From Armatimonadota bacterium (GTDB lineage Bacteria > Armatimonadota > UBA5829 > DTLH01): 42,997 nt of DNA. The notes below the pieces were generated by a model that saw nothing but the letters and a program-made list of their open reading frames with translations, ran no database searches and was not told the origin of the DNA. Position 1 is the stretch's first letter, and each line of letters begins with the position of its first letter. The translations under genes were made by a program, and so were the position numbers. This document shows, piece by piece, positions 1-42,997 of the stretch. The stretch is taken from assembly GCA_016190935.1 (NCBI GenBank), contig JACPPP010000211.1:1-42997 (forward strand), written 5' to 3'.

Positions 1-180
1 CCCCCTCTCCCTCTCCTCCGGCGCCTTGTCTATCGTATCATACGGCCTCTCCTTCGCTAACCCCTGCTTCGCTAATACATGCGTTATCACCGACGTTAAC
101 GTCGTCTTGCCATGATCCACATGCCCTATCGTCCCAATGTTTACGTGCGGCTTCGTCCTCTCAAACCGCTGCTTTGCCAT
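1..180 (-). CDS. tuf: Elongation factor Tu, N-terminal part (runs off the window edge)
   Basis: Minus-strand translation from ATG at 180: [58 protein letters not shown]; canonical EF-Tu start with the GHVDHGKT P-loop. Confidence 0.97.
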
Positions 181-251
181 CTTAATTCCTCCAGTTATGA
201 GTTCTGAATGCTGAGTTACAAGTCCTTTGAATCGTTAATAGTTTACCACAT

Positions 252-295
252 AGAGTTATTTCAGAACGTCCGCAGGGACGTTCTGAAATAACTCT
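252..295. repeat. Perfect 20-bp inverted repeat with 4-nt loop between tRNA-Thr(GGU) and tuf
   Basis: AGAGTTATTTCAGAACGTCC (252-271) / GCAG / GGACGTTCTGAAATAACTCT (276-295); arms are exact reverse complements. Confidence 0.95.
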
Positions 296-298
296 TGG

Positions 299-370
299 AG
301 CCCACGATGGGATTCGGACCCATGACCTCCTCTTTACCAAAGAGGTGCGCTACCCCTGCGCTACGTGGGC
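299..370 (-). tRNA. tRNA-Thr (anticodon GGU)
   Basis: Minus strand GCCCACGTAGCGCAGGGGTAGCGCACCTCTTTGGTAAAGAGGAGGTCATGGGTCCGAATCCCATCGTGGGCT; cloverleaf, anticodon loop CTTTGGTAAAG, T-loop GTCCGAATC. Confidence 0.95.
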
Positions 371-436
371 GTATTAGAGGTTGGAGGTTTGAAGTTAGAC
401 ATCCAGCCTCTAACTTCTAACCTCTAACTTCTAGTC
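371..436. repeat. Heptad repeat, TTAGAGG/CTCTAAC word, as inverted pair
   Basis: TTAGAGG TTGGAGG TTTGAAG TTAGACA ... CTCTAAC TTCTAAC CTCTAAC TTCTAGT; 7-nt period, arms complementary. Confidence 0.85.
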
Positions 437-521
<85 letters not shown>

Positions 522-523
522 GT

Positions 524-640
524 GTTTAGAGGTTAGAAGTTAGATGTTAGAAGTAAGAGACTAAGCGCCTAGGTTGTGGGTGTGGTCTCCGCCAGGCCGA
601 TACCATCTTACCTCTAACTTCTAACCTCTAACCTCTAGAC
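524..640. repeat. Heptad repeat, TTAGARG word, inverted pair flanking a ~50-nt centre
   Basis: 524-557 TTAGAGG TTAGAAG TTAGATG TTAGAAG and 607-638 ATCTTAC CTCTAAC TTCTAAC CTCTAAC CTCTAG. Confidence 0.85.
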
Positions 641-716
641 TGGAGCCGACGATGGGACTCGAACCCGCAACCTGAGGTTTACAAAACCCCTGCTCTGCCA
701 ATTGAGCTACGTCGGC
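641..716 (-). tRNA. tRNA-Thr (anticodon UGU)
   Basis: Minus strand GCCGACGTAGCTCAATTGGCAGAGCAGGGGTTTTGTAAACCTCAGGTTGCGGGTTCGAGTCCCATCGTCGGCTCCA; anticodon loop TTTGTAA. Confidence 0.95.
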
Positions 717-767
717 ATATCCCTCCGGCACACTCAACTGAGCCTTACCGTCCCTGCCTGACTAACA

Positions 768-797
768 GAACCGGACGGGATAACTCCCGTCCGGTTC
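768..797. other. Perfect 13-bp hairpin (4-nt loop) at the predicted 5' end of the tRNA-tuf transcript
   Basis: GAACCGGACGGGA / TAAC / TCCCGTCCGGTTC; lies 8 nt downstream of the -10 box on the minus strand. Confidence 0.9.
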
Positions 798-804
798 ATT
801 CATA

Positions 805-833
805 ATTATAAGGGCATCACCCGCGATTGTCAA
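805..833 (-). promoter_or_regulatory. Consensus sigma70 promoter of the tRNA-tuf operon
   Basis: Minus strand TTGACA - ATCGCGGGTGATGCCCT (17 nt) - TATAAT; both hexamers match consensus. Confidence 0.92.
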
Positions 834-875
834 GTCAATTCCCTTCTCATTTCCCGCCGGGGTTGTGGAACAATA

Positions 876-1172
876 TTGGTGAGAGGCGAGCAGCGGGAAA
901 GGAGACCAAGGTATATGGCGGCTATGGGTATACCTGAAGTCCAGGAGAATCGAGCAGTCCGGCTCACAAAACGCGAACTTGAGGTCCTTTCACTCGTGGT
1001 GGAGGGACGCTCCAGCAAAGACGTTGCTGACGCGCTCTACGTGAGCAAGAGGACTGTAGATTTTCATTTGGCCAACATATATGACAAGCTACAGGTGTCG
1101 AATCGTGTGCAGGCTTTCCGGCGCGCTACCCGGCTTGGATTGATCTCGCTCGATAGCACACTTGGTAGATGA
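876..1172 (+). CDS. Single-domain LuxR-type HTH regulator (start may be 915)
   Basis: LTKRELEVLSLVVEGRSSKDVADALYVSKRTVDFHLANIYDKLQVSNRVQAFRRATRLGLI = LuxR/GerE HTH. Confidence 0.9.
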   Translation: MVRGEQRERRPRYMAAMGIPEVQENRAVRLTKRELEVLSLVVEGRSSKDVADALYVSKRTVDFHLANIYDKLQVSNRVQAFRRATRLGLISLDSTLGR

Positions 1173-1195
1173 CCAGCCTGATCCGCGATCACTCG

Positions 1196-1240
1196 AACCA
1201 ACACAGCCGCGCTTATCAAGCGCGGCTGTGTTGGTTTTTA
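1196..1240 (+). terminator. Strong intrinsic terminator
   Basis: AACCAACACAGCCGCGCTT ATC AAGCGCGGCTGTGTTGGTT followed by TTTA; perfect 19-bp stem. Confidence 0.93.
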
Positions 1241-1372
1241 TTCTATTCATGCTACATTACGGCTTTATTACGGCTTTTTGGGGTGCCCTATCTCGCGTTG
1301 GCCGATCAAACTCACAACTCATAACTCACAAATGCTCTTGCCCGAACTATCCGCGGCCTGTACAATTGCAGT

Positions 1373-2563
1373 ATGTCAAGATGTCTTTTCCTGCTGCTTG
1401 CGCTGCCCGCTCTCCAGCTCACAGGCTGCCGACCGGCCGGTGAACTGCACGCGTGGCTGCAATACCACAATATCAAGTGGAGGCTCGTCAAGACTGTAAT
1501 GACGATGTCGGTCGGGGATGGAAGTGTCGACTTGCGACGTGCGATGAAAGAAGAGACCTACGCAGGAAGCGTCACCTCTGGCAGGGTAACGGTCGAGTAC
1601 CCCGCAGGATTGTCCAGTATTGCAGAAGATTTAGCCAAAAAGTTTGACACTTTCTATCCGGTGGTAAAAGAACAACTCGGCATAAACTGGAGCTTTGATC
1701 TCGTGCTCAAGCTCGTTCAAGTCGATCCCGAAGCCTCCGGTTTCCGCTATTCAATCAAGCTCAGCCGGGACCGGCGGTTGGTCTTTCCCATGCCGGTTAT
1801 AAGAGAAAGACCCGTAAGCTACTGGGCTCCAATCGTTGCGCACGAGGTCACCGAGGCGAGCATGATCGCACCGAAGGCGCGTAACGGGCTTGTATTGGAC
1901 GACATCTTTTCCGGCTCGTTCTGCCTGCCGACCGGCACAAGGTGGTTTCGGGATGGCGTATCGGACTACGCCGCGCATCTTTTTCACGGGAAACCTCCCG
2001 CACGAGTATACGAGGAGTTGAACCGAGTCGGGGATATGTTGACCTCTTGGTCCAATTGCAAACATCAGCCTGACTGGTACGACGCGGCATGCGGACTCGT
2101 CTTTGAGATAAAAAACAGATTCGGCGAAGACGCCATTGCGACAATGATAAGCGAACTGTCACACGACTCTGCTCCAGACGGCCTCGGCCTTGCCAGGGCC
2201 TTCAGACGGACAACAGGGCTCGATCTTGACGAATTCCTGAAGTCCTACCAAACGCCATGGGCCGGATGGACAGTCCGCGATGAGACAGTGGATGGCAAGA
2301 ATTGCGTGAAGATAGTTGCGATCTATCCTGCTACGCCTGCAAAGAGGCGGGGTGTCGCGGCTGGGGATATTGTCGCGAGCTTTGCGGGAAAGCCCGTTAC
2401 CTCAGCCGCTGAATTGGCGCACTCGCTAGCCAGGCAGAGGCCGTGGGAGATGGCGCCGGTCGAGGTCTGCCGAGGCGGCAAGCTGATTCCGATGCGGCTC
2501 AAATTGATACCGATGCCTCCGGACATCCGGCTGTTCCTCAGACTTTCTCAAGTGGGCTCGTGA
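1373..2563 (+). CDS. Lipoprotein with metallopeptidase-like domain (HEVTE) and C-terminal PDZ domain
   Basis: N-terminus MSRCLFLLLALPALQLTGC fits a lipobox; VAHEVTEASM and WFRDGVSDYAAH resemble gluzincin motifs; C-term GVAAGDIVASFAGKPVTSAAELAHSL is PDZ-like. Confidence 0.6.
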   Translation: MSRCLFLLLALPALQLTGCRPAGELHAWLQYHNIKWRLVKTVMTMSVGDGSVDLRRAMKEETYAGSVTSGRVTVEYPAGLSSIAEDLAKKFDTFYPVVKEQLGINWSFDLVLKLVQVDPEASGFRYSIKLSRDRRLVFPMPVIRERPVSYWAPIVAHEVTEASMIAPKARNGLVLDDIFSGSFCLPTGTRWFRDGVSDYAAHLFHGKPPARVYEELNRVGDMLTSWSNCKHQPDWYDAACGLVFEIKNRFGEDAIATMISELSHDSAPDGLGLARAFRRTTGLDLDEFLKSYQTPWAGWTVRDETVDGKNCVKIVAIYPATPAKRRGVAAGDIVASFAGKPVTSAAELAHSLARQRPWEMAPVEVCRGGKLIPMRLKLIPMPPDIRLFLRLSQVGS

Positions 2564-2704
2564 AAAGATCCGCCAAGGCTTGCGTATTCGTTTAGCCCTC
2601 ATCTTAGCAGGGGTACATCCACCATGGTGAGCACCGCTTTGCTGGCCACGGCGGTTTTTCGATTGAACAATGGCAAGATGCGAGCGCAAGGAGGCTTAAA
2701 GCTA

Positions 2705-3646
2705 ATGAACCGCGCAATAACTGTCACCGGCCTGGTAATCGTTTGCCTGGCCGCTATGTTTGTCGGACCTGTCACAGCCGGTGATTCTGCTCCCACTGCG
2801 TCCGAAGATGAAATGTTGGTCGTGACCGGGATCGTGACCGCTAGATACGGCAGCACAGTTACCTTGAAAACAGACGCGGACACGGTATATACGGTCGATA
2901 CAGATAACGCAGAAGTGATGCTGGACCGGTTTCCGGGGAACAGTATGAGCCTCAGAGTAGGCGATCGTATGCAAGTCCACGCAAAGCAGTTGGAGCCGAA
3001 AAGGCTTCAGGCTTCGCTAATCCAGGTATTCCTTTCCGAAGCGGAGGCGGCTGCGACTCATGCTGCGCCTGCTGGCGCCGGCGCTGGTCCGGCGGAGGGC
3101 GACGGTGATGTTCGTCTTCCTTCCATCGGGGACTCGCTTGGCGCCTGGCGAAGCAGGGGGTTTGTAGTCGATACCAATTACTCCGACAGGCTGGTCACTA
3201 TCGTGACATCGAAGGGACCGTTTGTCATAGACACCAGGATCGCTACTATCGTGGAGGCCGGCAAAAGCGTACCACTCGCGCGCTTGGGCCAGGGTGATGC
3301 GGTAAGAGTCTGGGGCGAAGTTGTGGGGCTGAACAAGATCAAGGCTGATAGGATCGAGATCATAAGAGAAAATGCAAAGCAGGACTCCGCTTTGCCGCTT
3401 AAATCAGTAGCTGTGAATGGGCGGATAACGTTCATAGACTATCCATCGTTTACTTTCAGATTGAGCACAAGCTCGGGAGACCTGAAGTTCCTGGCAGACG
3501 AAAACACGTTCATCCACTTCAGAGCCGAGCGGAAGGCGTTCCAGAACCTGGCCATCGGACAGGTAGTGAAGGTCTCTGCAATCGGCAGTCTGAACAGTGG
3601 ATATGTAGCAAGTGAGATATTGGTAATCGGCGCACCGAGAAACTGA
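2705..3646 (+). CDS. Secreted protein with repeated OB/DUF5666-like beta segments
   Basis: Signal peptide MNRAITVTGLVIVCLAAMFVGPVTAG from internal ATG 2705; repeated VTGIVTARYGSTVTLKTDADTVYTVDTD-like segments. Confidence 0.55.
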   Translation: MNRAITVTGLVIVCLAAMFVGPVTAGDSAPTASEDEMLVVTGIVTARYGSTVTLKTDADTVYTVDTDNAEVMLDRFPGNSMSLRVGDRMQVHAKQLEPKRLQASLIQVFLSEAEAAATHAAPAGAGAGPAEGDGDVRLPSIGDSLGAWRSRGFVVDTNYSDRLVTIVTSKGPFVIDTRIATIVEAGKSVPLARLGQGDAVRVWGEVVGLNKIKADRIEIIRENAKQDSALPLKSVAVNGRITFIDYPSFTFRLSTSSGDLKFLADENTFIHFRAERKAFQNLAIGQVVKVSAIGSLNSGYVASEILVIGAPRN

Positions 3647-3692
3647 CAGGTAAAACGTCCGACAGCAGATGAGCGGGGACGGGCAACACCGA

Positions 3693-3720
3693 TGGGCAGG
3701 GACATCCCTGTCCCTGCCCA
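3693..3720. terminator. Perfect 12-bp hairpin between convergent genes (possible bidirectional terminator)
   Basis: TGGGCAGGGACA TCCC TGTCCCTGCCCA; immediately followed by GGACTT CC AAGTCC (3730-3743). Confidence 0.6.
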
Positions 3721-3747
3721 AGTTTCCCAGGACTTCCAAGTCCCGCA

Positions 3748-4293
3748 TCAGCGCCTCCTTCTCCTCATCACTACTTCCCCAAGCCCTGAGGCTGCAAGGC
3801 CGAGGGCGAGGAGGGAGGAGGGTTCGGGGATGTTGGGATCCGGTACAGGCAGAGGAGCATCTGCAAACCCCCAGTCACTGTTACCATTTACATCAACGAC
3901 ATAGTACCAATTCCAAGCGCCCATGCCGACGCGATCCTCGCGCGCATAGTCAGTCGGTACGTCTGCGAGAGTAGTAAACCGAACAGGACTTGCAGCAAAT
4001 ATCAATACCAGTTCTTCGTTTGCATAATTCAGTTCGTATTCCCAGTCATATAAATCAACATCGGCAATCGATCTGAGGCCTGCCTCACTCATACCAATTG
4101 AGATGGTCGTAACAGGGTATATCGGCTCAATGTCATTGATGAAGTAATAAGAGTAGGTCTTAACTCCATCAGCAACTGTTATGTCCCATTTTGCTCTTAA
4201 CATAGCCATTGCTGTTGCAGGCAGGAGGACAAGAAGTCCCAAGATCAGGACGATAAGCACTTTCCACCGTGTAGCAGTTTGTCGATTAAACAT
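3748..4293 (-). CDS. PEP-CTERM sorting domain protein
   Basis: Signal peptide MFNRQTATRWKVLIVLILGLLVLLPATAMA; C-term IPEPSSLLALGLAASGLGEVVMRRRRR. Confidence 0.9.
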   Translation of the reverse strand: MFNRQTATRWKVLIVLILGLLVLLPATAMAMLRAKWDITVADGVKTYSYYFINDIEPIYPVTTISIGMSEAGLRSIADVDLYDWEYELNYANEELVLIFAASPVRFTTLADVPTDYAREDRVGMGAWNWYYVVDVNGNSDWGFADAPLPVPDPNIPEPSSLLALGLAASGLGEVVMRRRRR

Positions 4294-4309
4294 TGTGTAT
4301 AACTTCTTT

Positions 4310-4978
4310 CTACTGTTTGTATATTTTATAAGCCCAGTCGTATTCGCCACTTCCGTAAAGCGGCAGCGGATCGCCGTTCCCATCCCAGTTAGGGTTGAAC
4401 GTCAAGGAATCTCCATCGTTCAGCGGGCCTACAGTCCGTGTTCCCTTGAGGAAGCCAAGGTGTGGGTCATTGGCATTGATGTCCCCAGGCCTGGTTGACC
4501 ACCTCTCTATCACATAGGTTCCCGCCTCAAGGTTTGTTATCGTGATGCTTGTGCTCGTTGGTATGTCCGTAGGTGTTGGCACATACGTCAGGTCGGGATG
4601 CTGGTCCGGCTTGCCGGCAGAGTTGTACCAGGTGCTCGTCAGGTTCTTTACATACAAGTAAGCCCGATTGATCCGATCCTGAGACCCCTTTCCCAGCATC
4701 CCATACACACCAACATCTGGATCGCTATTGGTCACTGAGATCCGAGGGCTCTGGTTCACAGGATCTGACACCGGATAGTAAGACTCCTGCGTCATCCCAC
4801 GGAAGTCTACGTCACTAAGGTAGTTGTTGAGCGGTTCGAATATGCTCCAATGGGCCGTCCCGCCATTGAAATAGCCAGGATGCCAATGACTGCCCCCAAC
4901 GGCATTGAAGATCAGTCCCCAGAACCAATCCTTGGTATGCTGCGGGAACGGTGCCTTGCGGCTGACTTTCGTCTTCGC
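4310..4978 (-). pseudogene. C-terminal fragment of a larger secreted (glycoside-hydrolase-like) protein
   Basis: Coding-like sequence extends upstream of the ORF-track ATG (4795) to an in-frame TGA at 4979-4981: ...KAPFPQHTKDWFWGLIFNAVGGSHWHPGYFNGGTAHWSIFEPLNNYLSDVDFRG-MTQESYY...; no plausible start or signal peptide. Confidence 0.6.
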
Positions 4979-5009
4979 TCAGCATCCAGTTCCCACAGCA
5001 AGGGCAGGA

Positions 5010-5543
5010 CTATCTCTTCCTTCTCCTCATCACCACTCCCCCAAGCCCTGAGGCTGCTAGGCCGAGGGCGAGGAGGGAGGAGGGTTCTGGGACGGGGACT
5101 GGGAGAATAGTATTGCCCACGTAGCCTGTGCCACCCTCGTAAGTCCAAACCCAGTTGAAGCCATACCGAGGCGCATAGTCATAGCCAGTAGGCACATCCG
5201 GGTGGGTCACGATGGTGAAATCCCCGGAACTGCCAGGCTGAATTCTGTGAGCCGAAGGGTACACCCACCACTTCACTTCGTGCGGCCCGTCCCCTCGGCC
5301 TTGTATATACGTTCGCCATTCGCTTGTGGGGCCAGACAGCGACGTGAGGGATGGCACCACTGAAGCGGGTACGAAAAGGACGAAACTGTTTATCGCCGTT
5401 GTTGGGGACGTATTCGTCAGCGTGTAGATGTAAACCACGGCTTCTGAAGACCGATTTATGGTCGTCGTAATAACGGGATATGCGGCCAGTGCAGAATGCG
5501 TTGCACACAATGCAAAAAGAACCGACAACATCAGCTTTCTCAT
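5010..5543 (-). CDS. PEP-CTERM sorting domain protein (paralog of 6572-7120)
   Basis: MRKLMLSVLFALCATHSALAAYPVITTTINRSSEAVVYIYTLTNTS...; C-term VPEPSSLLALGLAASGLGGVVMRRRKR. Confidence 0.92.
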   Translation of the reverse strand: MRKLMLSVLFALCATHSALAAYPVITTTINRSSEAVVYIYTLTNTSPTTAINSFVLFVPASVVPSLTSLSGPTSEWRTYIQGRGDGPHEVKWWVYPSAHRIQPGSSGDFTIVTHPDVPTGYDYAPRYGFNWVWTYEGGTGYVGNTILPVPVPEPSSLLALGLAASGLGGVVMRRRKR

Positions 5544-5604
5544 AGGAGACTCCTTCATCGAAATGTGAGGCACAGCGAATTGTGCTGTGCCTCTCTAACT
5601 TTGT

Positions 5605-5721
5605 CTACCGTACAGTTTTGAAAGCCAAGAGCTTCCCACCATCGGCTCTGGTAGTGACGAACACCCATCTGTTGTTGTCTTCGTCCACGTTATACGCGAT
5701 AGCGGGACTTGAGCAGATGAA
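5605..5721 (-). pseudogene. Detached C-terminal tail of PQQ-propeller protein, copy 1
   Basis: Minus translation FICSSPAIAYNVDEDNNRWVFVTTRADGGKLLAFKTVR*, matching the end of ORF 7185-9803 (FICSSPAISYNVTGNDRWVFVTTRADGGKLLAFRTDR*). Confidence 0.92.
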
Positions 5722-5724
5722 ACA

Positions 5725-5751
5725 AAGGCCGAGCATTGTGCTCCCGGCCTT
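5725..5751 (-). terminator. Hairpin terminator downstream of PEP-CTERM gene 5770-6438
   Basis: Minus AAGGCCGGGAGCACAATGCTCGGCCTTTGTTT. Confidence 0.65.
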
Positions 5752-5769
5752 CGCATTTGTATGGCCCTA

Positions 5770-6438
5770 CTAGCGCCTCGTTCGCCTCAGTGCCAGCCCT
5801 CCCAGTCCGGCAATCCCTCCGGCAAGTGCCAGAATGGAGGATGGTTCGGGAATCATTGTCAGTGTGAACTTGAAACCGTAACCGGTCAGCCCATTGGACG
5901 CAGAGTAGAAGGGAAGCACGAAGCTGGGGGGAGTTGTCCATACCGTCCATAGTTCAGGCCCTCTAGTTATCCCCTGCGGCTTCTGGATGTATTCAAGTTG
6001 CGCAAGAACTAACGGATCGCTGTATACAGGTGACTCCCACGCCAAGGAAAGATCAGAAGGCGCAGAACCCGGCACAGCCCATATATACAGCAGCCATATC
6101 TTTGTCTCACCAGGAAGCATATATGCTCGTGCATCCACGTTATAGAAACCTGTGGGACCATCCCAGCCATCTGCCACATCATGGTATGAACCGCCCGTCC
6201 AGCCGGAACTTGAGACGGTTGCCAGAGTGTCATAATGGTCGAAGCCGTCAAGGGCGCGTCCTCCGGTACCCATGCTGATGCCGAACTGTCCTGTAGACCA
6301 CGCCCCCGTTGACCAACCGCCAAGTCCAGGATATATTACTGCTTGAGCAGGACAGATTGCAGCAAGCAGCAGCGTGGCGATAAAAGTCACCCCGACTCGT
6401 AACCTTGTCTGTGTCTTACCTAGTCGTCTTGAACGCAT
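5770..6438 (-). CDS. PEP-CTERM sorting domain protein (different family from its neighbours)
   Basis: MRSRRLGKTQTRLRVGVTFIATLLLAAICPAQA signal; C-term IPEPSSILALAGGIAGLGGLALRRTRR. Confidence 0.9.
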   Translation of the reverse strand: MRSRRLGKTQTRLRVGVTFIATLLLAAICPAQAVIYPGLGGWSTGAWSTGQFGISMGTGGRALDGFDHYDTLATVSSSGWTGGSYHDVADGWDGPTGFYNVDARAYMLPGETKIWLLYIWAVPGSAPSDLSLAWESPVYSDPLVLAQLEYIQKPQGITRGPELWTVWTTPPSFVLPFYSASNGLTGYGFKFTLTMIPEPSSILALAGGIAGLGGLALRRTRR

Positions 6439-6526
6439 AGAGTTTCCCTCCATCTGATCTGGTTGTAATAAAGACCCATCGGTTGTGGTTAACATCTACA
6501 TTGTAGCCAGTAGCGGGACTTGAACA
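6416..6526 (-). pseudogene. Detached C-terminal tail of PQQ-propeller protein, copy 2 (overlaps the start of 5770-6438 in another frame)
   Basis: Minus translation CSSPATGYNVDVNHNRWVFITTRSDGGKLYAFKTTR*. Confidence 0.9.
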
Positions 6527-6530
6527 CCGA

Positions 6531-6556
6531 TGGCCGGGGAGATGACTCCCCGGCCA
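6531..6556 (-). terminator. Perfect 11-bp hairpin downstream of PEP-CTERM gene 6572-7120
   Basis: TGGCCGGGGAG ATGA CTCCCCGGCCA. Confidence 0.75.
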
Positions 6557-6571
6557 AAGTTCGGCGGATAT

Positions 6572-7120
6572 TCACCCGCCCCTGCGCCTTCTTCTCATCA
6601 TCACTCCCCCAAGCCCTGACGCTGTAAGGCCGAGGGCGAGGAGGGAGGTGGGTTCGGGGATGGGGACAGGAAGGGTAGTATTGCCTACATCTTCTTTGGA
6701 CGTTCCATCTCGGTAGCCCCAACCCCAGTTAGAACCGTTCAGGGGCGCATAATCGTAACTGGTCGCAACACCAGGCTCTGTCACCAGTGTAAAACTCCCG
6801 GAACCACCAGGCTGAAGCCTGTATTCCGCAGTCGTCGCGCGCCATCCTACGTGCCAAGAGTCCGCTACCCCAGCACGACCGTATATTGACGCCTCCCATC
6901 CTTCTGTTGAACCGGACAGGGATGTAACCATCGACACGACCGCTTCCGGTATGTAAATGAAGAAGTTGGTTACCTCTGCCGTTGCTGATGTATTCGCCAG
7001 CGTGTAGATATACGTAACAGCTCCTTGGGACTGATTGATGCTCGCAGTTACGATAGGATATACTGCCAGTGCGGGCTGCATTGCAAGAGCTAAGCACACA
7101 AAGCATAGTAATGTTTTCAT
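6572..7120 (-). CDS. PEP-CTERM sorting domain protein (paralog of 5010-5543)
   Basis: MKTLLCFVCLALAMQPALAVYPIVTASINQSQGAVTYIYTLANTS...; C-term IPEPTSLLALGLTASGLGGVMMRRRRRGG. Confidence 0.92.
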   Translation of the reverse strand: MKTLLCFVCLALAMQPALAVYPIVTASINQSQGAVTYIYTLANTSATAEVTNFFIYIPEAVVSMVTSLSGSTEGWEASIYGRAGVADSWHVGWRATTAEYRLQPGGSGSFTLVTEPGVATSYDYAPLNGSNWGWGYRDGTSKEDVGNTTLPVPIPEPTSLLALGLTASGLGGVMMRRRRRGG

Positions 7121-7184
7121 ACTACATTTCTCCTTCCGAAAGGTCTGGCACAGCGGATAGTGCCCGCTGTGCCAACAATATCTG

Positions 7185-10100
7185 TTACCGATCAGTCCTG
7201 AAAGCCAACAGTTTTCCACCATCGGCTCTTGTGGTGACGAATACCCATCTGTCATTGCCAGTTACATTATACGATATGGCTGGACTTGAGCAAATAAAGC
7301 CGCTGTTTTGGTATCCGGTATATGCGGCTTCCTGAGAAAGAATACCATTTATGTTGTGCGTGTTGAGCGCGTAGAGCTTACCATCGTCGTTCCCGACGTA
7401 TGCCAGTCCATTGCTTGCCAGCGCAGCCGATCCGACAAAGTAGTTGGTTGCCACAAACTCATCATCGTCGTCCTCCAGACTATCAGGCAATAGCTCGTGG
7501 AAAGTGATCCCCGTATCCATACCTACGTAGAGGCGACCGAAACCGGATGCCATAGTTCCACGAATTTCTTCGGCGCTTCCCAGGTAACTTACCTCCTGCG
7601 CCTCCAATATCTCGAACGGTTCTATGGATAGACGGTAAGCGTTGATGCCATGATAACGTGATGCACCTACATACGCTTCATTCCCTACGACAGTCGGAGA
7701 CGACTCAACGCAGGCGTCCACATCGATACCTGCAACCGACCTGTCGCTGAGCTTAATCCTGTAGATATAGCCGTCATCGCAACCTACAAGAAGATATGTG
7801 TTTTCGCCCACGGTTGCTATCGCTGGGGATGAAGTTCCACATATCTTTTGCTGTAAGCCGGTAACCCCGTTTCCATCATTACCATGACCCGATTCATCTA
7901 TTGGCAATATGATCGGAAGATAGTCGTGAGCCTCGTTCGGCTCATCTGACCAGATGCGCGTGCCATTTGCATCCGCCGAGAAAGCATATACCTTCGACGC
8001 TTCGTTTGTGATATACACCACTCCGTTATGCACGACAGGGGAGGATATGATTTTGCTCAAGCTCTCTGTCCTGTCATATGTCGGGCGAGACCATATCTGA
8101 CTACCGTCGCTCAAGCTCAGGCAATACAGGTAGCCGTTGCTCGAACCAACATAAACCTTTTGGTCTACAATACATGGAGTTGATGCTACACCTCCCATTG
8201 AAGGTGTGCCGGTCGCTGTCCAAAGCGTAGCACCGTTGTCCGCGGCGTTGAAAGCCTTTACGCTTCCCGTAGCATCAAGGTAGTCTCCGCTCCAGGTCCC
8301 AACAACCACCTTGCTTCCTACAACAACAGGGCTGGAATCAATATATGGATGGGCAAATATCCAAGTATTGCCACCGGCAGGATTTGGATGGTAGACTGTT
8401 TGCCCGATGATCTGAACCGACCAGACCGGCTGAGACTCTGACGCTCGTAGTGTCTGTTGTGCCGTAGAGACACTTACCGGCGTCCAGGCTGTTGTTGTCA
8501 GCGTCTCATCCGTTACATCCCATGTCCTGCTCATACCCGTGTGCTGTGCATCATGCATGAACATCGGCCAGTCATCAGGCGCGGTATCGAAGAACCAGAT
8601 CTCCAGGGACTCGCTTGTGCTGCCCAGCCCGCAGGATCGTACAGTCACGGCTGTCACAGTCAGTTTACCTGGGGTTTGTCTGGTCACTGTCGCCGTAACT
8701 ACCCCGTTGATATTGGTGTAGCCGCAGCCCGAGGTGCTTCCCGGTGGGAACTGACTCCCGTTGATGTGTGTGAGCGTTCCGCCTGTGACGAAGAAGCACA
8801 CTGTCGCATAGTAAGGATGCTGTCCGTTCCAGTCCGTGACCGTCGCCGTAACTGTCACTGACCCGGACACCTGGCCCAGCTCTGGGTCGGCGGACATGGA
8901 AATGTAATACCATCCGCATCCGTCCGACTCATCGGCTCCTATGTCCACAGTGCTGTTCTGTATTCTATCCTCGCCGTCCATGTCCACCCAGCCTGTCTGG
9001 ACTGCCCCGTTATTGCCTGCATCCTTGCACGGCGAGTTGGGCTGAATGTGGAAGTTTTCCTCGGCCACACTGACCAGCTTCGGGTCTTCTGAGATATTAC
9101 CATTTTGTCCCGTTGGGTCAGACCCAGAATAGTTGTATTCGGAACCCGCAGGATTCCAAACACAGTTGTTCTGAAACGTCGGGTCACTACCAGTGTTATA
9201 TACCTCTGAGGAATTGGACGCGACAATGTTGTTCACTGTAGTCGAACTGGTAATCCCGGAATCGAAGTAGATGCCTCCACCACTGGCGCTGGCTGTGTTG
9301 CCAGCGATTGTGTTGTTGGTGAGCGTAGTCGTGCTGTAGAGGCCGCAGTAGATGCCGCCGCCGTTGCTTGCGCTATTGCCGGTGATCGTGTTGTTCGCTA
9401 CATTTGGCGACGAATAGAAGTCGCAACTTATACCTCCCCCCTCAGAACCCGCAGTATTCTTTGTAATCCAGTTGTTCAGGATCTCAGCCGCAGACGAATT
9501 GGTTACGTTGATTCCGCCACCTGCTCCAAGCTGAGTGCTGTTTGCAGAAATCGTGTTGTTTACGATCCGCGGAGCGCCTCCGAAACTGTGGATACCGCCT
9601 CCTTGTTGACTAGCTATATTACCTGTGACTGTGTTGTTTGAGATCGTCGGTGAGGAATCCTCGCACCGAATCCCGCCACCGTACGCGTCTGATCCAGTGG
9701 CCTGGCCGCCTTGTATCTTAAAACCATCAATCGTGGTAGCCGAGCTTGTGCAGGTCGAGTCAGCCTTGACAACGCTGTAGCCCTGATAGCCGCTGCCATC
9801 CAAGACTGTAATATTAGCCGCCCAGTCTCTTCACTCCCGATATGTTTCTGTGCCTGCGAAGCCTCCGTATAGCGCTACTCCATTCTTGAGTTGTACAGAA
9901 CTTGTACCAGCATACGTCCGCTGCGGCAACCCATACTTCAGGATAGATGTTTCCGCCGTTGTAGGCGGTGTTAAGTGCGTTCTGGACGGTGGCCTTGGCG
10001 TTGGCCCAGCTAAGGCCACTATTGCTATCGCTTCCACTAGGCTTGACATATATTATACCTGCTGCGCCGCCAGGTCCGGTGATGTCGCTGACCTCGACTG

Positions 10101-11918
10101 TGACGTTAGTGTCAGCATAATTGCCTGCCCGGTCATAGGCGCGAGCGTATATAGTGTGCGAACCCGCAGCCATATCCCAGCCTGCATAGGTCCATTCCTT
10201 TGTCGTGGAGTTGTAGTCAGCGACAGGCGCATTCGGCCAATCCGGCGTTCCGTCCAGCCAGACTTTTACCGTTGCTATACCGCTAAATGCGTCGGTGGCT
10301 GTTCCCTCAACAGGCACAAGAGCGTCCGGGTGCTTGTGGATGTCACCGACGGGAGCGGTGATAGTTATGGTCGGCGAGTACGGATCGTACAGCTCATCAG
10401 CGCCCATATCGACCGTGTCATACAACAGGCGATCATCCCCGTCGAGGTCCGTCGAAGGAAGGGCGCCAGGAGCGGGAGGATCGTTTTCGCCGGTGTTCAT
10501 GCACGGGGAGTCCGGTCCGAGGTGGTAGTCTCCACTGCCCCTGAACAGAGGATCATCCTCTATGTTCGTTCCGTCTGAGTAACGTTGACATAGTTGCCAC
10601 CGGCGTTGTCCCAGGAGTCGTTATTCTTCAGCGTTTCTGTGACTACAGCCCCGTCGGGTTCCCATACGCCGCAGGCGTCGTTGGAGGCAAAGATGTTGTT
10701 ATAGACATCCACCGCGTAAATGCTCGATCCGGTTATGCTGAGCCCTCCGCCAAAGTTGTAACCGGGGTTAACATTGTTGTTGGTGACTGTGTTGCTAATG
10801 ATCGAAGCCGATGAGTAGTTGACATAGATCGCACCATGCATCCATGTAGTCCTGCCGTTCCCGTCTATCCAGTTGTTCACCAGCACCGGCCACGGGCTGC
10901 CATACTCCGGGGTGTTCTGCAGGATTGCGCAGCCTCCATTAGAGGCAGTATTGTCTCTGATCTCGTTCAATCGAATTGTGGGGGACGCGGCACGACCGTA
11001 GACACCGTCCTGGTGGACACCTACCGCGCCGCCAGCCTGCACACCAGTGTTGTTAACAATAGTGTTCCGCTCTATTATCGGTGAACTGCCATAACAACTG
11101 ATGCCGGCTCCGATATTCGCACTGTTGTTTATGATCTTGTTGTTTCTGATAGTGGGGTCGGCGCGCCGGCAGTAGATGCCGCCGCCGTACCAGTAAGTAT
11201 AGTATTTCGTGCCGGTGCCACCAGTAATTGTGAAGCCGTCTATGATCGTATCGTTGCCTGCTCCGGTGGGTACCGTCACCACGCTGCCGTAGTCGCCTCC
11301 GGGATTTTGTGCGTCTATGATGGTTTCGTCGAGCTCGAAATCCCGGTCCTCTCTTGAAGTCGCACCGTAGGCCAATCCACCATAAAGACCTACGCCAGCT
11401 TTCAACGTGATTTGCTCGTTGTAGGTCGCTCCGGCAACCCACACCTCGTCTCCAGCCGAGGCAGCATTAAGTCCGGCGGTTATCGTCTGTTTCGCGTATC
11501 CCCACGATAGCCCGTTATTGTTATCATTGCCATCCGGCTTTACGTAGATGATAGTTGTGGAAAGGGTACGAACCCCTCCGGACGAAGCGGCCCCGTCGGA
11601 ATCGGAAGTCAACCGCAGATAGTCTTCGAAGGTCACGTCCTGAGCCGTGACCACACACTCCTCGCGCGCCAAAGCCGTGCCTTGGGCCCAGGCTCGGGCC
11701 GAGATTGCAGTATCATGCCCGATGATGAACGGGCCAGTGTAGACGGGGCAGGCAGGTGTCGGATCGGTCCCGTCTGTTGTGTAATGGATTAATGCGCCTT
11801 CCACGGCGCAGTCGATAACTACAAACTTGCCGTATACCGCGTGAGATTGCGCGGCGGCGGCAGAACATAGAATGAATAGAACACATACACAAAAAGCTGA
11901 TATAGCTATCCTTTTCAT
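7185..11918 (-). pseudogene. Large secreted protein (CHB_HEX-like, parallel beta-helix, Ig-like, PQQ-like propeller) broken by two frameshifts and one nonsense codon
   Basis: ORFs 10560-11918 (signal peptide MKRIAISAFCVCVLFILCSAAAAQ), 9814-10500, 9831-10049 and 7185-9803 are consecutive pieces. Reading resumes as DGTNIEDDPLFRGSGDYHLGPDSPCMNT near 10570, RTYAGTSSVQLKNGVALYGGFAGTETYRE near 9927, then TGA and RDWAANITVLDGSGYQ near 9830. Confidence 0.85.
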
Positions 11919-12034
11919 TGTCTTTTGACCTCCTCACTGATTTGCCTTAACTGATAATGCACATACGCTGGGTTGAAAAGGCAGATTACTAAAGGAGGCG
12001 GGCGAGCGTGCGGGGGGGGCAGGCAGGCGGGAGG

Positions 12035-12150
12035 TTACCGGAGGGCGTGGCAGAAGCCCAGGCCGGTAAGATGGAGATGCCAGTGATTGCATACAGGACA
12101 AGCAGCACATCTCTGTGCTCCTTTCTCCGGCTACTGCCGGATCAAGTTGC
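12035..12150 (-). promoter_or_regulatory. Structured 5' leader of the large secreted gene (several hairpins)
   Basis: Minus strand contains CCGGC-AGTA-GCCGG, GCACA-GAGA-TGTGC and TTACCGG...CCGGTAA. Confidence 0.4.
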
Positions 12151-12252
12151 CCAAAAACTACACAGGCTTCTGTATCTATAGCATGCTTGCCTCAGCTTGT
12201 CAAGGGGTTTCGACTAAATTATTCGAATTATTTTGGATAAAATCGATGCATT

Positions 12253-15200
12253 TCAGGCGGTTGCGACAACTTCTGCGCCGATCTTGTGTCTTTCGGTGTC
12301 GTCGGTGAGACGGACGGAGATCAGCTTCGATACCCCAGGTTCCTGCATCGCGACGCCGTAGAGGGTGTCGGATGCCTCCATGGTGGCCCTGTTGTGAGTT
12401 ATCACGATGAACTGCGAATCCCGGCTGAACTCTCTCAGCACCTCCGCAAACCGCTCCACATTTGCGTCGTCGAGAGGGGCGTCAACCTCGTCGAACAGCA
12501 CAAACGGGCTTGGTTTGACCAGGAGCAGCGCGAAAAGCAGCGCCGAGGCCGTAAGCGCCCTCTCGCCGCCCGACAATAGCAGTAGGTTCTGGAGCTTCTT
12601 TCCCGGAGGCTGGACGATGATCTCGACCCCGGTCTCGAGCAGATTGTGCGGGTCGGTCAGGACTAACTCCGTCCGTCCGCCGCCGAACAGCTTGAGGAAC
12701 ATCTTCTCGAAATGCTCGCCGACCGCACGGAATGTCGTCATAAAAAGCTCCCTCGTGCTTTCGTCTATCTCCCGTATCGCATCGAGCAGTTTTTCGCGAG
12801 CGGCTTCGAGGTCGTTCCGCTGAAGCGTGAGAAATTCCCATCGCTCGCTGACCCGCTCGTACTCCTGGATCGCCCCGGTGTTGACCGGCCCCATAGCTCT
12901 GATCTCACGCCTCAGCCGCGCTACCTCGCTCGCCGTGCCTCTCTCGACCTCGACCGGCTCCTCACGCGCAAGCGCCTCCTGAGAGGTGACCTCGTATTCC
13001 TCCATCAGCCGCTCTGAAGTCTGGTTGATCTGCACCTCCAAGCGAGCCTCCCGCACATCGCAGTCCCTCACAAGCTCAGCCGTCTCCGATCTGGCGCGGT
13101 GGAGCGACTTGAGCTCGGCATCGACTTCGGCGGCCTTCTGTGCAAGCTCCGCCCTTCGCGTGACCAACCCATCCAGCTCCTCTTGTGCCCTGCCCAGGGT
13201 CTCCTCGCCGGACGCTCCGTCCGCCGAAAGCGCCTCCAACTCCCGCGCGTTGACCGCTATCTCTACCTCCTGCTGCTCGATCTCCTTCTGGTGAGCCTCC
13301 AGTTCGGAAACCGACTCCTGTATGGCCGACTCCGTCTGGCGGACCGACTGCTGAAGCCCGGAGCGCCGCTCCCTGACGGAAGCAAGGGTGACCGAAAGCT
13401 CCATATACTGCTCGGAAAGAGAACTGCGCCTGGCCGTTAGTTCTTCCAATCGCTTCTCTGCGCCCGCAACCAGGCCGTCCAGGTCGATGTTCTCCTGCCC
13501 AGCGGCGGAAACCTGGGATTCCAGCGCCTTCAGCGACTCGAAATCGCTTCTGAAGGCCGATTCAACGTCCTCCTTCTCAAGGGTAACGACCTCTATCTGT
13601 CCCTCAAGCCGCTTCCGCTCCTGGGCGAGGAATTCCAGTTGTCGTTCCGCCTCGACAAGGGCCATCCGGTCCTCCGAAGAACATTGCTCAAGCTTTGCTA
13701 TCTTGCCGTCAAGGTCAGCTAGAGAATCTTTCGCCGAGGCCAAGTCATTTTCGAGTTTGGCCCGCGCAGCGTCAAGCTCGGCCAGATCCCTTGTCAGAGA
13801 GTCGATCTCCTGTTTTCGCCCGAGCAGGTTAGGCCCCTTGCCTGGCCTGATCCCGCCGGTCATCGCTCCCGTAGGGACGATCACCTCGCCGTCCAGAGTG
13901 ACTATCCTTCCCCACCCCATAGCACTGCGAGAGAGCTTGACGGCGTTGTCGATATTGTCCACGACGATCACCCGGCCGAGGAGCACGTTGATCGCCGGAG
14001 CGTATTTCTTGTCGTATGAGATGATGTCGCTTGCACACCCCCGGACACCCGGCTTGTTCGTACTGCCAAGAGTTCCAGAGACCGAGGGGCGCACACCGTT
14101 TAACGGCAGGAAAGTGGCCCTTCCCGCGCGGTTGTCCTTTAGAAACCTGATCGCCTGTTTAGCTTCATCAACGCTATCGGTTATGATGTCCTGGACGGCG
14201 CTTCCGAGCGCGACCTCTATGGCAGTCTCATAGCCGCGCGGCACGGTGATGACGTCGGCGACAACCGCATAGTTCCCGCCCAATTTTCTGTTCTTGCGAG
14301 CGGCCATGACAGATCGGACGCCTTCGAAGAAGCCTTCGTGAGCCTCAGCCATCTCCTGAAGCGTGGCAAGCCGGGAAGCCTTGCCGACCGTAGTTCTGTT
14401 TATCTCAGCAAGATTCTCGGTTACGGACGCGATGATCTCGCGCGCTTGTTCACGCTGGGCGCGAAGTGGCGGAAGCTCCTCTGCTCTGGCCTTTTCCTTT
14501 GCCCGCAGTTCGTCGGCGCGGGCCGCGAAATCCTCTTGCTTCTTTACGATCTCTTCCCGATTTTGACTGAGCGACTCCAGCTCGGCTGTGTACTTGCCTG
14601 CGGCGGCTTCCAGTTCGGCTGTTCTCGTGCGCAGGCTCTCGATCTCAGTCCTCCTGGCTGCCTGTTCCTTTGCAAGCTCGATATAGGCGGATTTGCGGTC
14701 CTCGACTATTCTGGTGGCGGCTTCGATTTCGGCCTGAAGTTGTTCGATAGCCTCCGAGCACGAGGCTGTGTCCTGGATAAGCCGAGCCTCCCGCTCGGCG
14801 GCTCCACTTTCCTCCGCAGTCAGACATTCGAGCCTTTCCCGCGCCTCCTCGATTCTCCGGCCAAGCTGTTCCACCTCGGACTTAAGCCGGGCGCAAGTGT
14901 CTTCAGCAGCGCGCCGCCGCTCCTCGATAAGAGCGAGCCTGCTCTTGACCCGCTGAGCGGCGGCGGTAGTCTCCTGATGCTTGGCCCTCGCCGCCTCCAC
15001 CAGCCGGTCGTGTTCGGTGAGATGGTCGGAGAGCTTTTCCTTCTCCCATTCCAGATCGGATATACGCTTGTCCTGCTCAGACGCGCGCTCCGTGCCCTCG
15101 ATCTTCGCCTGTCGCGCGCGTTCGAGTTCCTCGGACCATCGCCTGAGATCGTTAATCAGCAACCCGGTCTCGATCTCTCTCAGCCGCGTGGTAAGCTCGT

Positions 15201-15846
15201 CGTGTCGTTTAGCTGTCTCGGCCTGCTCCGCAAGCGGTTCCACCTGGCCCGATAGCTCGGATATGATGTCGTTCACTCTTCGCAGGTTCGTCTCGGTATT
15301 CTCGAGCTTCTTCTGCGCTTCCTTGCGACGGAAGCGGTATTTCTTGATTCCGGCGGCCTCCTCGATGAGCGACCGGCGGTCTTCGGACTTCGCGGAGAGA
15401 ATGGCATCTATCTCCCCCTGGCTCACCGTCGAGTACGCCTCGCGGCCCATGCCGGTATCGAGGAACAGTTCGTAGATGTCTCTCAGCCTGCATGGACTCT
15501 TGTTTATCAGATACTCGCCTTCCCCGGACCGGAAGACTCTGCGGGTGATGGTGACTTCGGAGAAATCGAGAGGAAGAGAGCCGCATGAGTTGTCTATGGT
15601 GAGGGATACCTCCGCCATACCAAGGGACTTGCGCCGCTCACTGCCGGCAAAAATGACGTCATAAGCCCGGTTAGCGCGCAGGTTTCGCACATTCTGTTCG
15701 CCGAGCACCCACGATACGGCATCGGCGACGTTGCTCTTGCCGCTGCCGTTCGGCCCAACCACCGCAGTGATACCCGAAGTAAACTCCAGGTCAGTTCGGT
15801 CGGCGAATGTCTTGAATCCCTGGATTTCTAGGCGCTTGATAAACAT
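12253..15846 (-). CDS. smc: Chromosome segregation protein SMC
   Basis: FIKRLEIQGFKTFADRT, Walker A GPNGSGKSN, long coiled coils with hinge, C-term LLSGGERALTASALLFALL...PFVLFDEVDAPLDDANV. Confidence 0.98.
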   Translation of the reverse strand: MFIKRLEIQGFKTFADRTDLEFTSGITAVVGPNGSGKSNVADAVSWVLGEQNVRNLRANRAYDVIFAGSERRKSLGMAEVSLTIDNSCGSLPLDFSEVTITRRVFRSGEGEYLINKSPCRLRDIYELFLDTGMGREAYSTVSQGEIDAILSAKSEDRRSLIEEAAGIKKYRFRRKEAQKKLENTETNLRRVNDIISELSGQVEPLAEQAETAKRHDELTTRLREIETGLLINDLRRWSEELERARQAKIEGTERASEQDKRISDLEWEKEKLSDHLTEHDRLVEAARAKHQETTAAAQRVKSRLALIEERRRAAEDTCARLKSEVEQLGRRIEEARERLECLTAEESGAAEREARLIQDTASCSEAIEQLQAEIEAATRIVEDRKSAYIELAKEQAARRTEIESLRTRTAELEAAAGKYTAELESLSQNREEIVKKQEDFAARADELRAKEKARAEELPPLRAQREQAREIIASVTENLAEINRTTVGKASRLATLQEMAEAHEGFFEGVRSVMAARKNRKLGGNYAVVADVITVPRGYETAIEVALGSAVQDIITDSVDEAKQAIRFLKDNRAGRATFLPLNGVRPSVSGTLGSTNKPGVRGCASDIISYDKKYAPAINVLLGRVIVVDNIDNAVKLSRSAMGWGRIVTLDGEVIVPTGAMTGGIRPGKGPNLLGRKQEIDSLTRDLAELDAARAKLENDLASAKDSLADLDGKIAKLEQCSSEDRMALVEAERQLEFLAQERKRLEGQIEVVTLEKEDVESAFRSDFESLKALESQVSAAGQENIDLDGLVAGAEKRLEELTARRSSLSEQYMELSVTLASVRERRSGLQQSVRQTESAIQESVSELEAHQKEIEQQEVEIAVNARELEALSADGASGEETLGRAQEELDGLVTRRAELAQKAAEVDAELKSLHRARSETAELVRDCDVREARLEVQINQTSERLMEEYEVTSQEALAREEPVEVERGTASEVARLRREIRAMGPVNTGAIQEYERVSERWEFLTLQRNDLEAAREKLLDAIREIDESTRELFMTTFRAVGEHFEKMFLKLFGGGRTELVLTDPHNLLETGVEIIVQPPGKKLQNLLLLSGGERALTASALLFALLLVKPSPFVLFDEVDAPLDDANVERFAEVLREFSRDSQFIVITHNRATMEASDTLYGVAMQEPGVSKLISVRLTDDTERHKIGAEVVATA

Positions 15847-16121
15847 AACCAACAGATTATCGCATACAGACGGGCTTTCTGACTAGATGCAATTCTCCGT
15901 GGCCCTGGAGAAATGGTTGACGCGCGCTCGGCGGCGGTGCTATACTGGGCTGGTACCGGCGCCGTACTGCGAAGAAGCAGTGGCTCCGGCTGAACTGCCC
16001 ATGAAGACTCAGCAATGCGCAGACACACTACTCGGCTGATCGGTAAACGTGTCTCATGTCGCGCCTGCGGGGACTCATTATCACCTGTTCGCACGGAAAC
16101 ATTACTGTTAAGGAGATCAGA

Positions 16122-16862
16122 ATGGGTCTGAATCACTGTCTTGCGCGGCAATGGATTCGCCTGTTGAGTAAGTGCGCTCCAAGTCCGGTTAAGAAGCGAC
16201 ACAGCGAAATCTCTCTTGTGTTTGCACAAGAGGAGGATGACGTATCTCAACCATCCCAATACTTGATATCCGTGGCGCTCGACGCAATAAGAAATGCTCT
16301 GAATGTATCACTTGAGGACATCAGCACAAGAATAAGAACCCCGCCACGCTTCCCGAATATATGGCCGGGAGAACACTACAAGTTGCTTGCAGGACTAGTT
16401 TTGGCCTTAAAACCTAGTGTTGTTGTTGAGGTAGGAACATATACGGGACTGTCTGCGCTGGCAATGAGTAAATATCTTCCACACGGATCGAAATTGGTCA
16501 CTTTTGACGTTGTGGATTGGAAGGCGATCCCTGACTCATGCTTGCGAGAAGATGATTTCCGCGACGGAGGATTTGTCCAATATGTTGCGGACCTGAGCGA
16601 TCCCAGAGTTGCTCTGGAGTACGGCGACCAGTTGGCAGAAGCGGGATTGATATTCTTTGACGCGGCAAAAGATGGAATTATGGAGCAGAAGTTTCTGGAG
16701 AATCTGAGGCTTATCCGGTTTCGCACGAATCCCCTGCTGGTTTTCGACGATATCCGCGTGTGGAATATGCTAGGAATTTGGCAAGATATTCGGCTGCCTA
16801 AGTTGGACCTGACTTCTTTCGGACATTGGTCAGGAACAGGGATCGTCGAATGGAAGTTATAA
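16122..16862 (+). CDS. Class I SAM-dependent (O-)methyltransferase-like protein
   Basis: VVVEVGTYTGLSALAMSKYLP...LIFFDAAKDG...LLVFDDIRVWNM; AAGGAGATCAG RBS before ATG 16122. Confidence 0.75.
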   Translation: MGLNHCLARQWIRLLSKCAPSPVKKRHSEISLVFAQEEDDVSQPSQYLISVALDAIRNALNVSLEDISTRIRTPPRFPNIWPGEHYKLLAGLVLALKPSVVVEVGTYTGLSALAMSKYLPHGSKLVTFDVVDWKAIPDSCLREDDFRDGGFVQYVADLSDPRVALEYGDQLAEAGLIFFDAAKDGIMEQKFLENLRLIRFRTNPLLVFDDIRVWNMLGIWQDIRLPKLDLTSFGHWSGTGIVEWKL

Positions 16863-18172
16863 AAAGCTCGCAGATCAGCGGCGAGGCGCAATCGGACTGC
16901 CAGACGCATCCTGATCGAGAAGCCGGAGCGGGATCGACGACCGGCAAGAAACGAGTTGTCGTCGAGAACGTTGCTTCATTAGTTGTGCTCCAGGGAGCGA
17001 ATTACCTGCTGCCTGTTATCGTTTTGCCTTATCTTGTTCGCGTCCTCGGCGCTGAAAAGTTTGGTCTTCTCGCGTTCGCCCAGGCTCTTACGCAATACTT
17101 CGTTGTACTCACCGATTATGGCTTCAACTTCACCGCCACACGCCAGATTGCCGTCAGTCAGAATAATCCGCAGAGGCTGTCCGAGATTTTCTGCTCGGTC
17201 TTGGCTATAAAGTTGGTTCTTATGCTGTTCGGTTTTCTCTCGATGGCCGCGCTCGTCTTTGCTGTTCCGAAGTTCTACGCCAATTGGCCTATCTATTTCG
17301 TGACATACCTTGCGGTGCTGGGCTACGTCCTTTTTCCGGTATGGTTCTTTCAAGGCATGGAGCGGATGAAGTATATTACAGGTGTGAATGTTGCGGCCAG
17401 GGCCATTGCCACGGTGGCGATATTTGTGCTCGTACGCAGCCAAGCTGATTTCCTGTTGGCGGCGGGCCTCCAGGCCGGGGGGTTTGTGCTTGCAGGGTTA
17501 CTGGGGTTATGGTTCGTCTGGCGAGACTTCTCCATAAGTTTGATTTTGCCTTCCCGTTTTCAGGACGTGATCTCCACAATGCGTGAGGGTTCACAAGTGT
17601 TCATCGCTACCCTCTCCGGCAATGTGTATGGACAGGGAGCCGTTCTGGTAACTGGGTTGCTGGCAGGTCATACGGCGGCTGGCTACTATATGCTTGCTCA
17701 AAAGATAGGTGGTGCAGCGGTTGCCCTGGTTCAGCCGGTGGCGCAGGGGATTTATCCCCACATGGTGCATTTGTTCACGCAGGACTTCAGCGGATATCAC
17801 CGAAGCAGAAAACGCGTTCTTGCAGGAGGTCTAGCTATCGGGCTTGCCGTTGGATCCGTCTTATTCTTGTTTTCACATCCAATCGCGAGTGCGGTTGCTG
17901 GGCGGCCGCCCGTCGTGCTGCCAGACCTTTTAAAGGTATTCTCATTCATCATAGTCCTGATCGTTATGAATGTTCTGCTCAATCCATTCATTCTGGCTAT
18001 GAAAAAGTATGACGACATGCAGCGCATGTATATGATGGCAGCTATTCTCTTCGTGTTAGTCTCCATTCCGGCCACTGGTCAATTTGGGCCTATGGGTATG
18101 GCGTGTACCGTGTTGGGTATCGAAGCGTTCGTGTTTATAAGAAGTATACAAATAGCAAAGGTGCTGGAGTGA
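16850..18172 (+). CDS. Wzx-type polysaccharide flippase (MATE/MOP superfamily)
   Basis: VVENVASLVVLQGANYLLPVIVLPYLVRVLGAEKFGLLAFAQALTQYFVVLTDYGFNFTATRQIA; multi-TM. Confidence 0.93.
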   Translation: MEVIKSSQISGEAQSDCQTHPDREAGAGSTTGKKRVVVENVASLVVLQGANYLLPVIVLPYLVRVLGAEKFGLLAFAQALTQYFVVLTDYGFNFTATRQIAVSQNNPQRLSEIFCSVLAIKLVLMLFGFLSMAALVFAVPKFYANWPIYFVTYLAVLGYVLFPVWFFQGMERMKYITGVNVAARAIATVAIFVLVRSQADFLLAAGLQAGGFVLAGLLGLWFVWRDFSISLILPSRFQDVISTMREGSQVFIATLSGNVYGQGAVLVTGLLAGHTAAGYYMLAQKIGGAAVALVQPVAQGIYPHMVHLFTQDFSGYHRSRKRVLAGGLAIGLAVGSVLFLFSHPIASAVAGRPPVVLPDLLKVFSFIIVLIVMNVLLNPFILAMKKYDDMQRMYMMAAILFVLVSIPATGQFGPMGMACTVLGIEAFVFIRSIQIAKVLE

Positions 18173-19011
18173 ACCCAAAAGTTTCTGTTCTCCTGAATAC
18201 TTTAAACGAGGAGCGGAATATCCGCAACTGTCTCGAATCCGTTAAGTGGGCTGATGAGATCGTCGTGGTCGACATGTACAGCGATGACAAGACGGTCCAG
18301 ATCGCACAGGAGTATACTGACAAGGTTTTCTTCCACGAACGTATGGGCTATGCTGATCCCGCACGGCAATTTGCCCTGGAGCAAGTCAGTAATGACTGGA
18401 TTCTGCTGGTGGATGCTGACGAGTTGATTCCACGGAGACTGCGTGATTGCATACTGGAAATTGCCGCCTGCGACCAGTGGGACGTCGTTTTGATCCCGCG
18501 CACGAACTATTTCTTCGGCCATGCTATGAAAGGAGCCAACTGGGGACCGATGCAAGACGTCGTGCCGCGGTTTTTCAAGAGACCGGCGATGCGTTTTTCA
18601 GAGCAGGTGCATCGATTCTATCACCCTGACCCGACTGCACGAGTAAGAACACTGAACGATGAATCGTGTGCTATTATCCACTTTAATTATGTGGACGTTG
18701 AACAATTCATCGAGAAGCTCAATCGTTATACGACCATAGAGGCTAATCTTGCGAGAGCGCAGGGCAGGCAGTTGTCTCTGACTCGGGTGCTGTATGAAGT
18801 GATTCGTGAAGTTGGCGGTCGGTTCATAGTAAGAAAGGGGTACAGGGACGGGTTTCAGGGCTTTCTGCTGTCGATGCTGATGGCTAGCTATCATGTAAGC
18901 AGTGCGTTGAAGCTGTATCTCTTGAACAAATATGACTCTGAAGAGGTAAGTCGTAAGATATTGGATGATTATGAATGCATCGCATCACGCACGCTTGCGG
19001 AGTACGGTTGA
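18169..19011 (+). CDS. Glycosyltransferase family 2
   Basis: KVSVLLNTLNEERNIRNCLESVKWADEIVVVDMYSDDKT...WILLVDADELIPRRL; GTG start overlaps the upstream TGA. Confidence 0.92.
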   Translation: MNPKVSVLLNTLNEERNIRNCLESVKWADEIVVVDMYSDDKTVQIAQEYTDKVFFHERMGYADPARQFALEQVSNDWILLVDADELIPRRLRDCILEIAACDQWDVVLIPRTNYFFGHAMKGANWGPMQDVVPRFFKRPAMRFSEQVHRFYHPDPTARVRTLNDESCAIIHFNYVDVEQFIEKLNRYTTIEANLARAQGRQLSLTRVLYEVIREVGGRFIVRKGYRDGFQGFLLSMLMASYHVSSALKLYLLNKYDSEEVSRKILDDYECIASRTLAEYG

Positions 19012-20140
19012 TGTCGTCGCGACCGAGGGCTTTGATAAGCCGGACCACACGGCAATGGACAGTCGAGTCTGGATCGTCATCATAAATTGGAACGGCTGGC
19101 GCGATACGATCGAGTGCCTGGAGAGCGTGTTCCGTATCGATTATCCAAACTATCGCGTGATAGTTTGCGACAATGCCTCAGAAGATGGGTCTCTTGAACA
19201 TATCAAGGCGTGGGCTGAAGGACGCATGGACGTGTTCGTGCCGACAGATAACTCGCTGCGCTCACTCTCGTTTCCGCCAGTTCCTAAGCCCATCTCTTAC
19301 ATTGAGTACGGCAGAGCTCCTGCGGAGAAGGGTGGCGACTCGACTCACGCTGACGCAAGACTTGTTCTGATCGGGACTGGCGCTAACCTGGGCTTCGCAG
19401 GAGGAAACAACGTCGGCCTGCGTTACGCGCTCGCGCGGGATGATTCCGATTACGTATGGCTGCTTAATAACGACACTGTTGTGCATTCCAAAGCCTTAGG
19501 GCTGATGGTTAAACGGATGCAGGAAAGTCCTAACGCTGGAATGTGCGGTGCCACAGTCCTCTATTATGACGAGCCGGAGAAGGTGCAAGCGCTTGGCGGA
19601 GGCGTCTACAATAGGTGGCTTGGTCTGTCCAGCCATATCGGCGCGTTCCGTCCCACAGGCTGCCCGGCTGAACCCGAACGAGTCGAACGTCAGATGGACT
19701 ACATTCTTGGCGCATGCGCGCTGGTATCGAAACCATTCCTGCAAAACGTCGGCCTGATGTGCGAGGATTACTTTCTGTACTATGAAGAGGTTGATTGGGC
19801 GTTGCGGGCACGAGGACACTACTCTTTGGCCTATGCTCCAGAGAGCATCGTCTACCATAAAGAAGGAAGAGCTACCGGCGCCAGCAATTCAAAGCAGGAA
19901 GAGAAGAGCCTAACCTCCGATTTCTTCCTCATCAAGAGCAGGTTCACTCTGTCCAGAAAGTTCTTCCCCTGGCTGCTGCCGACGGTCTATATCGGGCTGT
20001 TAGTTACCTTGGTTCGTAGGATCGGCCGGGGTCGATGGTGGGCAAGATTGTGGATGATAGCAAGGCTAGCGATGGAAGTACGACACAGAGGCAGATGCTC
20101 GGTTGGAGAAGCGCCGAGACTTGAGGAGTCGCGTCGCTAA
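18965..20140 (+). CDS. Glycosyltransferase family 2 (rhamnosyltransferase-like); start may be 19055
   Basis: VWIVIINWNGWRDTIECLESVF...VIVCDNASEDGS...LLNNDTVV...DYFLYYEEVDWALRARGHY. Confidence 0.92.
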   Translation: MIMNASHHARLRSTVDVVATEGFDKPDHTAMDSRVWIVIINWNGWRDTIECLESVFRIDYPNYRVIVCDNASEDGSLEHIKAWAEGRMDVFVPTDNSLRSLSFPPVPKPISYIEYGRAPAEKGGDSTHADARLVLIGTGANLGFAGGNNVGLRYALARDDSDYVWLLNNDTVVHSKALGLMVKRMQESPNAGMCGATVLYYDEPEKVQALGGGVYNRWLGLSSHIGAFRPTGCPAEPERVERQMDYILGACALVSKPFLQNVGLMCEDYFLYYEEVDWALRARGHYSLAYAPESIVYHKEGRATGASNSKQEEKSLTSDFFLIKSRFTLSRKFFPWLLPTVYIGLLVTLVRRIGRGRWWARLWMIARLAMEVRHRGRCSVGEAPRLEESRR

Positions 20141-21450
20141 TGGCAACGGCAGCAGGATACAATTCAATTAGGCGTCTGGATCCACTGTACATTATTATGG
20201 GCTTCGGTGGTGTGCTGCTGCTTACTAATAAGATTCCGGCTCTGGCCATAGCTGCCACTCTGGTTACCGTGTACCTAGGCATTTCGGCGTGGCTTATGAG
20301 CGGCAGGATACTCTCCATCTGTGGTAAGCCCTTCGCATTGCTAGGCTGCATGTATACTTATCTGCTCATCAGCTACTTCGCCAGCGGCCAGCCAGCCTCC
20401 GGTCTTGTGTCCTACGATTTTCTGAAGGAAGACGGCAATTTCTTCTTTGCCTATGCCATGTTCTTTGCCTTTGTCGCGTCTAATCTCAACTATAGGTCGC
20501 TGTTCTCGGTCTATCACACTCTGGTATTATTGGCCTTTTCGTTTGCGGCGGTTCTGGGTGTGATCGAAATAGCACTCGGAAAGCCGGGTCTCGTATCAAG
20601 TTATTATCAGGGAGAGTTTTATTTCTCGGCGCTCAATAAGTCGCATAACGCAACAGGCTCCGTCTACGCGGCGGCATGCATTGTAGCGCTCTCGGCGTGG
20701 CTTTTCCGAAGTAAGACCCAGAAGACGAAGTGGCATTATCTATTGGCTCTACTGTGCTGTTTACTCGGACTTCTTATCACCAAGAGCAGGGGAAGCATTC
20801 TATCCTTTGCCTTGGCTGCAGCCTTTCTCTTCTACAAGCGCTACGGACCGTGGTTCATCGCTAAGAGGCAGTTTATATCCCTCATTACTGCGGTCACCAT
20901 TGCAGCTATCTTCACGGGTGCGCATGTCAGATGGATCCACGCTGTGAACTATCCGAGTGACACGAACATTGTTGACCGAGTGACGAAGTGGCAAAACGCC
21001 TGGCTATTGTTTACACTGAGCCCCGCAATTGGCGTCGGATTTGGAAGATACAACGATATTTGTCCGCCGCTCACCGTCATCGATCCTCCTCTATTGGATG
21101 GTATTCCCGGCCTGGCTTCGCTTTGTACCAATGCCACTCCCGTCTATGACAGCTCTCACGCTCACAACTCTTACCTCCAGTTCCTTGCCGAAACCGGTAT
21201 TTTGGGTCTGGGACTCCTGCTCTGGTTCTGGCACTCTATATATGTTCGGCTCTCCCGCGCCTTCAAGATTACACAAGATGAGAGCATAAGAACCGCGTCG
21301 GTACAAGGAATGAGTAATATCATTCTTCTTCTCATTCTGTCCTTAACCGAAAACTATCTATCGGCGACCACAGTTATGTTGTTTATGTCGTCGAGCATCG
21401 GCATCAGCCTTGGCTTGATCGGCCGCTCCGACGCCGCACGTGAGAGATGA
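20140..21450 (+). CDS. O-antigen ligase/polymerase (Wzy/WaaL-like)
   Basis: Multi-TM; AHNSYLQFLAETGILGLGLLLWFW motif. Confidence 0.85.
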   Translation: MATAAGYNSIRRLDPLYIIMGFGGVLLLTNKIPALAIAATLVTVYLGISAWLMSGRILSICGKPFALLGCMYTYLLISYFASGQPASGLVSYDFLKEDGNFFFAYAMFFAFVASNLNYRSLFSVYHTLVLLAFSFAAVLGVIEIALGKPGLVSSYYQGEFYFSALNKSHNATGSVYAAACIVALSAWLFRSKTQKTKWHYLLALLCCLLGLLITKSRGSILSFALAAAFLFYKRYGPWFIAKRQFISLITAVTIAAIFTGAHVRWIHAVNYPSDTNIVDRVTKWQNAWLLFTLSPAIGVGFGRYNDICPPLTVIDPPLLDGIPGLASLCTNATPVYDSSHAHNSYLQFLAETGILGLGLLLWFWHSIYVRLSRAFKITQDESIRTASVQGMSNIILLLILSLTENYLSATTVMLFMSSSIGISLGLIGRSDAARER

Positions 21451-21485
21451 GCCGCCCGACTCCTGAGAGTGTGCCCGGCCAACGC

Positions 21486-22724
21486 TCACCTTCCAAGCTT
21501 CAGCAGGTCCGTGCGGTATCTGGCAACATCCATTTTCTTCTGAGAACGCAGCATTTCCCAAAGGTGACGACTAATTATTTCTGCGATTCTGTGGATTGCT
21601 TCGTGGCGCGACAGACCCTCTGACATCAATCTTTTTAGAGCATCACGAGCCTCATGCGGATTGTTTGAGGCAATCTGCCTTTCGACCACAGCGTGCATAT
21701 ACACGTGCATTCGGGGGTTTACACCGTCCTCGGTCTCCGACGCCGCGTTCGCGGCGTCGGGTCCGAACCACTCCGCATACTCTGGATGTTCGTCCCAGAC
21801 AGCGGCTACGATTTCATGTTCATCTTCCTCACTTTTGACCAACACCTTGTCTATAGCTGCTTCGTATTCGTCTTCGGGAAGCGCTCCCACTTCATCAAGC
21901 GCGTCAGCGATCGATCGAATATGGTCCGAATCCCCCAGCTCTACTGCCAGTTCAAAGGCTTTTCGGAGCAAGGGAATAGCGCGTTCTTCGTCCCCAGTAC
22001 GTAGGAGTGTAAAACCAAAGGTTTCATAGTTGTAAATCTCATCGGGTTCTTCGGCCGCCAGTTCCTGCTGAATCGCGAGGCCGGCGGCGGGGTTGCCTGA
22101 ACGGATGAGCATATCACCCTTTTCGCGCCTCAGCCCGGCCAATATCTCAGGTATTGCCGCGGCCGCCGATGCTAACCCGATCAATCTGTCGGCGCACTCG
22201 AGCGCAGCAGCCCAATCAGCCTCGTTCGTGCACCAATAGCTGAGCTGGAGGAGTTGGCCCTGATAGTCAACAAGATGATCGAACTCACCGCTTGTTCCGA
22301 GCAGTTCCAGAGCGCGGCGGGCGTAGTCTCGGTCGCGCCGCGGCGCCTTGTCGGCAAGGAACGCAAGCTCGACGTCGTAGAAGCCCTGGTCCAGATCCAG
22401 TAGCTGGCCACGGTACTTGTTGCGAAGCATTGCATCAAGGCGCTCTACACGGAAAACATGAGTGCTGATCTCGGCCATGTGTTCTGCGTCCCAGAAGTCG
22501 GACTTCGGTGGAGGGATGTTCAGTTGGCGGGATTCGTCTAGGATTGCGTCCCACATCGGACCTTCCCCGGTCGCAGGCCAGCAGCACAGCTTGTACTTCT
22601 TCCCGCTGCCGCACGGGCACGCGGCATTCCTCCCCTTCGGCGGGGGATCCGGACATATTTCACTCAGCACGTAATTCCACAAACTTTTGCTAATATTGGA
22701 GAACTCAAACAACACAATCGACAT
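21486..22724 (-). CDS. SEC-C zinc-binding protein with TPR-like middle and DUF1841-like C-terminus
   Basis: GRNAACPCGSGKKYKLCC = SEC-C; C-term NPRMHVYMHAVVERQIASNNPHEARDALKRLMSEGLSRHEAIHRIAEIISRHLWEM. Confidence 0.75.
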   Translation of the reverse strand: MSIVLFEFSNISKSLWNYVLSEICPDPPPKGRNAACPCGSGKKYKLCCWPATGEGPMWDAILDESRQLNIPPPKSDFWDAEHMAEISTHVFRVERLDAMLRNKYRGQLLDLDQGFYDVELAFLADKAPRRDRDYARRALELLGTSGEFDHLVDYQGQLLQLSYWCTNEADWAAALECADRLIGLASAAAAIPEILAGLRREKGDMLIRSGNPAAGLAIQQELAAEEPDEIYNYETFGFTLLRTGDEERAIPLLRKAFELAVELGDSDHIRSIADALDEVGALPEDEYEAAIDKVLVKSEEDEHEIVAAVWDEHPEYAEWFGPDAANAASETEDGVNPRMHVYMHAVVERQIASNNPHEARDALKRLMSEGLSRHEAIHRIAEIISRHLWEMLRSQKKMDVARYRTDLLKLGR

Positions 22725-22731
22725 AGTTTAG

Positions 22732-23004
22732 TCACCGGTTCCTATACGTTGTCAACCGCTGATTTGTTTCCTGGTCACTCAACCCTTTTACCTCAAAGGT
22801 CTTGTCCCGGCTCTTTTCACCGGAGACGAGAGTGATTTGCGCTCGCTTGACATCCAGGACCTTGGCCAGGAACTCTATGCAGGCTTTGTTAGCAGCGCCC
22901 TCGACCGGCGGCGCGGTGAGCTTTATGGCAAGAACATCGTCCCGCCAGCCGATTATTTCGTCTTTTGATCCCCTCGGGGTTACTCTGACCTTCAGTCGCG
23001 CCAT
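22732..23004 (-). CDS. DUF167 / YggU family protein (UPF0235)
   Basis: RLKVRVTPRGSKDEIIGWRDDVLAIKLTAPPVEGAANKACIEFLAKVLDVKRAQITLVSGEKSRDKTFEVKGL. Confidence 0.93.
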   Translation of the reverse strand: MARLKVRVTPRGSKDEIIGWRDDVLAIKLTAPPVEGAANKACIEFLAKVLDVKRAQITLVSGEKSRDKTFEVKGLSDQETNQRLTTYRNR

Positions 23005-23009
23005 GGGAA

Positions 23010-23172
23010 GCTTTCAGCGTTCAGCTATCAGCCGTCAGCGGGGTGTTGGGTGTTGGGTGCTGGGTGCTGGTAAGAGTCATGGGACATGGGTCATGGGGCA
23101 TGGGAAGGCCCTCTGTTACCTGTTACCTGTTACCTGTTACCTGTCACCTGTTACCTGTTACCTCAGCTTACC
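23010..23172. repeat. Composite heptad element A: (TCAGCNN)n-(GTGTTGG)n-(TCATGGG)n-(TGTTACC)n
   Basis: TTCAGCGTTCAGCTATCAGCCGTCAGC; GGTGTTGGGTGTTGGGTGCTGGGTGCTGG; TCATGGGACATGGGTCATGGGGCATGGG; AAGGCCCTC; TGTTACC x7 with variants. Confidence 0.95.
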
Positions 23173-23179
23173 TCAGCCG

Positions 23180-23624
23180 CTTCAGTGCCACCAACGGCAG
23201 CAGCCGCTCGACGTCCTCCTTTTTTCCTATTTCTGTGCCATCGCTCATAGCAGTGGACGCGCCTGCCCATTGAGATAACCGCTATCTCGATCCCAAGCCG
23301 CACGAGTTCCTCCGCGGCATCTGCAACTTCTTCAACGGAAGATAGCTCTGCACTACAAAGTCACCGGGCTTCGTCCAGATTCGGCTTTATCATCATCGGA
23401 CAGGCAGGCATTCCCAGCTTGAGCGGTTCGCCGTCAGCATCAAGGATCGCGCGCGTCCCCACGGCCTGGGCTATTTCTATAAGCTCGCGATAGACCTCCG
23501 TATTGACTCCCTCTCCGCCTGCGTCGAGTTCCGTCCTATCGATCCGGTTGGTATCACCGAGGACGATACTCTTGACGTAGATGGTCTTGTCGAGGGTCGG
23601 GTTAAGCGTAACGGTGGTGATCAT
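23180..23624 (-). pseudogene. Decayed PfkB-family 1-phosphofructokinase
   Basis: Start MITTVTLNPTLDKTIYVKSIVLGDTNRIDRTELDAGGEGVN joins directly to mid-protein YRELIEIAQAVGTRAILDADGEPLKLGMPACPMMIKPNLDEA, then a stop/frame break, then ELSSVEEVADAAEELVRLGIEIAVISMG. Confidence 0.82.
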
Positions 23625-23626
23625 AT

Positions 23627-23675
23627 GAGCGATGAGCTACGAGTTATGAGTTGTGAGTTGTGAGTTGTGAGTAAC
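23627..23675. repeat. Heptad repeat, GAGTTRT word
   Basis: GAGCGAT GAGCTAC GAGTTAT GAGTTGT GAGTTGT GAGTTGT GAGTAAC. Confidence 0.92.
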
Positions 23676-23700
23676 CATGTCATCCTGGGCAGTATATACT

Positions 23701-23788
23701 TGTCATCCTGTGCGTTGCGTTGGATCTACTCTCGGTTGCAGATCTCCTGCCACTTGAGGACAGATTCTTCGCTGTGCTCAGAATGACA
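23701..23788. repeat. Imperfect inverted repeat (TGTCATYCTG... word)
   Basis: TGTCATCCTGTGCGTTGCGTTGGATCT (23701-23727) and AGATTCTTCGCTGTGCTCAGAATGACA (23762-23788). Confidence 0.8.
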
Positions 23789-23790
23789 GG

Positions 23791-23845
23791 ACTTTTTGAC
23801 TTTTGGCTTTGGACTTTTGACTTTGCACTTGTCACTTGTCACTTC
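23791..23845. repeat. Heptad repeat, GACTTTT/CACTTGT word
   Basis: ACTTTTT GACTTTT GGCTTTG GACTTTT GACTTTG CACTTGT CACTTGT CACTTCA. Confidence 0.88.
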
Positions 23846-23858
23846 ATGCACAATGACT

Positions 23859-24815
23859 CTACTCGTGGTATTTGATCTCGCTTGCCTGAATTCCGGAGAC
23901 GGCGCCGTTTTTTGCGGCCTTGCCGTTCGATCCGAAAAGCCTTATATAGTAGCGCACGACTTCTTTTACGGCATTCTTGCCGGGAAGCAGTACCTTGCGC
24001 ATATCCTTCTCGTTCGGTCGCTCGGCGAAAGCTTCCTTCATGCCGCGCAGGAAGGCCATGCTCAGTTCTGTAGCCACATTGATCTTGGAGACTCCATGCT
24101 TGATGGCATCTTCAATAGTGCCTTCGTGGTTAGCCAGTTTTACCTGTTTTGCTGAGGCGTCCTCGCGCGTACAGAGAACTCCAGAGGCCCCATGCAGCAC
24201 AATCGGCACGCCTGTCCGGCGGCGGATGTCATCAAGCCGCTCGATGTTGAGAGGCTGGATGCTCTCCTTCATACCGTGAACACTGCCTATAGCAGCAGCC
24301 AGAGAGTCGCATTCGGTCCCTTCGATGAATTTCTCGGCCTGCTCCGGGTCGGCCATCAGGTCTTCGACCTGCTCAGGCGTCAGGTTGTCCTCGATCTTCG
24401 GAATCTTGCCAAGCTCGGCCTCGACAGGGATACCTATTGAGTGGGCAATCTCCGTGATCTTACGGGTGGTCTTGATGTTGTCATCGAGCCGGAGGGCTGA
24501 ACCATCGAACATAAGGCTGGTGAACCCCGCCCGCAGGCACCTTACGTTCTGGAGAAAGTCGGTGCCATGGTCAAGATGGAGCACTACCGGGACAGTCGCA
24601 AGTTCAGCCGCTGTCTTAACGAGCATACTGGCAAACTCCAGGCCGGCGTAGGCTATCGCTCCCTGGCTGACCTGCAGGATGACCGGGGACTGCTCTTCCT
24701 CGGCTGTTTCGATGACCGCTTGAACGCACTCCATGTTGTTGGCATTGAACGCCCCGATGGCGAAACCCTCCGCCTGGGCCCGCTGCAGCAACTCTTTGCT
24801 GGTCACTAATGGCAT
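23859..24815 (-). CDS. fba: Class II fructose-bisphosphate aldolase
   Basis: GFAIGAFNANNMECVQAVIETAEEEQSPVILQVSQGA...VPVVLHLDHGTD...FTSLMFDGSA...LAAAIGSVHGM...IVLHGASG...KINVATEL. Confidence 0.95.
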   Translation of the reverse strand: MPLVTSKELLQRAQAEGFAIGAFNANNMECVQAVIETAEEEQSPVILQVSQGAIAYAGLEFASMLVKTAAELATVPVVLHLDHGTDFLQNVRCLRAGFTSLMFDGSALRLDDNIKTTRKITEIAHSIGIPVEAELGKIPKIEDNLTPEQVEDLMADPEQAEKFIEGTECDSLAAAIGSVHGMKESIQPLNIERLDDIRRRTGVPIVLHGASGVLCTREDASAKQVKLANHEGTIEDAIKHGVSKINVATELSMAFLRGMKEAFAERPNEKDMRKVLLPGKNAVKEVVRYYIRLFGSNGKAAKNGAVSGIQASEIKYHE

Positions 24816-24901
24816 AACTGCTGTGTCACGCGGGTCCGCACCGCGCTGCCTCCTTGTACTTACGTTATGTTATAAGCGGCGGGAATAACCCGCCGCCAGT
24901 C

Positions 24902-25471
24902 TTAAGCCTCCGGTTCTATCAGGCCGTAGTTTCCGTCTTTGCGACGATACACTACGTTCACGGCCTCCGTGTCCTGATTGAGGAACACGAAGAAGTCGTG
25001 ATGAAGCAGTTCCATCTGGTTTGCCGCTTCCTCGGGCGCCATAGGCTTGATCGGGAACCGTTTTGTTCTTACTATCTCAGGCGCCAACTCCTCTTCGGCT
25101 GCTAATTCGGGCGACTCAACCCCAGCAACCTCTGCCAGCATCTGCTCACGCTGAGCCTGCCGCTCTCTCGGGCCTTCCTCAGCAGCTCTACCGTAGTGCT
25201 TGCCTTTGAACTTCTTTACTCGCCTCTCAAGCTTATCAACCACTTGATCAATAGAGGCGTACATATCATCGGTGCGCTCCTCTCCACGCAGGAGCACCCC
25301 ATCCCCCTCGAGCATGACCTCAACAATGTGCCAGTTCCTCTGAACGCTCTGAGTGACCTGCGCTTCCTTTATCTCCCCGAAGTACTTCTCCAGCTTCTGG
25401 ATTTTCTTTTCCGCGTAACGCTTAAGCGCGTCCGTCACTTCCACGTTCTTGCCCTTAACAGTTATGAGCAT
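24902..25471 (-). CDS. hpf: Long-form ribosome hibernation promoting factor
   Basis: ITVKGKNVEVTDALKRYAEKKIQKLEKYF...; C-term RTKRFPIKPMAPEEAANQMELLHHDFFVFLNQDTEAVNVVYRRKDGNYGLIEPE. Confidence 0.96.
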   Translation of the reverse strand: MLITVKGKNVEVTDALKRYAEKKIQKLEKYFGEIKEAQVTQSVQRNWHIVEVMLEGDGVLLRGEERTDDMYASIDQVVDKLERRVKKFKGKHYGRAAEEGPRERQAQREQMLAEVAGVESPELAAEEELAPEIVRTKRFPIKPMAPEEAANQMELLHHDFFVFLNQDTEAVNVVYRRKDGNYGLIEPEA

Positions 25472-25593
25472 TAAGAGTGGAAACTCCTTTCGACGTTCTG
25501 CCGCGGGTCCGCTGACCCAAACGTTAAGAGTTTAGCACGGGGATGGAGGGAATGTCAATGTCATGAAAGACAGACGGATCAAGTTGGGGGTAA

Positions 25594-25677
25594 GGGATTT
25601 CAGATTTCAGATTGCAGATTGTAGATTGAACCGGAGGGATTTCAATCTGAAATCTAAAATCTCAAATCTGAAATCCC
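25594..25677. repeat. Heptad repeat, GATTTCA/AATCTGA word, as long inverted pair
   Basis: GGGATTTCAGATTTCAGATTGCAGATTGTAGATTGAA ... TTTCAATCTGAAATCTAAAATCTCAAATCTGAAATCCC; ~36-bp imperfect stem. Confidence 0.93.
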
Positions 25678-25688
25678 TCCAGTGAAAC

Positions 25689-27386
25689 TCACGATTTCGT
25701 TCCACCTACGACTTCTCCAAGCGCATACGAACGCTTGACGTCCATAAGCTTCGCTTTCACTCGCTGCCCGACGTATTTTCCACCGTTTGAGAGGTCTATC
25801 AGGTATCCGTCAAGCCACGCCGTAGACCTCGGCAGCAGAGAGAACGGGTTGCGGACTACGTGGCATTCTACGAGTTCGGCAGGTTTGTAAGGCAGCATCT
25901 GCCGCTCTATCTCCTGGAGGTTTCCAGGCACGATCTCATACTTTTCAATATGCAAATCTTCGTTTGCCCTGATGTAGACCGCTCTGCGGAGCCGCCTTTC
26001 TATCTCGTCAATGGTCTCTCCCATAGGCCCGACCAGGTGAATGGCCACCTCCGGATGCACGCTGACCACGAAAGCTTCCTCGTCTGTTTCAGACATGAGC
26101 TTCTTAAGCTCGCGTTCGACTTCAATCGAGATAGTCTCCGGGGATTCTATCCTCCCGCGGCCCTGGCAGTAGGGACAAGGCTCCGTCAGCGCCTCAGAGA
26201 TCGTCTCGCCGGTCCGCTTTCTTGTCATCTCTATCAGCCCGAGCGGGCTGATGTGTGAGATCTTGGTCCTCGACCGGTCTTTTCTGAGCGTTTTCTCCAG
26301 GGCCGATACCACGTGCTGCCTGTCCTTCGGGTTCACCATATCGATAAAGTCGATGATGATGATGCCTCCGATATCGCGCAGCCTGAGCTGCCTTGCGATC
26401 TCGGTCACAGCTTCAAGGTTCGTCTTGAGTATCGTGTCCGAGAGACTGGTAGTGCCTATATACTTGCCCGTGTTGACATCAATCGTGGTGAGCGCCTCTG
26501 TCTCGTCTATCGTAAGATGCCCGCCGGATTTCAGCCACACCTTTCGTCTCAGAAGACGCTCGATCTCTGTTTCCAGCGCGAACCTCTCGAATACGGGCTC
26601 CGACTCTTCATAAAGCTGGATTCGAGACTTCATCTTCGGCGAGAGCAGTTCGATCAGCTCGGTAGCCTTTTCGTAGTCCACCGACGAGTCGATCAGCATC
26701 TTCGTCACATCCGATCCGAAGACGTCCCTGATGGTCTTGTAAATCAGCGACAGGTCCTGGTGGACCAACCCCGGCGCTCTTATCTTCCGCGCTTTCTCCT
26801 GGATCTGGTTCCACATTCTAAGCAGGAACTCAAGGTCCTGCCTCAGATCACCTTCGCTCTTGCCCTCGGCCTCCGTCCGGACTATCAGTCCGAACCCGAG
26901 CGGCTTCATGTTGTCGGCGATCCTTTTCAGCCTATCGCGCTCGCTGCCTTCTTCTACCTTTCTTGAAATGCCGATGTTATCGGCATCCGGCATCAGCACA
27001 AGGTAGCGTCCGGGCAGAGAGATTCTGGTCGATACCCTTGAGCCCTTTGTCCCACGCGGCCCTTTTATTACCTGGACAAGCAGTTCCTGGCCTGCCTTGA
27101 TGAGGTCTCTTATCCGCACCTGCCTGCCCTCTCTTCGCGCGGAAGGCAGCTCGTCGTCGGCCTCGGGCAGAACGTCCGCGACATAAAGAAACGCGTTTCG
27201 CTCCAGACCTATGTCCACAAACGCCGCATCCATACCGGGAAGAACGTTGGAAACTTTACACTTGTAAATACTTCCGACTACGCGCTCGGCTCGCTCGATA
27301 TGCAATTCGACGAGCTTTCCTGCCTCTATCAGCGCGACCCGGGTCTCCCTGGTATCGACGTTTACTATTATTTCTTTCGACAACAA
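25689..27386 (-). CDS. rng: Ribonuclease G/E family
   Basis: KEIIVNVDTRETRVALIEAGKLVELHIER...GSIYKCKVSNVLPGMDAAFVDIG; DVNTGKY; IIIDFIDM; RKRTGETISEALTEPCPYCQGRG. Confidence 0.96.
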   Translation of the reverse strand: MLSKEIIVNVDTRETRVALIEAGKLVELHIERAERVVGSIYKCKVSNVLPGMDAAFVDIGLERNAFLYVADVLPEADDELPSARREGRQVRIRDLIKAGQELLVQVIKGPRGTKGSRVSTRISLPGRYLVLMPDADNIGISRKVEEGSERDRLKRIADNMKPLGFGLIVRTEAEGKSEGDLRQDLEFLLRMWNQIQEKARKIRAPGLVHQDLSLIYKTIRDVFGSDVTKMLIDSSVDYEKATELIELLSPKMKSRIQLYEESEPVFERFALETEIERLLRRKVWLKSGGHLTIDETEALTTIDVNTGKYIGTTSLSDTILKTNLEAVTEIARQLRLRDIGGIIIIDFIDMVNPKDRQHVVSALEKTLRKDRSRTKISHISPLGLIEMTRKRTGETISEALTEPCPYCQGRGRIESPETISIEVERELKKLMSETDEEAFVVSVHPEVAIHLVGPMGETIDEIERRLRRAVYIRANEDLHIEKYEIVPGNLQEIERQMLPYKPAELVECHVVRNPFSLLPRSTAWLDGYLIDLSNGGKYVGQRVKAKLMDVKRSYALGEVVGGTKS

Positions 27387-27437
27387 CTATCACCTCCTTT
27401 CTTGTCTGTTTTTCATTGCAAAATGCTCCTTAAAAAG

Positions 27438-27512
27438 CTGTCAGCCGTCAGCTATCAGCAATCAGCCTCCGGCGGGGGCCGGGTGTCAGGGGCCAGGTGC
27501 TGGAGGGATTGC
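27438..27512. repeat. Heptad repeats, TCAGCNN word followed by GGGGCCN/GGTGYCA word
   Basis: CTGTCAG CCGTCAG CTATCAG CAATCAG CC; then GGGGGCC GGGTGTC AGGGGCC AGGTGCT GG. Confidence 0.85.
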
Positions 27513-27618
27513 AGATTGAAGTCTTTACGATGGGTGGCTATCTACGAATCGCCGCCTATCATGTTTTTTGGTATTGCCCGTATAAAGCATAGTGGCTCCA
27601 GGTTCGGTTGTTTTGCCT

Positions 27619-27705
27619 CCAGAACCGCGGAGACGCGGAAGGCAATCGAGCCAAGGAAGGTTGGAATTCCGCGTCTCCATCGCTTCCCCGCTTCCCCGGT
27701 TCTGG
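27619..27705. repeat. Nested inverted repeat, ~87 nt, MITE-like
   Basis: Outer CCAGAACCG ... CGGTTCTGG; inner CGGAGACGCGGAA ... TTCCGCGTCTCC. Confidence 0.8.
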
Positions 27706-27737
27706 TATCACGCGTTATCCGAGCAACACTTATTCCT

Positions 27738-27774
27738 TCAATCTAAAATCTGCAATCTAAAATCTAAAATCTCT
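27738..27774. repeat. Heptad repeat, AATCTAA word
   Basis: AATCTAA AATCTGC AATCTAA AATCTAA AATCTCT; abuts the stop codon of 27773-30328. Confidence 0.9.
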
Positions 27775-30328
27775 AGTACACCTTCACCCTATGAGCAAAA
27801 CGCAGCTCAAGACCGGGAGCAGTACACCTCAGCGCATCAACAAGTTCGCTCGGCCTCACGTTTGCGAGGCGGGCCCTGATGAGCGGCGCTTCGTCCTCCT
27901 GATCCGCTCTGAAGAGCGTTTCCACAGACTCTATACCGGGCCGGATGTCTATGCTCTTGCTGCCGTTCTCCTTCTTCCTTTCGACCACAACAGTGGCTTT
28001 CGAAAGCAGTTCGCGAGCGGCCGTATGTAGGTCGCTTTCCGACGTGCCGCATACACCTATCAGATACTCGCTTCCGCGGATATCGGGCGATCTCCGCCCA
28101 TCCACCTCCTCCGCCGCCCTGATAACAAGTCCGTCCGGCAGAGCGGAGTTAAGCGCGCGTACGAGTTCATCTGTGTCCACCCTGCTGTTAAGCTCTATAG
28201 TCATCGGCTCGGCTTCGCCAGTCGTGCCCACCGAAAGCTGGCTGTAGAACGACATTCGAGGTCTGGGATTAAACCCTTCGGAGTAGGCCACCGGGAGGCG
28301 GGACCTTCGCACAGCCCGCTCGAATGTGCGGACCACGTCCATGTGGGAGAGCCATCTCAGGCTGCGGTCCTTTGCGTATCTCAGCCGGTACCACACTCTT
28401 TCGACAGGGTGCGGACTATCTTCGACAGGAGCGGTTTTTCGCGCCTCCTCCACAGCTTCGCGGTCACCCTGGAACGTCTCTACCGGCTCTTGGAGGTTCA
28501 GCGGACAGGGATCATCAACTTTGCCAGCCAGGAACTCCTTTATTCCACAATTCAGACATGTGCCGTATCTACAGTCTATGTTCTCTTTTGACCTGTCTGC
28601 GAGCCTGTCCTGAATGGAAAGCCACCTTTTGGTCACACCGCAGTCGATGTGGTCCCACGGCAGCGGCTCGTCGTAACCGATTCTTCTATGCGCTATCGAA
28701 TCGGTGCCAACCTGCGTCTCCCGGAATGCCGCGCGCCATCTCTCGGCATCGAACTGATCGTCCCAACCGTCGAATTTAGCGCCAATCTCCCAGGCGCGCA
28801 GGATCGCTGGACCGATCTCCCGGCCCGCTCGTGCCAGCACCGCCTCAAGCTCGCTCATCTCGGTATCGTGCCACGAGAGCGACACCGCCCGCCCACGCAG
28901 GCGAGTCTTAAGCAGACCGATCTTCCTATCAAGCTCATCTATCCTGTCCTGCGCCCTCCACTGGAAGGGAGTGTGCGGCTTCGGGACGAAGGATGACACT
29001 CCCACGTTTATTTTGAGCGGCCTTTTCCGCGCCCTGGCAAGCTCCAGCACCTTGTGCACCAGGCCGGCTATGGCGATCACGTCCTCATCGGTCTCAGTGG
29101 GCAGCCCAATCACAAAGTAGAGCTTGATCTTCCTCCACCCGCATCTGAGCGCCTCGTCTACCGCTTCCAGCAGATCGCCCTCCGTCACATTCTTGTTTAT
29201 CGCATCCCGCAGCCGCTGAGTTCCAGCCTCCGGCGCGAACGTAAGCCCGGTCTTGCGGACCCGCTGGATCTCCGCTGCAAACTGCACGCAGCCGGCGTCC
29301 GCCCTGATCGATGGCAGCGAGACCCCAACCCTGTCGCCCTCGTGTTTCTGGACAAGATCGTGCACAAGCCGACCGATCTCCGAATAGTCGGCGCTCGATA
29401 GCGACATCAGGCCAACCTCGTCGTAGCCCGTGCTTGAGATTAAGGTCTCTGCCTGCTCCTCCAGTCTGGCCGGTGATCTCTCTCTCACAGGTCTCGTGAT
29501 CATCCCCGCCTGACAGAACCGACACGTCCTTGTGCATCCCCGCATAATCTCGACCGCTGCCCGGTCGTGTATTGTCTCAAGGAACGGCACTACGACACTG
29601 TCCGGATAGTCAGCCGTCTCAAAATCGGTGACTACGGTCCTGCTGACATTCTGCGGAATATCGTCCTCAACTGGTTCAAGAGTCTTGCCCGTAGATCGGT
29701 AGAACGAGGGAACATAGACCCCCTCTGTTCGCGCCAACGCCCGAAGCAGTTCTCTGCGGTCGGCTGTGTGGTCTTTATATACATCGACGATTCTGTGCAC
29801 TACCTCTTCGCCGTCTCCGATGACGAAGGCGTCGATGAACATAGCCATAGGCTCGGGGTTGACTGTGCAGTGGCCGCCGGCGATGACCAGCGGATGAGAT
29901 TCGTCTCGATTATCCGAGCGGATTGGGATTCCGGCGAGGTCGAGCATATTGATTACGTTGGTGTAGGTTAGCTCGTACGCGAGAGAAAAACCGATGATAT
30001 CGAAGTCCCGAACCGGTGCGAACGATTCGAGCGCGTACAAAGGAATACGCGCCACCCGCAACTCGTTTTCCATATCCGCGGCTGGCGCAAAGACACGTTC
30101 CGCCGCCGTATCGTCCCGGCGGTTTAGAGTGTGGTAGAGGATCTTTAGCCCGAGGTTGGACATTCCGACTTCGTACACGTCCGGGAAGGCAAGAGCAAAA
30201 AGAACATCCACCATAGAGCGGTCCTTTTTGACCTCGCCGAGTTCCCCGCCCGTGTAGCGCGCCGGTTTGCTCACCCTCGGCAGGATACTCTCCACCTGGT
30301 CTCGTATCCCGGTGAGCCGGAAATCCAA
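27773..30328 (-). CDS. TIGR03960-like B12-binding radical SAM protein fused to TIGR03936 (DUF2344)-like C-terminus
   Basis: CTRTCRFCQAGMITRPVRERSP (CxxxCxxC), VGLMSLSSADYSEI, SLPSIRAD, FAPEAGTQRLRDAINKN; C-term VWYRLRYAKDRSLRWLSHMDVVRTFERAVRRSRLPVAYSEGFNPRPRMSF. Confidence 0.95.
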   Translation of the reverse strand: MDFRLTGIRDQVESILPRVSKPARYTGGELGEVKKDRSMVDVLFALAFPDVYEVGMSNLGLKILYHTLNRRDDTAAERVFAPAADMENELRVARIPLYALESFAPVRDFDIIGFSLAYELTYTNVINMLDLAGIPIRSDNRDESHPLVIAGGHCTVNPEPMAMFIDAFVIGDGEEVVHRIVDVYKDHTADRRELLRALARTEGVYVPSFYRSTGKTLEPVEDDIPQNVSRTVVTDFETADYPDSVVVPFLETIHDRAAVEIMRGCTRTCRFCQAGMITRPVRERSPARLEEQAETLISSTGYDEVGLMSLSSADYSEIGRLVHDLVQKHEGDRVGVSLPSIRADAGCVQFAAEIQRVRKTGLTFAPEAGTQRLRDAINKNVTEGDLLEAVDEALRCGWRKIKLYFVIGLPTETDEDVIAIAGLVHKVLELARARKRPLKINVGVSSFVPKPHTPFQWRAQDRIDELDRKIGLLKTRLRGRAVSLSWHDTEMSELEAVLARAGREIGPAILRAWEIGAKFDGWDDQFDAERWRAAFRETQVGTDSIAHRRIGYDEPLPWDHIDCGVTKRWLSIQDRLADRSKENIDCRYGTCLNCGIKEFLAGKVDDPCPLNLQEPVETFQGDREAVEEARKTAPVEDSPHPVERVWYRLRYAKDRSLRWLSHMDVVRTFERAVRRSRLPVAYSEGFNPRPRMSFYSQLSVGTTGEAEPMTIELNSRVDTDELVRALNSALPDGLVIRAAEEVDGRRSPDIRGSEYLIGVCGTSESDLHTAARELLSKATVVVERKKENGSKSIDIRPGIESVETLFRADQEDEAPLIRARLANVRPSELVDALRCTAPGLELRFAHRVKVY

Positions 30329-30512
30329 ATCTTTTTAACTTCCTCGGTCCGGGCTTTCTTCAGCCCGGCTCAATATACTTAACCTCGACGCAAACAATTT
30401 CCGCCGAGTTATAAAAATCTTTGTCCACTGTTATTATACCATCCGGCCCGGCATCGGTCAAATCAAAAAGGCAGGGAGGCAACAGGAGCATCGTTTTTAG
30501 CATATTCAAGGC

Positions 30513-30596
30513 ATCCTGAGCCTGTCGAAGGGTGCCGACTACGAAGCGCCTCACCTTTCGTGCTTCGACATGCTCATCCTTCGACAAGCTCAGGAT
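30513..30596. repeat. Dispersed-type inverted repeat, ATCCTGAGCYTGTCGAAGG word
   Basis: ATCCTGAGCCTGTCGAAGG (30513-30531) / CCTTCGACAAGCTCAGGAT (30578-30596); partial third copy near 40786. Confidence 0.88.
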
Positions 30597-30821
30597 GGCT
30601 TAGAATGCGTTGCTAAAGTTAATCCGCCAACAAACGATGCTCCCGGTATTACCTCCCCCACCGCTGTCAATGTTTCCCCAGCAAACTTTTGCATTCTCCG
30701 CTCGCATTCTGACGACTCTCAGGATGCGCAAAGGTATAATGAGCGAGCCAAGCAGTCGCACAGGCGTGTGCGACAGAAAGAACGATCTGTCTGCCATCTG
30801 GCTTGGGCGGCATAACTCGTC

Positions 30822-31022
30822 CTAATCTCCCTCCTCGAAAATGAATACTTCGTCGATGCTGCTGTCAAGCGCCTTGGCTATGCGATAAGCCAGCAGAAGC
30901 GAAGGGTTGTATCTTCCACGCTCTAAGTGTAGTATGGTCTCGCGCCGCGCGCCCACACGCTTTGCGAGATCATCCTGCGTGATCCCATAACGCGCGCGAA
31001 GCTCAGGCATCCGCGTCTTCAT
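30822..31022 (-). CDS. XRE-family HTH regulator
   Basis: [60 protein letters not shown]. Confidence 0.94.
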
Positions 31023-31026
31023 CCAT

Positions 31027-31377
31027 TCAAACTCCTCTATGCTCGTAGTATGCGTAGACGATCATGAGGCTGGTTACGTGAAGCCCGTAGGTGATGGCAA
31101 GCATTATGCCAAACATCTGAAGGAATTGTCCCGCCTCCCATTTCATCGCCTGACCGATTCCCGTTAACAGAAGTGTTGACACCAGCATGGCGAGAGTAAG
31201 CGTGTAGCCTACGGCAGCAGCACGTCCGAGATTATTCTCGGCGCGCTCATCAGCCCCGAATAATGGGGAGAATACCGAGAAGCCGAATAGCCCCCACAAC
31301 GCGTCAAAGTCGAACGCCCATCCGAGCAATCCCAGCGGTGCGAGCAAAGTCAGCCACTTTAGGTTGCGCAGTCTCAT
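31027..31377 (-). CDS. Small multi-pass membrane protein paired with XRE regulator
   Basis: 116 aa, about four TM segments; 4-nt gap to the XRE gene. Confidence 0.75.
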
Positions 31378-31420
31378 TGTAGATCCTCCTCTAGTTATCT
31401 ATTTCTAACTTTATATTATA

Positions 31421-31448
31421 AATATACCACATTACTAGCGTCTGTCAA
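31421..31448 (-). promoter_or_regulatory. Putative sigma70 promoter for the membrane-protein/XRE operon
   Basis: Minus strand TTGACA - 16 nt - TATATT. Confidence 0.7.
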
Positions 31449-31513
31449 GCGCATTGCGGCGATTTATGTGTCGCGGGAACGCCGGGTTGGGTTAAATGGA
31501 CGTTGACAATCGT

Positions 31514-32941
31514 TCACAGCAGGCTTGCGAGGAGTTCGCAGATGGAATCTTGTATCCTCCTTGCCTCCTTCTGCGGACAAAGATGGTTGTTCATCATTAT
31601 CGAGAATACCAGCGGCTCGCCGGAACGGGTCGTGACATATCCGGAGAGATTGCTTACACGGGATACGTGGCCGGTTTTTGCGCGCACGTTGCCGCCCGCT
31701 TCCGAATCCCTCATCCGCCGCCGCAGAGTGCCATCGATCCCGCCGACCGGAAGCGAATCGATAAAGATGCGGGAATGCTGGTGGCTCCACATGTACCTTA
31801 AGAGGACTATGAGGTTGCCGGGGGTTATGTAATTCAGCCGGGACAGCCCCGATGCGTCCGCAAACGCGACTGCATCGAGGTCAAGCCCGACCCGCCCCAG
31901 GAAATCTCTCTCGACATCTATGCCCGCTGCGGCCGTTCCCTCGCCCTTTATCTCGGCGCCAAGCGACTTCAGCAGAACCTCAGCAATCAGGTTGTCGCTC
32001 GGTTTGAGAAGCAGTGGCAGTATATCCCGCAGCGGAGGAGATCTGTGCTCGACCAGAATCTTTGCATCATCGGGTTTATTGCCGGCCGCAGCCCTTCCTT
32101 CCACGACTACACCGGCTCGGCGCAGAAGCCCTTGGAGTATCGCAGCAGCATACAGAGCAGGCTCTTCCATAGTTATCGGCTCGGTGGGCTTTGACGAGGA
32201 ATAGCCGAGCGGAACCGAGCCGCTTATTCTGATTTCGTTCTTCGCCCTCGCCCGCGCGACGAATACTGTGTTCTCAGAATCCGGGGGACCTGTGGTTGCC
32301 GTGTTGCGTATCGTAAAGTAGCCGCTCGGCGGGTCCAGCGTGACCCTCGCGGTTGCCCCGACCCTCCGGCCGGGGCGGACGTATACATCGACCACATTTC
32401 TGTCCAGGCAGATGGCGCTGATCTGGGCAGAGTAGTAATCGGACTCGTTGTCCCATCTCCAGCCTTCGCCCAGCCTGACGTCGTCAAATAAGGTGTCATC
32501 AGCTATTACCGCGCCGGTGACTCTGCGGATGCCTGTCCTTCGGACATCCTCTGCCAGGCTCCTAAGATCTGCAGTGGAGAAGACCGGGTCTCCGCCGCCG
32601 ACCAGCACCAGGTCGCCGTGAAGCGCCCCCTGTCCGTCCAGCCGGCCTGCTGTGTAGAGATGCGTGGCGAATGTGTGGTCTGGCCTCAGCCTGTCCAGCG
32701 CGGCTGCCGACACGATAAGCTTGAAATTGGATGCGGGAATCAGTGCGACATCACTGTTTTTCTCGTAGAGCACGCGGCCTGTCGAGAGGGACTCTACAAC
32801 CACTCCCTGCACCCCACGTTTCAGCGCAGGGTCGCCAAGAAGAGCATCGATCGCCGCTTTCAGCTCAGAAGCGGGCGACTTTATTGAAAGACAGGCGATC
32901 AACACGACCGCCAGGACGAAAGTCCGTCGGTTCGGGTTCAC
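31514..32941 (-). CDS. dacB: D-alanyl-D-alanine carboxypeptidase/endopeptidase (PBP4 family, peptidase S13)
   Basis: YEKNSDVALIPASNFKLIVSAAAL (SxxK), KPSDNLIAEVLLKSLG (SxN), RAKTGHVSRVSNLSGYV (KTG). Confidence 0.95.
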   Translation of the reverse strand: MNPNRRTFVLAVVLIACLSIKSPASELKAAIDALLGDPALKRGVQGVVVESLSTGRVLYEKNSDVALIPASNFKLIVSAAALDRLRPDHTFATHLYTAGRLDGQGALHGDLVLVGGGDPVFSTADLRSLAEDVRRTGIRRVTGAVIADDTLFDDVRLGEGWRWDNESDYYSAQISAICLDRNVVDVYVRPGRRVGATARVTLDPPSGYFTIRNTATTGPPDSENTVFVARARAKNEIRISGSVPLGYSSSKPTEPITMEEPALYAAAILQGLLRRAGVVVEGRAAAGNKPDDAKILVEHRSPPLRDILPLLLKPSDNLIAEVLLKSLGAEIKGEGTAAAGIDVERDFLGRVGLDLDAVAFADASGLSRLNYITPGNLIVLLRYMWSHQHSRIFIDSLPVGGIDGTLRRRMRDSEAGGNVRAKTGHVSRVSNLSGYVTTRSGEPLVFSIMMNNHLCPQKEARRIQDSICELLASLL

Positions 32942-32981
32942 TTTTTACCTCTGCTTTTCTTCTGGTATAATCTTCATAGTT

Positions 32982-34049
32982 ATGAGTCGTATAACCAGCA
33001 TCTCCGCGGCACCGGCGCGCAGACGGTTGAAAACGCCTTTCGAGGTCGCAAAACGGCGCGCCGATAACGCCGCAACAGTCTTTGTCCACGCGCGGATCGA
33101 AGACTCCGTGAACGGCATCGGGGCCGCCACGCCTGTTCGGTACGTGACCGGAGAATCGATCCGTTCCGTCCTATCCGACGTAAGAAAGGCTTCTACCCTG
33201 CTCGCCGGTCGTGCGGCTGATGACCTCCCGGCCATTGTAGAGGACCTTGCTGGAATCCTGCCTCGCGCGCCCAGCGCGCGAGCCGGTATTGAAATCGCGC
33301 TCATCGATGCCCTCGGCAAACTCCACGGTGTCCCCTCTTATCAGCTTTTCGGAGGGACTCCGATAACCGCTGAGACGGATATCACAATACCTATAATACC
33401 ACCAAAAAGCGCCGGTGAGCGCGCAGTTTGGGCGGCCGAGCAGGGGTTCCGCCTGCTGAAGATCAAGGTCGGCGGCTCGGACCGAACAGAGGACGTAGAT
33501 CGGGTGACGACAATTTCTCAAGCCGTTCCCAAGGCCGGGCTGATTATCGACGCCAACCAGGCGTTCAGACCTGATGAAGCCGTCGATTTCTCGCACAAGC
33601 TCTTGGACCTGGGGGCGCGAATCGTCGTGTTCGAGCAGCCGGTGGAGAAGTTTGACCTTGGTGGTCTCGCCTGGGTGACGGAACGCGCGGGGATTCCGGT
33701 ATTTGCCGACGAGAGCGCGCAAACAGCAGAGGACGTTGCCGTGCTCGCAGCGTCAGGCATCGTCAATGGAGTCAACGTCAAGCTGATGAAGTCCGGATTC
33801 ATCGGAGCGCTCGAAATAGCCGACATCTGCCGGGAGGCAGGGCTTGGGCTTTTGCTCGGATGTATGCTCGAGCCCCGAGCAGGCATCACCGCCGCACTCC
33901 ACGCAGCCTGCGCCGTAGGAGGCTTTGATTATTACGACCTGGACGCCGACTTGCTGATCGGCGGCGACACTTCCGGCGGCTTCATCCGCGAGGGAAGCCG
34001 CATCCATCCGACTGCGGGGCCGGGTCTCGACTGCCAGGCGAACCTTTGA
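32982..34049 (+). CDS. Dipeptide epimerase (L-Ala-D/L-Glu epimerase-like, enolase superfamily)
   Basis: FRLLKIKVGGSDRTEDVDRV, LIIDANQAFRPDEA, VVFEQPVEKFDLGGLAWV, VFADESAQTAEDV, NGVNVKLMKSGFIGALEI. Confidence 0.92.
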   Translation: MSRITSISAAPARRRLKTPFEVAKRRADNAATVFVHARIEDSVNGIGAATPVRYVTGESIRSVLSDVRKASTLLAGRAADDLPAIVEDLAGILPRAPSARAGIEIALIDALGKLHGVPSYQLFGGTPITAETDITIPIIPPKSAGERAVWAAEQGFRLLKIKVGGSDRTEDVDRVTTISQAVPKAGLIIDANQAFRPDEAVDFSHKLLDLGARIVVFEQPVEKFDLGGLAWVTERAGIPVFADESAQTAEDVAVLAASGIVNGVNVKLMKSGFIGALEIADICREAGLGLLLGCMLEPRAGITAALHAACAVGGFDYYDLDADLLIGGDTSGGFIREGSRIHPTAGPGLDCQANL

Positions 34050-34059
34050 TCGCAGGAGC

Positions 34060-34333
34060 ATCGTTAGTTTACCTGCGGGCGCTGGGGGGTAAACGGCTAT
34101 AGAGGACGGGCAGCCAGCGTTCCGCAGCGGCTTGCCGGCATGTGACCAATCAACGGTCCGGCTGCTCGTCCTCAAGAATTTTCTTCGGGAACCTAATGAC
34201 TTCTATTTGCGTATTGTAAGTAGAGTTAAACGCTTGCGACTCTTTTCTCCTTTCTGAAACGACCGAAAGTCGTAAGACGGACGGTCAAACTGGTACGGCC
34301 TGCCGATTCCCCACTTATCGGCAGGCCTTTTTT
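34060..34333 (+). ncRNA. Candidate structured RNA / 3' UTR ending in an intrinsic terminator
   Basis: GTTTACC..GGTAAAC; GAGGACGGGCAGCC..GGCTGCTCGTCCTC (14 bp incl. G-U); CTTGCGACT..AGTCGTAAG; GACCG..CGGTC; terminal GGCCTGCCGAT TCCCCACTT ATCGGCAGGCC TTTTTT. Confidence 0.4.
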
Positions 34334-34745
34334 ATACCAGCCAGCGCTCGAACAGGTCTTCCATCTCTGCTTTAGGCTCTTCCCTTACAGGGGAGAACGA
34401 GACTATAGTCACAGTGTCCAGCGGCGTAACGACCCGGTCATAAACTCTGGATAGGAGTGTCATAACCTCCTCAGGCAGCCTGAACTCTGGGTTCTCCTTC
34501 TCCACTTCCCTTGTCGTAAGGCTTCCAACCTGCTTGACTATAACCTCGTCGATAATGGCGGTGAAAAGTCGTTGGCGGGGTCCGAACCTGCGTCCGACAG
34601 TTATCCAGACAAGTTGGCCAGACTGGTACTTGCCAGACTTGTCTCCCAGTCGAATAGTTGCGGTTTTTCGCCCCTTCCGCAACATGTCTGCGTACAGTTC
34701 TGAATAGAAATTGAGTGCGAACATCGCGTCACTCCTGATCTTCAT
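34332..34745 (-). CDS. ASCH domain protein
   Basis: LNFYSELYADMLRKGRKTATIRLGDKSGKYQSGQLVWITVGRRFGPRQRLFTAIIDEVIVKQVGSLT. Confidence 0.85.
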   Translation of the reverse strand: MKIRSDAMFALNFYSELYADMLRKGRKTATIRLGDKSGKYQSGQLVWITVGRRFGPRQRLFTAIIDEVIVKQVGSLTTREVEKENPEFRLPEEVMTLLSRVYDRVVTPLDTVTIVSFSPVREEPKAEMEDLFERWLV

Positions 34746-35100
34746 CTTTGTAATAGCAACCGATGCAGCATTATAAACTCAGGACACGGGTCTGTCAACC
34801 CTTGAGCTTGAAAATTTATTTGATGAGCCGGTTTAGCCTGTTTGCTATGGGGGGTATATAGACTCTGCCTACGGGACGGTGCCGACCTGGCAAAACGACC
34901 GTCCTCTATTGCCCCGAGCAGGTGGCATCCTGACCGTGCCACCTGCTAAATTTGTTGGATTGGTCAAAATTCTCACAGTTCTGACTCTGCGCGGTTTAGC
35001 TCTCCGCTGGATTTGGCTATACTAAATTTGCCTGGTCAGTTTTGCATTAATATTACGGACTCCGGTTGTTAGTAAAGCTTCTGCGAAAGGGGTGTGCTGA

Positions 35101-35337
35101 GTGAATCTCAGGGAACAGGCTATTATTATGACAATTCAGAGCAAGCTCGCGGAAGACACGCGAACCTACGGTCAGACTATCGACGTCTATGCTTCGGACG
35201 GAGATATCTATCTGATCGGTATGGTGGATTCAGAACTCCAGCGACTTATGGCGGAGGAACTGGTCCGCGGGCTGCCCGGAGTCCGATCGGTAGTGGATAA
35301 CCTGCGCATAAGACACGTGCGCACTCCCGCCGTATAA
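35101..35337 (+). CDS. Single BON-domain protein (GTG start)
   Basis: IQSKLAEDTRTYGQTIDVYASDGDIYLIGMVDSELQRLMAEELVRGLPGVRSVVDNLRI. Confidence 0.88.
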   Translation: MNLREQAIIMTIQSKLAEDTRTYGQTIDVYASDGDIYLIGMVDSELQRLMAEELVRGLPGVRSVVDNLRIRHVRTPAV

Positions 35338-35485
35338 ACTCCCATCGGTGCTTACAACTCAAAACCAGTACAATTCAATTGTATCTTTCTGCTTCGCACG
35401 CGATTCGGAGATCGCGCGTGATCGATGGGATGCCGCACGGGGACGTGCGGCACATTGGGCCCGTCTCGCGCCGGGCCGGGCCATC

Positions 35486-35533
35486 AAAACTCATAACTCA
35501 AAACTCGTCGCTCATTGCTCATCGCTCGTCATT
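35486..35533. repeat. Heptad repeat, AACTCAT/CGCTCAT word, overlapping the 3' end of the M48 gene
   Basis: AACTCAT AACTCAA AACTCGT CGCTCAT TGCTCAT CGCTCGT CATTG. Confidence 0.85.
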
Positions 35534-36675
35534 GCACTTGTCTTGACCCAATCGCTCCACAGCGCATAGCGAACGGCCTCCGCCGCACGGGCAAGCAGCG
35601 TAGTGGGCGGCAGCCCTATGGCAGCGGAATCGGCGGAAGTAATCTGTAGGATCACTCGCTTGCGCCCGGAGAGCTGCATCGTGGAGGGATTGTCTCTCAG
35701 TTCAAACGGGCTCAGACCTTCCCGCAGCAGCTCGTTTATTGCGGCCCGCGTCTTCTGCGCCCGTTGATAGGATGACACTCCGTTATCATCCGCGACAGTG
35801 CAGACCTTTCTGCCCGCAAGACTCACCGTGGACAAGTTCCTTCCGTTCACAGTAGTCAGACTGATCTCAGCAGCGGCCAGGTCAGCGGCTTGCCGCTTGT
35901 CAACCTGGACCCCGAGATCGGCCAATTGTTGAGCAACTCGTGTCGAACGCTCAACACTTGGCGGGTGCGTCTGGAATATTCCCAGATTTCGCACCTCTCC
36001 GCGTTTCTGCTGATAGTCCGTCAACTGTTCGAGGAACTGCAGTATGCCGCGCGGGTCATAGCCTGCTTTGTGCGCGTAGATCACGCCTGTGCTGTCTGCA
36101 TCGAACTCCGCCGTTTGGCCGTAACCGGTCAACCGCGCTGTCCGCACGAATTGCGCGCCGTAGAGGATGTTGGTCAGGTCCCTGCCGTTCATCTTGCTCA
36201 GAGCGGCAGTCAAGGCGATCAGCGCAACTACCGAGTCCATCTTCGATTGCTTGCGCATCAAGAACATCATGTGATGGTGCGATGCGTGGGCTATCTCGTG
36301 GCCGAGCACCCCGGCAAGCTCATCGTCCGACTTCACGAAGTCGATCAGTCCTCTATAGACGTAGATGAAGCCCCCCGGCAGAGAGAAGGCGTTGATGTCC
36401 TGATTGTCTATGACTTTGAAGCGATAGTCGAAATCCGAAAGATCGGATGAACCATACTCGGCAGGAACTTCGTGCGCCTTTGCTACCTGTGCGAGCTTTA
36501 CGCCGATGCGGTTTACACGTTCCACGATATCAGGATCTTCGACCAGCTTGGCCTCTTTTTCGAACTGTTCGGCATTTTCTCGCCCGATCTTCACCTCCTT
36601 GGACTCGTTGGAAAACGAGGGAGTAATTGCGGCAATTATGATTACGAGAACAACGAGCGTCTTGCTGCGGAACAT
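35512..36675 (-). CDS. M48-family metallopeptidase, secreted
   Basis: Signal MFRSKTLVVLVIIIAAITPSFS; NAFSLPGGFIYVYRGLIDFVKSDDELAGVLGHEIAHASHHH; EFDADSTGVIYAHKAGYDP. Confidence 0.95.
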   Translation of the reverse strand: MFRSKTLVVLVIIIAAITPSFSNESKEVKIGRENAEQFEKEAKLVEDPDIVERVNRIGVKLAQVAKAHEVPAEYGSSDLSDFDYRFKVIDNQDINAFSLPGGFIYVYRGLIDFVKSDDELAGVLGHEIAHASHHHMMFLMRKQSKMDSVVALIALTAALSKMNGRDLTNILYGAQFVRTARLTGYGQTAEFDADSTGVIYAHKAGYDPRGILQFLEQLTDYQQKRGEVRNLGIFQTHPPSVERSTRVAQQLADLGVQVDKRQAADLAAAEISLTTVNGRNLSTVSLAGRKVCTVADDNGVSSYQRAQKTRAAINELLREGLSPFELRDNPSTMQLSGRKRVILQITSADSAAIGLPPTTLLARAAEAVRYALWSDWVKTSAMTSDEQ

Positions 36676-36818
36676 AAGTTACCCTCCATCCGTCTGACAC
36701 CCGCTTCGCTTGCTTACGTAACCTGTACTCGCTTGTGCTGCCAATAAAACGCGTCCGCAGAGCAAGAGTTTGACACGCGGCGCTCTGGCGGATAGAATCT
36801 GAACAGGTAGATAGATTC

Positions 36819-38783
36819 ATGAAGACTTCGCGAACGTTCGAGAGCCTCTCGGCGGCACTGATTGTTGCTGTACTCTTTGCTGCGCCGTTCATCGGTGGTA
36901 AGGATGAGTTGGCTGGCACGGCTGCTCTGTCTGTTCTCTGCTTTGCCGCCGCCCTTCTGCTATGGACCAGAAAATTTGCTATTCCAACCGCAGTCCTGCC
37001 GCTTGTGGTGTTTGTTGCGCTTGTAGCATCGTCTGCTATTGTCACCGCAAGCCTTCGCGCCACCATCGAGCAAACGCTTTACTTTGCCGCGTGCGCTGCT
37101 GCCGCGATAGCGGCGTCTTCGGCCATCAAAGACACACGGTGGTTCACGGCAACACTGGTTGCACTTGCCGGAGCAGGACTGCTGCTCGGAGCACTCGGTG
37201 TAAGAGAGCACCGCCTCTCCGGACAGGAATGGAGGGTATTTGCGACCTTTGCCAGTCCGGGCTTTTTCGGCGGTTATCTGGTGATGGCCCTGCCTGTAAC
37301 TCTCGCGGTGTTCCTAACGGCTTCATCACCGGTGGTGGTGCTGATTACGGGCCTCGCATGGGGTTTCGAACTCGCCGCGCTTCTCCTTACGGGGACGAGG
37401 CTGGCTATTGCCGCCGCCGGGGGTTCGCTGGTAATATTCTTCATACCGGCACTCTGGACAAGGTGTTTAGAGCGAAGGCAGTTCGTCCGCCTGGCTACAA
37501 TCCTGGCGCTTGCGATTGTCGCATCGGCCGTTGCCATTGCCCCCACGACCTATCGTGTGAAGGGGCCGGCCGCCGGTCAGCAATCTCACTCCGGACCGTT
37601 TCGGATAGCGACGATTAAGGGCACGATCAACATCGTCCGGGCAAATCCGATCCTTGGGACCGGCGCAGGCACGTTCGAGATGGTCTTCCCGCGTTACATG
37701 GTGGCCGGATATACGAGAATGGCGCACAACGGCTACCTGCAGCTTGCATCGGAGGCCGGGATTCCGGCGCTGGCGGCGGCTGGGGTTTCATTCGGCGCGC
37801 TGCTCCTTGCGGGAGTTCGGGGCCTGCGCAGCCGCAGTGATTCGGGTTCGCCGTCCGGGAGTGAAATCCTCCTGACAATCGGCATAATTGCAGCCCTTGC
37901 AGGCTCGCTCGCAAGGAACCTTCTCGATTCGGACATCTACAACCCTGCCATCGGCTTTACGTTCTGGACACTTGCTGGGCTTGTGTCTTCGCGTGCCGCG
38001 AGTCGCAGAGTTGCCGGCCCTCATTCGGCGCTTCGCCTCGGCCTTACCGCAGTGCTCGTCCTCATGGCGTGCACATGGTCGCTCTTCAGCCTGGGGCAGC
38101 AGCGCGCAACTGCGGCGGTAAGGGCAATCGACAACCAGGATGTATATTCTGCGTTGGAGCTTTATCGCTCTGCTGCTATGGTCGATCCGCTCAACGCCGA
38201 GTATTGGGTGCGATACGGGCAGATTCTTGCGCTCTCTGCAGGCCCGGATGACGACCAGTGGCGGGAGGGGATCGCGTACGTCCGGCGCGGGGTCCGGCTC
38301 GAGCCGACCAGAGCGCGGCATGCGATCTCGCTTGCCAGACTGCTTCAGTCACACGGCGACACTGCGGGCGCGGTTCGCGCTTTTCGACGGGCGCTCGATA
38401 TGGATCCCCACGCTACCCCGGCAATGCTTGCCCTTGCGAGGCTTCTTTCGGGCCGGGACGCGGAGGAAATGTACCACCGGCTCTTGAAAGAGGAAGGGAG
38501 TCCATTTGAGCAGTTGAGAGGAGTCCCGGAGATCGTCAACCCGGACTATGCCTGGGCGCATTACTACTTCGGGAGGAAATTGCTCGAAAAGGGTGAATAC
38601 AAGCAGGCGGCGGATCATTTCCGGTCCGCGGTGGAGAGATTAGAGCGCCGAAAATCGTTCGGGCTGTACATCGAGGCGATGGAGTCCGCTGGTCTGGCCG
38701 ATACCGAGTCTGAGTCGGACCTCGACGGGCTGCTCGATGATTCGAAGGCAGGTCTGGCGGAGGCGGTCAAGAAGCACGAATAA
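36819..38783 (+). CDS. O-antigen ligase-like membrane protein with C-terminal TPR repeats
   Basis: N-terminal multi-TM with GTGAGTFEMVFPRYMVAGYTRMAHNGYLQLASEAGIPAL; C-terminal TPRs. Confidence 0.88.
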   Translation: MKTSRTFESLSAALIVAVLFAAPFIGGKDELAGTAALSVLCFAAALLLWTRKFAIPTAVLPLVVFVALVASSAIVTASLRATIEQTLYFAACAAAAIAASSAIKDTRWFTATLVALAGAGLLLGALGVREHRLSGQEWRVFATFASPGFFGGYLVMALPVTLAVFLTASSPVVVLITGLAWGFELAALLLTGTRLAIAAAGGSLVIFFIPALWTRCLERRQFVRLATILALAIVASAVAIAPTTYRVKGPAAGQQSHSGPFRIATIKGTINIVRANPILGTGAGTFEMVFPRYMVAGYTRMAHNGYLQLASEAGIPALAAAGVSFGALLLAGVRGLRSRSDSGSPSGSEILLTIGIIAALAGSLARNLLDSDIYNPAIGFTFWTLAGLVSSRAASRRVAGPHSALRLGLTAVLVLMACTWSLFSLGQQRATAAVRAIDNQDVYSALELYRSAAMVDPLNAEYWVRYGQILALSAGPDDDQWREGIAYVRRGVRLEPTRARHAISLARLLQSHGDTAGAVRAFRRALDMDPHATPAMLALARLLSGRDAEEMYHRLLKEEGSPFEQLRGVPEIVNPDYAWAHYYFGRKLLEKGEYKQAADHFRSAVERLERRKSFGLYIEAMESAGLADTESESDLDGLLDDSKAGLAEAVKKHE

Positions 38784-38800
38784 CGCGAAAAGGGGCCGGG

Positions 38801-38837
38801 GGATTTCAGATTTCAGATTGCAGATTTCAGATTGAAA
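38801..38837. repeat. Heptad repeat, GATTTCA word
   Basis: GATTTCA GATTTCA GATTGCA GATTTCA GATTGAA. Confidence 0.9.
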
Positions 38838-38869
38838 GGAACGGCGACTCGGGAGGGATACACACGCCT

Positions 38870-38996
38870 CGGGAGGGACATGCTATCCCTCCCGGAAGGG
38901 CAGATGAGGCATCTCCAGATGCCGGATGTGCAAGATTACACACCCGGAAACACAGATTCCTAAGCTGCCAGACCGGGCCGGATTGCAAATCCGCCC
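38870..38996. repeat. Cluster of three short hairpins upstream of ispE
   Basis: CGGGAGGGA-CATGCTA-TCCCTCCCG (38870-38894); GGCATCT-CC-AGATGCC (38908-38923); GGGCCGGATTGCAAATCCGCCC (38975-38996). Confidence 0.8.
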
Positions 38997-39025
38997 GAGC
39001 AAGTACTTAATCTAAGTTTGAGCGT

Positions 39026-39910
39026 ATGCAAATCATACCCGCGCGATGTTGTGCAAAGATCAATCTGACGCTTGATGTTCTTGACCGCCGTGCGGACGGC
39101 TACCATAATATCGAGAGCGTCATGCAGTCGATAGACCTTGCGGATGCGCTGACTGTTCAGACACCGCCTGGAGCAGACATTGAGGTTATGGTAGACGTTA
39201 CAGGCGTGCCGGGTGGCCCGGAAAACACTGTGTACACTGCCGCCAGGCTCTTCAGGGAGGCTTCAGGCTTAACCACAGGCATCAAAGCGTCGATCACCAA
39301 GCGGATTCCGGCGGAGGCGGGCTTGGGGGGCGGGTCGAGCGACGCAGCCGGGGCGCTTCGGGCGCTGAATACACTCTTCGGCTCACCTCTTTCGGACATG
39401 GATTTGGCTGTTCTGGCATCGAGAATCGGCTCGGATGTTCCCTACTTTCTGGTAGGGGGCACAGCGGTTGTGAGCGGCCGGGGTGAGATCGTCAGGAGGC
39501 TGCCGGACGCTCCCGAAATGCAACTGCTCGTAGTGAAGCCTGCTTTTGGGGTCAGCACCGCCTGGGCCTATAAGAGTCTTGCGGCGTCCCAGAAAAGACA
39601 CAGCGGGTCATCCGAAGTGATAATAGACGCAATTATGAGAGGAGATCGATCGAGCGTTGTAGAACACCTTCATAACGACTTTCAGGAGATTGTAGTGGCT
39701 GACCACCAGGAGGTCGCCGAAGTAAAGCGCGATATGGCCGGCCTGGGCGCGGAGGCCTGTCTGCTTTGCGGAAGTGGTTCCGCGGTCTTTGGTGTCTTCC
39801 ATACGGCGGACGATGCTCACCGGGCCTGTGCTGCGCTCAAGCACAAGTATCCCTTTTCAGCCGCAGTCGGCACGACAACGAGCGCGATTACGATAGACGG
39901 AACGAGGTAA
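39026..39910 (+). CDS. ispE: 4-diphosphocytidyl-2-C-methyl-D-erythritol kinase
   Basis: RCCAKINLTLDVLDRRADGYHNIESVMQSIDLAD; KRIPAEAGLGGGSSDAAGALRALN; ASRIGSDVPYFLVGGTAVVSGRGE. Confidence 0.97.
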   Translation: MQIIPARCCAKINLTLDVLDRRADGYHNIESVMQSIDLADALTVQTPPGADIEVMVDVTGVPGGPENTVYTAARLFREASGLTTGIKASITKRIPAEAGLGGGSSDAAGALRALNTLFGSPLSDMDLAVLASRIGSDVPYFLVGGTAVVSGRGEIVRRLPDAPEMQLLVVKPAFGVSTAWAYKSLAASQKRHSGSSEVIIDAIMRGDRSSVVEHLHNDFQEIVVADHQEVAEVKRDMAGLGAEACLLCGSGSAVFGVFHTADDAHRACAALKHKYPFSAAVGTTTSAITIDGTR

Positions 39911-40015
39911 CAGGTGACAGGTGGTAGGTAACAGGTAACAGGTAACAGAGGGTCTTCCCATGCCCCATGACCCATGACCTATCACCCGACACCCAACACC
40001 CAACACCCAACAAAC
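39904..40015. repeat. Composite heptad element B, inverted copy of element A
   Basis: Reverse complement reads (GTGTTGG)n-(TCATGGG)n-AAGACCCTC-(TGTTACC)n; shares GGGTCATGGGGCATGGGAAGRCCCTCTGTTACCTGTTACCTGTTACCT with element A, one mismatch. Confidence 0.95.
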
Positions 40016-40018
40016 GCA

Positions 40019-40777
40019 ATGGAAGTTAACGCGGTAATACTGGCAGGAGCCCCGGCGGACCCAGAGATGTGCCCCGGGGAGAATACGATCAGTCGGGCCA
40101 TGCTTCGCATTGGGCCGAAGACGATGCTCCAGTGGGTGGTTGATGCCCTGATCTCCGCAGAGTCCATAGACAGAATCATCGCCGTGGGCGATGTGGCCGC
40201 CGATTCGCTGGACGCGACGGTCATTCCGGGATCATCTTTCCTCGAGAACCTGATGCTGGGAGTGGAGGCAAGCGGCTCGGATGAGCGCGTGCTTGTGCTC
40301 AGCTCGGATATTCCTCTGATCGGCCCTCAGGCGGTGGACGACTTCGTCACGCGCGCGCTCGATTCCGGCGCCGAGATGTGCTATCCCATCATCCGGGCTG
40401 AGGACTGCCTTGCGAAGTACCCGGCTTTGAAAAGGACCTTCTTGAGAACAAGTGAGGGGTCCTGGACGGGCGGAAACATGCTGCTTGTCAGCCCCACGTT
40501 CCTGCGCCGGAACAGGGAGAGGATATCTCAGGCCTATGCGGCTAGGAAGAAGCCGCTTGCGCTCGCCGCTATGCTCGGTCCGGGCGTTTTGGTGCGGGCC
40601 GTTGCAGCGCAGCTCTTTTGGCCGGCCCTCCTACCAATTTCGAGGCTTGAGCAGGTAGCCTCAAAGCTCGTTGGAGGCCATGTTGTGGCTGTCGTGACTC
40701 ACTACCCGGAGATAGGTGAGGACGTGGATAAGCTGGCCGACCTGGAAGCTGTGCGGAGGGAGTTGGGGGGAAGTTGA
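40019..40777 (+). CDS. MobA-like NTP transferase (nucleotidyltransferase family)
   Basis: MEVNAVILAGAPADPEMCPGENTISRAMLRIGPKTMLQWVVDALI...DERVLVLSSDIPLIGPQAVDDFV. Confidence 0.8.
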   Translation: MEVNAVILAGAPADPEMCPGENTISRAMLRIGPKTMLQWVVDALISAESIDRIIAVGDVAADSLDATVIPGSSFLENLMLGVEASGSDERVLVLSSDIPLIGPQAVDDFVTRALDSGAEMCYPIIRAEDCLAKYPALKRTFLRTSEGSWTGGNMLLVSPTFLRRNRERISQAYAARKKPLALAAMLGPGVLVRAVAAQLFWPALLPISRLEQVASKLVGGHVVAVVTHYPEIGEDVDKLADLEAVRRELGGS

Positions 40778-40831
40778 AACGCGTCCTTCGACAGGCTCAG
40801 GTTGCGCGGATTGTACGGATTGCGCGGAAGA

Positions 40832-40995
40832 AGCTATCAGCAATCAGCCGTCAGCATTCGCCAGGGGCCGGGAGCCGGGGGCCAGGGTCCGGACGAATGT
40901 CCGAGAGACACGCGCCGGGGAGGAATCTCCCCGGCCATCGATACCCAACCCGAGTAAGAGCGATCTAAAATCTAAAATCTAAAATCTAAGATCCC
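40832..40995. repeat. Heptad words TCAGCNN, GGGGCCN and AATCTAA with two GAAT-loop hairpins
   Basis: CTATCAG CAATCAG CCGTCAG; AGGGGCC GGGAGCC GGGGGCC AGGGTCC; CGGAC-GAAT-GTCCG; GCCGGGGAG-GAAT-CTCCCCGGC; AATCTAA x3. Confidence 0.85.
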
Positions 40996-41024
40996 TCCGG
41001 CCCCGGCTGAAGGACATTTGATAT

Positions 41025-41777
41025 ATGCCTGAGTTTCCGTTTATTTCGATTAGTTACCGACGAAGAGCTTTGCGTCTGGTTAGAGATATCTGGTGCGGCC
41101 TGCTCGATCTCGTTTACCCACCTAAGTGCCTCGTATGTGGCAAGATGCAGCCAAAGTATTTATGTGACGCGTGTGTCGAACAAATCGTCTATATCGATCC
41201 GCCGATTTGCAGGCGGTGCGGAGCGCCGCTCACGGAGGGCCGCTGCCTGGAATGTGCGGGTGCGGAGTTCGAGTTCAATTCAGCGGAATCCGTCGGCGTC
41301 TACGAAGGAGTCCTGAGAGAGGCTATTCATCAGTTCAAATACTCGCGGCATAGAGTCCTTGGGCCGGTGCTCGGTGGGCTATTGGTGGAGCACATGCGCA
41401 GCCGTGGCGACCTTAAGTATCGTGCAGCATCTATTGTCCCGGTACCCATTCACAAATCTCGCTTACGGATGCGGGGGTTTAATCAGTCGGAGATGCTCGC
41501 CGAACACATTGGGAAATCCTTGTCTCTGCCGGTGTTGCGTGACGCGCTGCTCCGGTCAAAGCCGACTCGTGCGCAGGTGGACCTGCCTGTCGAGGTCCGC
41601 AAGGAGAACGTGCATGGAGTCTTTCAGGTAAAAAGGCGGGACGCGGTAAGCGGCAGGATATTGCTCCTGATCGACGACGTCTACACGACCGGCAGTACAG
41701 CGGACTCTGCGGCTCGTGCGCTCAGGGCAGCCGGTGCGGAAGAAATCCACGTCCTTACGCTGGCGCGGAGTGTGTAA
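41025..41777 (+). CDS. comF: ComF-family phosphoribosyltransferase
   Basis: CLVCGKMQPKYLCDACVEQI...CRRCGAPL...CLECAG; VPVPIHKSRLRMRGFNQSEMLAEHIGKSL; ILLIDDVYTTGSTADSAARALRAAGA. Confidence 0.95.
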   Translation: MPEFPFISISYRRRALRLVRDIWCGLLDLVYPPKCLVCGKMQPKYLCDACVEQIVYIDPPICRRCGAPLTEGRCLECAGAEFEFNSAESVGVYEGVLREAIHQFKYSRHRVLGPVLGGLLVEHMRSRGDLKYRAASIVPVPIHKSRLRMRGFNQSEMLAEHIGKSLSLPVLRDALLRSKPTRAQVDLPVEVRKENVHGVFQVKRRDAVSGRILLLIDDVYTTGSTADSAARALRAAGAEEIHVLTLARSV

Positions 41778-41953
41778 AATCATCCTGACCGGAATCAGTT
41801 CTCTGGATGCGTCCGGGTCGGTAGTTTACATGAGGTTTCCCGAAGGCATGCCCGCCCCGCCCGACCCCACGCCCCTGCTGATGGCTGAAACCTGTCTGCT
41901 GATAGCTTAATTTACACCGGGAAAAATTCCCCACCTATATTCGGGAATTCTCG

Positions 41954-41982
41954 TTGACATTGGGCTGCTGCTGTGCTAAATT
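41954..41982 (+). promoter_or_regulatory. Putative sigma70 promoter for the anti-sigma gene
   Basis: TTGACA - 17 nt - TAAATT. Confidence 0.6.
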
Positions 41983-42058
41983 ATCGTCGCGCCCCGGGCA
42001 AGGGGCAATTAGTCGTGGGATGGCGCGCGGCCTTAGCTGTGCCAGGATGGGGATAATT

Positions 42059-42505
42059 ATGTCTAGCGGCAGTGGAACTATTACGGAGGTATCGATGCCA
42101 AGCAACCCGGACTACCTTTCGAGACTTCGGAGGATAGTGGGGCGCCTTGCCGACTCGGCGGGCATGAGCGCAAAAGAGAAATACGATACAAAGCTGGCAA
42201 TCACGGAGGCCTGCGCGAACGCAATCCGACACGGATCTCCTCAAGGGATCGAAGATCGCGTCAGTGTCCGGTTTTCCACGATCTCCGGGGCCGTAGTAGC
42301 CGAAGTCACCGACCGCGGCGGTGGCTTTGATCCGACAGGCCTGCATTCCAGGCCCACGACAGAACCCGGAGGTCTCGGAATCCCCCTGATGAGGGCTATG
42401 ACGGACGGCGTCGAGTTTCTGAAGAACGGTAGTGGCATGACGGTCCGTCTCATCAAGCGGGCAAATAGCATACGGCGCGCGCCGTTGGAGCCCAGCAAGG
42501 CCTGA
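42059..42505 (+). CDS. Anti-sigma regulatory factor / RsbW-like serine kinase (HATPase_c_2)
   Basis: YDTKLAITEACANAIRHGSPQGIEDRVSVRF...VTDRGGGFDPTG...PGGLGIPLMRAMTDGVEFLKNGSGMTVRL. Confidence 0.93.
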   Translation: MSSGSGTITEVSMPSNPDYLSRLRRIVGRLADSAGMSAKEKYDTKLAITEACANAIRHGSPQGIEDRVSVRFSTISGAVVAEVTDRGGGFDPTGLHSRPTTEPGGLGIPLMRAMTDGVEFLKNGSGMTVRLIKRANSIRRAPLEPSKA

Positions 42506-42652
42506 TCGCACGTTCTAGCGCACGTTTAGGCTTATACCCCCCTGGGTATAAAATACGAGCAAGCTAGCGAAGGCAGTTTGCTAAGAGGATGTTCAGTCGG
42601 CAAATGACGTTTCTGACTTAACGGAGCGTCAGCCGGGAAGGCGGTGTTTACT

Positions 42653-42844
42653 ATGAAGTGCAGCAAGTGCGGCGCGGAGATTAGGCACCTGCCGGATTAC
42701 CTGGAGGAGACGCGCACCGAGGTGCAGTGCACAAAGTGCGCCGGTATTCCTGAGGGAGAAACAGGTACTCCAGTATCTTTCGACAGGTATCGCTACTCGA
42801 AGTCGCTCGTCTATAGCGGCAGCGACTTGGAGTTGGCTGCATAA
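42653..42844 (+). CDS. Small zinc-ribbon-like protein
   Basis: MKCSKCGAEIRHLPDYLEETRTEVQCTKCAG: two CxxC pairs. Confidence 0.65.
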   Translation: MKCSKCGAEIRHLPDYLEETRTEVQCTKCAGIPEGETGTPVSFDRYRYSKSLVYSGSDLELAA

Positions 42845-42997
42845 GCGCGAAGTCGGCCTGCCGGTCGTGCAACCTGCAGGCCGGCCGCCATAACCCCCCA
42901 ACCCGGCGCAGCAGGTGATAGTATCTAACAACTGAAATTGCGTTCAATCTGCACGCAACATGAGTAGTCTATGCTGCGGCAAGAGACGGGATAACGA

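Follow-up and report, generated by a model that had tools for sequence, protein, structure and literature searches.

Organization of the array

The window, a stretch of 42,997 nucleotides from an Armatimonadota bacterium (contig JACPPP010000211.1, assembly GCA_016190935.1), carries four intact PEP-CTERM genes on its minus strand, each located behind the 3' end of a larger gene (Table 1). The order on this strand is large gene, PEP-A, tail2, PEP-B, tail1, PEP-A', glycoside-hydrolase-like (GH-like) tail and PEP-C. Coordinates and order confirm a first-pass annotation, which had placed a large-gene C-terminal end in front of each of the four genes. Two of these ends are detached 37-codon tails of a beta-helix/beta-propeller (PQQ-like) gene.

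Table 1. Features of the array and the evidence for their assignment (all on the minus strand, listed in the direction of transcription).
Feature	Position	Strand	Evidence and remarks
Large secreted beta-helix/Ig-like/PQQ-like beta-propeller gene	7185..11918	-	ORFs; Pfam NosD/PQQ_2/Big; homology to G014 gene
Type-a tail, the C-terminal 37 codons, not detached from the large gene	7185..7298	-	Sequence comparison; FICSSPAISYN...LLAFRTDR
Hairpin between large-gene stop and PEP-A	7147..7173	-	Folding z -4.8; alignment (place conserved before PEP-A')
PEP-A, PEP-CTERM protein, 182 aa, own SD	6572..7120	-	ORF, Pfam, NCBIfam
E1, double hairpin	6528..6579	-	Folding z -5.8; dispersed copies; holds PEP-A stop codon, abuts tail2
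Detached tail2, type b	6416..6526	-	Homology to intact tail; CSSPATGYN...LYAFKTTR
PEP-B, PEP-CTERM protein, 222 aa	5770..6438	-	ORF, NCBIfam; SD and ATG inside tail2
Hairpin behind PEP-B with T-rich run, terminator-like	5726..5752	-	Folding z -3.2; ATG in frame with tail1
Detached tail1, type a	5605..5721	-	Homology to intact tail; FICSSPAIAYN...LLAFKTVR
Hairpin between tail1 and PEP-A'	5567..5593	-	Folding z -6.0; counterpart of 7147-7173
PEP-A', PEP-CTERM protein, 177 aa	5010..5543	-	Pfam, NCBIfam; 54% identical to PEP-A
Long hairpin behind PEP-A'	4936..5001	-	Folding z -6.6; common to C337 behind PEP-B''
Detached C-terminal part of GH-like gene	4310..4936	-	Open frame from 4978; homology from ~4930
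PEP-C, PEP-CTERM protein, 181 aa	3748..4293	-	Pfam, NCBIfam
Sorting-tag DNA of PEP-C	3751..3831	-	Near-identical to tags of A' (5013-5093), A (6575-6655) and C337 PEP-B''; bodies differ
E2, double hairpin behind PEP-C	3685..3737	-	Folding z -4.2; E1-like build

The head gene of the array combines propeller and beta-helix domains (Pfam PQQ_2 and NosD) in one protein and is thus a PQQ-like/beta-helix secreted gene. An intact 1177-aa gene of genome G014 shows Beta_helix, PQQ_2 and Big_1 domains. Comparison of the reading frames with this gene revealed that the head gene is broken into three ORFs (11918-10560, 10500-9814 and 9803-7185) by two frameshifts and an in-frame TGA (YRE*RDWAAN, near 9830) between ~10575 and ~9830, unless these are assembly errors. 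The GH-like tail has larger relatives of ~770-1230 aa in G000:C23, C290 and G003, the C23 relative carrying a DUF5060 domain. In G001:C59, a 340-aa end of a GH-like gene lies directly before a PEP-CTERM gene. A conserved pairing of GH-like genes with PEP-C was rejected: no relatives of the PEP-C body were found in 28 genomes of the class, and the G001 PEP-CTERM genes behind GH-like ends are longer (~350-360 aa).

All four small proteins exceed the cut-off of NCBIfam TIGR02595, while Pfam PF07589 is above cut-off for A' and C and below it for A and B. The array had been described as one unit repeated four times. This does not hold, as only A and A' are homologous, B and C represent separate families, and the three types of body are unrelated; the sorting tag is the only common part. 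PEP-B starts in another frame than tail2 (SD GGAGGG, ATG at 6438) and has relatives in C337, G001, G022 and others. The PEP-A model has a weakly Ig/CBM-like fold of low confidence (mean pLDDT 70, best TMq 0.46); a fold search with PEP-B gave no match.

With the end of the PQQ gene as query, tblastn against the own genome detected both detached tails (E=1.8e-13 and 1.1e-10) and two more copies on contig C337. A tail profile, built partly from these same tails, matched them at ~1e-28. The search for further tail/PEP-CTERM boundaries in this genome, suggested in the first-pass annotation, thus yielded a second locus (L050) with the order large gene, PEP-B', hairpin element, detached tail (tail337), PEP-B'' and hairpin. 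The contig begins inside its large gene.

Sorting tags, hairpins and joins

The last 27 codons of PEP-A, PEP-A', PEP-C and the C337 PEP-B'' are 85-88% identical in DNA, with a synonymous difference of 0.12-0.24. Homologous PEP-CTERM bodies are near synonymous saturation (0.61-0.74), and the remaining bodies are unrelated. Tag DNA of at least 80% identity behind unrelated bodies occurred in 5 of 18 neighbour pairs versus 5 of 571 other within-genome pairs (Fisher p=3e-6; the pairs are not independent); of the five distant pairs, three link C163 and C337. Such sequence comparisons support a spread or exchange of sorting tags between neighbouring PEP-CTERM genes with unrelated bodies. Cassette-like exchange, proposed earlier for surface protein genes, finds support for these tags and for one tail-plus-PEP module in genome G004.

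The hairpins of the array fold far better than shuffled sequences. E1 belongs to a double-hairpin element (element E) with ~50 dispersed copies in the own genome (47 matches) and none in 20 relatives (21 genomes searched). It lies at two joins and provides the stop codons of PEP-A and the C337 PEP-B'. Its restriction to the own genome also fits recent joins. The long hairpin behind PEP-A' is shared with that behind the C337 PEP-B'' over 159 nt at 91%, sorting tag included. The label "terminator" for these structures was mostly wrong: a T-run follows only the hairpin behind PEP-B, and terminator-like matches in the region are at chance level, as are promoter-like sites. A promoter inside the tail, indicated by TATAAT-like codons of SYN/AYN, was discarded, since promoter scans gave chance-level results. 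An Rfam search of the window returned three tRNAs and nothing else.

In the window and in C337, the left side of the join recurs: the tail starts no more than a few bases from where the hairpin behind the upstream PEP-CTERM gene ends (E1, the hairpins after B and after A', and element E in C337). The joins in G020, G004 and G003 lie inside the last codons of the upstream PEP-CTERM gene; they carry no hairpin, and the remnant supplies the stop codon. Hairpins and GC-rich arginine codons may favour such joins. On the right side, a fixed boundary at CSSP had been claimed. Tail1 and tail2 do start there, but this applies to only two of the four homologous detached tails. Tail337 begins ~13 codons further upstream, the G020 tail ~27 and the G022 remnant >170. 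With more copies aligned, the boundary is lost, and with it the concept of a unit with recurrent boundaries.

Related loci in other genomes

At least two further families in the class, represented by G020 and G004, have the layout. In G020, an intact large gene is followed by a PEP-CTERM gene, a detached tail of ~64 codons and an A-like PEP-CTERM gene; the first of these small genes ends at a stop within the first codons of the remnant. In G004, the large gene is of beta-helix/VWA type and is followed by PEP-B1, a detached tail of 114 codons, PEP-B2 and a further two PEP-CTERM genes. The segment after PEP-B1 repeats the 3' region of the large gene itself, with ~50 codons of near-identical DNA, which form 150-nt direct repeats, and then ~60-65% identity over the final 60 codons. 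Related units, headless or with an internal deletion, occur in G022 and G001. In G022, an intact B-like gene is preceded by what is left of a large gene, its N-terminus and its last 215 codons, the latter out of frame. G003 harbors a headless propeller fragment between two PEP-CTERM genes, and a PEP-CTERM stop codon lies inside the codons of the fragment. Pairs of a large gene and a PEP-CTERM gene are present in G002, G003 (C134) and G020 (C55).

A survey of 86 loci with 108 PEP-CTERM ORFs revealed no further clear case. PEP-CTERM genes are not as a rule located behind large genes, with 17 of 108 in this position versus 44 of 233 control ORFs. In view of this missing enrichment, the pattern is mainly one of A- and B-type PEP-CTERM genes. 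The comparison set comprised one genome per species, mostly as fragmented assemblies. A synteny comparison with the sister genus (G001) found no close PQQ homologue, and homologues among other genome contigs were too distant to inform the comparison.

Divergence and age of the detached tails

Tail1 differs from the joined tail of the window's large gene at 16 of 26 synonymous and 8 of 85 non-synonymous sites (Nei-Gojobori). The corresponding values against the large gene of C337 are 19.5 of 26.7 and 6.5 of 96 for tail337, and 18.3 of 25.7 and 9.7 of 88 for tail2. With ~37 codons, the tails are a short basis for divergence estimates and trees. None of the three tails of the own genome contains a stop codon. 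In the frame of tail2, ATG, GTG and TTG are all absent from the part between the PEP-A stop and the conserved codons. Tail1 has an in-frame ATG with an SD-like GGGAG inside the preceding hairpin, while tail337 and the G020 tail have only a TTG without obvious SD. Because tail2 lacks a start codon, its coding-type constraint predates the cut, and this is most simply assumed for the other tails as well. A constraint older than the cut implies that the cuts are recent. In simulations of neutral decay, the data allowed up to ~0.1 changes per site after detachment (joint p ~0.04 at 0.1; <0.001 at 0.15); beyond that, more amino-acid changes or stops than are present would be expected.

The large-gene tree has two clades, and in the tail tree every detached tail groups with clade II. 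The intact neighbour in G020 belongs to clade I, while its detached tail falls with clade II (UFboot/SH-aLRT 96/99), which argues against copies of the neighbour's tail. The tail type tracks the PEP-CTERM type in all cases examined (a with A, b with B). As most synonymous and few amino-acid sites differ, stops are absent and at least one tail has no start codon, the tails belonged to working full-length genes until recently and are not fresh tandem copies.

Origin of the array

The preferred account, held with slightly more belief than doubt, starts from diverged pairs, the large genes of the downstream pairs having recently been cut off by recombination ending at PEP-CTERM 3' ends. In each ancestral pair, a small PEP-CTERM gene would have stood behind a large secreted gene. 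Recombination would then fuse an internal point of the next large gene to the upstream PEP-CTERM gene, either at the 3' end of that gene or at the hairpin that follows it directly, so that the PEP-CTERM genes would be kept and the tails left over. In the window, the bodies may have been deleted in place, and tail2 may have been kept for the ribosome-binding site and start of PEP-B that lie within it. The repeated loss of large-gene bodies suggested by the first-pass annotation is borne out by headless tails before intact PEP-CTERM genes, seen at both loci here as well as in other families, by the two retained ends in G022, and by the G020 tail, which derives from a different paralogue than its intact neighbour. 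The array is gene shuffling caught part-way: the cuts are recent and recur in related bacteria, and the small genes are intact. Against this account, no close strain among the genomes compared preserves an intact ancestor of the array, and missing bodies or frameshifts could partly be assembly faults in the fragmented genomes.

A displacement of orphan modules, a mechanism put forward for CdiA-CT/CdiI and Rhs, is possible yet the less probable course. An incoming large-gene tail with its PEP-CTERM gene would recombine into the resident 3' part, by homology at one end and by short matches at the PEP-CTERM 3' end at the other, and push the old tail and small gene downstream. G004 fits this well, as its near-identical ~50 codons end in a sharp drop and are followed by a second B-type gene; plain deletion does not give such a mosaic tail. 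The constant pairing of tail and PEP-CTERM types and the order a-b-a' in the window, which fits successive insertions, point the same way. However, the joins in the window, C337 and G020 show no near-identical anchor repeat and their tails are evenly diverged, the headless or deleted large genes of G022 and G001:C59 have no displaced unit upstream, and the G020 tail stems from another paralogue. While G004 thus favours displacement, G022, G001:C59, G020 and the broken head gene favour in-place loss. Simple tandem duplication of a large-gene 3' end with its PEP-CTERM gene, in which the extra tails would have been debris from the outset, would give the exact layout in a single step and agrees with the 67.7% identity of the A and A' units over 727 nt. 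It is nevertheless improbable: the tails have reached synonymous saturation while diverging under coding constraint, a type-b tail2 stands behind a type-a gene, and the G020 tail is from another clade. A recent tandem duplication of the neighbouring tail is excluded by the saturated synonymous divergence at low amino-acid divergence. Neutral divergence from the adjacent tail, as expected of duplication debris, is contradicted by these site counts, by the tail tree and by the simulation. Little more credit is given to tails that still function, whether as small translated peptides or through a role in coupling, so that the constraint would reflect present-day selection. The absence of stops, the ATG of tail1 and the PEP-B start site in tail2 agree with this, but start codons are missing or poor in the other tails, promoter-like sites do not exceed chance, and 37 residues form part of one propeller blade without signal peptide. 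Bodies lost or misjoined through repeats in metagenome assembly are very improbable as a general cause. The 366 contigs of the own genome and the dispersed hairpin repeats at two joins would allow for it, while two loci of this genome and further genomes show the layout, and the G020 and G004 joins contain no repeat of the element E family.

Comparison with known systems

Orphan cdiA-CT/cdiI and Rhs-CT/RhsI modules consist of a full-length large secreted gene with a small partner, followed by headless 3' fragments with their own small genes; most of the fragments are without a start codon (Poole et al., 2011, PMC3150448). The arrays resemble them in the headless 3' fragment with its own small gene beside a full-length gene, in the mostly missing start codons and in varying upstream lengths. 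A marker-like shared segment with an abrupt end of identity is clear in G004 and absent in the window, C337 and G020, so that most joins have no shared anchor. In contrast to those modules, no toxin, immunity protein, VENN-type marker or two-partner secretion partner was seen; Pfam and NCBIfam yielded only propeller/helix and PEP-CTERM domains. The small genes encode PEP-CTERM surface proteins, and the short tails show conservation instead of polymorphism. It is conceivable, if rather doubtful, that a large-gene end and its PEP-CTERM gene form an exchangeable module. Headless arrays would then store alternative C-termini and surface partners, which recombination loads onto or displaces from a large gene, with sorting tags exchanged at the other end, as a non-toxin counterpart of orphan CDI/Rhs arrays.

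In the relevant passages on PEP-CTERM/exosortase sets, tag similarity is described as higher within than between genomes, duplication and loss as frequent, and the genes as belonging to the sets that turn over fastest in their genomes (Haft et al., 2006, PMC1569441). The within-genome tag similarity is found here as well. Tag DNA shared by neighbouring unrelated genes and large-gene remnants before PEP-CTERM genes go beyond these passages, which mention neither. The arrays display the joins themselves, recent and at the end of the PEP-CTERM gene, and the sorting tag spreading between neighbours. Loss of bodies and displacement of modules are separable with strain-level genomes.

Element E, as a dispersed short palindrome that sometimes forms inverted pairs, resembles REP/REPIN sequences with RAYT transposases. 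RAYT-like Y1_Tnp genes are present in the genome, but no element copy occurred in the stretches fetched around them; a role of the element in the joins may be considered. Truncated paralogues beside intact neighbours are also typical of ordinary gene remnants in a tandem gene family, which is the best reading for most joins. Unlike ordinary remnants, most joins coincide with the end of the gene upstream or with its hairpin, and they are seen again in different families of the class.

Dispersed hairpins and neighbouring genes

The double-hairpin element is composed of GCGGATGAATATCCGC-CACACCTG-GGCCGGGGAGGAATCTCCCCGGCC-ATCG in its genomic copies, with a frequently extended left part (GCAGTCCGACGGAACA), and occurs as inverted pairs at some sites. 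It was not found in 20 relatives searched alongside this genome. Inspection of the stretches around the RAYT-like Y1_Tnp transposase genes revealed no adjoining copy.

The hairpin between the large-gene tail and the small PEP-CTERM genes PEP-A and PEP-A' has a conserved position across both units. Both copies lack a T-run, and the hairpin is possibly a regulatory or RNA-processing site.

Coordinates of the features
Feature	Location	Strand	Remark
RAYT-like Y1_Tnp genes	L163 113-649 and 1547-2086	-	this genome
	L164 492-971	+	
	L161		
Double-hairpin element	window 6528-6579, 40890-40940		~45 further sites in this genome
Hairpin	window 7147-7173		ahead of PEP-A
	window 5567-5593		ahead of PEP-A'
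DUF5666 protein gene	window 2624-3646	+	behind PEP-C, convergent

Only ~40 bases separate the DUF5666 stop codon (3644-3646) from E2, the double hairpin behind PEP-C (3685-3737).

In relatives, sorting-tag DNA is almost identical between adjacent PEP-CTERM genes with unrelated bodies (L220, G022:C81; L217, G004:C7; G011:C88). PEP-CTERM sequence in L276 (G019:C1 1585649-1599649) is spanned by a 730-nt direct repeat of 95.6% identity, which is a recent duplication.
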